NCBI RefSeq assembly: GCF_028993615.1
Contig: NZ_CP118632.1
Coordinates: 1,178,001-1,242,000 of the forward strand
Origin: Herbaspirillum sp. WKF16
GTDB taxonomy: Bacteria; Pseudomonadota; Gammaproteobacteria; Burkholderiales; Burkholderiaceae_D
Length of the DNA: 64,000 nt
Direction: 5' to 3'
The position numbers were made by a program, and so were the translations under genes. A model generated the notes under the pieces. That model saw only the letters and a program-made list of their open reading frames with translations. It did no database searches and was not told where the DNA came from. Shown piece after piece: positions 1 to 64,000 of the stretch; the stretch's first letter is position 1, and each line of letters starts with the position of its first letter.

Positions 1-104
1 CCGGGCGCGACCAGGCCGCGTGGAGCGACCAGGCCCCGGCGGCGGCCCTGGCGACAGCCGCCGTGGTGGACATCACTCCGGCGCGGCCGGCGCTGCAGCG
101 CTGA
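1..104 (+). CDS. 3' end of an unidentified gene (partial)
   Basis: An open frame enters from the left edge and ends at the TGA at 102-104. It encodes about 33 Ala/Pro-rich residues ending in PALQR. A strong intrinsic terminator follows 26 bases later, which supports this being the true end of a transcribed gene. Its position just before bcsA suggests an accessory cellulose gene such as bcsQ or similar, but the fragment is too short and too low in complexity to recognise. The identity is unknown. Confidence 0.45.
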   Translation, partial: GRDQAAWSDQAPAAALATAAVVDITPARPALQR

Positions 105-129
105 GCCCGCGGGCAAGCTCATCCATGGA

Positions 130-162
130 TGCCGGGCGCCGCAACGCGCCCGGCATTTTTTT
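130..162 (+). terminator. Intrinsic terminator
   Basis: A perfect 10-bp stem (TGCCGGGCGC at 130-139, its complement at 146-155) with a 6-base loop is followed by a run of seven T. It separates the upstream gene from bcsA, so the bcs operon probably has its own promoter in 163-335. Confidence 0.85.
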
Positions 163-335
163 ATCCCCTTCAGGAAATCCCCGATGGAAGGACGGCATGC
201 CGGCCGGCAAAATCGGGCTGTGCGGGATTTTGTATTTTTGCCAATCTCCCGCAGGTGCTATTCCAACCGATGAGACTTGAATTCCTGTCATTTATTGGAT
301 AGCTTTAGGAATCGCTGAAAAGTTATCCTGGCGCA

Positions 336-2813
336 ATGCATCGGGAAAAAACTCCTGACAAGAAACAAGAACAGGCAACCATGGCCACACCGGAGCGCGC
401 ACCATCCCAGCCTTCGACATCGTCGCCACCCGCCGGCGCAGCAGCGCGCGGCGGGCGCCTGGCATCCCGGGCCGGCATGCTGGCGCTGTGGGGCGCGGTC
501 ATGCTGGTGCTGCTGGCGGCGATCTCGGCGCGGGTCGACCTGGCCGCGCAATACGTCATGGCCGGCGGCGCCGTCGGCCTGATGCTGCTGATGCGCTCGC
601 TGGGCTACGTGCGGCGCTTCCGCGTGTTCTTCCTGCTGGTCTCCAGTTTCCTGTTGCTGCGCTACCTGTGGTGGCGCACCTTCAATACCCTGGCCTACGA
701 CAACTTCTTCGATTTCCTCTTCATGCTGGCGCTGTACATCGCCGAGGTGTATGGCGTATCGATCGCGCTGCTGAGCTTCTTCGTCAATATCCACCCGCTC
801 AAGCGCGACTCCGTGCCGCTCGACTTCACGCCCGGCAAGCTGCCCACGGTGGATGTGCTGATCCCCACCTACAACGAACCCACCGAACTGCTGGAGGTCA
901 CGCTGCGCGCCGCGCTGGACATGCGCTACCCGGCCAGCCACCTGCGCGTCTACCTGCTCGACGACGGCGGCACCGTGCAAAAGCGTACCCAGGCCTCGCC
1001 GGCCAAGGCGGCCGAGGCGCAGCAGCGGCACGTCGAATTGCAGGCGCTGGCGGCGCGCCACGGCGGCCATTACATCACGCGCGAAAAGAACCAGAACGCC
1101 AAGGCCGGCAACGTCAACGAGGCGCTGGCGCATTGCTCCGGCGACCTGGTGCTGATCCTCGACGCCGACCACGTACCCACCGTCGATTTCCTGGAGAAGA
1201 CCGTGGGCTTCTTCCAGCAGGACGACAAGCTTTACCTGGTGCAGACGCCGCACTTCTTCATCAACCCGGATCCGGTGGAAAAGAACCTCGACATGTTCGG
1301 CCGCATGCCGCCCGAGAACGAGATGTTCTACGCCGTGATCCAGCGCGGGCTGGACTTCTGGGACGGCGCCTACTTCTGCGGCTCGGCCGCGGTGATCCGG
1401 CGCTCGCACCTGGACGAGGTCGGCGGCATCGGCGGGGTCTCCATCACCGAGGACGCCGAGACCGCCATGAAGCTGCACGCCAAGGGCTACCGCAGCGCCT
1501 ACCTCAACGAGCCGCTGATCTCGGGCCTGCAGCCCGAGACCTTCTCCAGCTTCATCGTGCAGCGCCTGCGCTGGGCGCAGGGCATGGTGCAGCTGTTCCT
1601 GCTGCGCAATGTGTTCGCCATGAAGGGACTCAGCATCCCGCAGAAGCTGTGCTACTTCTCCAACACCTTCTACTGGTTCTTCAGCTACGCGCGCGTGATG
1701 CTGCTGCTGGCGCCGATGGCCTACCTGGTGCTGGGCCTGCGTTTCTACAACGCCAGCATCGCCGAGTTCTTCGCCTACGGGCTGCCGGCCATGGTCGGCG
1801 CCATCCTGACCTCGGACTACCTGTTCGGCCGCTATCGCTGGACCCTGATTTCCGAGCTCTATGAAATGCTGCAGTCGCTGTTCTCGCTGCAGGCCATCTT
1901 CATGGTGATCCGCAACCCGCGTGCGCCCAGCTTCAACGTCACGCCCAAGGGCGAGCACCTGGAGCACGACACGGTGTCCCAACTGGCCGGCCCGTTCTAC
2001 TTCGTCTACGCGGCGGTGGTGCTGACCATGCTGGTCGGCTTGTGGAAGCTGTTCCACGCCCATGAGCACCAGGATGTGATCATCTCGGCGCTGGGCTGGG
2101 ACCTGTTGAACCTGATCATCCTCAACGCCTGCATTGGCGTGCTGTACGAGCGCAAGCAGCGGCGTGCCTCGCCGCGGGTGCCGGTGAACCTGTTCGCCGA
2201 GGCCATGGAAATCACCGTCTCCCCGGCCACGCCGAAGGCGCTGGCGCAGGCCATCGGGGAGGGCGCGACCATGCAGCTGGACGGCGCGGTCAAGGTCGCC
2301 GCCGAGGCGGTCTGGCATGAGCCGCTGCCGTGCCGCGTGATCGACATCTCGGCCGGCGGCGCGCAATTGCAGTTCGACATCGCGGCAGTGCAGTCGGACC
2401 CGCCGAGGATGAACCACCTGCGCATCTACAACAGGGCGATGGGCCACGAGAGCCTGCTGCCCATCGAAGTGCGCAGCAGCCACACCTCGCCCGACAAGAC
2501 CCGGCTGACCGTCGGCGTGCGCTTCACCGACACCAGCGTGGCCGGTTTGTCCGAGACGGTTTCGCTGTCCTCGGGCGACAGCGAACGCTGGACCGCCTAC
2601 CGCGCCAGCCGCAACCAGCGCCTGGGCATCCTCGGCGGCATCGCGCTGCTGGTCCGCCTGGGCACGGTGCACGCCAGTCACCAGTACTACCTGTTCTGCA
2701 AGGGCCTGGCGGCCTACCTGTACCGGCGCGCGATCGCGCCGGTGCTGGCCACCCGTTTCGTCGCTTTGCTGCCTTACCGGCTGAAGCGTTTCTATCGTTA
2801 TCTCATCCAGTGA
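336..2813 (+). CDS. bcsA: Cellulose synthase catalytic subunit BcsA (UDP-forming)
   Basis: This inner-membrane family 2 glycosyltransferase polymerises UDP-glucose into beta-1,4-glucan and extrudes it. N-terminal membrane helices are followed by the GT-A domain with the expected signatures: DDGG near residue 208, DADH near 275, TED near 371 and the QRLRW product-binding motif near 409. More membrane helices follow. A C-terminal PilZ domain carries RRASPR near 609 and DISAGG near 669, so activation by cyclic di-GMP is expected. The length of 825 aa is normal. The ATG at 381 (16th codon) is an equally plausible start, because neither start has a strong ribosome site. bcsB follows after 14 bases. 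Confidence 0.96.
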   Translation: MHREKTPDKKQEQATMATPERAPSQPSTSSPPAGAAARGGRLASRAGMLALWGAVMLVLLAAISARVDLAAQYVMAGGAVGLMLLMRSLGYVRRFRVFFLLVSSFLLLRYLWWRTFNTLAYDNFFDFLFMLALYIAEVYGVSIALLSFFVNIHPLKRDSVPLDFTPGKLPTVDVLIPTYNEPTELLEVTLRAALDMRYPASHLRVYLLDDGGTVQKRTQASPAKAAEAQQRHVELQALAARHGGHYITREKNQNAKAGNVNEALAHCSGDLVLILDADHVPTVDFLEKTVGFFQQDDKLYLVQTPHFFINPDPVEKNLDMFGRMPPENEMFYAVIQRGLDFWDGAYFCGSAAVIRRSHLDEVGGIGGVSITEDAETAMKLHAKGYRSAYLNEPLISGLQPETFSSFIVQRLRWAQGMVQLFLLRNVFAMKGLSIPQKLCYFSNTFYWFFSYARVMLLLAPMAYLVLGLRFYNASIAEFFAYGLPAMVGAILTSDYLFGRYRWTLISELYEMLQSLFSLQAIFMVIRNPRAPSFNVTPKGEHLEHDTVSQLAGPFYFVYAAVVLTMLVGLWKLFHAHEHQDVIISALGWDLLNLIILNACIGVLYERKQRRASPRVPVNLFAEAMEITVSPATPKALAQAIGEGATMQLDGAVKVAAEAVWHEPLPCRVIDISAGGAQLQFDIAAVQSDPPRMNHLRIYNRAMGHESLLPIEVRSSHTSPDKTRLTVGVRFTDTSVAGLSETVSLSSGDSERWTAYRASRNQRLGILGGIALLVRLGTVHASHQYYLFCKGLAAYLYRRAIAPVLATRFVALLPYRLKRFYRYLIQ

Positions 2814-2827
2814 ACCCGGAGCCAACC

Positions 2828-5113
2828 ATGACTTCGTCCAAGAGCCTGACCCGGCGCTTTTCCTTCCTTGTCGCGCTGCTGATCGCCGGCCTGCAACTGC
2901 CGGCGCAGGCGCAGCAGGCCGCGGCCCCGAGTAGCGCGGCGGCAGCCCCGGCCGTCGGCCAGTCCCGCGAAATTCGCCTGGCCGACCTGGGCGGCCGTCC
3001 GGGGCCGCTGCGCCTGACCCGCCTGGATGGCGCGGCGCAGCTGAGCATTCCCATTGCGCGCCGGGAGAACATCAAGTCGGCGGCGCTGCACCTGGTCTCG
3101 ACCAACTCGATCGCCCTGAACAGCCGTTCGCAACTGGTGGTGCGCCTGAACGGGCACAGCATCGCCCAACTGCAGCTGTCCGCGCGCCAGCCGGAAATCA
3201 CGGCCGACATCCGCCTCCCGGTGGAGCTGCTCAAGCCGGGCTACAACCAGCTGATCTTCCGCGTGGCGCAGCACAGCCAGGACACCCAGTGCGAAGATCC
3301 CAACGCGCCCGAGCTGTGGACCGAGATCGACACCACCCAGTCGACGCTGCGCCTGCAGTCCGAACTGCGGACGGTCGCGCCGCTGCTGGCGGACCTGAAC
3401 GACCTGTTCGATCCCAAGCAGCACGCGCCGCAGAAGTTCAACATCGTCACCGCCGCGCACCCTGGCTCGGACGACGCGCTGTCGGCCGGCGGCATGGTGG
3501 CCCAGGGCATCGGTCTCAAGCTGCGCTACACGCTGCCGGCCATCGCCCAGGTGGATGCGCAGGCGGGCAGCGGCGCGGGTCCGGTGCCCGGCCTGCAGCT
3601 GGCCGGCCTGGCCAATGCCGACAACGTCCTGGTGGGGACGCTGGATGAATTGAAGCCCTTCCTCGATCCCAAGGTGGCGGCGCAGATCAAGGGCAGCTTC
3701 CTGGGCGTCTACCCGATGCCGGACGGCCAGCACGTGCTGCTGATCGTCTCCGGCAAGGACCAGCGCGAGGTGCGCCGCGCGGCCGAGGTGTTTGCCTGGC
3801 AGCACCTGGAGTTCCCGCAGCAGGCGCAATGGAACATCGCCGATTTCACGCCGCCGGAGCTGCCCAATTACCTGCCGCAATCGAACGTCTCGACCCAGGG
3901 CATCTACAGTTTCAAGCAGCTCGGTTTCAGCACCTCGCCGATCACCTCGGTGGCGCCGGCCGAGATCAACCTGAACCTGCCGCCTGACGTCTACGCGCAG
4001 GAAGACAGCCAGGCGGAGTTCCGCCTGAACTTCTCGCAAGGCGCGATGGTGAACTCCAGCATCGTCCTCAACCTGTACCTCAACGACGTGTTCCAGCGCA
4101 CCATCTCGGTGGAGGACCGCCAGGGCGGCTTCTACGACAACTACCGGCTGGTGCTGCCGCTGCGCAATTTCAAGCCGGGCAACAACGTGCTGTCGTTCCG
4201 TCCGATCATCATGCCCAACCGCCAGTGCGACCAGACCGGCCCGCTCAACATGAGCCTGTTCGACGACTCGACGGTGAAGGTGCCTTATATCTACCGCTTC
4301 GCCCAGTTGCCGGACCTCTCGCGCTTCTCCAGTAGCGCCTTCCCCTACGTGACGCAGAGCGACGGCAGCCGCCTGGCGATGGTCGTGGCCGGCCGCGACA
4401 GCGCCACCATCGGCGCCGCCTGGACCTTGCTGGCCAAGGTCGCGCAAAAGCAGACGGTGCCGCTGGGCGCGGCCCAGGTCACCTTCGGCAAGCCGACGGT
4501 GAACCGCCACGCGCTGGTGGTGGGCGCGGTCGGCAGCCTGCCGCCCGAGCTGCTCAAGGACGCGCCATGGACGCTGGAGCAGAACCTGAGCTTCGCCGGC
4601 GCCTCGATCCCGATTGCCGTGCCGAGCACCGAGTCCAACTGGTTCCGCCAGCAGTTCCAGACCATCGCCGGCGCCAACCGCAGCAGCGCGGATTCCAGCT
4701 ATCTCAATACCAGCGTCTCGGGCGACGCCAAGTTGAACCAGCAGCTGCTGGTGATGCAGTTCCGTTCCAGGGCGCTGGACGACAAGACCGCCACCGTGTT
4801 CGCCGCGGCCACGCCGGAACAGCTGCAACAGGGCATGGCGCAGCTGGTAGCGCCGGCCTGGTGGAACAACCTGGCCGGCGACGTCTCGCTGCTGTCGCTG
4901 GGCAAGCCCGAGGTGGCCACCCAGCGCATCGGCGCCACCTATGACGAGGGATCGATCGGCAAGGCCGAGTACCTGGGCTACATTGCCTCCAAGTACCCCT
5001 GGACCTGGTACGGCGTGGTGATGCTGGCGCTGCTGGTGCTGGCATGGCTGTGCTGGCGCCAGCTGCGCGCGCACCTGCGCCGCCGCCAGGGCAAGCGCAA
5101 CGTCGACATCTGA
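2828..5113 (+). CDS. bcsB: Cellulose synthase periplasmic subunit BcsB
   Basis: BcsB is the periplasmic, membrane-anchored partner of BcsA and guides the nascent glucan across the periplasm. The 761-aa product starts with a Sec signal peptide (hydrophobic core LVALLIAGLQL, cleavage near AQAQQ) and ends in one transmembrane helix (VVMLALLVLAW) and a basic tail, as in the family. The ATG at 2828 was chosen because a GGAG ribosome site lies just upstream and it begins the signal peptide; the frame stays open further upstream inside bcsA without meaning. It sits between bcsA and bcsC in one operon. Confidence 0.95.
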   Translation: MTSSKSLTRRFSFLVALLIAGLQLPAQAQQAAAPSSAAAAPAVGQSREIRLADLGGRPGPLRLTRLDGAAQLSIPIARRENIKSAALHLVSTNSIALNSRSQLVVRLNGHSIAQLQLSARQPEITADIRLPVELLKPGYNQLIFRVAQHSQDTQCEDPNAPELWTEIDTTQSTLRLQSELRTVAPLLADLNDLFDPKQHAPQKFNIVTAAHPGSDDALSAGGMVAQGIGLKLRYTLPAIAQVDAQAGSGAGPVPGLQLAGLANADNVLVGTLDELKPFLDPKVAAQIKGSFLGVYPMPDGQHVLLIVSGKDQREVRRAAEVFAWQHLEFPQQAQWNIADFTPPELPNYLPQSNVSTQGIYSFKQLGFSTSPITSVAPAEINLNLPPDVYAQEDSQAEFRLNFSQGAMVNSSIVLNLYLNDVFQRTISVEDRQGGFYDNYRLVLPLRNFKPGNNVLSFRPIIMPNRQCDQTGPLNMSLFDDSTVKVPYIYRFAQLPDLSRFSSSAFPYVTQSDGSRLAMVVAGRDSATIGAAWTLLAKVAQKQTVPLGAAQVTFGKPTVNRHALVVGAVGSLPPELLKDAPWTLEQNLSFAGASIPIAVPSTESNWFRQQFQTIAGANRSSADSSYLNTSVSGDAKLNQQLLVMQFRSRALDDKTATVFAAATPEQLQQGMAQLVAPAWWNNLAGDVSLLSLGKPEVATQRIGATYDEGSIGKAEYLGYIASKYPWTWYGVVMLALLVLAWLCWRQLRAHLRRRQGKRNVDI

Positions 5114-5124
5114 ACGGGCGGCGC

Positions 5125-7884
5125 ATGAAGCTGATCAAGCATCCCGTCTGGCTGCTCGGCATGGCCGCCGCCGGCCTGCCGTGGCAGCACGCGCTGGCGC
5201 AGCAGCAGAGCAACGTGAGCAATGTGCAGCGCCAGGCGCAGCAGCTCGACGCCACGCGCGGGCAGGGCGAGGCCAAGGTCACGCAAGGCGAGGGCACGCG
5301 CGCCGCCCGCAGCGTGCAGCAGGAGTTGAAGCTGCGCGCCGAGCAGACCCGGCGCGACCTGGCCGAGACGCGCCGGCGCGAGCAGCAGGCCCTGCTGCCG
5401 CCGCCCCCAATCGGCGGAGCGTCCCCATCGTCATCCGAGAGCAGCGTCGATGAACGCCCCTTGTGGGACTTGTTGAAGCGCCGCGATCTGGCCGGCTTCG
5501 ACCGCCAGCTGGCACGCGCGCGCGCGGCCCATCCCGCCTGGACGGCGCCGGCGAGCTTGCCGGCGGAACGTGCGCGGCTGCAGAAAGAGGGCGAGATCGA
5601 GCGCCTGTTCGCCTATGCCAGGACCGGCCCGGTCGGCCCGCTGAGCGCATCGCAGCTGCAGGCGCTGGTCGCGGCGCATCCGCAGGATTTCTCCTGCGCG
5701 CGCATCGACCGCCTGTGGGGCGCCGCCGAGATCTTCGCGCGCGCTGGCCGCAAGGACGCCGCCTTCGCGCTTTACCGTTCCGTCTTCCCCGATTGCAGCC
5801 CGGCGGCCAACCGCATCGCCACGCTCTACATGGCGCAGCAGGCGCTGGGCGCCGACAGCGAGATGCTGGCGCAACTGCTGGCGGCCGAAGCGGGCGGCCG
5901 GCGCGACGACGAGAGCGAGGCCAAATTCCAGCGCCTGCTCTACGACCGCCAGCTCACCCGCGTGGCAGCGCTCGACCCGGCCGGCGCCGACGCCCTGATG
6001 CTGGTGCCGGTCTTGTCGGACGCCATCCGCGGCTACCTGGATGCGCCGGCGGCCACGCTGGCCGGCTGGATCATGCTGGCCCACAACGACCTGGCCGAGG
6101 GCGCGGTGTGGTTCAACCGCGCGCGCCAATGGCAGCCGGGCAACGTGGATGCGCAGCTCGGCTTGCTGCAGATCCGCCTGCAGGCCGGCGACATCGCCGG
6201 CGCCGACAGGCTGCTGGCCGAGCCGGCGCTGGCGGCCGACCCGCGCGCCAAGGCGCAACGCGCGCGCCTGCAATTGCTGCGCGCCGACCGTTACAACCAG
6301 AACAAGGATTACGCCGCCAGCCTGGCCGCATTGGACGAGGCCGAGCGGCTGGGGGCGAGCAAGCGCCAGACTGCCTCCCTGCGTGGCTGGAACCTGTATG
6401 GCGGCGAACGCTATGAGGCGGCGGCGCAGATCTTTTCTTCCGAATACCGCGCCGCGCGCGATCCGCGCATGGCCGAGGGTTGGGCGCTGGCCGAGAACGC
6501 GCGCGGCCGCCTGGCGCTGCTGGCCGCCACGCCGGAGGCGCGGCAGGCGCCGTTGTCGGTTTATGTCTCTGCGCTGCAGAGCCAGCAGCTCTATTACCGC
6601 AAGCAATTCGTCGAAGCCGACAGCCTGCGCCAACGCACCGAGGACGACATCGCGGCCCAGCCCGAGGCGGATGCGATGCAGCTGCGCGAGGGCGTACAGG
6701 CCTACTTGCCGGACAATCTGCAAGGCGTGCGCGCGGCCTCGGTCACGGCCGGCGTGAGCTACTCCAACCACGCCGGCGCGGACGGCCAGGGCCATCTGGA
6801 AACCACCGCGCCCGCGCTGCGCGCACAATGGTTCGGCGGCGCCGATGGCGCCCGCCAATACGACCTGCGCTTGCGCGGCCTGCGCCTGGATGCCGGGCAG
6901 GCCTCGCCCGACGGCGTGGCGCGCGCGCTGGGCGTGCCGGCCGCGGCGACGCAGTCCGGTTTCGTCAACGTGCGCGAGCTGTGGTTCGGCGCGCAAGACA
7001 GCGTCTGGCTGACCGATGCCGGTCGCCTGGCCTGGCAGGCGGCCGCCGGCGTCACCGATGGCGGCGCCGGCGGAACCGAGCTGCACGGGCAGGCCGCGAT
7101 CGGACAGCAGGCGCAGTGGGGCAACTGGTCGGTGTATGCCGGCAGCAATCCGGTGCGCGACTCGCTGCTCTCCTGGCGCGGCATGGCCTTGCCCGGCACC
7201 GGGCAATGGTGGGGCGACGTGCGGCGCAACGCGCTGGGCGCCAGGACGCTGGCGCAACTGGCGCCGCGCTGGAGCGCCGCGGCCAATGCCGAGCTGGCCG
7301 CCTTCGGCGGCCACAACGTGCAAGGCAACAGCGCGCTGGCATTGGACCTCGGTCTGGGTTACGACCTCAGGCTGGCCGGCTTCGATTACTTCAACCTCGG
7401 CCCGGCGCTGCATTACCTGCGCTACGACAATAACCAGAACCAGTACGGCTGGGGCCTGGGCGGCTACTACAGCCCGCAGCGTTCGGTCAGCGCCGGCATC
7501 GCCTCGCAGTTCATGACGCCGGAGGGTCGGCAGTCGCAGCTCTCGGGCAACCTGGAGCTGGGCTGGAACAGCGCCGCGGAGTCCGCCGCTTCCTGCCTGC
7601 CCGTGCCGTTCCGTTCGGTGGCGGCGTCCGCGGTCAATTGCGGTTATGCTGGCAGCAGCGACAGCGGCATCTACGCGCATGTGCAGCTGGCCGCGGTCAG
7701 GCAACTGGCGCCGCGCTGGCAACTGGGCGTGCTGGGCGACCTCAACCTCACGCCCGGACGCGACCGGCAATACGCGGCCATGCTGTTTGTCCGTTACTTC
7801 TTCGAGGATCGCGCCGCCGTCTTCAGCCGCGACCTGCCGAAGACCACGCGCGATTTCGCCGGACAGCTGGACGATGGACGATGA
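5125..7884 (+). CDS. bcsC: BcsC-like cellulose export protein, outer-membrane beta-barrel with reduced TPR part
   Basis: This is the probable outer-membrane exporter of the cellulose complex. After a signal peptide (cleavage near ALAQQ) comes a Gln/Arg-rich, probably coiled-coil stretch and a Pro-rich linker, then Ala-rich helical repeats consistent with TPRs to about residue 520. From about 545 on there is a beta-barrel with the BcsC C-terminal signature (RYDNNQNQYGWGLGGYYSPQ, near 770-790). At 919 aa it is shorter than the roughly 1150 aa of enterobacterial BcsC, so it has fewer TPRs. It starts 11 bases after bcsB and overlaps bcsZ by ATGA. Confidence 0.88.
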   Translation: MKLIKHPVWLLGMAAAGLPWQHALAQQQSNVSNVQRQAQQLDATRGQGEAKVTQGEGTRAARSVQQELKLRAEQTRRDLAETRRREQQALLPPPPIGGASPSSSESSVDERPLWDLLKRRDLAGFDRQLARARAAHPAWTAPASLPAERARLQKEGEIERLFAYARTGPVGPLSASQLQALVAAHPQDFSCARIDRLWGAAEIFARAGRKDAAFALYRSVFPDCSPAANRIATLYMAQQALGADSEMLAQLLAAEAGGRRDDESEAKFQRLLYDRQLTRVAALDPAGADALMLVPVLSDAIRGYLDAPAATLAGWIMLAHNDLAEGAVWFNRARQWQPGNVDAQLGLLQIRLQAGDIAGADRLLAEPALAADPRAKAQRARLQLLRADRYNQNKDYAASLAALDEAERLGASKRQTASLRGWNLYGGERYEAAAQIFSSEYRAARDPRMAEGWALAENARGRLALLAATPEARQAPLSVYVSALQSQQLYYRKQFVEADSLRQRTEDDIAAQPEADAMQLREGVQAYLPDNLQGVRAASVTAGVSYSNHAGADGQGHLETTAPALRAQWFGGADGARQYDLRLRGLRLDAGQASPDGVARALGVPAAATQSGFVNVRELWFGAQDSVWLTDAGRLAWQAAAGVTDGGAGGTELHGQAAIGQQAQWGNWSVYAGSNPVRDSLLSWRGMALPGTGQWWGDVRRNALGARTLAQLAPRWSAAANAELAAFGGHNVQGNSALALDLGLGYDLRLAGFDYFNLGPALHYLRYDNNQNQYGWGLGGYYSPQRSVSAGIASQFMTPEGRQSQLSGNLELGWNSAAESAASCLPVPFRSVAASAVNCGYAGSSDSGIYAHVQLAAVRQLAPRWQLGVLGDLNLTPGRDRQYAAMLFVRYFFEDRAAVFSRDLPKTTRDFAGQLDDGR

Positions 7885-9074
7885 CACCTTATTCATTCAA
7901 ACGGCGGCTCCTGCTGCAAGCGGGCGCCGCTGCGGCGCTCGTGACCCTCTGGCCCGGCCTGGCCGCTGACGCGGCCGCGCAGGCCTGCCCGGCCGGCTGG
8001 CCGCAGTGGGATGCGTTCGCGCGACGCCACGTGCAGGCCGACGGCCGCGTTGTCGACTTCTCGGTCCCCGAGCAGCAGAGCACCTCCGAGAGCCAGTCCT
8101 ACGGCATGTTCTTCGCGCTGGCCGCCAACGACCGCGCGCGCTTCGCCGCGATCTGGCGCTGGAGCCGCGACAACCTCGGTGCCGGTTCCGACAAGCTGCC
8201 GGCCTGGCAATGGGGCCGGCGCGAGGGCGGCAGCTTCGGCGTGATCGATCCCAACGCCGCGTCCGACGCCGACCTCTGGTTCGCCTATGCGCTGCTGGAG
8301 GCGGCCCGCCTGTGGCAGATGCCCGACTACCTGAAGGCCGGCATGGCGCTGCTGGGCCAGGTCAAGGCGCAGGAGGTGCGGGTGATGGGCGATCTGGGGC
8401 CGATGCTGTTGCCGGGGCCGGTCGGCTTCGAGGCTGGCCGCGAACGCTGGCGCCTCAATCCCAGCTATCTGCCCTTGCCGCTGCTGCGCCGTTTCGCCGC
8501 GGTCGATCCGTCCGGCCCGTGGACGGCGATGGTCCAGGGCGCGGCCAGGCTGGCGACGCAATCGGCGCCGCAGGGCTTCGCGCCGGACTGGGTGATCTAT
8601 GACGCAGGCAAGGGCTTCCAGCCCGACAGCGAGCGTTCCGTGCTCGGCAGCTACGACGCCATCCGCGTGTATCTCTGGGCCGGCGTGACCAACGACGGCG
8701 ATCCGCTGGTGGCTGCCGTGCGCAACGCGCTGGCGCCGATGACGCGCGCCGTGGTCAGCTACGCGGCCCCGCCGGAAAAGATCAACACCGTCACCGGCGC
8801 GCCGGAAGGGCGTGGCCCGATCGGTTTTTCCGCCGCCTTGCTGCCCTGGCTGAAGGCCACCGGCGCGGCGGACGCGCTGGCCGCGCAAGAGGCGCTGGTG
8901 CGTGAAAAATGGCAGACCTGGTCGCGCGCGGCGCATCCCGCGGGCGCTGCGGGCGACGGCGAGTTCAACTACTACAACAGCGTGCTGAGCTTGTTCGGCT
9001 GGGGTTGGCTGCAGGGGCAGTATCGTTTCGACGCGGCGGGGCAGGTGACGCCGGCTTGGGCTTGCGCGGCCTGA
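7881..9074 (+). CDS. bcsZ: Periplasmic endo-1,4-beta-glucanase BcsZ (glycoside hydrolase family 8)
   Basis: BcsZ hydrolyses beta-1,4-glucan and is needed for normal cellulose export. The 397-aa product begins with a signal peptide containing a twin Arg (KRRLLLQAG) and AAAQA at the likely cleavage site. GH8 motifs are visible: SESQSYGM, which carries the catalytic Glu, near residue 70, and SDADLWFAYALLEA, which carries the conserved Asp, near 130. The ATG at 7881 overlaps the bcsC stop, showing translational coupling. In Escherichia coli bcsZ lies between bcsB and bcsC; here it is last. Confidence 0.93.
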   Translation: MTPYSFKRRLLLQAGAAAALVTLWPGLAADAAAQACPAGWPQWDAFARRHVQADGRVVDFSVPEQQSTSESQSYGMFFALAANDRARFAAIWRWSRDNLGAGSDKLPAWQWGRREGGSFGVIDPNAASDADLWFAYALLEAARLWQMPDYLKAGMALLGQVKAQEVRVMGDLGPMLLPGPVGFEAGRERWRLNPSYLPLPLLRRFAAVDPSGPWTAMVQGAARLATQSAPQGFAPDWVIYDAGKGFQPDSERSVLGSYDAIRVYLWAGVTNDGDPLVAAVRNALAPMTRAVVSYAAPPEKINTVTGAPEGRGPIGFSAALLPWLKATGAADALAAQEALVREKWQTWSRAAHPAGAAGDGEFNYYNSVLSLFGWGWLQGQYRFDAAGQVTPAWACAA

Positions 9075-9089
9075 GTGCCGGTTGGCGCA

Positions 9090-10000
9090 CACCAGAACGG
9101 CACCGGGTTCCTGCTTTCGCAGGAACGACAGGGTGTGAGGTGATTCCACCCGCTGGCGATATAAGCGCTCTCCTGCCTGTCGTCCCCCGCGAAAGCGGAG
9201 ACCCATTGACGTTCGTCGCACACTAAAGAACCCCGTTCGGGCTGAGTAGCCGCGCAGCGGCGTATCGAAGCCTGTTCTGATCCCGTCGAATTTCAACCGC
9301 AAATACATCGGCTTCGATACGCCGTTTCACGGCTACTCAGCCCGAACGGAAGATGGATGACGCGCACCGAACGACACTGGGTTCCTGCTTTCGCAGGAAC
9401 GACAGGGTGTGAGGTGATTCCACCCGCTGGCGATATAAGCGCTCTCCTGCCTGTCGTCCCCCGCGAAAGCGGAGACCCATTGACGTTCGTCGCACACCAA
9501 AGAACCCCGTTCGGGCTGAGTAGCCGCGCAGCGGCGTATCGAAGCCTGTCCTGATCCCGTCGAATTTCAACCGCCAATACATCGACTTCGATACGCCGTT
9601 TCACGGCTACGCAGCCCGAACGGAAGATGGATGACGCGCACCGAACGGCACTGGGTCCCTCCTTTCGCAGGAACGACAGGGTGTGAGGTGATTCCACCCG
9701 CCGGCGATATAAGCGCTCTCCTGCCTGTCGTCCCCGCGAAAGCGGGGATCCAGCGACGTTCGTCGCACACCAAAGAAATCCGTTCGGGCTGAGTAGCCGC
9801 GCAGCGGCGTATCGAAGCCTGTCCTGATCCTGTCGAATTTCAACCGCAAATACATTGGCTTCGATACGCCGTATCACGGCTACTCAGCCCGAACGGAGGA
9901 TGGAGGAAGCGCACCGAACGGCACTGGGTTCCTGCTTTCGCAGGAACGACAGGGGGTGAGGTGATTCAACCCGCTGGCGATATACGTTCCCTGCTTTCCC
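9090..10000. repeat. Tandem array of a 274-bp palindromic (REP-like) unit, about 3.3 copies
   Basis: Equivalent points of the unit fall at 9095, 9369, 9643 and 9916, giving periods of 274, 274 and 273; the last copy is cut short near 10000. Each unit holds two nested inverted repeats. The first pairs a 'ttcctgctttcgcaggaac' segment with a later 'cccgcgaaagcgg' segment. The second is a large hairpin (9233-9349 in copy 1) pairing CCGTTCGGGCTGAGTAGCCG and CGGCGTATCGAAGCC with their complements. Copies differ by a few per cent. Short open frames inside are palindrome by-products, not genes. Confidence 0.9.
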
Positions 10001-10009
10001 GTCGTCCCA

Positions 10010-10037
10010 AAGACAAAACCCGCCATCAGGCGGGTTT
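10010..10037 (-). terminator. Intrinsic terminator of the deoxy-sugar-acid operon
   Basis: A 9-bp stem (AAACCCGCC at 10016-10024, its complement at 10029-10037) with loop ATCA lies 31 bases after the MFS gene. Read on the minus strand, the stem is followed by a T-rich tail. Confidence 0.8.
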
Positions 10038-10067
10038 CGTCATTGCAGCGCTACAGGAAGCAAAGCC

Positions 10068-11387
10068 TCATTTCTGCGCCGGCTCGCGGAAGTAGATCCG
10101 GCGCGGCAGTGCCCACAGCAGCAGGGCGGCGCCCACCGCGCACTCCAGCGCGACCACGTACAGGCCGATGGCGGGGCTGCCGGTGATGTCGCGGATCTTG
10201 CCGACCATGTAGGGCGTGATGATGCCGCCCAGCTGTCCCACCGAGTTGATCAGCGCGATGCCGGCCGCCGCTGCCGCGCCCGAGAGCACGCGCGGGGGCA
10301 GGATCCAGAACAGGCCGATGCCGGCGATGATGCCGGTGGCGGCCGCCGACAGCGCGATCACCAGGATCAGCGTGTTGCTGCCGAAGTAGGCCGCGGCGGC
10401 GTAGCCGACGCCGCCCAGCAGCGCGCAGCAGGCCAGGTGCCAGCGGCGTTCGCCGGTGCGGTCGGAACTGCGGCCGATGAAGATCATGCCCAGGCCGGCG
10501 CAGATGTAGGGCAGCATCGAGATCAGGCCGATGATGAAGGTGTCGTCGGTGCCGGCGCTCTTGATCAGCTGCGGCATCCAGAACACCAGGCCATAGATGC
10601 CGGAAGCCAGCACCAGGTAGATCAAGGACATGACGATGGTGGTCGGCTGCTTCAGCGCGGCGCCGAAGGAATGCACGGCTTCGCTCTTGGGCTCGGCAGC
10701 GAGGCGGTCGATCAGCAGCTTCTTTTCTTCAGGCTTGAGCCAGCGGGCATCTTCGATCTTGTCGTCGATCACCAGGAAGCACACCACGCCCAGCAGGATC
10801 GAGGGGATGCCTTCCAGCACGAACAGCCACTGCCAGCCATGCATGCCGGCCATGCCGTGGGTCCACTTCATGATGCCGCCGGAGAGCGGGCCGCCGATGA
10901 TGCCGCACACGGCGATGGCCGCCATGAACAGCGAGTTGATGCGGCCGCGGCGCACCGAAGGGAACCAGTTGGTGAAGAAGTACAGCGCGCCCGGCACGAA
11001 GCCGGCTTCCAAGAGACCGATCAGGAAGCGCAGCACATAGAAGCTGGCCTCATTGCTGACGAACATCATCGCCGCCGAGGCGATGCCCCAGGTGACCATG
11101 ATGCGCGCGATCCAGCGCTTGGGGCCGACGCGGTGCAGGATCATGTTGCTCGGCACCTCGAACAGGAAGTAGCCGACGAAGAAGATGCTGGCGCCCAGGC
11201 CGTAGACCGCGTCGGAGAAGCCGAGGTCGGTCTGCATCTGCAGTTTGGCGAAGCTGATGTTGACGCGGTCGAGGTAAGCGAACACGAAGCAGATCATCAG
11301 CAGCGGCACGAAGCGCAATGTGATCCTGCGGTACAGGCTGGATTCTTGTAGTTCCGACGCGGTGGCCGGGTAGGGTACTGCTGCCAT
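10068..11387 (-). CDS. MFS transporter, anion:cation symporter (ACS) type
   Basis: A 439-aa inner-membrane protein with about 12 hydrophobic helices and the ACS-type N-terminus (FAYLDRVNISFAKLQM near residue 38). The loop motif after helix 2 (RVGPKRWIARIMVTWG) is typical of sugar-acid and aromatic-acid permeases such as those for glucarate or tartrate. The start at 11387 was chosen because GGAGAG precedes it by 6 bases; the frame runs 15 codons further without a good ribosome site. It is last in an operon with an SDR and a fumarylacetoacetase-fold hydrolase, so a deoxy-sugar acid such as L-fuconate or L-rhamnonate is the likely substrate. That substrate is inferred from context only. Confidence 0.85.
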   Translation of the reverse strand: MAAVPYPATASELQESSLYRRITLRFVPLLMICFVFAYLDRVNISFAKLQMQTDLGFSDAVYGLGASIFFVGYFLFEVPSNMILHRVGPKRWIARIMVTWGIASAAMMFVSNEASFYVLRFLIGLLEAGFVPGALYFFTNWFPSVRRGRINSLFMAAIAVCGIIGGPLSGGIMKWTHGMAGMHGWQWLFVLEGIPSILLGVVCFLVIDDKIEDARWLKPEEKKLLIDRLAAEPKSEAVHSFGAALKQPTTIVMSLIYLVLASGIYGLVFWMPQLIKSAGTDDTFIIGLISMLPYICAGLGMIFIGRSSDRTGERRWHLACCALLGGVGYAAAAYFGSNTLILVIALSAAATGIIAGIGLFWILPPRVLSGAAAAAGIALINSVGQLGGIITPYMVGKIRDITGSPAIGLYVVALECAVGAALLLWALPRRIYFREPAQK

Positions 11388-11488
11388 GGTATGTCTCTCC
11401 TTGAAAGGTCTTGTTAAAACCGGAAGGCGCAAAAGTCCACCGCCGCGATGTTCGCGGAGGAACCGATGTTGTTATGTTTTTAGGGGGT

Positions 11489-11513
11489 GGCGGACGGAAG
11501 GACTCCGTCCGCC
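11489..11513. other. Perfect hairpin in the SDR-MFS intergenic spacer
   Basis: GGCGGACGGA at 11489-11498 pairs with its complement at 11504-11513 around a 5-base loop. There is no proper T run on the minus strand, so it is more likely an mRNA-stabilising or attenuating stem than a full terminator. It lies in the 215-bp gap between two genes of one operon. Confidence 0.5.
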
Positions 11514-11602
11514 GGATGCTGCTTTCTAATACTTGTTATTGCGCTGCTTGCCTGGCCGCGGCGTGTCCCCGTGCGGCCGGCCGGCGTTGCCGGATCGCGT
11601 GA

Positions 11603-12355
11603 TCAGTAGGTCGCGCGGCCGCCCGAGAGGTCGAACACCGAGGCGGTGGTGAAGGAGTTTTCTTCCGACACCAGCCAGGCCACCATCGCGGCCAGCTCTT
11701 CCACCTTCAGGAAACGCGCGCGCGGGATCTTCGACAGCATGTAGTCGATGTGCGCCTGGGTGCACTGCTCCAGGATGCGGGTTTGCGCGGCGGCCGGGGT
11801 GATCGCATTGACGGCGATGTTCTTGGTCGCGGTTTCCTTGCCCAGGCTCTTGGTCAGGGCGATCAGGCCGGCCTTGGCGGCGCTGTAGGCCGAGGCGGTC
11901 GGATTGCCTTCCTTGCCGGCGATCGAGGCGACGTTGACGATGCGGCCGTAGTTCTGCGCGATCATGCGCTGGACCACCACCTGGTTCACGTAGAAGGTGC
12001 CGTTCAGGTCGATGTCGATCACGCGGCGCCATTCTTCCGGCGAGTAATCGGCCACCGGATTGTTCTGGCCGGCGATGCCGGCGCTGTGCACCAGGATGTC
12101 GATCGACTGGGTCACCTTCTCGGTGGCTTCAATGGCCTTCTTGACGTCGGCTTCACTGGAAATGTCGACCTTGATGGTCTCGACGTTGCCCAGCGCTTCC
12201 AGCTTGGAGCGCGCTTCGGCCAGGGCCTTCTCGTCCATGTCCCACAGCACGACCTTGGCGCGGCCCTGCAGCAGGCGCTCTGCAACCGCGTAGCCGAAGC
12301 CTTGCGCGCCGCCGGTGATGATGGCGCTGCGGCCCTGGAAATCGTATTGATTCAT
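11603..12355 (-). CDS. SDR-family dehydrogenase, probable L-2-keto-3-deoxyfuconate 4-dehydrogenase type
   Basis: A classical short-chain dehydrogenase of 250 aa. It has the cofactor motif TGGAQGFG near residue 14, an HSAGIAG segment (the NAG equivalent) near 90, the Ser of VASIAG near 144 and the catalytic YSAAK near 157. The usual PG after strand 6 is replaced by TPAAAQT. The start has AAGGAG 7 bases upstream. Directly upstream lies a fumarylacetoacetase-fold hydrolase. In the non-phosphorylated L-fucose and L-rhamnose pathways an SDR oxidises the 2-keto-3-deoxy acid to the 2,4-diketo acid, which such a hydrolase then cleaves. The function is inferred from this pairing; the fold is certain. 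Confidence 0.8.
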   Translation of the reverse strand: MNQYDFQGRSAIITGGAQGFGYAVAERLLQGRAKVVLWDMDEKALAEARSKLEALGNVETIKVDISSEADVKKAIEATEKVTQSIDILVHSAGIAGQNNPVADYSPEEWRRVIDIDLNGTFYVNQVVVQRMIAQNYGRIVNVASIAGKEGNPTASAYSAAKAGLIALTKSLGKETATKNIAVNAITPAAAQTRILEQCTQAHIDYMLSKIPRARFLKVEELAAMVAWLVSEENSFTTASVFDLSGGRATY

Positions 12356-12448
12356 TGTGTGCTCCTTCTCGTGATTCTGAGGTTGGTCGGCGCGGGCCGC
12401 AGGGGCCCGCGCATTGTTCTTATTCTTGGAGTGGCAGACGCGCCGCGC

Positions 12449-13294
12449 TTAGGCGTTGACGGTCTTCTGCTGCTGCTCGCCCAGGCCGTCGATGCCCAGG
12501 CGCATGACCTGGCCGGCGCACAGGTACACGGCTTCCGGCTTGACGCCCATGCCCACGCCCGGCGGCGTGCCGGTGGAGATGACGTCGCCCGGCTGCAGGC
12601 TCATGAACTTGGAGAGGTAGGCGATCACGTGCGCCACGCCGAAGATCATGGTGCTGGTGTTGCCGTTCTGGTAGCGCTTGCCGTCCACTTCCAGCCACAT
12701 GCCCAGCTTCTGCGGGTCGGCGACTTCGTCGCGGGTGACCAGCCACGGGCCGATCGGGCCGAAGGTGTCGCAGCCCTTGCCCTTGTCCCAGGTGCCGCCG
12801 CGCTCGATCTGGTATTCGCGCTCGGAAACGTCGTTGACCACGCAATAGCCGGCCACGTGCGAGAGGGCATCCTTCTCGTCGATGTAGGCGCCGCCCTTGC
12901 CGATCACCACGCCCAGCTCGACTTCCCAGTCGGTCTTCTTGGAGCCGCGCGGGATCTTTACGTCGTCATTGGGGCCGACCACGGCGGAGGTCCACTTGTT
13001 GAACACCACTGGCTCGGCCGGGATGGGCAGGTTCGATTCGGCGGCGTGATCGGCGTAGTTCAGGCCGATGCAGATGAATTTGCCGATGTTGCCGACGCAG
13101 GCGCCGATGCGCGGATTGCCGTCCACCACGGGCAGGCTGTTGATGTCCAGCGCGCGGATCTTGGCCAGGGTCGCATCGTCCAGTGCGGCGCCGTTGACGT
13201 CCTTGATATGGGCGGACAGATCGCGGATCTTGCCGGCCTGGTCCAGGATGCCGGGCTTTTCTTGCCCAACCGGGCCGTAGCGGAGTAATTTCAT
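12449..13294 (-). CDS. Fumarylacetoacetate-hydrolase-family protein, probable 2,4-diketo-3-deoxy-L-fuconate/rhamnonate hydrolase
   Basis: A 281-aa FAH-fold enzyme with CIGLNYADHAAE near residue 74, the metal-binding DWEVELGVVIG near 121, KGCDTFGPIGPWLVT near 172 and the C-terminal STGTPPGVGMG near 240. Members of this subgroup cleave C-C bonds of 2,4-diketo acids, here likely giving pyruvate plus L-lactate, with divalent metal. It is the first gene of the minus-strand operon FAH-SDR-MFS. A GAGG ribosome site precedes the ATG, and a palindromic operator lies about 110 bp upstream. Other FAH-family activities (acylpyruvase, fumarylacetoacetase) cannot be excluded. Confidence 0.83.
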   Translation of the reverse strand: MKLLRYGPVGQEKPGILDQAGKIRDLSAHIKDVNGAALDDATLAKIRALDINSLPVVDGNPRIGACVGNIGKFICIGLNYADHAAESNLPIPAEPVVFNKWTSAVVGPNDDVKIPRGSKKTDWEVELGVVIGKGGAYIDEKDALSHVAGYCVVNDVSEREYQIERGGTWDKGKGCDTFGPIGPWLVTRDEVADPQKLGMWLEVDGKRYQNGNTSTMIFGVAHVIAYLSKFMSLQPGDVISTGTPPGVGMGVKPEAVYLCAGQVMRLGIDGLGEQQQKTVNA

Positions 13295-13402
13295 CGTGAT
13301 TCCTCAATAGATAGGTTGTCTCAAATCGGCGCCGGCGGCGCGCCGCGGCTATCCGGGCGCACTGTGGACCTTATCGTTTTGCGGATTGGATAATACCAGT
13401 TT

Positions 13403-13417
13403 ATTGGTAAGACCAAT
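13403..13417. promoter_or_regulatory. GntR/FadR-type operator upstream of the FAH-SDR-MFS operon
   Basis: ATTGGT-AAG-ACCAAT is a perfect interrupted palindrome. Its core TGGTnnnACCA fits the FadR-subfamily GntR consensus. A second, imperfect TACCAG/TTGGTA pair overlaps it on the left. No GntR gene is next to it in this window. Confidence 0.6.
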
Positions 13418-13521
13418 AGATCGAGGGGGATAAGTTTTGGTTATCTGCTGATTCCCGACCGCCGGCATTGCGCCCGCCGTCGGCGCAGGCAGTGTGCGCA
13501 GCGCCTTCCTGTTCCGCCAAG

Positions 13522-13552
13522 AAAAATGCCCGCAATCGCGCGGGCATTTTTT
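13522..13552 (-). terminator. Bidirectional intrinsic terminator after cheV
   Basis: AAAAATGCCCGC and its complement form a stem of at least 12 bp flanked by A and T runs, 40 bases past the cheV stop. Confidence 0.85.
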
Positions 13553-13591
13553 GCGGAGTGCTGCGTGACCTGGGCCAGGCCGTGCCGGGTG

Positions 13592-14566
13592 CTAGCGGTT
13601 CGCGCCGAGCACCTTCTGCACCACCCCGGCGAAGTCCGACGGCGAGAACTTGGCGATGTAGCCGTCGGCGCCCACGGTCTTGACGTGGTCTTCGTTGGCG
13701 CTGCCGGTCAGGGAGGAGTGGATCACGACCGGGATCTGCTTGAGCTTGTCGTGCGTCTTGATCTTCCGGGTCAGGGTGAAGCCGTCCATTTCCGGCATCT
13801 CCAGATCGGTCAGGATCAGCGCGACCTTGGCGGCGACGCTGCAGCCCTCGCTTTCCGCTTCGCGCGCCAGGGCTTGCAGCTTGTCCCAGGCTTCCCGTCC
13901 GTTCTTGGCCATCACGAAGGGCAGCTTGAGTTCATTGAGGCTGCCTTCGATCAGCGCGCGCGCCACGCGTGAATCGTCTGCGGCCAGCACCACGGAACCC
14001 GGCGGCAGCTGCAGCGGCTGCTCGTCCTGCGGCAAGCCCAGCGACTTGTCCTGGCTGGGCGAGACGATCTCCAGGATATGCTCCACATCCAGCACCTGGA
14101 CCAGGGTGTGCTTGCCTTCGCTGGTCTCCAGGCGCGCGACGCTGGTCACCACATCGCTGACGCTTTGCGACTCGGCGGGCAGCACCTGGGTCCAGTCGAG
14201 GCGGGCGATGTCCTCGACCGATTGCACCGCGAAGGCCTGCGTGTGGCGGGCGAACTCGGTGATCAGCAGGATGCCCGGCTCTTCCGGCGAGACGCAGCCG
14301 GCGATCGACGGCAGGTCGATGACCGGCATCACTTCGCCGCGCACATTGGCCATGCCCATGAGCGGCGGACGCATGCCTGCCGGCTTGATGATGTTCATGG
14401 CCGGCACGATCTCGCGCACCTTGAAGACGTTGATGCCGAACAGCTCGCCCTCGCCGCCGGCATTGTCGCCGGCCGGGCGTCCCAGGCGGAACAGCAGCAG
14501 CTCGAACTTGTTGTTGGCGGTGAGGTTGGTGCGCTCGTCGATTTCTTGTTGAAAGGAATCCATCAT
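13592..14566 (-). CDS. cheV: Chemotaxis coupling protein CheV (CheW-REC fusion)
   Basis: A 324-aa cytoplasmic protein. Residues 20-170 form a CheW domain (FGINVFKVREIV, MGMANVRGEVMPVIDLP), and residues 190-320 form a response-regulator receiver. The receiver has the acidic pair in AADDSR (197-198), the phosphoacceptor Asp254 in ILTDLEMPEMDG and the conserved Ser-Ser/Lys near the end (VVIHSSLTG). CheV couples chemoreceptors to CheA and is thought to act in adaptation. Two consecutive ATGs exist at the start; the first is used, after a purine-rich GAGAGAAG. The next gene upstream on this strand is a chemoreceptor, 90 bp away, and may be cotranscribed. Confidence 0.95.
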   Translation of the reverse strand: MMDSFQQEIDERTNLTANNKFELLLFRLGRPAGDNAGGEGELFGINVFKVREIVPAMNIIKPAGMRPPLMGMANVRGEVMPVIDLPSIAGCVSPEEPGILLITEFARHTQAFAVQSVEDIARLDWTQVLPAESQSVSDVVTSVARLETSEGKHTLVQVLDVEHILEIVSPSQDKSLGLPQDEQPLQLPPGSVVLAADDSRVARALIEGSLNELKLPFVMAKNGREAWDKLQALAREAESEGCSVAAKVALILTDLEMPEMDGFTLTRKIKTHDKLKQIPVVIHSSLTGSANEDHVKTVGADGYIAKFSPSDFAGVVQKVLGANR

Positions 14567-14656
14567 CTTCTCTCGTCAGGTATTGTCCCGTTGACCGGCT
14601 CCCCGCCGGCATCCTTGTTCTTCATTGCACCCGGCGCCGTCCGGCGCGCCGGGGTT

Positions 14657-16273
14657 TCACGCCACTTGCAATTCCATGTATTGCGGGGTGATGTTGATCT
14701 CGCGGTGCTCCGCGTCCATCTGCACCTGGCTCAGCTTGAAGGCGCCGACCAGCTCGCTCAGGTGTTCCGCCTGCTGGCTCATGGATTGCGATGCCGCGGC
14801 GGCCTGCTCGACCAGCGCCGCGTTTTGCTGGGTGTTCTGGTCAAGCTGCGAGATGGCCTCGTTGACCGCCGTGATGCCCTCGGTCTGCGCCTGGCTGGAG
14901 TGGCTGATCTCGGCCACGATGCCGGTCACGCGCTGCACGCTGGCCACCACTTCGCTCATGGTGCCGCCGGCTTCGCGCACCAGGCGGCTGCCATCGGCCA
15001 CGCTGGTCACGGAATGATCGATCAGCTCCTTGATCTCCTTGGCGGCCGACGCAGAACGTTGGGCCAGCGAACGCACCTCGGAGGCCACCACCGCGAAGCC
15101 GCGACCCTGTTCGCCCGCGCGGGCGGCTTCCACCGCGGCGTTCAGCGCGAGGATGTTGGTCTGGAAGGCGATGCCGTCGATCACGCCGATGATGTCCACG
15201 ATCTTCCTGGAGGCGTCGTCGATCACGCCCATGGTCGTCACCACCTGGTTCACGGCATCGCCGCCCTTGGTGGCGATCGACGAAGCCGAGTCCGCCAGTT
15301 GCTTGGCCTGCTGCGCGTTCTCGGCATTGCGGCGCACCGTCAGGATCAGCTCCTCCATCGCGGCCACGGTCTTCTCCAGCGTATCGGCCTGCTGTTCGGT
15401 GCGCTCGGACAGGTTCAGGTTGCCCGAGGCGATTTCGGCCGAGGCGCCGGCGATGGTGTGGGTGCCGATGCGCACCTGCTGCACCAGCGAAGCCAGCTTG
15501 TCGCGCATGATGCGGATCTCGAACAGCAGGCTGGAGTCATCCTGCTCGCCCGTCTCCACCGCCGTGGACAGCTCGCCATGGGCGATGCGCCCGGCGATCT
15601 CCACCGCGTAGGCCGGCTCGCCGCCCAGTTGCGTGAGCAGGCTCTTGCGGATCAGCCATGCGGTCAGGACCGAGACGGCGAGGATGACTGCGGTCCAGGC
15701 CATGATCAGGCGCAGCGATTCGGTAAACAGCGATTCGGCGTAGTCGGTGGCCTGGTCGGCCGCCTTCTGCTGGGATTTCAGCAGGACGTCGATGTCCTGC
15801 ACGATCTGGCGGCGCAAGGGGCTGCACTCTTTCACGAGGAAGGTGCCGAATTCGCTCATCTGTCCAGCCTCCCGGTATTTTCGTGGGCGCTTGAGTTCCT
15901 CGGCCATGGCCAGCAATCCGGCCTTGACCTTGGCGAACTGCGGGTCGTCGCGGAATTCGGGTTCCAGCCTGGCCAGCGCGTCCAGGTAGAGCGCCTTTTG
16001 CTCGTCCAGGATCGCCAGCTCCCTCGAGGCTTCGCGCTCGTCCTGGAAGATGAAGGCGTTGCGTGCGGCCATGCCGGTCTGGTCGAGCGCTTCCCGGGCT
16101 TCGTACATCGGGTCCAGCCTGGTGTCGTGAATCTTGTCCAGGTGCTTGACCGCGTGCGAGATCGCATTCATGCGGACCAACGCGAAGGACACCAGCACAA
16201 TCATCAGCACGATCAGGATACCGAATCCCAGCCGCAGCTGGGTGCCGATCTTGAGACTTCTCAGGTGTTTCAT
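14657..16273 (-). CDS. Methyl-accepting chemotaxis protein
   Basis: A 538-aa chemoreceptor. It has a short cytoplasmic start ([18 protein letters not shown]), a first membrane helix to about residue 34, a periplasmic sensing region of roughly 150 residues that looks like a four-helix bundle, a second helix near 195 and a HAMP-like region. The signalling hairpin centres on [20 protein letters not shown] near 370. The C-terminus (MELQVA) lacks the NWETF-type CheR/CheB tether. The start at 16273 was chosen for the typical MKxLxIGxRLxLGF beginning; the frame stays open 36 codons further upstream. The ligand cannot be predicted. Confidence 0.93.
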
Positions 16274-16589
16274 TTCAACCCCGCCATTCGAATTGTTGGA
16301 GGAAGGCCTGTCGCCATGGGCGCCCGGCATTCGGCGTCGAGGGTTCGCCCGACGGGGCGGCCGCTTATCGATGACGCCCAATGGGATTCTTGGTCAAGCC
16401 CGGCGCGGCGACAATGGGGGTTTTCCTGATGGGCTCCGGGATGCGGCGTCGCGGGCAACGCTTGCCGGGAGGAATTGTTTGGCGGGAGGAATGAAAGGCG
16501 TACGAAGCGAATCGTTTTCCTGATCGCAATCCGGAAAGCGGCCCGCCCGGCGCCTTCTGGCGCGAAGCCTCGGCGGTCGTGCCGCCGGC
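16274..16589. other. Intergenic stretch without a convincing gene
   Basis: This 316-bp gap lies between the chemoreceptor start and the end of the VOC-family gene. It should hold the chemoreceptor promoter. Open frames here are shadows lacking ribosome sites. I see no strong terminator or palindrome. Confidence 0.4.
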
Positions 16590-16988
16590 CTAGGCCAGGT
16601 GCTCGGCCGCGATCACGAATTCGACCGTGACCGCCGGCGCCAGCGTGACGAAGAGCTGCCGCTCCTGCAGCGCGCCGGCGCCGGAGAGCTGGTACGGCAC
16701 CTGCCGCTCGCGCAGGCGCCGCAGCAGCTTTTGCCACTCCGGCGCGCTGTCGATGCGCAGGGCCATGTGATCAATGCGGGCCGCCGGCCGGCCGTTGGCG
16801 ACACCGGCATCGGCTTGCGCCTCCGGGCGTTCGATCAGGTGCAGCACCGGCAGCCGGCCCAGGTACAGCCAGTGCCCGGCCACGCCGAACGCCGGTCGCG
16901 CGCCTTCCTCCATGCCGGCGACTTCGACGAAGAAATCGCGCAGGCAGGCGCAGTCCGAGGCCACGATGGTGATGTGGTCGAGTTGCAT
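16590..16988 (-). CDS. VOC (glyoxalase/dioxygenase-fold) family protein
   Basis: A 132-aa protein with two beta-alpha-beta-beta-beta modules. It starts MQLDHITIVASD, with an early His at the usual first metal position. HLIE occurs near residue 50, RIDHMALRI near 72 and VEFVIA at the end, where the terminal Glu ligand is expected. The VOC fold serves glyoxalases, fosfomycin/bleomycin resistance proteins and ring-cleaving dioxygenases; the reaction here is unknown. It lies 7 bases after the SDR gene upstream of it and appears to be the third gene of an OYE-SDR-VOC operon. Confidence 0.8.
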   Translation of the reverse strand: MQLDHITIVASDCACLRDFFVEVAGMEEGARPAFGVAGHWLYLGRLPVLHLIERPEAQADAGVANGRPAARIDHMALRIDSAPEWQKLLRRLRERQVPYQLSGAGALQERQLFVTLAPAVTVEFVIAAEHLA

Positions 16989-16995
16989 GGCCGTC

Positions 16996-17691
16996 TTACA
17001 GCAAGCCGCCGCCGTCCACGTCGACTACGCTGCCGGTCATGAAGCCGTTTTGCATCAGCATCAGGTAAGCCTGCGCCAGGTCGGCGCCCTGGCCGACGCG
17101 GCCCACCGGCAGGTTGGCGCCGGCGCGCGCGGCCATGGCCTTGCGGTCGGCCTCGCTCATCTCGCCCCACATGCCGGTCTCCACCATGCCGGGACTGACG
17201 ACGTTGACGCGCAGCGGCGCCAGTTCCTTGGCCAGGGTCTTGGCCATGATGTCGGTCGCGGCGTTCATGGTGGCCTTGACCAGCGCGCCCGGCGCGGCCT
17301 TGCGCGCCAGCAGGCCCGAGGTCAACGTGATCGAGCCGGCGCGGTTGATGCTGCCCAGGGCGCGCTGCGCCACGCGCATCTGGCCGAAGAACTTGACGTT
17401 GAAGGCGGCCATGGCGTCGGCCATCTTCAGGTCGGCCAACCTGGCCGAGCCGATCACCGGTCCGGCCGTGACGACCAGGTGGTCGATGGCGCCGATGCCG
17501 TCGAACAGGCGGGCCACCGAGGCGTCGTCGCCGATGTCGACTTGCATCGTCGCGATCGAGGCCGGGAAATCGGCGGGGGGCGCACGGCGGCCGGCGGCGA
17601 TCACGCGCGCGCCTGCGGCTGCCGCCTGTTCAGCCACTGCGCGGCCGATGCCGGACAAGCCGCCGATGACGAGCACTGTGGTGTCTTTCAT
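16996..17691 (-). CDS. SDR-family oxidoreductase lacking the catalytic tyrosine
   Basis: A 231-aa SDR with the cofactor motif GGLSGIG near residue 10, VTAGP near 89 and the conserved RVNVVSPG near 178. Four residues before the conserved Lys of the active site (LVKATMNAA) there is Gly, not Tyr, so the YxxxK motif is broken. Such Tyr-less members form a recurrent subgroup of uncertain activity. The start has AGGAG 6 bases upstream. It is cotranscribed with the OYE-family reductase (56-bp gap) and the VOC protein. Confidence 0.82.
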   Translation of the reverse strand: MKDTTVLVIGGLSGIGRAVAEQAAAAGARVIAAGRRAPPADFPASIATMQVDIGDDASVARLFDGIGAIDHLVVTAGPVIGSARLADLKMADAMAAFNVKFFGQMRVAQRALGSINRAGSITLTSGLLARKAAPGALVKATMNAATDIMAKTLAKELAPLRVNVVSPGMVETGMWGEMSEADRKAMAARAGANLPVGRVGQGADLAQAYLMLMQNGFMTGSVVDVDGGGLL

Positions 17692-17747
17692 GATGGTTCT
17701 CCTGATGAGGTATGGATGGATTGTCGGATAACGATGGTCAACGGCGC

Positions 17748-18863
17748 TCAGGCCGCGACCGCCTCCGGCAGCGCCGGGTAGTCGGTGTAGCCGCGCTCGC
17801 CGCCGCCGAACAAGGTGGCGCCGTCGAAGTCGGCCAGCGGCAGGTCTTCGGTCAGGCGGCGCGGATAGTCGGGATTGGCGACGAAGGGCCGGCCGAAGGC
17901 GACCAGGTCCGCGTAGCCGCGGCCGAGCACCCATTGCGCGCGCGCCTTGTTGTAATTGCCGGCCACGATGATGGGTCGGGCGAAGCGCTCGCGCAGTTGT
18001 TGGCGGAAGCTCTCGGTGAATTCCGGCGCGTCGTCCCAGTCCGCTTCCACCAGGTGCAGGTAGGCGATGCCGCGCTCCTGCAGAAACGCGGCCGCGTCCA
18101 GGATGGTCGGCAGGATGTCCGGGCAATCCATGCCGCGCGTGGTCAGGAAGGGCGCCAGGCGGATCGCCGTGCGATGCGCGCCGACTTCGCCGGCCACGGC
18201 GTCGACCACTTCCCTGAGAAAGCGCAGCCGGTTCTCGCGCGTGCCGCCGTATTCGTCGGTGCGCTGGTTGGAGGTGGTGCGCAGGAACTGGTCGACCAGG
18301 TAGCCGTTGGCGCCGTGGATCTCGACGCCGTCGAATCCGGCCGCGATGGCGTTGCGCGCCCCCTGGCGGAAGTCCTCGACGATGGCGGCGATCTCGTCGC
18401 GCTGCAGTTCGCGCGGGGTCGGGCAATCCACCATGGCGCCCACGCCGGTGGCGGCGTCGACCTTCCAGATCTGCCCGTCGAACGGTATCGCCGAGGGCGC
18501 CACCGGCAGCGCGCCGTCGTGGAAATCGGGATGGGACATGCGGCCGACGTGCCACAGTTGCAGGAAGATGCGGCCGCCGGCCCGGTGCACCGCGTCGGTC
18601 ACCAGGCGCCAGCCGCGCACCTGCTCCTGGCTGTAGATGCCGGGAGTGAACGAGTATCCCTTGCCTTGCGGCGAGATTTGCGCGGCTTCGCTGACGATCA
18701 GCGCGGCCGAGGCCCGTTGCGCGTAGTAGGCGGCGTTGAGGGCATTGGGCACGTCGCCCGGTTGCGTGCTGCGGGCGCGCGTCATGGGCGCCATCACGAT
18801 GCGGTGCGGCAGGGTGGCGTCGCCGACGGTGAGCGGGGCCAGCAGGGGTGAGATCGATTGCAT
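17748..18863 (-). CDS. Old Yellow Enzyme-family alkene reductase (NemA type)
   Basis: A 371-aa FMN-dependent ene-reductase that reduces activated C=C bonds of enones, maleimides or nitro compounds with NAD(P)H. Motifs are APLTVGDATLPHRIVMAPMT at the start, QLWHVGRMSHP near residue 98, the substrate-binding HGANGYLVDQFL (His and Asn) near 180 and the C-terminal FGRPFVANPDYPRRL. The start at 18863 has GGAG 9 bases upstream; the frame remains open upstream without meaning. It is first in the minus-strand operon and divergent from a LysR gene, with a 9-bp inverted repeat between them. Confidence 0.92.
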   Translation of the reverse strand: MQSISPLLAPLTVGDATLPHRIVMAPMTRARSTQPGDVPNALNAAYYAQRASAALIVSEAAQISPQGKGYSFTPGIYSQEQVRGWRLVTDAVHRAGGRIFLQLWHVGRMSHPDFHDGALPVAPSAIPFDGQIWKVDAATGVGAMVDCPTPRELQRDEIAAIVEDFRQGARNAIAAGFDGVEIHGANGYLVDQFLRTTSNQRTDEYGGTRENRLRFLREVVDAVAGEVGAHRTAIRLAPFLTTRGMDCPDILPTILDAAAFLQERGIAYLHLVEADWDDAPEFTESFRQQLRERFARPIIVAGNYNKARAQWVLGRGYADLVAFGRPFVANPDYPRRLTEDLPLADFDGATLFGGGERGYTDYPALPEAVAA

Positions 18864-18915
18864 GGAAGACTCCAGGAAAGTTTGAACTGGGTCGATTATG
18901 CGAATGCGGCGAAAA

Positions 18916-18951
18916 TTTGATAATTGGTCTAGTATTTGATGCATTATCAAA
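18916..18951. promoter_or_regulatory. LysR-type operator in the divergent OYE/LysR intergenic region
   Basis: TTTGATAAT at 18916-18924 and its perfect complement ATTATCAAA at 18943-18951 are separated by 18 bases in an AT-rich island of otherwise GC-rich DNA. This is the expected place for a LysR regulator controlling itself and the OYE operon. Confidence 0.65.
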
Positions 18952-18969
18952 AATAACAAAATAATTACG

Positions 18970-19923
18970 ATGCAAAACTTGGGAGATATTCGTCTGTTTG
19001 TCGAAGCGGCCAAGCTCGGCAGCCTGTCGGCCGCCGGCCGCAAGATGGGCCTCTCGCCGGCTGCCGCCAGCGCCCGCCTGGTCAAGCTGGAAGCCGCGCT
19101 CAACACGCGGCTGTTCGAGCGCACCACGCGCCGGCTGCGCCTCACCGCCGAGGGCGCCATGTACCTGGCGCACTGCCAGCAGGCCATCGACGCCCTGGAC
19201 GACGCCCATGCGGCGCTGCAGGCCGGGCGCAGCGCCGTCAGCGGCAAGCTGCGCATCGCCGCCACTTCCGACTTCGGCCGTCATGTGCTGCGCGGCTGGC
19301 TGGAGGAGTTCAACCGGCTTCATCCGCACATCACGCTGGCGCTGATCCTGGGCGACGCGGTCGCCGACCTGCTGCAGGACGACCTTGATCTCGCCATCCG
19401 CTTCGGCGTGCCGCAGAACAGCTCGATGGTGGCGCGGCCGCTGGCGTTCAATCGCCGGGTGCTGTGCGCGGCGCCGGCCTATGTGGCCGCGCGCGGCATG
19501 CCGGCGCATCCTGATGAGCTGCACCGCTTCGATTGCATCGTGCTGTCCTCCGCCTCGGGCACGGCCAACGAGTGGCGCTTCGAGCGCGACGGGCAAGTGC
19601 GGGACTTCATCGTGCCCACCGCCGGCGCGCGCGAAACCAACGACGGCGCCGTCGCCCGCGAGTGGGCGATCGATGGCCACGGCATCGCCATGAAGTCGGT
19701 CTGGGACATCGGCGCCGACCTTCAGGCCGGCCGTTTGCAGGTGCTGCTGCCGGACTGGCGCACGCCGGACGCGCCGGTGCACGCCCTGTACCAGCGCACC
19801 CGCTACATGGCGCCGCGCGTGCGCGCCTTGCTGGATTTCCTGGTGGAACGCTTCGAGCAGGCCGGGGTCGAGCTGGAGGCCATCCTGCCGCAATCGGCCC
19901 GGGAGGGTGGGGGGACTTCCTGA
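18970..19923 (+). CDS. LysR-family transcriptional regulator
   Basis: A 317-aa regulator. The N-terminal winged helix-turn-helix (about 5-62) reads GSLSAAGRKMGLSPAAASARL, and the C-terminal part is a periplasmic-binding-protein-like effector domain beginning near residue 90 (GKLRIAATSDFGRHVL). It is divergent from the OYE-SDR-VOC operon, so control of that operon in response to an electrophile or aromatic compound is likely. A plus-strand SDR gene begins 85 bp downstream and may be in the same regulon. Confidence 0.92.
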   Translation: MQNLGDIRLFVEAAKLGSLSAAGRKMGLSPAAASARLVKLEAALNTRLFERTTRRLRLTAEGAMYLAHCQQAIDALDDAHAALQAGRSAVSGKLRIAATSDFGRHVLRGWLEEFNRLHPHITLALILGDAVADLLQDDLDLAIRFGVPQNSSMVARPLAFNRRVLCAAPAYVAARGMPAHPDELHRFDCIVLSSASGTANEWRFERDGQVRDFIVPTAGARETNDGAVAREWAIDGHGIAMKSVWDIGADLQAGRLQVLLPDWRTPDAPVHALYQRTRYMAPRVRALLDFLVERFEQAGVELEAILPQSAREGGGTS

Positions 19924-20008
19924 TACAGTGGCGCTGCTGCCGGGATGGCGAGCATCCGTTTCATCGCGCCTTCGCGGCATCTTCCGCAGCCAACCAAGGA
20001 GAATCGAC

Positions 20009-20800
20009 ATGGACTTGCAACTCAAGGGCAAACTGGCCCTGGTAAGCGGCAGTACGGCGGGCATCGGCTACGCGATCGCGCGCACCCTGGCCCAGGAGGG
20101 CGCGAACGTTATCGTCAACGGCAGGACGCAGGCGGGGGTGGATGAGGCGGTGGAGCGCATCCGCTCGGAGACCAAGGGCACGGTGCAGGGCTTCGCCGCG
20201 GACCTGAGCCAGGCCGATGCCGCGCATGAGGTGGCGCGGCGCCATCCGGGCATCGAGATCCTGGTCAACAATCTCGGCATTTTCGAGCCCAAGGCCTTCG
20301 AGGATATTCCAGACGAGGACTGGCAGCGCTTCTTCGACGTCAATGTCTTGAGCGGCGTGCGCCTGGCGCGTTTGGTGCTGCCGGAAATGAAGCGCGCGAA
20401 CTGGGGGCGCATCGTCTTCATCTCCAGCGAAAGCGCGGTGCAGATTCCCACCGAGATGATCCATTACGGCATGACCAAGACCGCCCAGCTGGCGGTGTCG
20501 CGCGGGCTGGCGGAGTCGGTCGCCGGCACCGGCATCACGGTCAACAGCGTGCTGCCCGGCCCGACCAAATCGCGAGGCGTGGGCGACTTCGTCGAAGGCA
20601 TGGCGCGCTCCAGCGACAAGAGCTTCGAGCAGGTCGAGGCGGAGTTCTTCGACCATGTCCGCCCGACCTCGCTGATCAAGCGCTTCGGCACCCCGCAGGA
20701 GGTGGCCTCGCTGGTCGCCTACGTGGTCAGCCCGCTGGCTTCCGCCACCACCGGCGCGGCGCTGCGTGTTGATGGCGGCGTCATCAAGAGCGCGTTTTGA
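20009..20800 (+). CDS. SDR-family oxidoreductase
   Basis: A 263-aa protein with the cofactor motif SGSTAGIG near residue 13, NNLGIFE near 87, Ser in FISSES near 137 and the catalytic YGMTK near 152, followed by TVNSVLPGPT. It is a complete classical SDR, close to 3-oxoacyl-ACP-reductase-like proteins of unknown substrate. AAGGAGA lies 7 bases before the ATG, which fixes the start. It follows the LysR gene on the same strand. Confidence 0.88.
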   Translation: MDLQLKGKLALVSGSTAGIGYAIARTLAQEGANVIVNGRTQAGVDEAVERIRSETKGTVQGFAADLSQADAAHEVARRHPGIEILVNNLGIFEPKAFEDIPDEDWQRFFDVNVLSGVRLARLVLPEMKRANWGRIVFISSESAVQIPTEMIHYGMTKTAQLAVSRGLAESVAGTGITVNSVLPGPTKSRGVGDFVEGMARSSDKSFEQVEAEFFDHVRPTSLIKRFGTPQEVASLVAYVVSPLASATTGAALRVDGGVIKSAF

Positions 20801-20878
20801 CCACCGGCGACAGCTGAGATGATCCACCGGCCCCCGCGCGCCGATGCGCGGGGCCGCATTGCCGCTTCAAGCCACCGT

Positions 20879-21565
20879 TTAAAATCCCATTCGGCGAAGA
20901 TCTTCCGCTTCGAAATCCTGGCCGCTGCGGTTCTTGACGGCAGGCAGTTCTGCCACCCTGGCTCGCCACGCCTTGAGCTGCGCCAGTTCGTCGGCGATCT
21001 GAATGCCGGCGGCGTCGGCGAATGCCAGGCCCGCGAAGACCGTGATGTCGGCCATCGAGAAATTGTCGCCGGCGACGAACGGATGCTCGCGCAAGACCTG
21101 GTCGAAGTAGCACATGCCCCTGATTGCCCTGTCGCGTTCGCGTTCGCCCCATTGCTTGCGATGTTCCCATTGCGGGCTCTTGTGTTTCTGCAGCGCCGGG
21201 CCCAGGCCTGGGGTGGCGTGATGGAAATAGATTCCCACGGCATCCAGCAATTCGCTTTCGGCGCGCCGCTGCATCATGTGAATCAGCCCTTTCTCCCTGG
21301 GTGTGCTGCCGGTCAGGACAGGATTGCCGTCGAGATTGTCCAGGTATTCCGTAATCGCAGTGCTCTCGGCGATCAGGGTGCCATCGTCCAGCTCCAGCAG
21401 GGGGAGTACGCCGGAAGGATTCTTGGCCAGGAAGGCATCCTCCTTGTGCTGTGCGCCAATGAGGTCCACGGATTCAAAGGTGACCTTGGCGTCAAGTCCC
21501 TTTTGTGCAAGAACGATGCGGATCCTGGCGGGATTGGGAAAGCCGGGGCGATCATAAATCTTCAA
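20879..21565 (-). CDS. Glutathione S-transferase family protein (TTG start)
   Basis: A 228-aa GST with an N-terminal thioredoxin fold (KIYDRPGFPNPARIRIVLAQKG; conserved cis-Pro in SGVLPLLELDDG; ES in LIAESTAI) and an all-helical C-terminal domain with FSMADITVFAGLAFA. The start is TTG at 21565: AAGGAG lies 7 bases upstream, no in-frame ATG fits, and this start restores the full first beta strand. It is divergent from a TetR gene with two near-identical palindromes between them, so it is probably TetR-repressed and induced by an electrophile. Confidence 0.9.
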   Translation of the reverse strand: MKIYDRPGFPNPARIRIVLAQKGLDAKVTFESVDLIGAQHKEDAFLAKNPSGVLPLLELDDGTLIAESTAITEYLDNLDGNPVLTGSTPREKGLIHMMQRRAESELLDAVGIYFHHATPGLGPALQKHKSPQWEHRKQWGERERDRAIRGMCYFDQVLREHPFVAGDNFSMADITVFAGLAFADAAGIQIADELAQLKAWRARVAELPAVKNRSGQDFEAEDLRRMGF

Positions 21566-21583
21566 TTTGAAACTCCTTGTTAT

Positions 21584-21651
21584 CTATCTATCGGTAGATA
21601 GACGATAAGGGAGTAGAATCGCGCTGTCAACAACTATCTATCGATAGAGAG
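21584..21651. promoter_or_regulatory. Two TetR operator palindromes between gst and tetR
   Basis: Site 1 at 21584-21601 is CTATCTATCGGTAGATAG, with perfect 7-bp arms. Site 2 at 21634-21651 is CTATCTATCGATAGAGAG and matches it in 16 of 18 positions. They lie just upstream of each divergent gene (gst at 21565, tetR at 21658). This is the layout of a repressor that controls both genes. Confidence 0.82.
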
Positions 21652-21657
21652 ATTTTT

Positions 21658-22227
21658 ATGAGCGCCGCTGATACCCGTGAAAATATAATGAGCGCCGCCC
21701 GCAAGACGGTGCAGGCGCGAGGCTACAACGCCTTGAGCTTCAGGGACCTGGCTGCGGAAGTCGGCATCAAGAGCGCAAGCGTGCACTACCATTTCCCCAC
21801 CAAGGGCGATTTGGGCGCTGCCCTGGCGCGCCGCTATTCGGAAGACGGGAGCGGATTCCTGGCCGCGATCAAGACTGGCAGCAAGAGCGCGCGCGCCGCC
21901 ATGCAGCAGTACACCGATATCTTCCGGTCGGCGCTGGTGGACGACAACCGGATGTGCCTTTGCGGAATCATGTCCGCTGAACACGACGACCTGCCGGAAG
22001 AAGTGCGGGTGGAGATCAATCGCTTCAATCAGATGAATATCGCCTGGTTGAGCGAGTTGCTTGCCGGCGGAAGCAATGACGCCAGGCAGCTTAAGCAGGT
22101 CAGAAATCGGGCGCTGGCCGTTTTCGCCGCGATCGAAGGCGCCCAGCTCATTGCCCGCGGGCAGGGAGACATCGCCGTCTACGATCAGATCATCGAAGGC
22201 TATCGCCAAGCGGGCCTGTTTCCCTGA
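21658..22227 (+). CDS. TetR-family repressor
   Basis: A 189-aa regulator. The N-terminal TetR helix-turn-helix (about 6-52) reads SFRDLAAEVGIKSASVHYHFPTKGDL, and the helical ligand domain follows. A Cys-rich spot, MCLCGI near residue 100, could sense electrophiles, but that is speculative. It is divergent from the GST gene and flanked by the operator pair described separately, so it likely represses both itself and gst. Confidence 0.92.
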   Translation: MSAADTRENIMSAARKTVQARGYNALSFRDLAAEVGIKSASVHYHFPTKGDLGAALARRYSEDGSGFLAAIKTGSKSARAAMQQYTDIFRSALVDDNRMCLCGIMSAEHDDLPEEVRVEINRFNQMNIAWLSELLAGGSNDARQLKQVRNRALAVFAAIEGAQLIARGQGDIAVYDQIIEGYRQAGLFP

Positions 22228-22236
22228 CTCCCGCTT

Positions 22237-23190
22237 TCACTCCGGCCAAGTCTCGCCTGAGTGTTCCTGCCCGCCGGGCGCCCATGTCGGCGGATGCCCG
22301 ATCAGGCCGCGCAGGGCGTCCAGAAAGACGGTGACGCGGGCAGGGGGCTGCCGCAGCGCGCGCAGGGCGTGGATGCCGGTCGAGGCGCGCGCTTGCGCCG
22401 ACCATTCGGGGAACAGCTGCAGCAGCTGGCCCTCCTTGACGTCGGGGCCGACTACCCAATCGGGAAGATAGCCGATGCCCAGCCCCTCCAGCGCGGCCAG
22501 GCGCATCGCCTCGAAGTCGTCGCAGGCGAAGACGGGTTGCGCGCTCGCCGCGCGCGCCGGCTGTCCCAGCACATCGGCCCATCCCAGCAAGTCCGCGCCA
22601 TGCAGCTTGTCGATCAGGCGATGGGCGGCGAGCTGGTCCAGCCGCGCCGGCATGCCCGCCTGTGCAATATAGGCCGGGCTGGCGCACAGGATGCGGGTCT
22701 GGGTGGCGATGCGCGCGCCGATGAGCGTGCTGTCGGCCATGTCGCCGATGCGGATGACCAGGTCCAGGCGCTCGGCCACGGGGTCGGCAATCCTTTCCGT
22801 CAAATCCAGTTCCAGCCGCACGTCGGGATAGCGGCGCGCCAGCTCGCCCATCACCGGCAGCACATAGCGCTTGCCGAAGGTGGGGAAGCACGCCACGCGC
22901 AGGATCCCGGTCACCGCGCCCTTCATCGACGCCAGCTCCTGCTGCGCGTCTTCCAGCGAATCCAGGATCTGCCTTGCCCGCACCAGCAACGCCTCGCCCG
23001 CATCGGTGAGCGTGAGCAGCCGGGTGGAGCGCAAGAACAGCGGCGTATCGAGATACGCCTCCAGCATATCGATCTGCCGGCCTATCGAGGACGGCGTCCT
23101 GCCGCGGCGCCGGCCTGCGCCGGAAAAGCTGCCTTCGCGCGCGACGTCGGCGAACACGCCCAGGAACTCCGCGAATTTCTCTGATTGCAT
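22237..23190 (-). CDS. LysR-family transcriptional regulator
   Basis: A 317-aa LysR protein. The helix-turn-helix covers about residues 8-65 (GSFSGAGRRRGRTPSSIGRQI), and the effector-binding domain begins near 95 (GILRVACFPTFGKRYVLP). The start at 23190 has AAGGAA 8 bases upstream. It is convergent with the TetR gene (9-bp gap) and divergent from the aldehyde dehydrogenase gene, which it probably controls. A weak GGTCTT/AAGACC pair (23249-23282) lies in the divergent region. Confidence 0.9.
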   Translation of the reverse strand: MQSEKFAEFLGVFADVAREGSFSGAGRRRGRTPSSIGRQIDMLEAYLDTPLFLRSTRLLTLTDAGEALLVRARQILDSLEDAQQELASMKGAVTGILRVACFPTFGKRYVLPVMGELARRYPDVRLELDLTERIADPVAERLDLVIRIGDMADSTLIGARIATQTRILCASPAYIAQAGMPARLDQLAAHRLIDKLHGADLLGWADVLGQPARAASAQPVFACDDFEAMRLAALEGLGIGYLPDWVVGPDVKEGQLLQLFPEWSAQARASTGIHALRALRQPPARVTVFLDALRGLIGHPPTWAPGGQEHSGETWPE

Positions 23191-23310
23191 CTGTGCATTC
23201 CTTGCATAGCCGTTGTGGGCAGGAGCCGTCTTATCGGCGACGGCGCCCGGTCTTAATCTTCTTCCTGTCGTAAGCCAAGACCTTACCGAATTCACCCGAG
23301 GAAGAACATC

Positions 23311-24750
23311 ATGCCAACGTATAAGTACGACCCCCTTTACCTGTTCATCGACGGCGCGTGGCTGGAAGCCGGCAGCCGGGACACCGCTGCCGTCGTCAAC
23401 CCGGCAACCGGCGCCGCCCTGGGCCGCCTCCCGCTGGCCACGGCGGCCGACCTGGAGCAGGCCCTGGCGACGGCGCAGGCCGCCTTCGACGTTTGGCGCC
23501 ATACCGTGCCCGAGCAGCGCGCCCGCATCCTGAAGAACGCCGCCAACCTGATGCGCGAACGCGCCGGGCATATCGCCGTGCAGATGACCCTGGAAGAGGG
23601 CAAGCCGCTGGGCGAAAGCCGCGACGAAGTGCTGCGCGCGGCCGACTACTTCGAGTGGTTCGCGGAGGAAGCGCGCCGCATCGACGGCCGCGTCGTCCCC
23701 GCCAACCGGCCGGGAGTGCAGCAGCTGGTCAAGCGCCAGGCCATCGGCCCGGTCGCCGCCTTCACGCCCTGGAATTTCCCCGCCATCACGCCTGCCCGCA
23801 AATTGTCCGCCGCCTTGGCGGCAGGCTGCAGCGTCATCCTGAAGCCGGGCGAGGAGAGCCCGGCGACGGCCCTGGCGCTGGCCCGTTGCCTGGACGATGC
23901 TGGCTTGCCCAAGGGCGTGCTGCAGGTGGTCTTCGGCGTGCCCGACATGGTGTCGTCGCAGTTGATCGCCTCGCCCATTATCCGCAAGGTCGCCTTTACC
24001 GGCTCCGTGCCCGTCGGGCGGCTGCTGTCCGAGCGCGCCGCGGCCGGCGTCAAGCCGATCACGCTGGAGCTCGGCGGACACGGTCCGGTCCTGGTGTTCG
24101 AGGACGCCGATATCGACGCCGCGGCCGCCGGCGGCGCCGCCAACCGTTTTCGCGGCACCGGCCAGATCTGCATCTCATCTACCCGCTTCCTCATCCAGCG
24201 CGGCGCCTACCGCCGCTTTGCCGAGCAGTTCGTGGCAGCTACCGGCAAGCTGGTGATCGGCGACGGCATGGCGCCCGACACCCAGGTCGGTCCGCTGGCC
24301 AATCCGCGCCAGCTGGCCAAGATGGAGGCGCTGGTGGCGGATGCCGTCGAGCAGGGCGCGAAGGTGCTCGCCGGCGGCAGGCGCATCGACGGCCCCGGCT
24401 ATTTCTTCGAACCGACCGTGCTCGCGGACGTTCCGATGAGCGCCCGCATCATGCACGAGGAACCGTTCGGCCCCATCGCCGTCCTGCGTCCCTTCGACAC
24501 CATCGAAGACGGCCTGGCCGAGGCCAACCGCCTGCCTTATGCGCTGTCGGCCTACGCCTTTACCCGCGACGCGCGCACCGCCATCGATGTCGGCGACGGG
24601 CTGGAGGCCGGCATGATCGGCATCAACCAGTACCGCATCGTCGCCACCGAACTGCCCTTCGGCGGCATGAAGGAAAGCGGTCACGGTTCCGAAGGCGGCA
24701 CCGAGGGCATCGGCCATTACCTGAGCAACAAGTTCATCAGCCAAGCCTGA
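23311..24750 (+). CDS. NAD(P)-dependent aldehyde dehydrogenase, succinate-semialdehyde dehydrogenase type
   Basis: A 479-aa ALDH-superfamily enzyme of the GabD group, oxidising an aldehyde to an acid. It has FTPWNFPAI near residue 151, GSVPVGRLL near 231, the general-base Glu in LELGGHGP near 254 and the nucleophile Cys287 in GTGQICISS, with MHEEPFGPIAV near 388. The family consensus around the Cys is usually GQTCV; here it is GQICI. GAGGAAG lies 9 bases before the ATG. It is first in an apparent operon with a CMD-family protein and a quinone oxidoreductase. The substrate is unknown. Confidence 0.9.
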   Translation: MPTYKYDPLYLFIDGAWLEAGSRDTAAVVNPATGAALGRLPLATAADLEQALATAQAAFDVWRHTVPEQRARILKNAANLMRERAGHIAVQMTLEEGKPLGESRDEVLRAADYFEWFAEEARRIDGRVVPANRPGVQQLVKRQAIGPVAAFTPWNFPAITPARKLSAALAAGCSVILKPGEESPATALALARCLDDAGLPKGVLQVVFGVPDMVSSQLIASPIIRKVAFTGSVPVGRLLSERAAAGVKPITLELGGHGPVLVFEDADIDAAAAGGAANRFRGTGQICISSTRFLIQRGAYRRFAEQFVAATGKLVIGDGMAPDTQVGPLANPRQLAKMEALVADAVEQGAKVLAGGRRIDGPGYFFEPTVLADVPMSARIMHEEPFGPIAVLRPFDTIEDGLAEANRLPYALSAYAFTRDARTAIDVGDGLEAGMIGINQYRIVATELPFGGMKESGHGSEGGTEGIGHYLSNKFISQA

Positions 24751-24772
24751 TTCCACACCGAAAGGAAAGATC

Positions 24773-25105
24773 ATGAAGCCCATCGATTTCACCAGCCCCC
24801 GCGCCGCCGCGCGCCCGTTCACGCCCAAGCTTTCCGACTTCGTCGAAGAGCCGCTGTATTCCGAAGTCTGGCAAGACCGGGACCTGGCGCCGCGCGACCG
24901 CAGCCTCATCACGATCGCCTGCCTCATCGCGCTCAATCACGCCAACGAACTGCCGGCCCACCTGCGTCGCGGCCTGCAGAACGGCCTGACCAAGACCGAG
25001 CTCAGCGCCGCCATTACCCACCTGGCGTTCTACGCCGGCTTCCCCGCGGCGATCACCGCGTCGGCCTATGCCAATGCCGCCTTCGCCGAAGACGGCGCGG
25101 CCTGA
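24773..25105 (+). CDS. Carboxymuconolactone-decarboxylase (CMD) family protein
   Basis: A 110-aa small helical protein with the family pattern RDRSLITIACLIAL, NHANELPAHLRRGLQNGLTK and ITHLAFYAGFPAA. The CxxC pair of AhpD peroxidases is absent, so a peroxidase role is unlikely. Stand-alone members near dehydrogenases often have unknown functions. It starts 22 bp after the aldehyde dehydrogenase, with GGAAAG ahead of the ATG. Confidence 0.85.
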   Translation: MKPIDFTSPRAAARPFTPKLSDFVEEPLYSEVWQDRDLAPRDRSLITIACLIALNHANELPAHLRRGLQNGLTKTELSAAITHLAFYAGFPAAITASAYANAAFAEDGAA

Positions 25106-25168
25106 ACAGATGCCGCCGCGCCGACGACGCGGCGGCCGACCACATCCAACAAGACAAAAGGAACATCC

Positions 25169-26149
25169 ATGAAAGCCATCACCTTCGATCAATTCGGCGC
25201 CGCCGACGTGCTGCATATCGGCGAAGTCGCGGAGCCGACGCTGCGCCCGCACGACCTCCTGGTGCGCACCCGCGCGGCCGGCGTCAACCGCGCCGACCTC
25301 ACTCATCGCCGCGGCGGCTACGGCTGGCCGGACTTCGGCGACTCCACCATCATGGGCCTGGAGATAGCGGGCGACGTCATCGCCGTCGGCGAGCAAGTTC
25401 AGGGCTATGCGGTCGGCGACCGCGTCATGGGCATCGTCGGCGGCGGCGCCTACGCGGAGGTCTCCCGCATCGACTACCGCATGGCCATGCCGATTCCCGG
25501 GGAGATGGATTACATCCATGCCGCCGCCATCACCGAGGTCTTCGTGACGGCGCACGAGGCCTTGATCCACCTGGGCAACTTGCAGGCCGGCGAGAGCGTG
25601 CTGGTGCACGCGGGCGCAGGCGGTGTCGGCGGCGCCGCAGTCCAGTTGGCCCATGCCGTGGGCGCGACGGTATACACCACCGCCCAGTCCGGCGCGCATG
25701 GGCTGGTGCACAGCATGGGCGCCGATCACGCCATCGACTATGAGAAGGAGGATTTCTCGGAGGCGATCGCCAGGCTGACCGGCAATCGCGGCGTGAACCT
25801 GATCCTGGATTTCATCGGCGCGCCGTACTTCGAGCGCAACGTCAATTCGCTCGATTTCGGCGGGCGCCTGGTGCAGATCGGCATCATGGGCGGCATCGCC
25901 AACGCGAAGATTCCGCTGGACCGCTTGTTGTACCGTCACCTGAAGATCATCGGCACGGTCATGAAGTCGCGTTCGCAAGAGGTGAAGCACGCCATGTCGG
26001 CCCGCTTCAAGGAGCGCTGGCTGTCGCGCTTCGGGCCGGATGGGCTCAATCCCGTGATCGACAGCGTGTTTCCTCTGGCCGAGGCCGGCGCCGCGCAACA
26101 GCGCATGGAGGATGGCCTGAACGTGGGCAAGATCGTGCTGGTCACCTGA
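25169..26149 (+). CDS. Zinc-independent NAD(P)H:quinone oxidoreductase (MDR superfamily, QOR/PIG3 type)
   Basis: A 326-aa medium-chain reductase. The N-terminal GroES-like domain (VNRADLTHRRGGY, GLEIAGDVIAVG) has no zinc-ligand Cys set. The Rossmann domain carries VLVHAGAGGVGGAAVQLA near residue 146. PIG3-type members reduce quinones or activated enoyl compounds with NADPH. It is third in the ALDH-CMD-QOR cluster (63-bp gap, AAAGGA ribosome site), which together suggests reductive and oxidative handling of a reactive carbonyl compound. Confidence 0.9.
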   Translation: MKAITFDQFGAADVLHIGEVAEPTLRPHDLLVRTRAAGVNRADLTHRRGGYGWPDFGDSTIMGLEIAGDVIAVGEQVQGYAVGDRVMGIVGGGAYAEVSRIDYRMAMPIPGEMDYIHAAAITEVFVTAHEALIHLGNLQAGESVLVHAGAGGVGGAAVQLAHAVGATVYTTAQSGAHGLVHSMGADHAIDYEKEDFSEAIARLTGNRGVNLILDFIGAPYFERNVNSLDFGGRLVQIGIMGGIANAKIPLDRLLYRHLKIIGTVMKSRSQEVKHAMSARFKERWLSRFGPDGLNPVIDSVFPLAEAGAAQQRMEDGLNVGKIVLVT

Positions 26150-26418
26150 ACGTCCCGGTTTCCCCGATGCAAGCGGCGCCGCGAAGGCGCCGCTTCGCTA
26201 TCGCGTCAAACCGATCGATAGGAAAATATGCGCCGCCATTCCGGTTTGCAGGGCGAAAAGAAGAGTACTGTAGGCCACATTCTTTTGCGCACCGGATCTG
26301 CCGCTGTTGTACTTCCTTGCCGGTTCGCCCCTTCATCCCGATTCCGACTCCTCCTGCGATCTTCGAGTCTCTCAGTGTGAGGCGCTTGAACACTGCTGTC
26401 ATTTCCATGGGGAGCATC

Positions 26419-26730
26419 ATGAGCAAAGTGCATCGTCTGCGCGCCGGCCCTCGCGGCGCGGCGTCGACGGATTTCCTGCCGACAGGCCGCCTGTCCGAGG
26501 GTGAAGCTTCCGGCAAACCGCCGATTGAGGAGAGTGACGTGAAGTCAAATGCTGACAAGCGATTTAGCCAGGACGAAATCGCCCACGCGATTGAGCATCA
26601 TCTGCGTGAGCATGGCGACAAAGGCATTGCGCATTCCGGCGAGGCGATCTCTTCTGCCATCGGCGCCAAGGCGGTGGCCTTCCGTGAAAAGAAAGCCCTG
26701 TGGCCGCGCCGGAAGGTGCCGGCGCCCTGA
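26419..26730 (+). CDS. Small hypothetical protein
   Basis: A 103-aa product if translation starts at the ATG at 26419, which has GGGGAG 4 bases before it. A GTG at 26539, also with a good AGGAG site, would give a 63-aa form that keeps the conserved-looking core (FSQDEIAHAIEHHLREHGDKG, then IGAKAVAFREKKALWPRR). No family is recognised. The core is predicted helical, with a basic end. No operon partner is clear. Confidence 0.5.
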   Translation: MSKVHRLRAGPRGAASTDFLPTGRLSEGEASGKPPIEESDVKSNADKRFSQDEIAHAIEHHLREHGDKGIAHSGEAISSAIGAKAVAFREKKALWPRRKVPAP

Positions 26731-27064
26731 CCTGCGGATCCGGCAGGGCGGATAGCCGTGATGGAACAAATGCTTAGGCGAATGCGCCAATGGTGTGTAT
26801 AGTGGCCCACGTCTTCCTGGTCATTGGAAGCTTCTGGCCCGTCTCGCCTGCATTGCCTGTTCCGGCAATGTCTGTCTGATTCCAGTCATTCCCTTTCTTC
26901 GATTTTCAGATGCAGTTCTTCGGCCGCTTCGCCAGGAGAAGCGGCTGCACACGTCCGTCCTCTTGTTCATTCAGGGAGACGTCATGGCCGGCCCTCGCCG
27001 CGAACCCGATAAGCGGTCCCGGCGCGCCGCCTGAAGGCCACGTCACATCCACCATGGAGGCAAC
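26731..27064. other. Spacer before infA with a possible 16-codon leader ORF
   Basis: This 334-bp gap contains a short frame at 26984-27034 (MAGPRREPDKRSRRAA) with a good GGGAG ribosome site, ending 30 bases before the TTG start of infA. A GCCGCTT/AAGCGGC hairpin lies near 26925-26945. Nothing else is evident. Confidence 0.35.
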
Positions 27065-27325
27065 TTGCCTAAAGAAGAACTCATTGAAATGCAGGGGAAA
27101 GTCAGCGAAATCTTGCCGGATGCGCGTTTCAGGGTAGACCTCGATAACGGCCATACGCTGATTGCGTACACGGCAGGCCGCATGCGTAAAAACTTCATCA
27201 AGATCCTGGCCGGCGACAAGGTCACGCTTGAACTGTCTCCCTATGACCTGAGCAAGGGACGCATCACTTTCCGCCATATCGAAAACCGCACGCCGGGCAC
27301 GCGCAAGTTTCCTCGTCGCCGATGA
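27065..27325 (+). CDS. infA: Translation initiation factor IF-1 (second, betaproteobacterial-type copy; TTG start)
   Basis: An 86-aa S1/OB-fold protein that binds the 30S A site during initiation. It matches IF-1 along its length: [47 protein letters not shown] and KGRITFRH. Ribosomal-operon IF-1 has about 72 residues; this form carries an extra basic tail ([14 protein letters not shown]), as in the additional infA of many Burkholderiales. The start is TTG at 27065, supported by GGAGG 4-5 bases upstream and by the conserved MPKEE beginning. It stands alone and not in a ribosomal-protein operon. Confidence 0.93.
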
Positions 27326-27388
27326 GGGCTGCGGATAGCATGCAGCGCCCCGGCTCCGGCTTTTTCGGCGCTATTGGAGTGCAATGAG

Positions 27389-27631
27389 ATGCCGACGATA
27401 CGGGGATCATTTCGACGCCTGGAAGCGCCGAGCGATGTCTTCTATCTCGAGATTCACTATCAGATGGGCTCCCCCGTCACATGGGATGTGACGGTCACGG
27501 GCGGCAGCCGGAGCATCGAGCCGATGCAGGGCCTGCTGGCCGGGCAGCGCGAATCCGAGGTGTTTGTGCGCGATGCGGTGATCGCCGCGGTCAGGGAGCG
27601 GATCCAGGCGGCCATCGTCCAGCAGGGATAG
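27389..27631 (+). CDS. Small hypothetical protein
   Basis: An 80-aa protein (MPTIRGSFRRLE..., ending AAIVQQG) with a GGAG site 10 bases upstream of the ATG. It looks like a beta-rich first half (FYLEIHY, WDVTVTGG) and a helical end (VRDAVIAAVRERIQAAI). A strong terminator follows 40 bases later. No family is recognised. Confidence 0.6.
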   Translation: MPTIRGSFRRLEAPSDVFYLEIHYQMGSPVTWDVTVTGGSRSIEPMQGLLAGQRESEVFVRDAVIAAVRERIQAAIVQQG

Positions 27632-27671
27632 GACGGAGCGCGAAGACTGCGGGCGAACTGACGCAACATTG

Positions 27672-27699
27672 GGAAAAGCCGCCTGCGGGCGGCTTTTCC
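27672..27699 (+). terminator. Intrinsic terminator
   Basis: A perfect 12-bp stem, GGAAAAGCCGCC with its complement, has loop TGCG and a TTTT arm. Confidence 0.85.
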
Positions 27700-27868
27700 T
27701 CGTCTGGATGCGCAGCGGGATTCGGTCGTGTTACAAGCTGTTTCGAACTTTGCCGCCGCGGACACAAAGGCGGCGCCCGTTCACGCGCATAATCCAATCC
27801 GAGGCGGTCGAAGAGGGCCGCATGACCTCGTGTTAGTCGTTGTGCAATACAGCCGGGAGCCAAGCATC

Positions 27869-28603
27869 ATGAGTCCGCAAGAAACACAAGCGCTGCAAGA
27901 TTTTCTCCAACAACTGACGCAGGTGCGCGGCGTCGCCAAGGATGTCCAGGCCGAATCGATGATCGCCGCCGCCGTCGCGCAGCAGCCGGATGCCGCCTAC
28001 CTGCTGGTGCAGCGGGCGCTGTTGATGGAGCAGGCGCTGAAGGCCGCCAATGCCCAGGTCGCATCGCTGCAGAACCAGGTGCAGGCCTTGCAGCCCGCCG
28101 CCGCGCCCACGCCGGGTTTTCTCGACGGCAATGCCTGGGGCCATGCGCCGGCGTCGCCTTCGCCTGTGCGCAGCGCTCCCGGCCTTGCGCCGGTTCCGGC
28201 CTATGCGGCGGCTCCGGTGCAAGCAGCTGCGCAATACCCGGCGGCTGCGGCGCCGTCGTCGGGTTTCCTTGGCGGCGGCATGGGCGGTATGGGCGGCATG
28301 CTGGGTACGGTCGCCGCCACTGCCGCCGGCGTGGCGGGCGGCGCGTTCCTGTACCAGGGAATCGAACACCTGATCAATGGCAACACTGGCAGCAACGGCA
28401 GCGGCTCGGGATCCGCGCATCAGAACGGGTTGAGCGCGCCGGTGGAGAACGTCGAGAACACCACCGTCAACAACTACTACGCCAGCGATGCCGCCAGGAC
28501 GCCGGCTGCGGCCGGCGACGACGCGGCATCGGGCAACGATCTTGCGGATCTCTCCGACATCGATCTCGGCGACAGCGGCGGCTTCGACGATTCCACGGCG
28601 TGA
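27869..28603 (+). CDS. DUF2076 family protein
   Basis: A 244-aa protein matching the DUF2076 layout. Residues 1-75 are a helical domain (SPQETQALQDFLQQL, DAAYLLVQRALLMEQAL). A Pro/Ala-rich linker follows, then a glycine-rich GFLGGGMGGMGGMLGTVAATAAGVAGG segment near 130-157 that may insert in a membrane, and a long acidic tail ending in DLADLSDIDLGDSGG. The function of the family is unknown; membrane or envelope association is suggested. GGAG lies 9 bases before the ATG. It is followed by a shared bidirectional terminator. Confidence 0.88.
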   Translation: MSPQETQALQDFLQQLTQVRGVAKDVQAESMIAAAVAQQPDAAYLLVQRALLMEQALKAANAQVASLQNQVQALQPAAAPTPGFLDGNAWGHAPASPSPVRSAPGLAPVPAYAAAPVQAAAQYPAAAAPSSGFLGGGMGGMGGMLGTVAATAAGVAGGAFLYQGIEHLINGNTGSNGSGSGSAHQNGLSAPVENVENTTVNNYYASDAARTPAAAGDDAASGNDLADLSDIDLGDSGGFDDSTA

Positions 28604-28622
28604 TTGCGCTACATGACCGCTC

Positions 28623-28658
28623 CATGAAAAAAGCCTGCGTCTGCAGGCTTTTTTCATG
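28623..28658. terminator. Bidirectional intrinsic terminator between convergent genes
   Basis: A 16-bp perfect stem (CATGAAAAAAGCCTGC with its complement), 4-base loop and A/T runs on both sides serves the DUF2076 gene on plus and the TonB receptor on minus. Confidence 0.9.
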
Positions 28659-28672
28659 CTGGCCAATGCGTA

Positions 28673-31150
28673 TCAGAACGCATACTTCATCGTCAGCAGG
28701 ACATTGCGCGGATCCCCGTACATCCCGGTGCCGTAGGAGCCCAGTCCGGGCATGTAGGTCTTGTCGAGCAGGTTGTTGATGTGGAGCGTGGCGGAGAGCT
28801 TGCGGCTGAACTCATAGTGCGCCATCAGGCCGACCACGGCATAGGACGGCTGGTCGGCGCGGTAGTAGGGCGCCGACGATTGCTGGAAGTAGGTGTCGCT
28901 TTGCCAGGTGAGGTTACCGCCCACGGTCCAGCGCGACCAGTCGTCCGGCAGGCGGTAGCTGGTGCCGAGCTTGAACAGGTGCTTGGGCTGGTTGGTGTTG
29001 ACCGCGCTGAGCACGGCGTCGGGCTGGGCCGGCGCCGAGGAGGTGCGGAAGGTGTAGCCGGCGAACAGGTTCCAGGCGGGCGTGATGCTGCCGGACAGTT
29101 CCATCTCGACGCCGCGGCTGGTGACGCCCGAGATGGGCACATAGATTTCCTCGCCGGTGGCCGGGTTCACGTCCACGTATTGCGGCGCGTTGTTCTGGCG
29201 GATATGGAACAGGGCCAGGCTGGCGTTGAGCTTGCGATCCAGCAGCTCGGCCTTGATGCCCACTTCGTGGGCGCGGCCGGTCAGCGGCGGCAGGGCGCCG
29301 CCGCCGGCATCCTTGTAATAGGTCTGGGGATTGAAGATGTCGGTCACGCTGGCGTAGGCCGACCATTGCTTGTTGATGTCGTAGACCACCCCGGCATAGG
29401 GCGTGATCTTGCGCTTGACGTGCAGGTCGTTGGCCACGGTGGTGAGGCCGGTGTCCACGGCGGTGGATTTGTCGAGCAGGTCGTACCAGCTGGCGCGCGC
29501 GCCGAGGATGACCGAGAGCGCATCGGTCGGGCGCAGGCGGGTGGCCAGCGAGAGGCCCTTTTCGACGATGCGGATCTTCCAGTCCTCATACTTCTCGGCG
29601 GCGGGGCGCGCGACGTTGCCGTTCCATGCGAAGTAATTGTCGATGGCGGTGAAGGTCGTGTTGTAGTTCTGCGCATCGCGGTTCTGTCGCGAATAGTTCG
29701 CGCCCACGCTCAGGTCGTGCGTGCGGCCCAGCAGCGGGAAGTTGCCGGTGAGCGTGGCGCTGAACGCATCGGTCTGGGCCTGCGACGGATTGGTGCCGGA
29801 CAGCATGCTGATGCCGGCGCCGGTGGCGCGGTCGACCGTGCCGTAGTAGGTGGTGCCGAAGACCGCGTCGCGCCGCTGCGAGAGATGGCTGGCCGCCAGG
29901 TCGATCTTCCAGCCGCCGCCGATATCGTGCTTCAGCGTCGCGAACACGTTGCTGCTGCTGTTGTTCCAATACGCCCAGCGCGCGGCCGGGTTCCATGAAC
30001 GCGGGAAATTGGTGGGCGAACCGTCGCTGTAGAACAGCGGTATGTGGCCGAAGGAGGCGCCGTCGGCGCGCGTTTCCATATAGTCCACACCAAGGCTCAG
30101 CAACGTGTGCGGCGTCAGGTCGGCTTCGACGATGGCATAGGCGTTGCGGGTGTCGCGGCTGTAGTGGTCGGTGAAGGAATCCGAATTCTGCCCGGCCGCC
30201 ACGACGCGGCCGCGCACCGTGCCGGCCTCGTTGATCGGCGTGGAGACGTCCGCCACCAGGCGCCGGCGTCCCCAGGAGCCGGCGCCGGCTTCCACCGAGG
30301 CCGCGAACTCGCGCGCGGGTTTCTTGCGCACCAGGTTCACCACCGCCGACGGGTAGCCCGCGCCCGTCAGCAGGCCGGTGGCGCCGCGCACGATTTCCAC
30401 GCGGTCGTAGATCGCGCTGTCGGCCAGCGAGGTCGTATATTGATTGGCGGCGTCCATGGTATTGGGGATGCCGTCGAACTGGAAATTCTCGATTTGGTAG
30501 CCGCGCGAGTAGAAGGTGAAGCGCTCGCTGTCGTTGCGGCCCACGGTAATGCCGGTAGTCTTTTCCAGCACCTCGGAGACGTTGGTCAGCGCCTGGTCGT
30601 CCATCTGCTGGCGGGTGATGACGGTGACCGACTGCGGCGTTTCACGCAGGGACAGGCCCATTCTGGTGGCGGTGGCGCTGGGGCCGGTGGCGGTGTAGCT
30701 GCCGCTGCCTTCGGTCGCGCTGCCTTCGCCTTGCGCCGTCACGGTGACGGCCGGCAGGGAGGACTGGTCGCGCCGGGCCTGCAATGCGTAGCTGCCATCG
30801 CCGAGCTCCTGCAGCACATAGCCGCTGCCGCCCAGCAGGCGCGCGAATCCGCCCTTCACCGAGTAGTTGCCTTGCAGCCCGGGGCTGGTCTGGCCGGCCA
30901 GCGTTGTCGCATCGAAGGAGAGCCGCACGCCCGACTGCGCGGCGAATTGCACCAGCGCCTCGCCCAGCGACCCCGCCTCGATGCGGTAGCTGCGGCTGGC
31001 CTCGCTGCCGGCGGCGGCGCTTTGCGCCCGGGCCGCCGGCGCGGCAACGGCGACGGCCATGCCGAGCAGCGCGGCATGAATGGCGAGGGTGAGCGGGGAA
31101 AAACGCGGTCTGTTCTGCTGAACCTTCTGGTGCATCGGCTTGCTGGTCAT
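28673..31150 (-). CDS. TonB-dependent siderophore receptor with STN signalling domain (module 1; FhuE-like)
   Basis: An 825-aa outer-membrane transducer. It has a signal peptide (AAPAARAQS), then an STN domain at about 50-115 (YRIEAGSLGEALVQFAAQSG), TonB-box-like SLPAVTVTAQ, a plug (RETPQSVTVITRQQMDDQ near 165) and a 22-strand barrel ending MYGDPRNVLLTMKYAF. The plug and end resemble FhuE/coprogen-type hydroxamate receptors, but the ligand is not proven. The start at 31150 has GAGAAGG upstream; longer frames are spurious. The STN domain signals to the FecR encoded just upstream, which releases the FecI-type sigma. Confidence 0.93.
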   Translation of the reverse strand: MTSKPMHQKVQQNRPRFSPLTLAIHAALLGMAVAVAAPAARAQSAAAGSEASRSYRIEAGSLGEALVQFAAQSGVRLSFDATTLAGQTSPGLQGNYSVKGGFARLLGGSGYVLQELGDGSYALQARRDQSSLPAVTVTAQGEGSATEGSGSYTATGPSATATRMGLSLRETPQSVTVITRQQMDDQALTNVSEVLEKTTGITVGRNDSERFTFYSRGYQIENFQFDGIPNTMDAANQYTTSLADSAIYDRVEIVRGATGLLTGAGYPSAVVNLVRKKPAREFAASVEAGAGSWGRRRLVADVSTPINEAGTVRGRVVAAGQNSDSFTDHYSRDTRNAYAIVEADLTPHTLLSLGVDYMETRADGASFGHIPLFYSDGSPTNFPRSWNPAARWAYWNNSSSNVFATLKHDIGGGWKIDLAASHLSQRRDAVFGTTYYGTVDRATGAGISMLSGTNPSQAQTDAFSATLTGNFPLLGRTHDLSVGANYSRQNRDAQNYNTTFTAIDNYFAWNGNVARPAAEKYEDWKIRIVEKGLSLATRLRPTDALSVILGARASWYDLLDKSTAVDTGLTTVANDLHVKRKITPYAGVVYDINKQWSAYASVTDIFNPQTYYKDAGGGALPPLTGRAHEVGIKAELLDRKLNASLALFHIRQNNAPQYVDVNPATGEEIYVPISGVTSRGVEMELSGSITPAWNLFAGYTFRTSSAPAQPDAVLSAVNTNQPKHLFKLGTSYRLPDDWSRWTVGGNLTWQSDTYFQQSSAPYYRADQPSYAVVGLMAHYEFSRKLSATLHINNLLDKTYMPGLGSYGTGMYGDPRNVLLTMKYAF

Positions 31151-31278
31151 GATCCTTCTCTTCATTTCGTCGCGAATTCGGCCCATCGCTGGCGCCGGCA
31201 GGCGAGGCATTCTTGCCTCTTCAACCGGTACATCGAACGAAACGGAAAAAGGTATCAGCGCCGTGAAGGATTTTTGTG

Positions 31279-32247
31279 TCAGGCCGGCTCCACCGTGAGC
31301 CAGTAGCGGGTGCGCTGCCGGACCCGCACCGGCAGCGTGCGCGCCATCATGGCCAGGCTGGCGTCGATGTCGTCCAGCGGGAACACGCCGGAAATGCGCA
31401 GGCCGGCGATATCCGGATCGCAACGCAGCCAGCCTCGCCGGTAACGCGCCAGCTCGGCGACGAAGCGGCCGACCGGCATGTCTTGCACCGCCAGCATGCC
31501 TTGCTGCCAGGAGGCGAGCGTCGGCGCGGCCTTGCCGACTGACTGTCGCAGGCCGTCGGCGCCGAACCGGGCCTGCTGTCCGGCGTCCAGACGGGTGGCG
31601 TCGATGCCGCCGTGCGGTTGCACTTCCACCGCATGCTCGAAGACGGCGACCAGGGTGTCATCGTCATCCAGGCGCACGCTGAAGCGCGTGCCCAGGGCGC
31701 GGATGTTTGCCTGCGGGGTTTGCACGATGAATGGGCGGTAGACCGGCGCATGCTCGCGGGCCGTCGTCACCAGGATTTCCCCGGCCACGAGGTGGAGGCG
31801 GCGCTCGCCGGCGGAAAATGCGACCTTCACGGCGCTGCCGGTATTGAGCGCAAGCTGCGATCCATCGGGCAGCGCGACGGTCTTGCGCTCGCCGGTGGCG
31901 GTGCTGAAATCGGCGCTCCAGCTATCCCAGGGCAACTGGCGCCATCCGGCCCACACCACGGGCGCGGCCAGCATGGTCAGTCCCAGCCGGCGCAGCGCGC
32001 GGCGGCGATCCTGGCGGCCCAGCGTGTCGAGCACATCGTGGCCCGCACGGGCAGGCAGCCGGCCGAAGGCATGCAGCACGCTTTGCGCGCGCGCCCAGGC
32101 CGCGGCGTGGGAGGCGCTGCGCGCCTGCCACTGCTCCAGCAGCAACTGCTCGGCGGCCGTCCAGCTGCCCGACTGCATGCGCACCAGCCAGTCGGCGGCT
32201 TCCGTCAGCAAGATGGTGTCGGGTTGGTTGGATTCGCTTGCCATCAT
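31279..32247 (-). CDS. FecR-family anti-sigma regulator (module 1)
   Basis: A 322-aa inner-membrane sigma regulator. The N-terminal cytoplasmic part (EAADWLVRMQSG, ARSASHAAAWARAQSV) binds the sigma factor. One membrane helix lies near residue 95 (LGLTMLAAPVVWAGW), and the periplasmic FecR domain has TGERKTVALPDGSQLALNTGS and FIVQTPQANIRALGTRFSV. Two adjacent ATGs are possible. It starts 4 bases after the sigma gene, so the two are coupled, and it precedes the receptor. Confidence 0.92.
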   Translation of the reverse strand: MMASESNQPDTILLTEAADWLVRMQSGSWTAAEQLLLEQWQARSASHAAAWARAQSVLHAFGRLPARAGHDVLDTLGRQDRRRALRRLGLTMLAAPVVWAGWRQLPWDSWSADFSTATGERKTVALPDGSQLALNTGSAVKVAFSAGERRLHLVAGEILVTTAREHAPVYRPFIVQTPQANIRALGTRFSVRLDDDDTLVAVFEHAVEVQPHGGIDATRLDAGQQARFGADGLRQSVGKAAPTLASWQQGMLAVQDMPVGRFVAELARYRRGWLRCDPDIAGLRISGVFPLDDIDASLAMMARTLPVRVRQRTRYWLTVEPA

Positions 32248-32251
32248 GCAA

Positions 32252-32755
32252 TCACAAGGTCTGCATGCAGGCCACGAACGCATCCCGCATGTGGCGCTTG
32301 ACGGTGATCAGGCTCACGCCGGTGGCCTCGGCGACCTGCTGGTAGGTCAGGCCCTCCAGCTGGGCCATGAGAAAGATCCTGCGGGTCTTGGCGCCCAGCT
32401 TGAACAGCATGGCGTCGCAGACCGCGATCGCTTCCTGGATCAGCAGGCGGGTTTCCTCGGAGGGCACCTGCGGCTGCGGCAGGTGCGCGATCGATTCGAG
32501 ATAAGCCCGCTCGATCTCGCGCCGGCGCCAGTGGTCGATCACCACCTTCTTCGCCACGTCGGTCAGGAAGGCGCGCGGCTCGTCGCCCAGCGACAGCAGG
32601 CGCTGGCTGTTCATCACGCGCAGGAAGGTGTCGTGGGCGAGGTCGGCGGCATCGAAGGAGTTGCCGAGCTTCTTGCGCAGCCATGCGTGCAGCCAACCGT
32701 GATAGGCGCAATACAGCGACTCGATTCTTTCCTGTGCGGCAAGCGTGGCGGACAT
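32252..32755 (-). CDS. ECF sigma factor, FecI type (module 1)
   Basis: A 167-aa iron-starvation sigma factor. Region 2 (about 12-80) includes DAADLAHDTFLRVM and HWRRREIERAY, and region 4 (about 110-160) includes LEGLTYQQVAEATGVSLITVKRHM. GGGAGGG precedes the ATG by 4 bases. A Fur-box-like palindrome lies 25-45 bp upstream. The expected logic is Fur derepression in low iron, then activation by ligand-loaded receptor through FecR. Confidence 0.93.
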   Translation of the reverse strand: MSATLAAQERIESLYCAYHGWLHAWLRKKLGNSFDAADLAHDTFLRVMNSQRLLSLGDEPRAFLTDVAKKVVIDHWRRREIERAYLESIAHLPQPQVPSEETRLLIQEAIAVCDAMLFKLGAKTRRIFLMAQLEGLTYQQVAEATGVSLITVKRHMRDAFVACMQTL

Positions 32756-32778
32756 GCGCCCTCCCTTTGGGCGATAGA

Positions 32779-32799
32779 ATATTAATAAGAATTATTCTC
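32779..32799 (-). promoter_or_regulatory. Fur-box-like operator for module 1
   Basis: The core AATAA-GAA-TTATT at 32782-32794 is a perfect palindrome inside TATTAATAAGAATTATTCTC. Its spacing matches the Fur core AATGA-N3-TCATT. Confidence 0.65.
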
Positions 32800-33021
32800 A
32801 TCAAAATACCCGATGGCGCATTTTTTTGCAAATGCGCCCGCGCCCCGAAGCGCGGCGGCAGGCCTTCCGGTTGCCGCGCGGCATCGATGCAAAACATTCA
32901 TCATCGGCAAACGAAGGGTTTTTCCCTCCTGATAGGCGGATGGATCATGTCGTCGTCTGATTAACATCCTGATGCGAGCAGGCTCACCGCCTGCATGACT
33001 GAAGACAGACGAAATGGATAT

Positions 33022-34569
33022 ATGAAAAATATGCGAATTGGCCCGCGCCTGGCGCTTGGATTTTCGGCAGTGCTGGTTCTCTTGCTGCTGATGACGGTGA
33101 TCGGCGTCTGGCGCCTGCAGGATATCGGCGGGCGCACCTCGGACATGATTGCAGGCGACCTGGTGAAGGAGCGGCTGGCCGTCGAGTGGGCCGGGAACAT
33201 CGAGGCCAACGGCATTCGCACGGTGGCGCTCGTCAAGTCGCCGGTAGCGGCCGACCAGCAATACTTCAAGGAGCAGCTCGACGCCACGGTGTCGGGCACC
33301 AGCGCCTTGCAGAAGAAGCTCGACGAGATGATCGGATCGGAAGAAGGGCGCCAGCTCTTCAACGCCGTGCTCGCGCAACGCAAGGTCTACAGCGCCGCGC
33401 GCGACGAGGTCTTCAGCCAGAAAAAAGCCGGCGACGAGCAGGCCGCGCTGGCCGGACTGGAGTCGAAGCTGCTCCCGGCGATGAAGGAGTACACGGCGCG
33501 CGTCAAGGCCCTGGTCGCCTACCAGCAGCGCCTGATCAACAACAGCGCGACGATCGTCGATGACCAGTATCGCTCGGGGCGCGTCATCCTGATCGCAGTG
33601 GGCGCCCTGGCGCTGCTCCTGGGGATCGTCATTTCGTGGCGTCTTTCCGAGGGCATTACCCGTCCCCTGTCGCATGCCGTGCAAGCCACCGCCGCGGTGG
33701 CCGCCGGCAATCTGGCCACGCGCGTGGTGGTTGATCGGGAAGATGAAATCGGGCAGCTGCTGACCGGCTTGCAGGGCATGACCCAGAACCTGCGCAATAC
33801 GGTGCGCGAGGTGCTGACGGGATCGGAAACGATTGCAACGGCGTCGACCGAGATTGCCAGCGGCAACCTCGATCTCTCCTCCCGCACCGAGGAGCAGGCG
33901 AGTTCGCTGGAAGAGACCGCCTCCGCGCTCGAGCAGCTGACATCGACCGTGCAGCAGAATGCCGAGAACGCCCGGGTCGCCAACCAGCTGGCGGCATCCG
34001 CGTCCGGCGTGGCGGTGGACGGCGGCGCGGTGGTGGGGCAGGTGGTCGATACCATGCAGGCCATCAGCGCCTCGTCCAATCGCATTGTCGACATCATCGG
34101 CGTCATCGACGGCATCGCTTTCCAGACCAACATCCTCGCGCTCAACGCCGCGGTGGAGGCGGCCCGCGCCGGCGAACAGGGGCGCGGCTTCGCGGTGGTC
34201 GCCTCCGAAGTGCGCAGCCTGGCGCAGCGCTCCGCTTCCGCCGCCAAGGAAATCAAGACGCTCATCGACGATTCGGTCAACCAGGTGGCATCCGGCAGCA
34301 AGCTGGTGGAGCAGGCCGGAAGAACCATGACGGAGGTGGTCAGCAGCGTCAAGCGCGTGAGCGATCTGGTGGCCGAGATCAGTGCCGCGACCCAGGAGCA
34401 GAGCACCGGCATCAACGAAGTGAACCGCGCCGTGACCCAGATGGACCAGGTCACGCAGCAGAACGCCGCACTGGTGGAGGAAGCCGCCGCGGCTGCCGAC
34501 GCCCTGCAAGGCCAGGCAACGCACCTGAAGCAACTGGTCAGCACGTTCACGCTGGACGACGGTCGTTGA
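33022..34569 (+). CDS. Methyl-accepting chemotaxis protein
   Basis: A 515-aa chemoreceptor beginning MKNMRIGPRLALGFSAVL. It has a first membrane helix near 10-30, a periplasmic four-helix-bundle sensor with KSP(V)AADQQYFKEQLD near residue 70, a second helix near 190-210 and a HAMP domain (ITRPLSHAVQATAAVAAGNL). The signalling tip [20 protein letters not shown] lies near 370. There is no C-terminal NWETF tether. The ATG at 33022 fits the family's usual beginning better than the ATG nine codons upstream. It is divergent from iron module 1. Confidence 0.92.
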   Translation: MKNMRIGPRLALGFSAVLVLLLLMTVIGVWRLQDIGGRTSDMIAGDLVKERLAVEWAGNIEANGIRTVALVKSPVAADQQYFKEQLDATVSGTSALQKKLDEMIGSEEGRQLFNAVLAQRKVYSAARDEVFSQKKAGDEQAALAGLESKLLPAMKEYTARVKALVAYQQRLINNSATIVDDQYRSGRVILIAVGALALLLGIVISWRLSEGITRPLSHAVQATAAVAAGNLATRVVVDREDEIGQLLTGLQGMTQNLRNTVREVLTGSETIATASTEIASGNLDLSSRTEEQASSLEETASALEQLTSTVQQNAENARVANQLAASASGVAVDGGAVVGQVVDTMQAISASSNRIVDIIGVIDGIAFQTNILALNAAVEAARAGEQGRGFAVVASEVRSLAQRSASAAKEIKTLIDDSVNQVASGSKLVEQAGRTMTEVVSSVKRVSDLVAEISAATQEQSTGINEVNRAVTQMDQVTQQNAALVEEAAAAADALQGQATHLKQLVSTFTLDDGR

Positions 34570-34603
34570 TGGCGGCGATAGTCGCCGACGCCGACCCAAA
34601 AAT

Positions 34604-34629
34604 AGCCCGAGCTGATCGGGCTTTTTTTG
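34604..34629 (+). terminator. Intrinsic terminator
   Basis: AGCCCGA and its complement around loop GCTGA are followed by seven T; an A run lies ahead of the stem. It is 35 bases past the chemoreceptor stop. Confidence 0.85.
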
Positions 34630-34874
34630 TGTGGCCGGTCGCATCCGCTTGCGGCATCTCCATGCTTGATGCGTCGAGAGGGATTTCGTAGTCGAGCAAG
34701 TTTATTGACGTATTTTATTTTTTCGCGCATCCTGAGCGCAAATAGCCAAACGGCAACATTCTGAGCAAGCGCTCAGTCAGCGGTCTCAACTTTCAGCCCC
34801 TAGCAAATAGAAGCATCGATACCCGGCGCGCCAGCGCCGGCATCGCGTGATCAACTCCTCGTCATGGGGCCTCT

Positions 34875-35145
34875 ATGCTTAATGCTGTTGCCGTTCCGTC
34901 GACGGCAATTCCAGAAGTTGCTCTCTTCGCGTCATGGGCCATCGGCCACGGCGTGGGGAAAACCGGGTCCGGCCCGGCGGCGTGCGTGGCGTGTGCGGCG
35001 CGCCGGCGATCGGGCAAGCGGGCGCGTCGCTCGTCCCTCAGCCCTCATCCCAAGACAGTCTTCCTTGCGCTGTTCATCTTCGCGCCCGGCTTCGCCGGCG
35101 GGCCGCAGTCCTTCTCCAACCTGAACGCCAGACGCATGCGCCTGG
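34875..35145 (+). pseudogene. Decayed N-terminal relic of an aspT-like antiporter gene
   Basis: The frame opened by the ATG at 34875 encodes PEVALFASWAIGHGVGK. The intact aspT downstream has PEIALFLSLAAGYYIGK at the same place. After a basic, unrelated-looking middle it encodes ALFIFAPGFAGGPQSF, where aspT has ALFIYAVGYESGPQFF. Both blocks are in the same frame and order, but the sequence between them is shortened and scrambled. Everything after about residue 90 is lost, and the frame stops at 35210. Many differences at DNA level point to an old divergent paralogue rather than a fresh duplication. The rest of 34630-35222 holds only the intact aspT promoter. Confidence 0.7.
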
Positions 35146-35222
35146 ACGCCGTGCATGCGCCATCGCCGCTTGCCTCGGGCAACGACGGATCAACATTTTC
35201 CTTGTACTGAAAGGTGGTAATC

Positions 35223-36911
35223 ATGCAATGGCTACACCAGTTGTTCGCCCGATCTCCGGAGATTGCGCTGTTCCTGTCGCTGGCGGCCGGCTACTACATC
35301 GGCAAGATCCAGTTCGGAAAATTCCAGCTCGGCGGTGTCGCGGGTTCGCTGCTGGTGGCCGTGCTGGTGAGCCAGGTGGGCGTGAGCGTCGATCCCGGCG
35401 TCAAGTCGGTGCTTTTTGCGCTCTTCATTTATGCCGTCGGCTATGAGAGCGGCCCCCAGTTCTTCAATTCCCTGGGCAAGCAATCCATCCGCGAAATCAT
35501 CCTTGCCGCTGTGCTCGCCGCCAGCGGGCTGGCGACGGTGGTCGTCATGGCAAAGCTGTTCGGCCTCGACAAGGGGCTGGCCGCAGGCGTTGCCGCAGGC
35601 GGCCTGACCCAGTCCGCCATCATCGGCACGGCGGGCGATGCCATCACCAAGCTCGGGCTGGCAGCCGATGAGGTCAAGCGCCTGCAGGGCAATGTCGCCG
35701 TCGGCTATGCGGTGACCTATGTCTTCGGCTCGTTCGGCGCCATCCTGGTGTGCGTCAACCTGCTGCCCCGGCTGATGGGACGCAGCATCAAGGAAGACGC
35801 CGTGCGCGCCGAGGCGGCCATGCAGCAGGGCGTGCAAGTCCTGGCGCCCGGCCAGCAGGCCGCCGCGCCGGAGCTGGTCGGCCGCATCTACCAGCTCGGC
35901 GACCATGCCGATCTCACCATCGGCCAGCTGGAGCGGGAGCATGCGGCCCACGGCATCACCATCGAGCGCGTCAAGCGCGGCGGCAAGATCATCGAAGTCG
36001 CCCCCGAGTTGCCGCTGCAAGCCGGCGACATCGTGCTGGCCGTCGGCCGCCGCCAGGCGATGGTCGATGTGGTGCCGGTGTTCAGCAAGGAGCTGTATGG
36101 CGTCGAGGGCATGGAGCTGACGATGGAGCGCCGCGACGTCGTGCTGTCCAACAAGGAGTATCACAACCGCACGGTCGGCGACATTCGCGCCAACACGAGC
36201 CTGCAGGTGCGCCATGGCATTTATGTCGTGCAGCTGGTGCGCATGGGGAAGGTCTTGCCGTTGCAGGAGAAGACGGTGGTCCAGGTCGGCGACGTGGTCT
36301 CCGTCTTCGGTTCGGAGCAGGACGTCAAGCGCGTCTCTTCGCTGATCGGCTACGTGATCGTGCCCAGCGCCAAGACCGACTTCGTCTATCTCGGCGCCGG
36401 CCTGGTGGTGGGCTTGCTGGTCGGCCTGCTGACTGCGCGCATCGGCGCCATCCCGCTGACGCTGGGCAGCGGCGGCGGCGCCTTGCTGTCGGGCCTGCTG
36501 TTCGGCTGGCTGCGCGCCAAGCGCCAGACCTTCGGCGCCATGCCCGGCGGCGCCGTGCAGATCCTGAAGGATCTCGGACTGGCCGGCTTCGTGGTGGTGG
36601 TCGGCCTGTCGTCCGGTCTGCAGGCGGTGCAGACCGTGAGGGAGCAAGGCCTGACCCTGTTCGGGGTCGGCGTGGTGGTGACCGTGCTGCCGCTGCTGCT
36701 CACCATGCTGTTCGGCCGCTACATCCTGCGCTACGACAACACGGCCGTGTTCGCCGGCGCGCTGACCGGCTCGCGCAGCGCCAACCCGGCCTTCGGCGAA
36801 GTGCTCGACAAGGCCGAGAACTCGATTCCCACCGTTCCCTTCGCCATCACCTATGCCCTGGCCAATGTCTTCCTGACCTTGCTGGGGCCGCTGATCGTGG
36901 CGCTGGTCTAA
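35223..36911 (+). CDS. aspT: Aspartate:alanine antiporter AspT
   Basis: A 562-aa inner-membrane antiporter of the AAE family that exchanges L-aspartate in for L-alanine out. Two half-domains of about five helices (1-180 and 385-562) flank a cytoplasmic region with two TrkA-C/RCK-C modules (about 220-293 and 300-372). The repeated family signature appears as FALFIYAVGYESGPQFF near 65 and as GALTGSRSANPAFGEVLD near 515. AAGGTGG sits 6 bases before the ATG; a GTG nine bases upstream is less likely. aspD follows 77 bp later with its own strong ribosome site. Together they convert aspartate to alanine and CO2, consuming a cytoplasmic proton and giving net charge movement. Confidence 0.94.
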   Translation: MQWLHQLFARSPEIALFLSLAAGYYIGKIQFGKFQLGGVAGSLLVAVLVSQVGVSVDPGVKSVLFALFIYAVGYESGPQFFNSLGKQSIREIILAAVLAASGLATVVVMAKLFGLDKGLAAGVAAGGLTQSAIIGTAGDAITKLGLAADEVKRLQGNVAVGYAVTYVFGSFGAILVCVNLLPRLMGRSIKEDAVRAEAAMQQGVQVLAPGQQAAAPELVGRIYQLGDHADLTIGQLEREHAAHGITIERVKRGGKIIEVAPELPLQAGDIVLAVGRRQAMVDVVPVFSKELYGVEGMELTMERRDVVLSNKEYHNRTVGDIRANTSLQVRHGIYVVQLVRMGKVLPLQEKTVVQVGDVVSVFGSEQDVKRVSSLIGYVIVPSAKTDFVYLGAGLVVGLLVGLLTARIGAIPLTLGSGGGALLSGLLFGWLRAKRQTFGAMPGGAVQILKDLGLAGFVVVVGLSSGLQAVQTVREQGLTLFGVGVVVTVLPLLLTMLFGRYILRYDNTAVFAGALTGSRSANPAFGEVLDKAENSIPTVPFAITYALANVFLTLLGPLIVALV

Positions 36912-36976
36912 CGGCCGGGCGCGTGCGGTTCAACCTGGATTTCTTCGCCGCTGGCACAGGGCATTGTTTTCAATAA

Positions 36977-38644
<1,668 letters not shown>

Positions 38645-38784
38645 CCGCCGAGGGACTGCGCGCCAGGCCTGGGTCCGGTATGCAAACGGATCCCCGGCCG
38701 GCGGCAGAAGACGCTATAGTTGGCGTGGGCCAATCAGGCTTGATCCGACGATAGTTCATCCGCATTTCACAACTGGAGCGGCCG

Positions 38785-39174
38785 ATGCATAAAATTTCTT
38801 CTTGCGCGCTGGCCATGATCCTCGGCACGGCCGCCGCCTGCGCATCCGCGCAGAGCGCCGGCCTGACGGGATGCGCGGCGAAAAAAGCCGACGTGCAAAC
38901 GCAACTGGAGCAGGCGCGGGCGCATGGCAACAAGGCCCAGGAGGCCAAGCTCAAGATCGCGCAGAAACAGCTGGCGTCCAACTGCACCGATGAGGGCTTG
39001 CGCCGCGAGCGGGAAGCCGACGTGAAAAAGAAAGAGGAAAAGCTCGCCGCGCGCCAGGCCGACCTGGAAAAAGCCAAGGCCAAGGGCAAGCCCAAGAAAA
39101 TCGCCCAGCAGGAAAAGAAGGTGCAGGACGCCGAGGCTGAACTGAAGGATGCGCGCGAAAAGCTTGATCAATGA
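38785..39174 (+). CDS. DUF1090 family periplasmic protein (YqjC-like)
   Basis: A 129-aa secreted protein. A signal peptide ends near ACASAQS, then LTGCAAKKADVQTQLEQARAHGN and a long, highly charged Lys/Glu/Ala helix that should form a coiled coil (QEAKLKIAQKQLA, LEKAKAKGKPKKIAQQEKKV). The two Cys of the mature N-terminal part (GCAAK and SNCTDEG) are conserved in the family and could pair. The function is unknown; relatives occur with envelope-stress genes. Its stop codon sits in a CTGAC tandem repeat (39172-39190). Confidence 0.88.
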   Translation: MHKISSCALAMILGTAAACASAQSAGLTGCAAKKADVQTQLEQARAHGNKAQEAKLKIAQKQLASNCTDEGLRREREADVKKKEEKLAARQADLEKAKAKGKPKKIAQQEKKVQDAEAELKDAREKLDQ

Positions 39175-39204
39175 CCTGACCTGACCTGACGGGACGTGGA
39201 ACAG

Positions 39205-39237
39205 GAAAAGGCCCTCGACAGAGGGCTTTTCTTATTT
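39205..39237 (+). terminator. Intrinsic terminator
   Basis: GAAAAGGCCCTC and GAGGGCTTTTC pair around GACA with one bulged G, followed by CTTATTT. It lies 30 bases after the DUF1090 gene and also faces the converging monooxygenase gene. Confidence 0.7.
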
Positions 39238-39285
39238 CGGTCTGAAGCCTGCGACAACGGCATGAGGGCGCAGGCGGCGAGGCCC

Positions 39286-40815
39286 TCAGGCCGCGCCGAA
39301 CCAGCGCGAGGCGGCGCGCTGGAGCTCGGCCCGGTCGGCGATGCCGGAGCCGGCCCAGGCGACGATGCCGTCCGGGCGCACCAGCAGGGCGCCGAGGCCG
39401 AGTTTTGCGCCGATGCCGGCGTCGCCGCCCAGGTAGGCGATGCGGCCGTGCCGGCGACGGCTCCATGCCTGCAGTTGCGCGTCGCCTGTGAAGTCCAGCA
39501 GCAGGCCATTGCCGTTGCGCAGATGTTGGCCCAGGCGGCTGGCGTCTGCCAATTCGACGTCGGGGGCGCTGCGGCCGACCAGGTCGTGTCCGGCGCCGAG
39601 CTCGTAGCGCAGCGACAGGCCCCAGATGCGGCCGGCGAAATAGGTGGTGCCGTCGCCGGTCTCGATCAGCTCGCGCATGATGGCGGCCAGGGCGCGCGAA
39701 CCTGGGCCGGGGCGCATCAGCGCGACCTGCGCGCGCGACCAGTCGAGCACCTGCGCGCCCACCGGATGCCGTTCGGCGCAGTAGCTGTCGAGCAGGCCGT
39801 CGGGCGCCTCGCCGCGCACCGTGGCCGCCAGCTTCCAGCCCAGGTTCATGGCGTCGCCCAGGCCGAGATTGAGGCCTTGCCCGCCCAGCGGCGAATGGAC
39901 GTGGGCGGCGTCGCCGGCGAGCAGCACGCGTCCCTGGCGATAGGTCGTGGCCTGGAAGGCGCGGTCGGTCCAGGTCGCGGCCAGTTCCAGCCGGGTCACG
40001 CGGGCATCGGCGCCCGACACGCGCCGCAAGACCGATTCGATGTGCTGCGGCGTGATCGGTCCGCTGCGGTGGAAGGCGCCGCCGTCGAAGTCGGCCATGG
40101 CCAGAACGCCCGAGCGCTCGTAGGTGTACATGCCGGTTGCGGTGTGGTGCCGGCCCGGCGCCAGCAGGCCCGGGTCGGCCAGTTCGACCTGCGCCGAATA
40201 GCCGGTGAACTCAGGCTCGGTGCCGGTGAAACCGAAGCCGCAGGATTTGCGCACGGTGCTGCGTCCGCCGTCGCAGCCCACCAGCCAGCGCGCGCGCAGG
40301 CTGACGTCGCGCGTCCGCACGCGCACTTCGTGCGCGGATTGCTCTACCTGCTCCACTGCGACGCCGCGCCGGATCTCCGCGCCCAGTTCGGCCGCGCGCG
40401 CGGCGAGGACGCTTTCGAGATGGGCCAGGTCGGTGGCCATATGGGGCGCGCAGGGTCCGGGTACGCGGTAGGGCCAGTGCGCTTGATCCACCCGGTCGAG
40501 GTAGAACTGCATGCCGGCGAAATGGCCGCCGGCGGCGCGCGGCTGGCGGCTCCAGTGGGCGCTGGCGGCAGCGGGATCGCGCTGCGCCTGTCGCGCCGCG
40601 ACGGCCTCCAGCAGGCCGCGCCGGTACAGGGCTTCGACGGAAGGCGAGGACAGGCCGCGCATGCCGAACGGCAGGCGCTTCAACGGCGAATCCGGGTGCG
40701 GCGCTTGTTCCAGCACCAGCACCGAGAGATCGGCCAGGCGCAGCTCGCACGCGAGAAACAGGCCGACCGGACCGGCGCCGGCGATGATGACGTCATGGGG
40801 GGATGTGTCGTGCAT
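39286..40815 (-). CDS. FAD-dependent aromatic monooxygenase, class A (PheA/PCP hydroxylase-like)
   Basis: A 509-aa flavoprotein hydroxylase. It has the GAGPVG dinucleotide motif near residue 13, the DG motif in VGCDGGRSTVRKS near 189 and the GD motif in LLAGDAAHVHSPLGGQGLNLGLGDAMNLGWKLA near 300. A C-terminal thioredoxin-like domain (about 400-509, LLLDFTGD, GIGAKLGLGALLVRPDGIVAW) is typical of phenol-, resorcinol- and polyketide-type hydroxylases. GGAG lies 7 bases before the ATG. There is no partner gene nearby that fixes a pathway. The substrate is unknown, with an aromatic or polyketide ring likely. Confidence 0.88.
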   Translation of the reverse strand: MHDTSPHDVIIAGAGPVGLFLACELRLADLSVLVLEQAPHPDSPLKRLPFGMRGLSSPSVEALYRRGLLEAVAARQAQRDPAAASAHWSRQPRAAGGHFAGMQFYLDRVDQAHWPYRVPGPCAPHMATDLAHLESVLAARAAELGAEIRRGVAVEQVEQSAHEVRVRTRDVSLRARWLVGCDGGRSTVRKSCGFGFTGTEPEFTGYSAQVELADPGLLAPGRHHTATGMYTYERSGVLAMADFDGGAFHRSGPITPQHIESVLRRVSGADARVTRLELAATWTDRAFQATTYRQGRVLLAGDAAHVHSPLGGQGLNLGLGDAMNLGWKLAATVRGEAPDGLLDSYCAERHPVGAQVLDWSRAQVALMRPGPGSRALAAIMRELIETGDGTTYFAGRIWGLSLRYELGAGHDLVGRSAPDVELADASRLGQHLRNGNGLLLDFTGDAQLQAWSRRRHGRIAYLGGDAGIGAKLGLGALLVRPDGIVAWAGSGIADRAELQRAASRWFGAA

Positions 40816-41047
40816 AAAGACTCCGAGATCATGTGGTCGTTCGACCAGGACGGTTCGTTGTCTTGAGAACCGCGCCGACGAACGGAAAGCGCCGCAAGGG
40901 CGCGATGTTCGTCGTGGGACTCATGCACGGGCAGGGCATGGACAGAGCTTCCGCTTGCGGAAGGACCTGGGCTGGACCACACCAAGTCTGCCTTTTTCGA
41001 CGTGCGTACTATAACCATGCTTGCCGTCGGGTGCAAGCGGACGTGTC

Positions 41048-42178
41048 TCAGCGCGGCTTGCGCGCATGCGCATGTTCGCCGGCCGAGCGGCGCCGCAGAT
41101 TCCAGAGCAGCAGGCCGCTGCACAGGATCGTGATGGCAGCGAGGTCCAGGATCACCCACAGGATCTTCAGGGGAAGCCCGCCGTAGTCACCGAAGTGCAG
41201 CGGGCGTGAAACCTGCAGGGCGGTTAGGTACCAGGGCAGGCGCGCCATCGCCGCCAACCGTCCGGTCTGGGCGTCCACCAGCAGCGGTTGCAGGATGCGC
41301 GAGGTCAGGGGAGTGTCGCCCTTGGTCCAGATCAGATAATGGCGCGGGCTACCCAATTGAGCATCGGGGAAGCGGATGCTGCGCACCGATTTGCCCGGCA
41401 TGGCTTGCAAGGCCGTCTGATAGGCGTCTTGCACCGAACTCAGGCCAGACGGTGCGTGAGCATTCTTGTGCGCCGCCATCAGGCCGTTCATCTCGGTGTT
41501 GCGCCAGATGTCATAGAGAGGCGTCGAGAGCTGGTTCAGGATTCCGGTCAGTCCGACCACCAGCATCCAGGTCACGGTGGCGATCCCGAGCAGATTGTGC
41601 AGATCCAGCCACTTGAGGCGGGCGGACTTGTCGGCGCGCAGGACACCGAAGCGCTGGTTCTTCATGAACGGGCCGTACAGCGCGACACCCGAGACGGTCG
41701 CCGCCACGAACAGCAAGGCCATGCCCGCCAGGAACAGCTCACCGAAGATGCCCGCGAACCAGTCGGTGTGCAGCTTGAACATCAGGCCCAGCCAGAGCGG
41801 GGAGGTATGCTCGCCCGACTTGAGCGCCCTGATCAGGGCGCCGCTGCGCGCATCGAAACGCACTACGTGGTCCAACTTGCGCTGCGCCGAATACGATGGC
41901 GCCAGCCCGAACCAGATCTCCGGTTTGTCGTCCTCGATGCTGAGCCAGCGCACCGTCTGGCCGGGAAACGCACCCTGCGGCCCGGTCGCGGCCAGCACCA
42001 GGCGATCCAGGTTTGCCATCGGCGCGGCGTCGGAGATATCGGCCGCCGGCGGATCTCCGCGCCAATGCTCGCTGATCTCGTCGATGAAGATCAGCGGCAG
42101 CCCGGTGATGCACACCACCAGCAGGAACAGCGTGCATGCCAGGCTGCTCCATTTGTGCAACCAGTACCACTTTTGCAT
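41048..42178 (-). CDS. PepSY-associated TM-helix protein, likely siderophore-iron reductase
   Basis: A 376-aa inner-membrane protein of the PepSY-TM family. It begins MQKWYWLHKWSSLACTLFLLVVCITGLPLIF (a helix with His), then a periplasmic PepSY domain, HTDWFAGIFGELFLAGMALL near residue 150, DLHNLLGIATVTWMLVVGLTG near 200 and a final helix ILWVILDLAAITILCSGLL. Paired His on helices suggest heme binding and electron transfer to ferric siderophores. It lies 29 bp after the stop of the TonB receptor of iron module 2, so it is cotranscribed. Upstream TTG starts at 42205 or 42190 (the latter with GGGAG) are alternatives to this ATG. Confidence 0.85.
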   Translation of the reverse strand: MQKWYWLHKWSSLACTLFLLVVCITGLPLIFIDEISEHWRGDPPAADISDAAPMANLDRLVLAATGPQGAFPGQTVRWLSIEDDKPEIWFGLAPSYSAQRKLDHVVRFDARSGALIRALKSGEHTSPLWLGLMFKLHTDWFAGIFGELFLAGMALLFVAATVSGVALYGPFMKNQRFGVLRADKSARLKWLDLHNLLGIATVTWMLVVGLTGILNQLSTPLYDIWRNTEMNGLMAAHKNAHAPSGLSSVQDAYQTALQAMPGKSVRSIRFPDAQLGSPRHYLIWTKGDTPLTSRILQPLLVDAQTGRLAAMARLPWYLTALQVSRPLHFGDYGGLPLKILWVILDLAAITILCSGLLLWNLRRRSAGEHAHARKPR

Positions 42179-42207
42179 CGACCAGGCCAAGTCTCGCTCC
42201 CGCAAGC

Positions 42208-44688
42208 TTAGAGATCGACGCTGGCCGACAGCGAGAAGGTGCGCGGACGGCTCTGGATCAGGAAGCCCTGTCCGCCGACCCAGTAGCTCTTGTCGGTGAG
42301 GTTCTCGACATTGAAGCGCAACGCCGTCGGATGTCCGCCAATCATCGTTTTGTAGCGCAGGCCGGCGTCATAGCGGATCGAACCAGGGATGGCTTGCAGG
42401 TTGCCGGCGTCGATGTATTCCCGGCCGGTATAAAGGGTGCGCCCGCTCACAGTGAAGCCCGGCGCGAAATCCCATTCCGCGCCGAGGTTGGCTTGCACCT
42501 CCGCCGCACCTTGCACGCGCTTGCCGTTGTTGGCGCCGTTGGCGGTATTGACCTGGCGCGCATCGGTCAGGACCAATCCGCCCAGCAGGCGCACATTGCG
42601 GGCCACCTCGCCGTAGGTGTTGAGCTCGATGCCCTCGGTGCGCTGCCTGCCGTCGATGGTGTAGATCGCTCCATTGGCCTGGGCGTTGGGCGTACTGATC
42701 TGATAGGCATTGAGGGTGGTGAGGAATCCGCCGAAATCGTATTTGGCGCCGATCTCGAACTGCCGGGAAACGTAAGGCGCGAACACCTGGCCGGCATTGG
42801 TGTAGCCGGCGCCGACGGTGGCGCCGGGCTGCAGGCCTTCGATGTAGTTGGTGTACAGCGACAGATTGTTCGTCGGACGCAGCGTCAAGCCGGTGGCGTA
42901 GGTGAGCCTGCCCTTGTCGTAGCGCCCGGTCAGCGCCTGCGATGCCTCATCGTAGCTCTTGGTGGCAACATTCTGCTGGCGCAGGCCGACGGTCCATTGC
43001 AGCTTGTCGTCGAGTACCGAGAGCGTGTCCGACAGCGCCAAGCCGGTCAGGTTGGTGTCGCCGGTCTTGTGGACGTTGTTGGCGTCGCGCAGTCCGGCGA
43101 TACTGGGCTGGTTGAAGTACACCGGGTTGTAGATATTGGAGGCGGTCACGCCGAGGTCGTTGAGCGCGATGCCGTTGGTGACGGCGATCTGGGACGCAAC
43201 CACCGACCAGCCGTGCTTGACTGCGCCGGTGCGCAAGCTTCCGCGCAGGCCCGCTTCTGCGCTCCAGGAGTTGCGGTACAGCGGCCAGTACACGGTACGC
43301 CGCGCAATGGCGCCGTTGGACGAGGTCAGGAAGGTATTGGCGAACAACTCCTCTTCCGTCATCTTCGAACCGCCTATCGCGACGTAGGCCGTGACAGCGG
43401 GCGAGATGTCGTATTCGCCGCGCAGGGTGGCGAACCTGGTTTTGGAATTGTCGTAGGTCCAGGTGTTTTGCCAGTTTCTGGCGCTGTCGGCGGGCGGCGG
43501 CGGGATCTGGAAGGTATTGGTGAGCAGGTAGGTGGTGCGGGCCGGCGACTGATTGTCGTTCTCGCGATAGCCGAAGTTGCTGGAGATGCGCGCGTCGCGA
43601 CCGCGCCAGTCCAGGGCGACGGTGGCGGTGGTGACCTTGCGCGACTGCCTGTCGACCGGAAGGTCGCCGTCGCGGTATGCGGCGTTGACGCGGATGCCGA
43701 ACTGATTGTCTGCGCCGAAGCGTCGGCTCAGGTCGACCGCGCCGCCGATCTGGCTATCGGAGATCCAGCTGAAGGTGAGCCGGGTCAGAGGGGTTTCCAG
43801 CGCTTTTTTCGGCACCTGGTTGATCATCGCACCGACGCCGCCGCTGGGGCCCAGGCCGTTGAGGAGGGCATTGGCGCCGATTAGCACGTCGATGCGCTCC
43901 AGCGATTCGATGCCCGGTGTGCCTATTCCGTACAGGCCGTCATAGCCGATGTCGAGTTGGGAAACCTTGTTGCCGCGCACGAAATAGTCGGTCGAGCCAT
44001 CGTTGTCCGGATAGATGATGCGCACCGAGGGATTGTTTGCCAGCACGTCGGAGACCGACTTGGCCTGCTGATCGAGGATCAGGTCGGACGTGTAGCTGAC
44101 GGTGTTGAACGGCGTGTCCATAACGTCCTTGTTGCCCAGCATGCCGACCCTGCCGCCGCGGGCCACTTGGCCGCCCGCATACGGCGCGGGCAGGGCGCCT
44201 TTGGCGGCAATGTCGCCGGCGGTGTCGCGCTGCGCCGACACCGCCACTACGGGCAGCGAACCGCCGTCCGTGCGCTGCGCTTCCGGGCTGGCGCGCAGGC
44301 CGTAACCGCCGTCGCCCAATTTCACCGCCTGCAGGCCGGTGCCGGCCAGCAGTGCCTCCAATGCCTGGCTGACGGTGAAGTCGCCCTTGAGGCCGGGACT
44401 GCTTTTTTCCCTGGCCAGGCTGCTGTCGCCGGCCAGGAAAATGCCCGCATCAGAAGAGAATCGATTGAGCGCCGTTTGCAGCGGGCCGGCCGGTATGTCG
44501 TAGTGGCGCAGCTCGGCGGCAGCGGTCTGGGCATAGACCGTGGGGATGAACGCGGCGGCGCCCAAGGTGCCCGCCAAGGCCAGGTGGATGGCCATCACCA
44601 TCGGCCTGAACCTGGGCTGCTTGGAATAGATGTGATTTGCGGTCGACGGTTGGGGGCGATTCGGCATTGGGGCATTGATGCGGGACAT
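42208..44688 (-). CDS. TonB-dependent siderophore receptor with STN domain (module 2)
   Basis: An 826-aa outer-membrane receptor and transducer. It has a signal peptide (FIPTVYAQT), an STN domain at about 60-115 (LRHYDIPAGPLQTALNRFSSDAG), TonB-box-like SLPVVAVSAQ, a plug with NPSVRIIYPDNDGSTDYFVRG near 215, a barrel and a terminal RTFSLSASVDL. The plug differs from module 1 (DTPFNTVSYTSDLI in place of the ETPQSVTVIT motif). The ligand is unknown. AAGGA lies 6 bases before the ATG. It is paired with the FecI/FecR genes upstream and the PepSY reductase candidate downstream. Confidence 0.93.
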   Translation of the reverse strand: MSRINAPMPNRPQPSTANHIYSKQPRFRPMVMAIHLALAGTLGAAAFIPTVYAQTAAAELRHYDIPAGPLQTALNRFSSDAGIFLAGDSSLAREKSSPGLKGDFTVSQALEALLAGTGLQAVKLGDGGYGLRASPEAQRTDGGSLPVVAVSAQRDTAGDIAAKGALPAPYAGGQVARGGRVGMLGNKDVMDTPFNTVSYTSDLILDQQAKSVSDVLANNPSVRIIYPDNDGSTDYFVRGNKVSQLDIGYDGLYGIGTPGIESLERIDVLIGANALLNGLGPSGGVGAMINQVPKKALETPLTRLTFSWISDSQIGGAVDLSRRFGADNQFGIRVNAAYRDGDLPVDRQSRKVTTATVALDWRGRDARISSNFGYRENDNQSPARTTYLLTNTFQIPPPPADSARNWQNTWTYDNSKTRFATLRGEYDISPAVTAYVAIGGSKMTEEELFANTFLTSSNGAIARRTVYWPLYRNSWSAEAGLRGSLRTGAVKHGWSVVASQIAVTNGIALNDLGVTASNIYNPVYFNQPSIAGLRDANNVHKTGDTNLTGLALSDTLSVLDDKLQWTVGLRQQNVATKSYDEASQALTGRYDKGRLTYATGLTLRPTNNLSLYTNYIEGLQPGATVGAGYTNAGQVFAPYVSRQFEIGAKYDFGGFLTTLNAYQISTPNAQANGAIYTIDGRQRTEGIELNTYGEVARNVRLLGGLVLTDARQVNTANGANNGKRVQGAAEVQANLGAEWDFAPGFTVSGRTLYTGREYIDAGNLQAIPGSIRYDAGLRYKTMIGGHPTALRFNVENLTDKSYWVGGQGFLIQSRPRTFSLSASVDL

Positions 44689-44929
44689 GGCTGATCCTTC
44701 TCCAAAAATAGCGGTGGAATGACGAGTTCCTCATTTCCCGACATGGATTGGCTGCCCGCCTCATGGCGCCCAGGTGGCTATCGCTCGATGATATGGTTCC
44801 CTCTCGCCTGGTAAATCAAGCGAGCGGGAAAAAAGCGGAACCATCTTTACAAATTTTCTTTTGAAAAAATGGATGCAGGAAGCTGCGAAGCATCACATCG
44901 TCTCCGCGCGTCGGCGCTGGTGAGGGGGG

Positions 44930-45940
44930 TTATGGCTGCGCCTGGCTGCCGTTTGCCGCCGTGAGGGTGGCCCACCAGGGCAAGGGACGCCGGATGCGCA
45001 GGTGGGCGGCATGGGCCACCAGTTCCAGGCTCTTGTCGATGTCGTTGAGGGGGAAGGTGCCGAAGACCCGGCGTGCGGCGACGTCGGCATCCAGCCCGAT
45101 GTGCTGCATGGTGTAGCGGCGCAGCTCCGCAACCAGTTCTCCCAGCGGGACATCGGCCGCGACCAGGCTGCCGCGGCTCCACGCCTGACGTGCCTCGTCC
45201 ACCCGGCTGACGGGCTCGATGCCCTCGGGCCGGAAGCGCGCCTGCTGTCCTGCGCCGATCACCGACACGGCGTCGCTTGCGGCGGTACGAATCTCCACGC
45301 TGCCTTGGTAGACCGCCAGCAGCACCGCATCGCTCTCTTGCCTGAGGGTAAAGCGCGTACCCAGCGCGCGCAGCCGGCCGGCCGGGGTATCGACGACGAA
45401 CGGTCGGGCCGCATCGTGCGCGGTAGCGATCAGGATTTCACCCTTGAGTAGGTCAAGCCTGCGCAGGTCGGCGCGGTAGTCGCGGTTGAACGCGCTGGCG
45501 GTATTGAGCCACACGTGCGTGCCGTCGGGTAGGGCGACTTCGCGGATTTCACCCACGCCGGTGTGGTAGTCGGCCGTCCATGCCAGCGCCGCATCGGCCA
45601 ACGGCGTATGGCGCCAGGCGAGCCAGCCGGCGGTGCCGGCGCCCATCAGCACCAGTAGGGCGGAAAGAGAGCGTCGCCGACGCCGGATGCGTTCGTTGGC
45701 GGCCTGAATGTTGTCGGCCGCCAGGCGGGGATCGGCGGTGCCTTGCACCGGTGCCACCATGCGTTGGCTAACGGCCTCCACGTAGCTCCAGGCTTGGCGG
45801 TGGAGGGGGCTGGCCTGCAGCCAGGCACGCCAGCGGGCGTGGTCGGCCGGATTCGCTTCGCCCGAGATCAACAAGGCAAACCAGTCGGCCGCCTGCTCGA
45901 GGATGGCATCCGGAAGCACCGGTTCGGACGCAACTGTCAT
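44930..45940 (-). CDS. FecR-family anti-sigma regulator (module 2)
   Basis: A 336-aa FecR protein. It has an N-terminal sigma-binding region (EQAADWFALLISGEA, HRQAWSYVEAVSQ), a membrane helix near residue 95 (LSALLVLMGAGTAGWLAW) and a periplasmic FecR domain (GVGEIREVALPDGTHVWLNTAS, FVVDTPAGRLRALGTRFTL). It begins 6 bases after the sigma gene stop. A 241-bp gap separates it from the receptor gene and may contain an internal sigma-dependent promoter. Confidence 0.92.
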   Translation of the reverse strand: MTVASEPVLPDAILEQAADWFALLISGEANPADHARWRAWLQASPLHRQAWSYVEAVSQRMVAPVQGTADPRLAADNIQAANERIRRRRRSLSALLVLMGAGTAGWLAWRHTPLADAALAWTADYHTGVGEIREVALPDGTHVWLNTASAFNRDYRADLRRLDLLKGEILIATAHDAARPFVVDTPAGRLRALGTRFTLRQESDAVLLAVYQGSVEIRTAASDAVSVIGAGQQARFRPEGIEPVSRVDEARQAWSRGSLVAADVPLGELVAELRRYTMQHIGLDADVAARRVFGTFPLNDIDKSLELVAHAAHLRIRRPLPWWATLTAANGSQAQP

Positions 45941-45946
45941 GCGGGA

Positions 45947-46501
45947 CTAGGCCGACGCGCGCGCGGCCAGTTCGATGGTTGTCTGCGCGGCATGCGAGCG
46001 CAGGCAGCACAGCATCGCTTGCGAGACGTACTTGCGCACCATGCGCGTGGACACGCCGATCTCGTCGGCCACTTCCTGCGCCGTCATGTCGCAGACGGCG
46101 GACAGCAGGAAGGCGGCGGCCGCCTTGGACGGCAGCTCCAGCAGGATGCTGCTGATTTCCAGCAGTGCCTCGAGCACGATGGCCTGATGCTCGGCCGAGG
46201 GGGCGAGATCTGCCGACTGGGCGGCTAGAGTATCGAGCCAGGCCTGCTCGATTTCGCGCCGGCGCCACAGGTTGATGCACATACCCTGGGCCATCGTGCG
46301 CAGATAGGCGCGCGTTTCAGCAAAGTTGGCGAATCCGCGCGAGGCGGGTTTGACGATCAGGCGCAGGAATGCTTCCTGGGCGAGGTCGGCAGCGTCGCCC
46401 GTATCGCCCAGTCGCAGGCGCAGCCATCCCTGCAGCCAGCCATGATGGTCGCGATAAAGGGTCTCCACGGGAGGAGTGATCGGGTAGCTAGGATTGGACA
46501 C
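45947..46501 (-). CDS. ECF sigma factor, FecI type (module 2)
   Basis: A 184-aa sigma factor. Region 2 reads GDAADLAQEAFLRLIVK and NLWRRREIEQAWL, and region 4 reads CDMTAQEVADEIGVSTRMVRKYVSQAM. It should direct transcription of its receptor gene when the receptor is ligand-loaded. A Fur-type palindrome is about 65-80 bp upstream. The length is slightly above the usual 165-175. Confidence 0.92.
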   Translation of the reverse strand: MSNPSYPITPPVETLYRDHHGWLQGWLRLRLGDTGDAADLAQEAFLRLIVKPASRGFANFAETRAYLRTMAQGMCINLWRRREIEQAWLDTLAAQSADLAPSAEHQAIVLEALLEISSILLELPSKAAAAFLLSAVCDMTAQEVADEIGVSTRMVRKYVSQAMLCCLRSHAAQTTIELAARASA

Positions 46502-46562
46502 GGATGATCACCACACGGCGACGCAGGGCTGCAAGGAACTGCGTCATCGGTCAGTGGCCTAA

Positions 46563-46583
46563 ATGAGAATGAATGTCATTATT
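46563..46583 (-). promoter_or_regulatory. Fur-box-like operator for module 2
   Basis: AATGA-ATG-TCATT at 46568-46580 is a perfect palindrome with the exact Fur core spacing (AATGA-N3-TCATT). It is preceded by an overlapping AAATGAGAAT half-site. Confidence 0.75.
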
Positions 46584-46723
46584 TGCCAAAGATCCGTCTG
46601 GATGCAACAAACATCGGCAGGTTTGCTCGATAAGCAACGTTCGCCACGCGCTGCCCGATGCAGAAAATACATCGGATTTTCCAAGGGGAAACGCTGGGGG
46701 TGAGGTGAAGGCGGAGCATGGAT

Positions 46724-46753
46724 GCCGGTCCGCCTGTCATCAGGCGGACCGGC
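46724..46753 (-). terminator. Strong hairpin after the alpha/beta hydrolase gene
   Basis: A 13-bp perfect stem, GCCGGTCCGCCTG with its complement around TCAT, lies 11 bases past the stop. There is no T run on the minus strand, so it may be a weak terminator or a 3'-end stabiliser. Confidence 0.5.
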
Positions 46754-46764
46754 CAAGGAGACGC

Positions 46765-47682
46765 TTACTGCAGGAATTTCTCGATGACGGCCATGGTCGC
46801 TTCCGGCTGTTCTTCCATCAGCCAGTGGCCGGAGTCCGGGATCACCGCGCCCTGGACATTGCTTGCCGCGGGACGGATCACGGTTTCCATCATCGTGCCG
46901 AAGGACTTGCCGCCGCCGACGGCCAGCACCGGCATGGTCAGCGGGCCCTTGGCCAGGTAGGCCTGGTTGTCGATGGCATCCTGGTCGAAGGCGTGGAACT
47001 GCTCGAAGCCGGAATGCATCGCGCCCGGCAGGGCGTAGAACTTGGCGTAGTGGCGGCGCGAGGCTTCGTCGAAGCGCTTGGGATCGGCCGAGAACTCATT
47101 CCAGAAACGATCCAGGTAAATCCGCTCGCGACCTTTGACCAGGCGTTCCATGTCCGGGCCGCCGAAACGGAAATGCCACAGCAGGGGATTCTTCAGCACT
47201 TCTTCCCACGGACCGACGCCGGGCACCGGCGCATCCATCAGCACCAGTTTCGTGACGCGTTCGGGCTGTTCCGCCGTGAAGGCGTAGGCCACCATGTTGC
47301 CGATGTCATGCGCCACCACATCGACCTTGCCGATCTTGAGCGTGTCCAGCACGCCGGCGATGTCGACCGCCTGGTTTTTCTTCTCGAAACCGCCGGCCGG
47401 ATGATCCGACAGGCCCATGCCGCGCAGGTCCGGCACGATCACGGTATGGCTGGCGGCCAGCCTGGCCGCCAGCGGCGCCCACATGTCGCCGGTTTCGCCG
47501 TAGCCGTGCAGCATCAGCACCGCCGGGCCGTGGCCGCCGACCCGCACGTGCAGGCGCGTACCGTTGGTGGCGATCATCTGGGTCTTGAAGCCGGCCGGGA
47601 AGGTGAACGCCTTGGTCGCGGCGCTGGAGGAGAAGGGAAGCAGAGAGGCAAGGACGAGCAGCAACGCAAATATCATTCGCAT
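46765..47682 (-). CDS. Secreted alpha/beta hydrolase, epoxide-hydrolase/haloalkanoate-dehalogenase type
   Basis: A 305-aa enzyme with a signal peptide (MRMIFALLLVLASLLPFSSSA), so it is periplasmic. It has the oxyanion motif LMLHGYGETGDMW near residue 60, the nucleophile Asp in VVAHDIGNMVAY near 127 (Asp rather than Ser, as in epoxide hydrolases and fluoroacetate dehalogenases), a cap domain and the catalytic His in IPDSGHWLMEEQPE near 285. The start has GGGGG 6 bases upstream. It stands alone; nothing shows the substrate. Confidence 0.88.
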   Translation of the reverse strand: MRMIFALLLVLASLLPFSSSAATKAFTFPAGFKTQMIATNGTRLHVRVGGHGPAVLMLHGYGETGDMWAPLAARLAASHTVIVPDLRGMGLSDHPAGGFEKKNQAVDIAGVLDTLKIGKVDVVAHDIGNMVAYAFTAEQPERVTKLVLMDAPVPGVGPWEEVLKNPLLWHFRFGGPDMERLVKGRERIYLDRFWNEFSADPKRFDEASRRHYAKFYALPGAMHSGFEQFHAFDQDAIDNQAYLAKGPLTMPVLAVGGGKSFGTMMETVIRPAASNVQGAVIPDSGHWLMEEQPEATMAVIEKFLQ

Positions 47683-47864
47683 GTGAACCCCCGTGGATGG
47701 ATAGGCCCGGATGGGCCGACTGGCGGATACTGGCACAGATCGCCGCCTTGCAGCATGCGGTTGCGGAAGTTTTTTCGGCGTGGCGGCAGGGCTTGCCGAA
47801 TCGGCAATTTTGTCGCTACGCGCATGCGCCAGGCTCGCGCCGAAAGCTGGCGACGATGCGCCTG

Positions 47865-48752
47865 CTACCCGAGCGCGGTCAGGTTCTCGCCGACCAGCCG
47901 GCCGATCAGGCTGGTGTCGGGCGATGCCGCCAGCGCGCGGGCGGTGTTTTGCTTGCCGGTGGCCAGCAGGCCGCCGGCCGGCGCGATCGTGTATTCGCTG
48001 TGGCAGGCGGGGCAGTAGAGGGTGTCGCCGGCTTGCGCCTGGCGCGGGCGCACGACGATGGGGCCGCAGGCGCCGCAGCGCTCCAGCGGAATGCCCTCGT
48101 CGCTGTGCCCGACGATATGCGCCAGTTCCGGGTTGTCGGCCAGGGCGATGAAAAGGGCGCCGAGCCGCGCGTCGAACTGGCGGCCGAGTTCGCTTTCGAT
48201 GATGCCCATGGCCCGCGCGATCGGCATGCCGGCGCGGTAGGGACGGGTGCTGGTCATGGCGTCGAAGGCGTCGCAGATGCCGACGATGCGGGCGACCAGC
48301 GGAATCTCCTCGCCGCGCCTGCCGAACGGATAGCCGCGTCCGTCCGGCGTCTCGTGGTGCAGCAGGACGGCATCCTCGGCCAGCGCCGCCAGCGGATGGC
48401 CGGCCAGCATGCGCAGGCCGATTTCCGGATGGGTCTTGATCACCTCGTACTCGGCGTCGTCCAGTTTGGATTTCTTGCCGAGCACGGCATCGGGAATGCC
48501 GATCTTCCCCAGGTCGTGCAGGAAGGCGCCGATGGCAATGCGCGCGACCTGCCCGGCATCGAGCCCGGCGGCCTGGGCCAGCAAGCGCGACAGGCGCGCC
48601 ACGCGCCACAGGTGGCCGCCGGTATACGGGTCGCGCGCCTCCACCGCCCAGGCCAGCAGGAACAGGCTGGACAGGAGTTTCTCGTCGCGTTGCGCGTCGC
48701 CGCCGGGCGAGGTCTTGCGCCTGGCGCGCGGCCACAGGGAAAGCAGGTTCAT
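47865..48752 (-). CDS. HD-GYP domain protein with C-terminal zinc ribbon
   Basis: A 295-aa protein. The HD-GYP phosphodiesterase domain (about 24-215) has HD at 79-80 in FLHDLGKIG, HHE at 132-134 and GYP at 140-142 in DGRGYP. Catalytic HD-GYP proteins hydrolyse cyclic di-GMP. A C-terminal CGAC (225-228) and CPAC (246-249) pair looks like a zinc ribbon, an unusual addition that could sense metal or redox state. There is no receiver domain. It is the last gene of the sigma-factor operon and overlaps the chlorite-dismutase-family gene by ATGA. Confidence 0.9.
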   Translation of the reverse strand: MNLLSLWPRARRKTSPGGDAQRDEKLLSSLFLLAWAVEARDPYTGGHLWRVARLSRLLAQAAGLDAGQVARIAIGAFLHDLGKIGIPDAVLGKKSKLDDAEYEVIKTHPEIGLRMLAGHPLAALAEDAVLLHHETPDGRGYPFGRRGEEIPLVARIVGICDAFDAMTSTRPYRAGMPIARAMGIIESELGRQFDARLGALFIALADNPELAHIVGHSDEGIPLERCGACGPIVVRPRQAQAGDTLYCPACHSEYTIAPAGGLLATGKQNTARALAASPDTSLIGRLVGENLTALG

Positions 48753-49327
48753 GCGGGGTCTCCATTTGCATTGTTGCCGGGCCTGGCCAGGCGGATATCG
48801 ACTTCACGCTCGACGAAGCGCCACTCGGCGCTTTGCCGCAGCCGCGCGACCAGCTCTTCAAAGGCGGCGGCATCGGCCGGCGCATATTCGAACCAGGTCA
48901 GGAAGTCGAAGGGCTGGCCCAGTTCGCGCGCGTGATACAGGCGGCGCGACACCGCCGGCAGGTAGTCGAAGCCGATGGCGATGTGGCGCGATTGTTCTTC
49001 CATGATGGCGCGGCGCTCGTCCTGCGCCAGCGCCCACCAGTGCGCGCTCTTGCGGATCGGGATCAGCGCCGCCCGGGTGGCTCGCGGCCGGCCCAGGCCT
49101 TGCTGGATGGCGGCGAGCCGGTCTGCTTCCTGGCGGGTGGTGTAGCGCGTATTGCTGGTGATGCCCTGGAGTTGCCAGCTTGCGCCGGCCTCCGATGCGG
49201 CGTGGCGCGCGTCGGCTATTGCGAGGCGCGATGCGGGCGCCAGCGGCTCGCCGCTGACCGGCGCGATGCGTTCGATCTGCCAGTCGCCGGCGGCGCCGGC
49301 GATGAAGCGGGTATGGATGAGGGACAC
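48749..49327 (-). CDS. Chlorite-dismutase-family heme protein (short, dimeric lineage)
   Basis: A 192-aa protein. Residues 90-185 show the Cld pattern: KSAHWWALAQDERRAIMEE, then the likely proximal heme ligand His115 in SRHIAIG, LPAVSRRLYHARELG, DFLTWFEYAP and a final EWRFVEREVDIRL. Arg128 lies exactly 13 residues after His115, the same spacing as between the proximal His and the distal catalytic Arg of short chlorite dismutases as I recall them. Enzymes with this Arg turn chlorite into chloride and O2. HemQ-type homologues are longer (about 250 aa). It lies 19 bp after the first NrsF-like gene and overlaps the HD-GYP gene. A role in oxidant or hypochlorite-derived stress is inferred. Confidence 0.82.
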   Translation of the reverse strand: MSLIHTRFIAGAAGDWQIERIAPVSGEPLAPASRLAIADARHAASEAGASWQLQGITSNTRYTTRQEADRLAAIQQGLGRPRATRAALIPIRKSAHWWALAQDERRAIMEEQSRHIAIGFDYLPAVSRRLYHARELGQPFDFLTWFEYAPADAAAFEELVARLRQSAEWRFVEREVDIRLARPGNNANGDPA

Positions 49328-49346
49328 CGACGATTCTCCGAAAAAC

Positions 49347-49988
49347 TTACCAGCGCAGCAGGCGCGGGCCCAGCAGCAGGCCGGCCGCGGCAGGGATGAG
49401 CATGCCCAGGAAATACCACAGCCCCCAGAACGGCACGCCCATCTCCGGGCAGTGCAGGCAATACACCATGGTGGCGACGGCGCCTGCCAGCAGGCCGGCC
49501 ACGGCGCCGGCCAGGCGCAGCCGGGTAGGCGCCATCGCGCGCACGGCCCAGACGATGGCGGCGCACAGCGGCAGCGACAGCAGGGCGATATTGAAGGGGC
49601 AGCTGCGCCAGGTAAATCCCATCAGTAGCGGCAGGCGTTCGGCGGCCGGCGCCACCGCCAGCACGAGCGCGCCGGCGAGCCAGATCGCCAGGCTCGGGGC
49701 GGCGATGCCGGCCCAGTTGGCGCCGACCCGCTGGCCGGGGCGCAACAGGCGGCGCAGCACCAGCAGCGAACCGGCCGCCAGCGTGGTGGGGAAGGCCAGC
49801 TTGATCCAGAACAACGGCGCCCACAACATCGCCTTCAGGTCAGGGCGCAGCCCGTAGATCAGCAACAGCAGCGCCAGCGAGCCGGCGCTGCCCAGCGCCA
49901 GCGCCTGCGCCATGCGCCGCAGGGGCAGGCGACGGTCCACCGGCGCGACGCCGGCGGCCATCATCGATATCAGGTCATCGGTTTTCAT
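49347..49988 (-). CDS. NrsF-like anti-sigma factor (DUF1109), copy 1
   Basis: A 213-aa membrane protein with six hydrophobic segments and the DUF1109 pattern: CPFNIALLSLP near residue 130, MAPTRLRLAGAVAGLLAGA near 152, then CLHCPEMGVPFWGLWYFLGM. Cys130 and Cys180 correspond to the conserved Cys pair through which Caulobacter NrsF releases SigF on oxidant or metal stress. It begins 2 bases after the sigma gene stop, so the two are translationally coupled. A second copy lies on the other side of the sigma gene. Confidence 0.87.
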   Translation of the reverse strand: MKTDDLISMMAAGVAPVDRRLPLRRMAQALALGSAGSLALLLLIYGLRPDLKAMLWAPLFWIKLAFPTTLAAGSLLVLRRLLRPGQRVGANWAGIAAPSLAIWLAGALVLAVAPAAERLPLLMGFTWRSCPFNIALLSLPLCAAIVWAVRAMAPTRLRLAGAVAGLLAGAVATMVYCLHCPEMGVPFWGLWYFLGMLIPAAAGLLLGPRLLRW

Positions 49989-49990
49989 GA

Positions 49991-50632
49991 TTACAGCTTC
50001 TCCCGGATTTTGGCGGCCAGCGCCTTGAGGCCGCGGTGGATGCCGACCTTCACCGCCGATTCGCTCATGCCGGTCAGTGCGGCGGTTTCCGCCACCGACA
50101 TGCCCTCCAGCTTGACGTGCACGATCGGCAGGCGCTGGCGGTCGGGCAACTGTTCCAGCAGCGCGCCGACATCGCGGCGGGCCTGCGCCGGCTCCTCGTC
50201 GCAGGCGGCGAACAGCTCGTGCTCGTCGTCCAGCGGATCGTTGAAGGCCTCGCGGCGCGAGCGCGCGCGCAGGAAGTCCATCAGCTTGTAGCGCGCGATG
50301 GCGTGCACCCATGCCGTCAGCGGCTGGTCGGCGCGGTAGGTGTGGCGCGCGTTGTGCACGGCCAGCAGGGTTTCCTGGACGATGTCCTCGACTTCGTCCT
50401 GCATGTGCTGCAGCCGCTTGCGCAGGAAGGCGCGCAGGCGGCCGCTGAGTTCGGAGAGGAAGTCGCGATAGGCGACGGCGTCGCCGTCCAGCCCGGCCAG
50501 CAGCAGCGCGCGCAGGCGCTCCTCGGTCGGGTGCGCGGGCTCCTTGCCGGCCAGCGGCGTCATCGAACGGCCGGCCGCGCCGTCGTGGAAGGCGGACAAT
50601 TCATGGGCGAATAACGGTTGGCTATCGGTCAT
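49991..50632 (-). CDS. sigF: ECF sigma factor, SigF type (NrsF partner)
   Basis: A 213-aa sigma factor. An N-terminal extension of about 35 residues is followed by region 2 ([40 protein letters not shown]) and region 4 ([33 protein letters not shown]). The [10 protein letters not shown] and [14 protein letters not shown] signatures are those of the group paired with DUF1109/NrsF membrane anti-sigmas. It is flanked by two such anti-sigma genes (16-bp and 2-bp gaps). The divergent intergenic region has two copies of one promoter type, so it likely activates its own operon and the bufferin operon. Confidence 0.9.
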
Positions 50633-50648
50633 GGCGCGTGCCGTCGGT

Positions 50649-51305
50649 TTACCAGCGCAGCAGCACGGGGCCGGACAAGGCGCCCAGCAGGGTCGGGCCC
50701 AGCACGCCCAGCACGTACCAGATGCCCCAGAACGGCGGCGCCATTTCCACGCAATAGAGTGAATAGACTAGCACGCCCTGCGCGCCCGCCACCAGGCCGG
50801 CGATGGCGCCGGCGGCCATCAGCCGGGTCGGCGCCCGGCCGCGCATGAACCAGAACATGGCCGCCAGCGTCGGCAGCGAGAGCAAGGCGACGTTTCCCGA
50901 GCAGACTTCCCAGGTGCTGCCCAGCAGCAGTTCCAGCCGCTGCGAAGGCGGCGCCAGCGCCAGCCAGCCGGCGCCGGCCAGCCACAGCGCCGCCGGCGGC
51001 AGCAGCAGGGCGGCGGCCGGCCCCAGGCCGATGCGCACGCCCGGCCTTGCCAGCCGCGCGGCCGTGGCCTGCGCCGCCAGCAGCACGGCCAGCGGGAACG
51101 AGACCTTGAGCCAGAACAGCGGCTGCAACAGCAGCGCCGGCATGTCGCTGCGCACGCCGTAGATCACGGCCAGCAGCAGCGCCGAACCGCCCAGGCCGGC
51201 CGCCAGCGCCAGGGCCATGCGCGCGCCGTCGCCGCCGGCCGGGCGTTTGCCGCCCGGGCCGCCGGTGCCTGCCGCCAGCATGTCCACCAATTCCATTGTC
51301 TTCAT
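50649..51305 (-). CDS. NrsF-like anti-sigma factor (DUF1109), copy 2
   Basis: A 218-aa membrane protein of the same family as the gene at 49347. It shares the start [22 protein letters not shown] (Cys135), [20 protein letters not shown] and [18 protein letters not shown] (Cys185). The two Cys are 50 residues apart, as in copy 1. Identity between the copies is moderate, so this is an established paralogue pair and not a recent duplication. It is the first gene of the minus-strand operon, 46 bases from the putative promoter. Confidence 0.87.
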
Positions 51306-51350
51306 GGTTGCCCTCTTTATCCCTCGGTGCGCGCAGCGCGCTTTATTCCT

Positions 51351-51379
51351 TATTCGCCGGTCGGGCCGATCCGGTTACA
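51351..51379 (-). promoter_or_regulatory. SigF-type promoter of the anti-sigma/sigma operon
   Basis: Read on the minus strand: TGTAACC (51379 to 51373), exactly 16 bases, then CGAATA (51356 to 51351). This is the same architecture as the promoter facing the bufferin genes. As I recall it, the Caulobacter SigF consensus is GTAACC-N16-CGAA. Confidence 0.82.
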
Positions 51380-51410
51380 GCATGCGCAAAAAATATTTCC
51401 CGGCGATGCC

Positions 51411-51439
51411 TGTAACCGGGACGCCCGGCCCGGCGAAAT
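51411..51439 (+). promoter_or_regulatory. SigF-type promoter of the bufferin operon
   Basis: TGTAACC at 51411-51417, exactly 16 bases, then CGAAAT at 51434-51439, 76 bp before the precursor ATG. It mirrors the minus-strand promoter 31 bp away, with identical -35 heptamer and spacing. Confidence 0.85.
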
Positions 51440-51515
51440 AACTTGCAGACCGGCAGCAAACCAGCCGCCGGCCGCATCCACTTTCAACCTGTTCAATTTT
51501 TCAAGGAGCCGCACC

Positions 51516-51794
51516 ATGAATACCCGTATCGTCGCTACCGCCGCCTTCACCCTCGCCACCCTGGCCTCGGGCGTGGCCATGGCGCAAAACCAGCAACCCG
51601 CCGCCAAGACCGCCGTCGAGAAGTGCTACGGCGTTTCCATGGCCGGCCAGAACGACTGCAAGGCCGGCGAAGGCACCACCTGCGCCGGCACCGCCACGAT
51701 GGACTACCAGGGCAATGCCTGGAAGAACGTCCCGGCCGGCACCTGCGCCTCGATCAAGACCCCGCGCGGCATGGGTTCGCTCAAGCCCTTCTGA
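51516..51794 (+). CDS. bufA1: Bufferin-type RiPP precursor (BufA1-like, DUF2282)
   Basis: A 92-aa precursor with a Sec signal peptide ([19 protein letters not shown]) and a mature part containing four Cys: 37 (EKCYGV), 48 (NDCKAG), 56 (TTCAGT) and 77 (GTCASI). In bufferins the MNIO enzyme converts central Cys residues to thiooxazole-type groups and the mature peptide sequesters copper in the periplasm. EKCYG, AGQNDC and VPAGTC are family signatures. The C-terminal extension ([13 protein letters not shown]) is basic. AAGGAG lies 7 bases before the ATG. It is first in the operon bufA1-bufB-bufC-doxX-mcp-methyltransferase. The metal is not proven here. Confidence 0.92.
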
Positions 51795-51808
51795 GGCGGA
51801 ACGCGCAC

Positions 51809-52660
51809 ATGAACGCAGCGCCTTTGGCCGCCGGCCTCGGCCTCAAGCCCCAGCATTTCGACGCGGCGTTGTCCTGCGCCGCGCCGGGCTTGTGGTTCGA
51901 GGTCCATCCGGAGAACTACCTGATGGATGGCGGCCCGCGGCTGGCCTGGCTGGAGGCGGTGCGCAGCCGCCATCGGCTGGCGCTGCACGGCGTCTCGCTG
52001 TCGCTGGCCGGGCCGGACGCGCCCGACCCGGTCCATTTGCGGCGGCTGGCCGCGCTGGCCGCGCGCATCGAGCCGGCGCTGGTGTCCGAGCACCTGGCCT
52101 GGTCGCGCGCCGACGGCCGTTACTTCCCCGACCTGCTGCCGGTGCCGCGCACCGGCGCCACGCTGGCGCGGCTGGCGGCCAATATCGCGCGCACGCAGGA
52201 TGCGCTCAGGCGCCGCATCGCGCTGGAAAATCCTTCGCATTACCTGCGCATGGATGGCCATGAATGGAGCGAGCCCGAGTTCCTGCGCGAGCTGGTGCGC
52301 CGCACCGGCTGCGGCCTGCTGGTGGACGTCAACAACGTGCACGTCAGCGCGGCCAACCTGGGCCTCGATGCCCAGGCCTATCTTGAGCAACTGCCGGCCG
52401 AGGCCATCGAGGAGATCCACCTGGCCGGCCACAGCAGCGACGCCGGCCTGCCCGGCCTGCTGGTCGACTCGCACGACGCCGCAGTGGCGCCGGCGGTCTG
52501 GGACCTGTACCGCGGGCTGGTGGCGCGCATCGGTCCGCGCCCGACGCTCATCGAGCGCGACGGCAAGCTGCCCGGCTTCGACGAGCTGCTGGCCGAACGC
52601 GACATCGCGCAGGGGATCCTCGACGGCTTGGACTCCACGCACCGGGAGCGCGCAGCGTGA
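51809..52660 (+). CDS. bufB: MNIO-family RiPP maturase BufB (DUF692)
   Basis: A 283-aa TIM-barrel multinuclear non-heme iron oxidase that modifies precursor Cys residues. Likely metal ligands are visible: H33 in FEVHPENY, H60 in [11 protein letters not shown]95 in SEHLAWS, E140 in ALENPSHY, the D173/N176/H178 region in DVNNVHVS, H204 and H208 in IHLAGHS, H222 in DSHD and E249 in IERDG. The start at 51809 lies 14 bases past the precursor stop; the frame is open further upstream only as a shadow of bufA1. It overlaps bufC by GTGA. Confidence 0.93.
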
Positions 52661-53403
52661 ACGACCACGATTACTACCGCGCGTTCCTGCACGCCGTATG
52701 GCATGACCGCAGCGCCGATCCGCTGGTGGCGTCGCTGCTGGCGCAGCCGGCTTTCGCGGTCTACCGCAATACGATTTTCAAGGGCTGCGTGGATGCCCTC
52801 GCGGCCAACTATCCGGCGGTGCAGCGGCTGGTCGGCGCGCAGTGGTTCCAGGGCGCGGCGCTGGCCTACGCGCGCCGGAACATGCCGCAGGATGCCAGCC
52901 TGATCGCCTATGGCGATGGCTTTGCGGCGTTCCTCTCCGGCCTGGAGGAGGCAAGCGAGTTGCCTTACCTGGCCGGCGTGGCGGCGCTGGATCGCTGTTG
53001 GACCGAAGCGCACCTGGCGGCCGACGACGCCGCGCTCGACGCCGCCGCCCTGCATGCCGCGCTGGCGGCCGGGCAGGACGTGCGACTGGTCCCGCACGCG
53101 GCGGCGCGCTGGCGCTGGGAGCCGGCGCATCCGGCGTATTCGATCTGGTCGGCCAATCGTGAAGCCGTCGAGACGCCGGATGAACTCGCCTGGCGCGCCG
53201 AGGGCGCGCTGCTGACCCGGCCCGTGGGCGAGGTGCGGTGGCAAGGCATCGGGCCCGGCGCGTGCCGTTTCCTCGACGCTTGCGGCGATGGCGCGGGCGT
53301 GGCCGCATCGGCCGCGCTGGCGCTGGAGGCCGAGCCCGGGCTGGACGTGGCCGCCATGCTTGGCGCGCTGCTGCAGGCGGGCGCCTTTACTTCCTTTCAT
53401 TGA
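52657..53403 (+). CDS. bufC: BufC, DUF2063-family partner of the MNIO maturase
   Basis: A 248-aa protein. Its N-terminal DUF2063 domain (about 1-95) has [28 protein letters not shown] and an ending [13 protein letters not shown]. This domain acts as precursor-recognition partner for MNIO enzymes in several RiPP systems; the old label 'DNA-binding' is misleading. The start is GTG, overlapping the bufB stop (GTGA), with GGGAG upstream. It is needed for maturation in characterised bufferin loci; here this is inferred from synteny. Confidence 0.9.
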
Positions 53404-53414
53404 TGGAGAACGAC

Positions 53415-53891
53415 ATGAACAAGCCTGGTCCGATGGATGCCGGCAAGCCGCCGCGCGTACCGCAATCCCTGTGGTCGCGCGGCGCCGGCCTGGCGCAGCA
53501 CCTGATCGGCGACTCGCTGCTGGCGCTGGTGGCGCGGGGCGCGATCGCCGCCATCTTCTTTCTTTCCGGCCGCACCAAGGTCAGCGGTTTTCTTACGATC
53601 AAGGACGGCACCTACGCGCTGTTCCAGGAGGAGTACCGCTTGCCGCTGGTGCCGCCCGATCTCGCCGCTCACCTGGCAGCGTATGCCGAACACCTGTTCC
53701 CGCTGCTGCTGGTGCTGGGCCTGTTCACGCGCGGCGCCGCGCTGGCGCTGCTGGGCATGACGGCGGTGATCGAGATCTTCGTCTATCCGGATGCCTGGCC
53801 CACCCACCTGTCGTGGGCCGGCCTGCTGCTGTTGCTGGTGGCGCGCGGCGGCGGCGCCTGGTCGCTGGACCGCCGCCTGGGCATTCGCTGA
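53415..53891 (+). CDS. DoxX-family inner-membrane protein
   Basis: A 158-aa membrane protein with four hydrophobic helices and the DoxX pattern ([79 protein letters not shown]). DoxX proteins commonly accompany bufABC; a redox or thiol-related role in the membrane is suspected but unproven. The ATG at 53415 has GGAGA 6 bases upstream. An in-frame ATG at 53403, overlapping the bufC stop, is an alternative. Confidence 0.9.
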
Positions 53892-53908
53892 TCCGGGTGG
53901 GAGCGCGC

Positions 53909-55537
53909 ATGTTCGCCAGACTGAAAATCCGCACCGGCCTGCTGCTGGTGCTGGGCATCTTCTCGCTCGCGCTGTGGTGCGCGGTGACCCTGGCCTGGAG
54001 TGGCGCACGCTCGGCGGCGCAGGCCGCAACCGCGCTGATCGACTTGTCGGAGCGGCGCATCCAGCCGTTGCACGACACCGAGCGCCTGTTCCTCGTCACC
54101 CTGCTCAACATGGACAACGCTTATATCAACCTGCTCAAGGGCGACGAGGTGAAGTCCAACGACTACACCCGCCGCGCCTCGGCCGCGCTGCAGGAGGCGA
54201 AGAAGACCTTCGACGCCTACCGTCGCGCGCCCGCGCCGCAGCCGATGGCCGATGCCGACGCCCCGCGCGTGGCCCAGGCCTACGAGGCTTATGCCAGGGT
54301 GCTCGGCCAGCGCGAGGTGGCGCTGTACGACGTCTCGCTGGACGATTACGCCGCGGCCACCGCCAGCGCCGAAGCGGCTGACCGCGCGTTCGCCGCGATC
54401 CTGCGCGAGGTGATCGGCCACGCCGAGGCGGTGCACGGGGAGCTGCGGCTGGCGTCCGAGCGGCGCTACGCCGTGGCTTCCTGGCTGGCGGCGGCGATGC
54501 TGGCCTGCTCGCTGTTGCTGGTCGGCCTGTACTGGATGCTGTTCGACCGCGTCCTGCTGCGGCCGCTGAAGGAGGCGGGCCGGCATTTCGAGCGCATCGC
54601 CGGCGGCGATCTCGGCACGCCGGTACGCGGCATCTCCGGCAACGAGATCGGCACGCTGCTGGCAGCGCTGGCGCGCATGCAGCATGGCCTGGCCGGCACC
54701 GTCGCGCGCATTCGCGACGCCACCGGCGACGTTCACCGCGGCGCCCGCGAGATCGCGCGCGGCAACGGCGAGCTGGCCCAGCGTACCGAACAGCAGGCGG
54801 CCGCCCTGGAGGAGACCGCCGCCACGCTGGAACAGCTGTCGTCGGCGGTGCGCAACAACGCCGAGAACGCCGGCCGCACCAACGAACTGGCGGCAGCGGC
54901 GGCGCGCGATGCCGAGCGCGGCGGCCAGGTGATGGGCGGCATCGCCGGCGCGATGGCGCAGGTGACGGCCAGCGCCGCGCGCATATCGGACATCGCCGGC
55001 GTGATCGACGGCATCGCCTTCCAGACCAATATCCTGGCGCTGAACGCCTCGGTGGAGGCGGCCCGCGCCGGCGCCCAGGGACGGGGCTTCGCCGTCGTTG
55101 CGGCGGAAGTGCGCTCGCTGGCGCTGCGCAGCGCGCAGGCGGCGCGCGAGGTCAAGGGCCTGATCTCGGATTCGATCGACTCGGTCGGCCAGGCGTCGGA
55201 CCAGGTGGCGCAGGCCGATCGGGCCATCGGCCAGATCGTCGGATCGTTCAGCCAGGTCATGAAGACCGTCAACGAAATCGCTACCGCCACGCGCGAACAG
55301 GCCGAAGGCATCGGCCAGGTCAGCCGCACGCTGGTGGAGATGGATCGCTCCACCCAGCAGAACGCCGCGCTGGTCGAGCAGACCTCGGCGGCCGCCGCAG
55401 CCCTGACGACGCAGGCCGGCGCGCTGGCCGCATCGGTCGCCGTGTTCTCAGCGCCGGCGCCGGTGCCGGGAGATACGACGCGCATGGCCGCCGCAGCGGC
55501 GTTGCCATCGCAAACCGCGGCCCTGTTGCCGCACTGA
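53909..55537 (+). CDS. Methyl-accepting chemotaxis protein in the bufferin operon
   Basis: A 542-aa chemoreceptor. It has a first membrane helix near residue 12-32, a periplasmic four-helix sensor with DTERLFLVTLLNMDNAYINLLKGDEVKSND near 70, a second helix near 192-212 and HAMP. The signalling tip [20 protein letters not shown] lies near 370, with S where most have A. There is no C-terminal tether motif; the tail is Ala/Pro-rich. It starts 17 bp after the doxX stop with GGAG ahead of the ATG, so it is most likely cotranscribed with bufA1BC-doxX. This would place a taxis response under the stress sigma factor. Confidence 0.92.
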   Translation: MFARLKIRTGLLLVLGIFSLALWCAVTLAWSGARSAAQAATALIDLSERRIQPLHDTERLFLVTLLNMDNAYINLLKGDEVKSNDYTRRASAALQEAKKTFDAYRRAPAPQPMADADAPRVAQAYEAYARVLGQREVALYDVSLDDYAAATASAEAADRAFAAILREVIGHAEAVHGELRLASERRYAVASWLAAAMLACSLLLVGLYWMLFDRVLLRPLKEAGRHFERIAGGDLGTPVRGISGNEIGTLLAALARMQHGLAGTVARIRDATGDVHRGAREIARGNGELAQRTEQQAAALEETAATLEQLSSAVRNNAENAGRTNELAAAAARDAERGGQVMGGIAGAMAQVTASAARISDIAGVIDGIAFQTNILALNASVEAARAGAQGRGFAVVAAEVRSLALRSAQAAREVKGLISDSIDSVGQASDQVAQADRAIGQIVGSFSQVMKTVNEIATATREQAEGIGQVSRTLVEMDRSTQQNAALVEQTSAAAAALTTQAGALAASVAVFSAPAPVPGDTTRMAAAAALPSQTAALLPH

Positions 55538-55548
55538 TTGGAGCCAGG

Positions 55549-56865
55549 ATGTCGCATTCGGGAGAGTTGGAGCAGTTCATCGGACAGGCCTTCGAGGCCG
55601 CATTCGCGTCGCATGCCGCCGGCCGGCTGGATGAAGCCGAGCAAGAGTATCGCCTGTTGCTGGAACTGGACGAGGGCCACGCCGGCGCCATGCATTACCT
55701 GGGCATCCTGATGCACCAGCGCGGCAGGCATGACGAGGCGCTGGCGTACCTGTTGCGGGCGGGGGCGCTGGCGCCGCATGAGGCGGACTGGCGCAACGAC
55801 CTGGGCAACGTGCTGTTCGCGCGCGAGCGCTTCGGCGAAGCCGCTGCCGCCTATCGCGAGGCGCTGGCGCTGCGTCCGGGCGACGCCCAACTGTGGAACA
55901 ACTGCGGCGCCGCCCTGCGCGCCCAGGGGGCGGATGATGAGGCTACGCAGGCTTGCCTGCGCGCGCTGGAACTGGCCCCGGGGTTTGGCGCGGCCATGCT
56001 GCAGCTGGCCGAGCTATACGAGCGCGCCGGCGACCGCATGCAAGCTTCGCGTTACCAGTGCATGGCCTATGTGCTGCCGCCGCACGAGGGAAAGTCGCGC
56101 GAGATGCTGGGCATTTCGTACTACTTCCTGGGGCGTGTGGAGGAGGCTGCCCAGGTGTGCCGGCAATGGCTGGAAGAGGAACCCGGCAACCCGACCGCGC
56201 GGCATATGCATGCCGCCTATGCCGGCCTGCCGGCGGACTCGGCGGCGCCGGCCTACATCACCCGCCGCTTCGACGACTATGCCGACAGCTTCGACGCCAA
56301 CCTGGTCACGCATCTCGGGTATCGCGGCCCGCAGGTGCTGGCCGGTTTGCTGGACGCCGCGCTGGGAAAAGACCGGCCATTGGCCGACGTGCTCGACGCC
56401 GGGTGCGGCACCGGCCTGTGCGCTCCGGCGCTGGCGCCGCGCGCACGCCGCCTGGACGGCATCGACCTGTCGGAAAACATGTTGCGGCATGCGGCCGCGC
56501 GCGCAAGCTATACCCATCTGGCCCAGGCCGAGGCGGCCGACTGGATGGAGGCGCGCCGGGCGCAGTACGACCTGGTGTCGGCCTGCGACGTGCTGATCTA
56601 CTGCGGCCGGCTGGCGCGTTTCTTCGCGGCCGCGCGGCACGCGTTGCGCGCCGGCGGCCATTTCATCTTCACGGTGGAAGCCGCGCGGCAAGAATGCACG
56701 GACGGCTATTTCCTGCATCCCAGCGGCCGCTTCCGCCATCGGCGCGATTATGTGGAGGCAAGCTTGCGCGACGCCGGGCTTGAATTGATGGTCATGCGCG
56801 AGGAGAGCCTGCGCGTGGAAATGGGGCAGCCGGTGCCGGGGCTGGTGGTGCTGGCAAGGGCCTGA
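55549..56865 (+). CDS. TPR-repeat methyltransferase (TPR plus SAM-dependent methyltransferase)
   Basis: A 438-aa cytoplasmic protein. Residues 1-225 are TPRs (EAEQEYRLLLELDEGHAGAMHYLG, EAAAAYREALALRPGDAQLWNNCG, EAAQVCRQWLEEEPGN). Residues 230-438 form a class I methyltransferase with the SAM motif VLDAGCGTGLCAPAL near 285 and GIDLSENML near 308. This architecture belongs to a family of uncharacterised TPR-methyltransferases. It starts 11 bp after the chemoreceptor, so it is the last gene of the bufferin-headed operon. Its target is unknown; receptor or maturase-related protein methylation is only a guess. Confidence 0.87.
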   Translation: MSHSGELEQFIGQAFEAAFASHAAGRLDEAEQEYRLLLELDEGHAGAMHYLGILMHQRGRHDEALAYLLRAGALAPHEADWRNDLGNVLFARERFGEAAAAYREALALRPGDAQLWNNCGAALRAQGADDEATQACLRALELAPGFGAAMLQLAELYERAGDRMQASRYQCMAYVLPPHEGKSREMLGISYYFLGRVEEAAQVCRQWLEEEPGNPTARHMHAAYAGLPADSAAPAYITRRFDDYADSFDANLVTHLGYRGPQVLAGLLDAALGKDRPLADVLDAGCGTGLCAPALAPRARRLDGIDLSENMLRHAAARASYTHLAQAEAADWMEARRAQYDLVSACDVLIYCGRLARFFAAARHALRAGGHFIFTVEAARQECTDGYFLHPSGRFRHRRDYVEASLRDAGLELMVMREESLRVEMGQPVPGLVVLARA

Positions 56866-56909
56866 ACCGCGGCAGCGCCGCTTGCCGTTGCGGTATGCGG
56901 CGAATCATG

Positions 56910-56942
56910 AAAAAGGCCACCGCATCGGAGGATGCGGTGGCC
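56910..56942 (-). terminator. Intrinsic terminator of iron module 3
   Basis: A perfect 12-bp stem, GGCCACCGCATC with its complement around GGAG, is followed on the minus strand by a run of T. It lies 20 bases after the receptor stop. Confidence 0.88.
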
Positions 56943-56962
56943 AAACTCGCTCAGGCTACGGA

Positions 56963-59413
56963 TCAGAACCGGGTGGTCAGGCCCAGGCGCACCAGGCGCG
57001 GGGCGCCCGGCGTGATGTTGTTGTCACCGTTGGCGTTGGTCCAGTATTTCTTGTCGGTGATGTTCTCGATGTTCAGCTGGATCTGGGTGTCCTTGTTCAG
57101 GACGAAGTAGACGGCGCCGTCATAGCGCGTGTAGCTCGGCAGCTTCACCAGGTTGCTGGTGGAGGCGAACTGGTCGGCGACATGGATGATGCCCAGCGCC
57201 GCGCCCCATTGCGGCGTGAAGTCGTAGCGGTTCCACAGCGAGAAGGTGTGCTTGGGCACCATCGCCGCGACCGCGCCGTTCTGCGCCGTGCCGGAGGTGG
57301 TGGCGGTCAGCTTGGAGTCCTGGTAGGCATAGCCGCCCTTGATGCTCCACTGGCTGCTCACGTAGCCGCTCAGGCCCAGTTCGACGCCGTCGGTCTTCTG
57401 GCCGTCGGTCAACTGGTCGGCGATGCCGGTCAGCGGGTTGGTGACGGCGACGTTGTTGCGCTTGAGGCGATACAGCGCCACCGTGCCCAGCAGGTCGGGG
57501 CGGATTTCCCACTTGGCGCCGACCTCATAGTTGGTGAACTTCTCCGGCTTGAGGCCCTGGTTGACGTTGGACAGGCTGCTCAGCTGGTCGCCGCCGCGCG
57601 GGAAGTAGGCCACGCTGTAGTTGGCGTACAGCGAGACCGCTTCCACCGGCTTGAACACGAAGCCCAGGCGCGGCGAGACCAGGTTGTCGGAGCTGGAAAG
57701 GTCGCCGCCGGCGATGACCGCGCGGTTGCGGTTGTGGTAGTCCAGCGAGAAGCGGTCGAAGCGCACGCCGCCGATGATCTGGAACTGCTTGGACAGCTCC
57801 ATCTGGTCCTGCACGTAGAGGCCGAAGATGTTGGCGTTGCTGGTGGCGTCGCGGTCGGAGGCGCTGGCGCCCAGCACGTAGTTGACCGGCAGGTTGGCCG
57901 AGGGATTGGCCAGGTTCACGCTGCCCGTGGTCGTGCCGTTGGCGAACACGCCGGTGGTGCGGAAGTAGTCGGTGTTTTGCTGGCCCAGTTCCATGCCCAC
58001 CAGCATGCGGTGCTTGATGTCGCCGGTGCTGAGGTCGAAGTTCAGGTCGGTCTGGTTGAACAGGTTGCGACGCCACTGGTGGTTGTTGTAGGCCGTCACC
58101 GGAACCGCGCCTGTGGTGAGGTTCACCGCGCCGGCGTTGTAGTTCTGGTAGAACTTGTCGTAGGCCATGAAGCGGGTCTGGTTGGTCAGCTTCACGCCGG
58201 CGCCGAAGTCGTGGCTGATGATGGCGTTGACGCTGTCGGTCTTCAGCGAGATCGGGCGGCGATCGGCGCGCGGGTCGCCGAAGAAGGTCGAGACGTCGGT
58301 GTCGTAGGGGCGGCCGCGCAGCGAAGGAATGCCGCGGTCGGCGACGCGGTCGTCCTGGTAGTGCTCATAGCCCAGGGTGATGAGGGTGTCGGGGCCGGCC
58401 TTGATGCTCACGGTGGGGTTGATGCCCAGGCGCTCCAGGTTGAAGTTCTTCTGGTAGCCGTCGGAGTTCTCGTACATGGCCGCCACGCGCACGGCGACGT
58501 CGTCGTTGACGGCGTGGTCGATGTCGGCGGTGACGCGGCGGTTGTTGTAGGAACCGTAGGTGACGCTCAGTTCCTTGCTGTTGGACCAGTCGGCCTTCTT
58601 GGTGACGCGGTTGATCACGCCGCCCGAGCCGCCGCGGCCGAAGATCATTGCGTTGGGGCCGGTCAGCGCTTCCACCCGGTCGGTGTTGTAGAGGTCGCGG
58701 TAGTACTCGACGTCGTCGCGGATGCCATCGATGTAGAAGTCGCCCGAGGAGGCGTTGTTGCCGCGGATGATGGGGCTGTCGCGATTGCCTTCGCCGTTGG
58801 CCATGCCGATGCCCGGCACGTAGCGCATGGCGTCGGCCATGCTCTGCATGGCCTGGTCGCGGATGCTGTCGTGGGTGATGACGGAGACGGTCTGCGGGAT
58901 GTCGCGGATGGGGGTGTCCGACTTGGTGGCGGTGGATGTGTTGCGGGCGACGTAGCCGGCCACCGCCTCGCGCTGGCCGACGATGGCCACCTGCGGCAGC
59001 GAGCCGGCCTCGCCCGCGGCGGCGGCGCTGCGCGCCAGGCCGTAGCCGGCGGCGCTTTGGGTGACGGTCAGGCCGGTGCCGGTGAGCAGCTTCTCGAAGC
59101 CGTCGCGGATGGCATAGTTGCCCTGCAGGCCGGGGCTGGTCTTGCCGGCGGTCAGGTTGCCGTCGACCGACAACAGGATGCCGGACTCGGTGGCGAAGCG
59201 ACTCAGTACGCTGCTCAGGGAGCCGGCCGGGATGTTATAGGCGCGGATTGCCGCGCCGGCGGGTTCGGCGGCGCAGGCCGGTACGGCGGAGTACGCCAGC
59301 AGCGCGACCGGCAAGCTGGCGCAGGCCAGGTGAATGGCGCGGGCCAGGCGCTTGGCCTTGAATTGGCGATGCAGGCGGCCGGGCATGGCGCGGCCTTGGT
59401 TTGGTGCTGACAT
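56963..59413 (-). CDS. TonB-dependent siderophore receptor with STN domain (module 3)
   Basis: An 816-aa outer-membrane receptor and transducer. It has a signal peptide (AVPACAAEP), an STN domain at about 50-105 (IRAYNIPAGSLSSVLSRFATESG), TonB-box-like SLPQVAIVGQ, a plug with IRDIPQTVSVITHDSIRDQAMQ near 165 and GGSGGVINRVTKKA near 260, a barrel and terminal PRLVRLGLTTRF. It resembles FiuA/FoxA-like catecholate or hydroxamate receptors; the ligand is unproven. AAGGGA lies 5 bases before the ATG at 59413. A frame extending 21 codons upstream lacks a ribosome site. Confidence 0.93.
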   Translation of the reverse strand: MSAPNQGRAMPGRLHRQFKAKRLARAIHLACASLPVALLAYSAVPACAAEPAGAAIRAYNIPAGSLSSVLSRFATESGILLSVDGNLTAGKTSPGLQGNYAIRDGFEKLLTGTGLTVTQSAAGYGLARSAAAAGEAGSLPQVAIVGQREAVAGYVARNTSTATKSDTPIRDIPQTVSVITHDSIRDQAMQSMADAMRYVPGIGMANGEGNRDSPIIRGNNASSGDFYIDGIRDDVEYYRDLYNTDRVEALTGPNAMIFGRGGSGGVINRVTKKADWSNSKELSVTYGSYNNRRVTADIDHAVNDDVAVRVAAMYENSDGYQKNFNLERLGINPTVSIKAGPDTLITLGYEHYQDDRVADRGIPSLRGRPYDTDVSTFFGDPRADRRPISLKTDSVNAIISHDFGAGVKLTNQTRFMAYDKFYQNYNAGAVNLTTGAVPVTAYNNHQWRRNLFNQTDLNFDLSTGDIKHRMLVGMELGQQNTDYFRTTGVFANGTTTGSVNLANPSANLPVNYVLGASASDRDATSNANIFGLYVQDQMELSKQFQIIGGVRFDRFSLDYHNRNRAVIAGGDLSSSDNLVSPRLGFVFKPVEAVSLYANYSVAYFPRGGDQLSSLSNVNQGLKPEKFTNYEVGAKWEIRPDLLGTVALYRLKRNNVAVTNPLTGIADQLTDGQKTDGVELGLSGYVSSQWSIKGGYAYQDSKLTATTSGTAQNGAVAAMVPKHTFSLWNRYDFTPQWGAALGIIHVADQFASTSNLVKLPSYTRYDGAVYFVLNKDTQIQLNIENITDKKYWTNANGDNNITPGAPRLVRLGLTTRF

Positions 59414-59499
59414 GATGTCCCTTTCTTGTTCGAGAGTTGTGCGGCTTTCACTAGGTATGCCAAGCAGCTCGAACAAATGGGGAACCTCGAAAAGCGAAT

Positions 59500-60498
59500 T
59501 TATGCGGATTTTTTATTGATGGAGACCCACCAGCGCGCGTATTGCCTGACGGTAATGGGCAGGGTGGACTCCAGCGCGGCGAGGATGGCCGGCATATCGC
59601 GCACCGGGAAGGCGCCGACGATCCTGAGGTCGGCCACCTCCGGCGCGCAGCTGAGGATGCCGGCGTGGTAGCGGCCCAGTTCATCGATGAAATCGGCCAG
59701 TCGCATGTTGTCCGCGGCCAGGACGCCATGGATCCAGTCGCGGCGCAAGGTCTCGGCCGGCTGCATGGCGCCGGCGCCGGAGCGCGAGAAGGACATTTGC
59801 AGCCCGGCGTGGACGACCGGGCGCGCCTGCGCCGCATCGTCCCTGAGCGCGACTTCGACGGCGCCTTCGAAGACGGCGACGTTGACCACGCCATCCTCGC
59901 CGCGCACGGTGAATTGCGTGCCCAGCGGGCGCAGGTTGCCCTGCTCGGTGGTCACCACGAACGGCCGGGCGGGGGACTGGCGGTCGGCAGCGGTCTTGAT
60001 CAGTATCTCGCCCGAGCGCAGGCTGACTTGGCGCAGCGCGCCGCCGTAGTCGACGTCGATTGCGGTCTCGGTGTTGAGCCAGATCTCGGTGCCGTCGGCC
60101 AGGATGAGTTGTCGTTGCTCGCCCACGCCGGTGCGGTGCCCGGCGAAGAGGGTCGAGGCCATGCGGCTGCGCGAGGCAAGCAAGGCGCCCACGCCGACGG
60201 CGCAGAGCGCGCCCAGCAGCTTGAGCGTCTGGCGGCGCTGCTTGCCGGAGACCGCGGCCAGCGCGTGGTTGGCCGCGCGCGCGTTCAATGCATGAGGCAT
60301 CGCCCCGAACTTGCTGCTGATATTCATGACCCGTTCCCAGGCGCTGCGGTGCGAGGGATCGGCCAGCATCCAGGCGTTCCACCTGCGCATGTCTTCGTCG
60401 CTGACGCTGTCGGCATGCATGATGGAGTACCACTCGGCGCTGGCTTCCAGCACGCCGTGGGCGTCCTTGCGCAGGACGCGGGAGGAGTCGCCGCTCAT
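59500..60498 (-). CDS. FecR-family anti-sigma regulator (module 3)
   Basis: A 332-aa FecR protein. It has an N-terminal sigma-binding region (LEASAEWYSIMHADS, HRSAWERVMNISSKFG), a membrane helix near residue 93 (LKLLGALCAVGVGALLA) and a periplasmic FecR domain (GVGEQRQLILADGTEIWLNTET, FVVTTEQGNLRPLGTQFTV). It starts 4 bases after the sigma stop and lies between sigma and receptor genes, as in the other two modules. Confidence 0.92.
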   Translation of the reverse strand: MSGDSSRVLRKDAHGVLEASAEWYSIMHADSVSDEDMRRWNAWMLADPSHRSAWERVMNISSKFGAMPHALNARAANHALAAVSGKQRRQTLKLLGALCAVGVGALLASRSRMASTLFAGHRTGVGEQRQLILADGTEIWLNTETAIDVDYGGALRQVSLRSGEILIKTAADRQSPARPFVVTTEQGNLRPLGTQFTVRGEDGVVNVAVFEGAVEVALRDDAAQARPVVHAGLQMSFSRSGAGAMQPAETLRRDWIHGVLAADNMRLADFIDELGRYHAGILSCAPEVADLRIVGAFPVRDMPAILAALESTLPITVRQYARWWVSINKKSA

Positions 60499-60502
60499 GC
60501 GC

Positions 60503-61018
60503 CTAGACCTGCAGTTCCAGGCACACCAGCATGGCCTGCGCCATGTACTTCTTGACCATGCGCTCGGATACCTCCAGTTCGACGGCGATTTGCGCGTAGG
60601 TGAGGCCTTCGAGATGGGACAGCAGGAAGGCCGTGCGCGCCTTGACCGACAGGCGACCCAGCAGGCGGTCGATCTCCTGCAGGCCTTCCAGCACGACGGC
60701 CTTGTCTTCTTCCGAGGGCAGCATGGCGTCGGGGAAGACCGCCAGCGCCTCCAGGTAGGCGCGCTCCAGGTCTTGCCTGCGCCAGTGGTTCACCAGCAGC
60801 GAATGCGCGATGGTGCGCAGGTAGGCCTGCGGCTCGCGCAGCGCTTCCAGGTCGCGCTTGAGGATCACCCGCAGGAACGTGTCCTGCGCCAGGTCGGCGG
60901 CATTGGAGGCGCATCCCAGCTTCTTGCGCAGCCATTCCACCAGCGGGCCGTGATGGGATGTGTACAAGTCTTCGACGGAAATGCGCAAACAGGGATCTGC
61001 GGCGGGCATGGTTGCCAT
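60503..61018 (-). CDS. ECF sigma factor, FecI type (module 3)
   Basis: A 171-aa sigma factor. Region 2 reads SNAADLAQDTFLRVILK and NHWRRQDLERAYL, and region 4 reads LEGLTYAQIAVELEVSERMVKKYMAQAM. The start may be this ATG or the one three codons later (MPAADP); neither has a strong ribosome site. Two Fur-like palindromes lie 35-80 bp upstream. Confidence 0.92.
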   Translation of the reverse strand: MATMPAADPCLRISVEDLYTSHHGPLVEWLRKKLGCASNAADLAQDTFLRVILKRDLEALREPQAYLRTIAHSLLVNHWRRQDLERAYLEALAVFPDAMLPSEEDKAVVLEGLQEIDRLLGRLSVKARTAFLLSHLEGLTYAQIAVELEVSERMVKKYMAQAMLVCLELQV

Positions 61019-61052
61019 GGTGGCGGTGCTTGGCGTGTAAGTTGGTATTTTT

Positions 61053-61104
61053 AATGAGAACTATTTTTAATACACTGTAAAACGGAATGATTGTCATTAC
61101 AATC
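61053..61104 (-). promoter_or_regulatory. Fur-box-like operators for module 3
   Basis: AATGA-TTG-TCATT at 61086-61098 is a perfect Fur-core palindrome. A second, degenerate AATGAGAAC...TTTTTAAT site lies at 61053-61071. Both are in an AT-rich island. Confidence 0.75.
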
Positions 61105-61248
61105 AAAATGTAAAGATGTGTTGGAAAAAGAGAAAAGGAGGGAGGGGCAGGAGGAGGCGAGGGTGCGCTGTCCCCGTCGATCATGGCGCGGGGAGCCGGC
61201 TGCAGGCATGCTCGCCGGAAGCGGCGATGCCGGCATGAAGAGGTCGCG

Positions 61249-61944
61249 TCAGGCTTTCTTCTTGCGCGCGGCGGTTTTCTTCGGCGCGGGAGCGGGGGCG
61301 GGCGCAGCCGCAGGCATCGCGATCGAGGCTTTCAGGAACCAAGACAGCACCGACTCCGCCGTCTTGCCGTCGACCATGTCCGGCGCGCAGCGGTGCGAGA
61401 AGCTTACGCCTTCGCACAGGGCCATCAGGCCGATGGCGATCTCGCGCGGCGGCGCCGCCGGGGCGGTGCCGGTCAGGCGCGAATAGGCTTCGACGAATCC
61501 GGCGATCTGGAGATAGCGCTCTTCCAGGAAACGATTGAGCTCCACGCGGAATTTCTCGTCGCGCAAGGCGACGATGCGCGCTTCCATCCACAGCAGGCTG
61601 CACTTGTCGCCCTGATACAGTTGCGAATATTGCGCCGCGACTTCCTCGCGCAAGGCGACCGGGTCGCTGACCGGGCCGCTGAGCATGCGGTGAAATTCCT
61701 GGTCGATGCTTTCGCCCTCGCGGCGTAACAGTTCGAAGAACAACTGCGTCTTGTCGTCGAAATTGGAATAGAAGGCGCCGCGCGAGTATCCTGCGGCGGC
61801 GCTGATGTCCTCCACGCTGGCCAGCGGGAATCCCTTTTGCATGAAGACGGCGTGCGCCGAGTCCAGCAGGCGTTCCCTGGTCTGCTCCCGGCTTTGCTCG
61901 CGGCTGAGTCGTTGGCGTGTCATGAGGCGAATTTTATCACTCAT
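61249..61944 (-). CDS. TetR-family repressor of the adjacent RND efflux genes
   Basis: A 231-aa regulator. The TetR helix-turn-helix (about 25-70) reads SVEDISAAAGYSRGAFYSNFDDKTQLF, and the C-terminal ligand domain is followed by a low-complexity tail (MPAAAPAPAPAPKKTAARKKKA) like histone-H1 tails. It is divergent from an RND adaptor/pump pair, the usual layout of an AcrR-type local repressor. The ATG at 61923 (MTRQRLSRE) is an alternative start; neither start has a clear ribosome site. Confidence 0.9.
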   Translation of the reverse strand: MSDKIRLMTRQRLSREQSREQTRERLLDSAHAVFMQKGFPLASVEDISAAAGYSRGAFYSNFDDKTQLFFELLRREGESIDQEFHRMLSGPVSDPVALREEVAAQYSQLYQGDKCSLLWMEARIVALRDEKFRVELNRFLEERYLQIAGFVEAYSRLTGTAPAAPPREIAIGLMALCEGVSFSHRCAPDMVDGKTAESVLSWFLKASIAMPAAAPAPAPAPKKTAARKKKA

Positions 61945-61958
61945 GAATCCAAATACAA

Positions 61959-61992
61959 GGTTGCATCTGAATTCATAAACGTATTAGAATTC
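61959..61992. promoter_or_regulatory. Candidate TetR operator upstream of the RND genes
   Basis: An imperfect inverted repeat, GAATTCATA then AACG then TATTAGAATTC, sits in the divergent region between tetR and the adaptor gene, close to the tetR start. Confidence 0.45.
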
Positions 61993-62069
61993 GAAAAATT
62001 CAATGCAGTTGCCATCGAGGATTCGGAGCGCGCGTCGATCCGGACACCCACTTCCCTGAAAGGAATGTC

Positions 62070-63224
62070 GTGAAGCTTGCCCTCCATCCCCGTTCGCGCA
62101 GCCAGCCTGCGCGCGCCCCCGGCGCGCCGCGCCTGACGCCGGCGCTGGCGTCGATCTCCGTGGTCCTGGCGCTGGCCGCCTGCAGCAAGCCCGCCCCGGT
62201 GGCCGAGGCCCCGCGCGAAGTGGTGGTGCTGCAGGCGCAGCAGCGCAGCGGCGCGCAGGCGCTGCACCTGCCGGGCGAGGTGCAGTCGCGCTTCGTGACG
62301 GCGATGTCCTTCCGCATCGCCGGCCAGTTGGTGGAGCGCCGCGTGCACCTGGGCGACGCCGTGCGCCGCGGCCAGGTGGTGGCGCGCCTCGATCCGGCCG
62401 ACGCCGAACACAATGCGGCCAGCGCCCGCGCCGAACTGGAGTCGGCGCGCCAGCACCTGGAGGCGGCCGGGAAGCAATTCAAGCGCGATACCGAACAGGC
62501 GCGCGAAAACCTGATCAGTCCCCAGCAGCTGGAGCAAAGCCAGGACGCCTACGCCGCCGCGCAGGCCCAGTTCAAGGCGGCGCAGGCGCGTTCGGCGGTG
62601 GCCGGCAACCAGCGCGGCTACACCTCGCTGGTGGCCGAGCATGACGGCGTGATCAGCGCCGAGCAGGCCAATACCGGCGACGTGCTGTCGGCCGGCCAGC
62701 CGGTGTTCTCGCTGGCCTGGGCGGGCGCGGTGGACGTGGTCACCGAGGTGGCCGACAACCAGGTCGCGCGCATCCAGCCCGGCGCCGTCGCCTCCCTCAC
62801 GCTGCCGGCGTTGCCGGGCAAGAGCTTCAGCGGTCGCGTGCGCGAGGTGAGCCCGGCGGCCGATCCGCAGAGCCGCACCTATCGCGTCAAGGTCACGCTG
62901 GACCAGCCCGACGCCGCGCTGCGCCTGGGCATGACCGGCGACGTCGTGATCCAACCCAAGGGCAATGACAACGCGCAGGTCATGGTGCTGCCCGCCACCG
63001 CCCTGTTCCACCAGGGCGACAAGCCCGCAGTGTGGATCGTCGGCGGCGACGGCAAGCTGCTGCTGCGTCCGGTGACGGTGGCCGCCTACGGCGAGCGCAG
63101 CATTTCGCTGGCGCAGGGCGTGGGGGCTGACGAGAAGGTGGTGGTGCAGGGCGTGCACACGCTCACCGTCGGCGAGAAGGTCAAGGCCATCGCGCCGCTG
63201 CACGCCGAGGACTTCGCACTATGA
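62070..63224 (+). CDS. RND efflux periplasmic adaptor (membrane-fusion lipoprotein)
   Basis: A 384-aa adaptor linking an RND pump to an outer-membrane channel. A lipobox (LALAACSKP) puts the lipidated Cys near residue 38. A lipoyl half-motif (SFRIAGQLVERRVHLGDAVRRGQVVARLDPAD near 80) is followed by a coiled-coil hairpin (AASARAELESARQHLEAAGKQF), the second lipoyl half (DGVISAEQANTGDVLSAGQPVFSLA) and beta-barrel domains. The start is GTG at 62070 with AAAGGA 6 bases upstream. It overlaps the pump gene by ATGA. Confidence 0.92.
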   Translation: MKLALHPRSRSQPARAPGAPRLTPALASISVVLALAACSKPAPVAEAPREVVVLQAQQRSGAQALHLPGEVQSRFVTAMSFRIAGQLVERRVHLGDAVRRGQVVARLDPADAEHNAASARAELESARQHLEAAGKQFKRDTEQARENLISPQQLEQSQDAYAAAQAQFKAAQARSAVAGNQRGYTSLVAEHDGVISAEQANTGDVLSAGQPVFSLAWAGAVDVVTEVADNQVARIQPGAVASLTLPALPGKSFSGRVREVSPAADPQSRTYRVKVTLDQPDAALRLGMTGDVVIQPKGNDNAQVMVLPATALFHQGDKPAVWIVGGDGKLLLRPVTVAAYGERSISLAQGVGADEKVVVQGVHTLTVGEKVKAIAPLHAEDFAL

Positions 63225-64000
63225 GCGCGCCCGGTTCCGACCGCTTCAACCTGTCGTCCTGGACCTTGCAGCACCAGGCGCTGGTGACCTTCATCCTGGC
63301 GCTGGTGACCCTGCTGGGCATCGGCTCCTATACCAAGCTCTCGCAATCGGAAGATCCGCCGTTCACCTTCAAGGTGATGGTGATCCAGACCGACTGGCCG
63401 GGCGCCACCGCGCGCCAGGTGCAGGAGCAGATCACCGACCGCATCGCGCGCAAGCTGCAGGAGACGCCCGACGTCGACTTCCTGCGCAGCTACTCGCGCC
63501 CGGGCCAGTCGCAACTGTTCTTCACCATCAAGGACACGGCGCCCGCCGCGCAGGTGCCCAAGACCTGGTACGAGGTGCGCAAGAAGGTCGGCGACATCGC
63601 GGCCACCTTGCCGCAGGGCGTGCATGGGCCTTACTTCAACGATGAGTTCGGCGACGTCTACACCAATATCTACGCGCTGGCCGGCGACGGCTTCTCGCCG
63701 GCGCAGCTGCGCGACTATGCCGACCAGCTGCGCGGCGAACTGCTGCGCGTGCCCGGCGTGGGCAAGATCGACTACTTCGGCGATCGCAACCAGCGCATCT
63801 ACATCGATATCGGCAACGCCCGCATGACGCGCCTGGGCATCAGCCCGCAGCAACTGGCCGACGCCATCGGCGGGCAGAACGCGGTGGTGCCGGGCGGCCT
63901 GGTCACCACCGGCGACGACCGCGTCTACGTGCGGCCGACCGGCCAGTTCGACGACCTGCGCGCGCTCGAAGACAAGATCATCCACATCAACAACCGCAAC
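63221..64000 (+). CDS. RND efflux pump permease, AcrB/HAE1-like (partial, runs off the window)
   Basis: The first 260 residues of an inner-membrane resistance-nodulation-division transporter (full length would be about 1020-1050 aa). After MSAPGSDRFNLSSWTLQH comes the first transmembrane helix (ALVTFILALVTLLGIGSYTKL), then the porter domain (SEDPPFTFKVMVIQTDWPGATARQVQEQITDRIARKLQE, LRVPGVGKIDYFGDRNQRIYIDI). Its ATG overlaps the adaptor stop. The branch resembles the efflux family with QSEDPPF rather than QYPxIAPP near the first helix. The substrate is unknown. Confidence 0.9.
   Translation, partial: MSAPGSDRFNLSSWTLQHQALVTFILALVTLLGIGSYTKLSQSEDPPFTFKVMVIQTDWPGATARQVQEQITDRIARKLQETPDVDFLRSYSRPGQSQLFFTIKDTAPAAQVPKTWYEVRKKVGDIAATLPQGVHGPYFNDEFGDVYTNIYALAGDGFSPAQLRDYADQLRGELLRVPGVGKIDYFGDRNQRIYIDIGNARMTRLGISPQQLADAIGGQNAVVPGGLVTTGDDRVYVRPTGQFDDLRALEDKIIHINNRN

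Follow-up and report, generated by a model that had tools for sequence, protein, structure and literature searches.

Background

In Caulobacter, promoters of the ECF sigma factor SigF are reported as GTAACC-N16-CGAA, with start sites mapped by 5′RACE ahead of sigF itself and of each of the two bufferin-type operons (PMC3511200), and lacZ data have also been published for this system. Induction by copper and a copper-sensitive sigF mutant have been described (PMC8224329). In the published account, sigF shows no strong autoregulation and its promoter also responds to a second regulator, which counts against the autoregulation considered below. For ECF group 16 (ECF16) the promoter is given in print as tGTAACc-N16-CGAA (PMC3420878), and a survey notes genes for a sigma factor and the anti-sigma factor NrsF in Buf1 clusters (PMC12452194). 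Primer extension has been published for ecfF of Bradyrhizobium, a gene that is 18.8-fold up without its anti-sigma factor OsrA; the second cysteine of OsrA is described as needed for sigma release, the first perhaps for sigma binding (PMC3420878). Start sites of the divergent promoters of the Brucella BcrS-AbcS system have likewise been determined by 5′RACE (PMC8315932).

In Cupriavidus metallidurans, two reports identified no promoter ahead of the gig operon, treat control of gig by the sigma factor RpoQ as assumed rather than demonstrated and call RpoR a paralogue of RpoQ (PMC10304878, PMC11022561). A further paper states that gig is under RpoQ control, citing older work (PMC7563307). Against such control, gig induction is reported to survive deletion of rpoQ, and transcription of rpoQ-rsqA has been assigned to RpoD (PMC10304878).

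Here, we describe the divergent region between a sigma/anti-sigma operon and a bufferin operon in Herbaspirillum sp. WKF16, analysed within a window of 64,000 nucleotides (64 kb; contig NZ_CP118632.1, positions 1,178,001 to 1,242,000). Because the motif, start sites, copper response and Buf1 association are already published, this divergon is a known type of system; the promoter pair was not found described for Herbaspirillum in the titles and abstract openings of the open-licence papers listed. To this we add AT-rich sequence ahead of each −35 box, an exact promoter pair in the gig/rpoQ divergon and, in many Herbaspirillum genomes, a second, diverged NrsF. For Burkholderiales, the result is a sharp predicted map of the promoters behind copper-binding bufferin peptides.

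Gene content of the divergon

The sigma operon lies on the minus strand and opens with the gene for NrsF1 (50649..51305; 218 aa), a second anti-sigma homologue that scores 202.3 bits against the Pfam NrsF profile. It is followed by the gene for a SigF/RpoQ-like ECF sigma factor (49991..50632, minus strand; 213 aa) and by that for NrsF2 (49347..49988, minus strand; 213 aa), the anti-sigma homologue downstream of the sigma gene, which reaches 236.2 bits on the same profile (cut-off 26.8 bits). Regions 2 and 4 are both present in the sigma factor (Pfam Sigma70_r2 and r4_2), which scores 333.5 bits on NCBIfam PRK12536 (cut-off 250) and has its best matches among named species in Herbaspirillum. 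On NCBIfam AntiSigF_NrsF (NF042994, cut-off 300), the NrsF copies score 100.3 and 146.9, outside the equivalog and inside the family, and a search for solved relatives of NrsF2 at E 0.1 returned nothing but one weak, spurious-looking match. The whole genome contains two NrsF genes, both at the divergon. ECF regions 2 and 4, adjacent DUF1109/NrsF genes, two conserved NrsF cysteines and the promoter motif described below are features that the locus shares with ECF16/SigF-NrsF systems.

The plus-strand operon encodes a bufferin-1-type precursor (DUF2282, GigP-like, 92 aa; 51516..51794; Pfam 86.6 bits over 22.4), a MNIO bufferin maturase of the GigA/BufB type (51809..52660; Pfam 322.7 bits; NCBIfam MNIO_BufB 349.7 over a cut-off of 310), a GigB-like DUF2063 partner protein (52657..53403; Pfam DUF2063 71.9 bits) and a GigT-like DoxX-family membrane protein (53415..53891; Pfam DoxX 59.8 bits), the gene set of a Bufferin-1 cluster. 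The score for Bufferin-2 (NCBIfam BufA2) is below the cut-off (24.7 against 60 bits), and the MNIO gene is the only one in the whole genome. The Pfam and NCBIfam profiles thus bear out the gene identities in the preliminary description, which had placed a sigma/anti-sigma operon beside a bufferin (RiPP) operon. The presence of two anti-sigma genes, the AT-rich sequence ahead of each −35 box and the published precedents in relatives go beyond that description.

Further genes adjoin both operons. A chemotaxis receptor (MCP) gene starts 18 bp past the DoxX gene and is followed by a TPR-methyltransferase gene (together 53909–56865, plus strand); both may belong to the bufferin transcript, and relatives of the MCP and of the TPR-methyltransferase occur after DoxX in L017 and in L016, respectively. 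Downstream of NrsF2 lie genes for a chlorite-dismutase-family protein (48749–49327, minus strand) and an HD-domain phosphohydrolase (47865–48752, minus strand; Pfam HD_5). Relatives of one or both adjoin NrsF in the Herbaspirillum-type loci L017, L046, L047 and L175; on a Pseudomonas plasmid (L076), NrsF has an HD-domain relative as its neighbour.

Two NrsF genes around one sigma gene

NrsF1 keeps Cys135 and Cys185, with Tyr replacing His before the second cysteine, and NrsF2 carries Cys130 and Cys180. The two cysteines are invariant in 29/29 aligned proteins and are both present in every one of the 104 rows, out of 107, that were placed up- or downstream of a sigma gene. In 93% of 90 downstream copies, His precedes the second cysteine. 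All 14 upstream copies have Tyr at this place and retain both cysteines.

Among the 27 genomes of the genus that bear NrsF, 14 have two NrsF genes on one strand about 1.3 kb apart from start to start, a spacing that leaves room for a sigma gene between them, and in 4 more the NrsF genes are about 2.0 kb apart. Loci in which two NrsF genes enclose the sigma gene include that of the window, L013–L017, L039 and L045–L047. A tree was built from 107 NrsF proteins, and its bootstrap is not fully settled; in it, the 14 sigma-upstream copies form one group with support 100/100, a clade separate from the other NrsF proteins to which NrsF1 belongs, and its next relatives are one NrsF of another genome of the genus (G808) and the outer tandem NrsF of G119, so that a recent local duplication is an unlikely origin for NrsF1. 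The G119 locus (L114), from another family of the order, has a tandem NrsF pair downstream of the sigma gene, the outer member of which clusters with the NrsF1 clade of Herbaspirillum.

An arrangement of two NrsF genes around one sigma gene was not found described in the titles and abstract openings of the open-licence papers listed. We tentatively suggest, as the less probable case, that in many Herbaspirillum the ECF sigma factor is held by two different NrsF proteins and that the divergon works as a two-input switch, in which, for example, copper might act through one NrsF and another metal or an oxidant through the other, on mirror promoters that in WKF16 share one central UP element and a regulon of two operons. 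The layout offers a natural case for how one sigma factor could read two signals.

Predicted promoter motifs in the divergent gap

The start codons of NrsF1 (51305, minus strand) and BufA (51516, plus strand), both assigned by reading, are separated by 210 bp. Read directly, this gap holds TGTAACC at 51379–51373, a 16-bp spacer and CGAATA at 51356–51351 on the minus strand, which make up the predicted SigF/ECF16 promoter of the sigma operon (51351..51379), and TGTAACC at 51411–51417, a 16-bp spacer and CGAAAT at 51434–51439 on the plus strand, the predicted promoter of the bufferin operon (51411..51439); both motifs are exact and conserved in relatives. The preliminary description had given the size of the divergent region, the two sequences and their identical heptamer and spacing correctly to the base, and the Caulobacter-like SigF consensus to which it matched them agrees with the forms in print (PMC3511200, PMC3420878).

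No Rfam match was obtained in 51000–51800. A terminator-like, rightward hairpin lies in the leader of the sigma operon (51326–51342, plus strand; two overlapping matches against 0.3 expected) and could block antisense reading into the promoter pair.

Motif frequency in the window, genome and genus

Within the 64-kb window, exact TGTAACC-N16-CGAAW occurs only at the two gap sites. Allowing up to two mismatches yields 3 matches where 2.51 are expected, which makes only exactness informative. The same holds for exact copies in the whole genome (4,986,464 bp, one contig), which has none besides the two gap sites, whereas with up to one mismatch 10 matches compare with 10 for the reversed-pattern control. 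The preliminary description had proposed such a genome-wide scan and had named frequent occurrence at random positions as an argument against its promoters; the motif is not frequent in this way.

The looser Caulobacter form GTAACC-N16-CGAA has 7 exact sites in the genome, the gap pair included, and is at chance level with up to one mismatch (138 matches, compared with 193 for the reversed pattern). The other five exact sites are all inside open frames of at least 100 aa, four of them in long frames, two of which share an identical 26-bp match, and one in a 102-aa frame that, read by eye, we take to be nuoK. At one of the four in long frames, L082, a 473-aa frame also starts 70 bp downstream, and this site may still be a promoter. 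A wider regulon was rejected, as the looser form does not rise above chance and its other exact sites lie within open frames, L082 being the one that may nevertheless act as a promoter. Since the motif is at chance level outside the divergon, the predicted regulon in WKF16 is the divergon itself.

Across the genus (34 genomes), the motif has 55 exact copies. Of these, 40 are arranged as 20 divergent pairs, with less than 200 bp between partners, which are spread over 18 genomes; the remaining 15 compare with 17 in the reversed-pattern control. The exact pair is present in 18 of the 27 genomes that bear NrsF and in none of the 7 without it. An exact site is absent from 9/34 genomes, which counts against the promoter reading.

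Conservation in relatives

A search with DNA alone for the whole divergent pair pattern (gap 20–50) matched 8 of 300 genomes of the order, WKF16 included, and the reversed control matched none. By tblastn, ECF and NrsF genes adjoin the pair in all eight of these loci and a divergent bufferin gene in seven. In loci fetched by protein, where a pair was defined by up to three mismatches in 22 positions and a gap of 15–150, each search took at most 30 loci, the best-scoring first, so that the samples are not random, and related loci are not independent in the counts. On this basis, the pair was present in 9/10 best-scoring ECF-fetched loci with NrsF (the miss being L022), a count that leaves out 14 further ECF-fetched loci without an NrsF match; in 25/26 best-scoring NrsF loci at family level (29 fetched, minus two duplicates and one without an ECF match on its piece; the miss being L054); and in 8/28 best-scoring NrsF loci at phylum level (29 fetched, one without a tblastn match dropped), where the 20 loci without a pair speak against the promoter reading. 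NrsF itself was matched in 36/145 family genomes and 81/398 phylum genomes.

Where a divergent bufferin gene is visible in these best-scoring sets, the pair accompanies it in 14 of 16 loci, both misses (L113 and L131) being at phylum level. Pairs were seen in 19/28 genera represented among the best-scoring protein-fetched loci, and letter-shuffled versions of the 64 regions gave none in 1280 trials. With spacers of 15–17 permitted, all exact matches among those listed (up to three per strand, including those from the 8 loci that the DNA-only search had fetched) had a spacer of 16. ECF-fetched loci without NrsF (L023–L034) served as negative control: a site with up to one mismatch was found in 0/12 in the 1 kb that precedes the ECF match, several of these matches covering part of the ECF gene only and thus less than 1 kb of true upstream sequence. 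Taken together, conservation in other genera favours the SigF-type promoter function that the preliminary description had predicted.

Some loci differ in layout. In L041–L043 (genus g51), a second TGTAACC-N16-CGAA lies about 410 bp along, nearer the bufferin gene, which is thus preceded by two sites in the same direction. On the Pseudomonas plasmid L076 (1687–2943), NrsF faces a bufferin operon, and the two members of the exact promoter pair there lie 108 bp from each other; an ECF gene was not found in the 6.8-kb stretch, and the sigma factor may be encoded elsewhere. An Asticcacaulis plasmid (L075, 27–2972) carries two facing MNIO operons with a TGTAACC-N16-CGTA pair between them, and genes for a sigma factor and NrsF at the end of one of the operons.

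An A/T tract between the −35 boxes

The pattern AAAWWTWTTTT is that of a distal UP element, which is bound by alpha-CTD. Between the two −35 boxes of WKF16, an A/T tract (51388..51398) reads AAATATTTTTT on the minus strand, which fits this pattern exactly, and ends 8 bp upstream of the minus −35 box and 12 bp upstream of the plus one. In relatives, the sequence ahead of each −35 box has an AT-rich block at −19 to −10 and then turns GC-rich: when each genus is counted once (19 loci), the AT fraction is 0.74 on the sigma side and 0.72 on the bufferin side within the block, and 0.34 and 0.27, respectively, at −9 to −1. The 31-bp gap of WKF16 has a single tract; many loci with a gap of about 41 bp show two, as judged by eye. 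The A-tract between the −35 boxes probably serves as an UP element, to which alpha-CTD would bind.

Proposed regulation and alternative explanations

From the sequence evidence, we consider it very probable that the two motifs are a divergent promoter pair for the adjacent ECF16/SigF sigma factor and serve both its own operon and the bufferin operon. The sigma gene sits 0.7 kb from the pair that its product would serve. In the resting cell, the membrane protein NrsF, in one or both copies, would hold the sigma factor; excess copper, or a comparable signal from another metal or an oxidant, would meet the conserved NrsF cysteines, upon which the sigma factor would be released. RNA polymerase would then bind the TGTAACC/CGAA elements on both strands, and the output would be the bufferin peptide and its maturation enzymes together with more sigma and anti-sigma factor. 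Start sites, inhibition by NrsF and the role of the cysteines are established for published relatives.

The sigma factor may instead drive only the bufferin promoter, with the sigma operon transcribed mainly by housekeeping RNA polymerase and its TGTAACC left as a relic or a weak auxiliary, a reading that we regard as rather unlikely. It draws on an asymmetry among the 42 pairs from best-scoring protein-fetched loci, many of them from close relatives: on the bufferin side the −35 heptamer is exact in 38/42 and has A at position 4 in 42/42, whereas on the sigma side it is exact in 24/42 and position 4 is changed in 15/42. With one locus per genus (the first taken), position 4 is changed in 4/19 on the sigma side versus 0/19 on the bufferin side. 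The reported assignment of C. metallidurans rpoQ-rsqA to RpoD (PMC10304878) and the weak autoregulation of Caulobacter sigF point the same way. Against this reading, the window has an exact sigma-side site, as do the 18/34 genomes of the genus with an exact pair, no sigma-70-type site was found in 51250–51560, and Bradyrhizobium ecfF is reported to be autoregulated, with its 18.8-fold increase without the anti-sigma factor (PMC3420878).

That another ECF16-like sigma factor of the genome uses the sites in place of the adjacent one appears very improbable, as both NrsF genes of the genome are at the divergon and the exact motif occurs nowhere else in it, even though C. metallidurans has the RpoQ paralogue RpoR and gig expression is reported to persist there without rpoQ. 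Still less probable is a dyad operator, that is, an inverted repeat that binds a dimeric transcription factor, with the promoters elsewhere. The promoter arms in WKF16 do form an inverted repeat of 28 nt with 82% complementarity, and the spacers (51357–51372 and 51418–51433) are mirror-like at 11/16 positions. In relatives, however, the half-sites lie at distances of 30 to 131 bp, whereas the step to CGAA keeps to 16 bp, and four phylum-level loci without a pair (from the best-scoring set) have single exact copies upstream of sigma genes. Spacer symmetry over 58 loci averages 5.2/16 against 4.7/16 for shuffled pairing (p about 0.03), and as this barely exceeds the shuffled value, extended symmetry was rejected as a feature common to the relatives. 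Chance matches in GC-rich DNA are a negligible explanation, for although the motif is at chance level with one or two mismatches, two exact mirror copies stand in the relevant gap of a genome otherwise without them and recur in other genera, and none of the 1280 shuffled regions gave a pair.

Helical phasing of the gap between the promoters was also considered and is not relied on: the circular test gave p 0.00005 to 0.0025 for periods of 9.5–11 bp, from 22 hand-picked values (about one mode per genus, Herbaspirillum twice, gaps above 70 bp omitted), some from loci fetched with a pattern that has a built-in gap of 20–50 bp.

Comparison with known systems

The predicted divergent promoter pair can be set beside four described systems. 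Bradyrhizobium EcfF-OsrA, also of ECF16, resembles WKF16 in its DUF1109 anti-sigma factor with two conserved cysteines and in the reported autoregulation of the sigma promoter, but its motif differs (GTAAC(g,a)-N14-15-(c,t)CG(t,a)) and its targets include methionine sulfoxide reductases (PMC3420878). BcrS-AbcS of Brucella (ECF16) shares divergent TGTAACC/CGAA promoters for the sigma and target operons; its target is an operon for a methionine-rich peptide that answers HOCl, not a bufferin operon (PMC8315932).

In C. metallidurans, gigPABT and rpoQ-rsqA are reported in the same gene order and direction as in WKF16 (PMC10304878, PMC11022561). One NrsF (RsqA) was found there by tblastn within a 6.8-kb stretch, whereas WKF16 has two. 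In strain CH34 (NC_007974.2; L074), the pair is exact in both directions, with a 32-bp gap and an A-tract between the sites, and is a candidate answer to the missing gig promoter (PMC10304878, PMC11022561). On motif evidence this supports direct control by RpoQ, while the deletion results oppose a simple dependence.

Caulobacter sigF//CC3254-3257 likewise has an ECF sigma factor and NrsF beside a DUF2282-DUF692(MNIO)-DUF2063-DoxX operon, with GTAACC-N16-CGAA upstream of both operons (PMC3511200). As described, the Caulobacter regulon also takes in CC2748 and another bufferin-type operon, and a single NrsF is named (PMC3511200), whereas WKF16 has one MNIO gene, no exact TGTAACC-N16-CGAAW elsewhere and two NrsF genes. 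The SigF-NrsF divergon is thus a design known from other bacteria, which in WKF16 is exact, single in the genome and common among its relatives.
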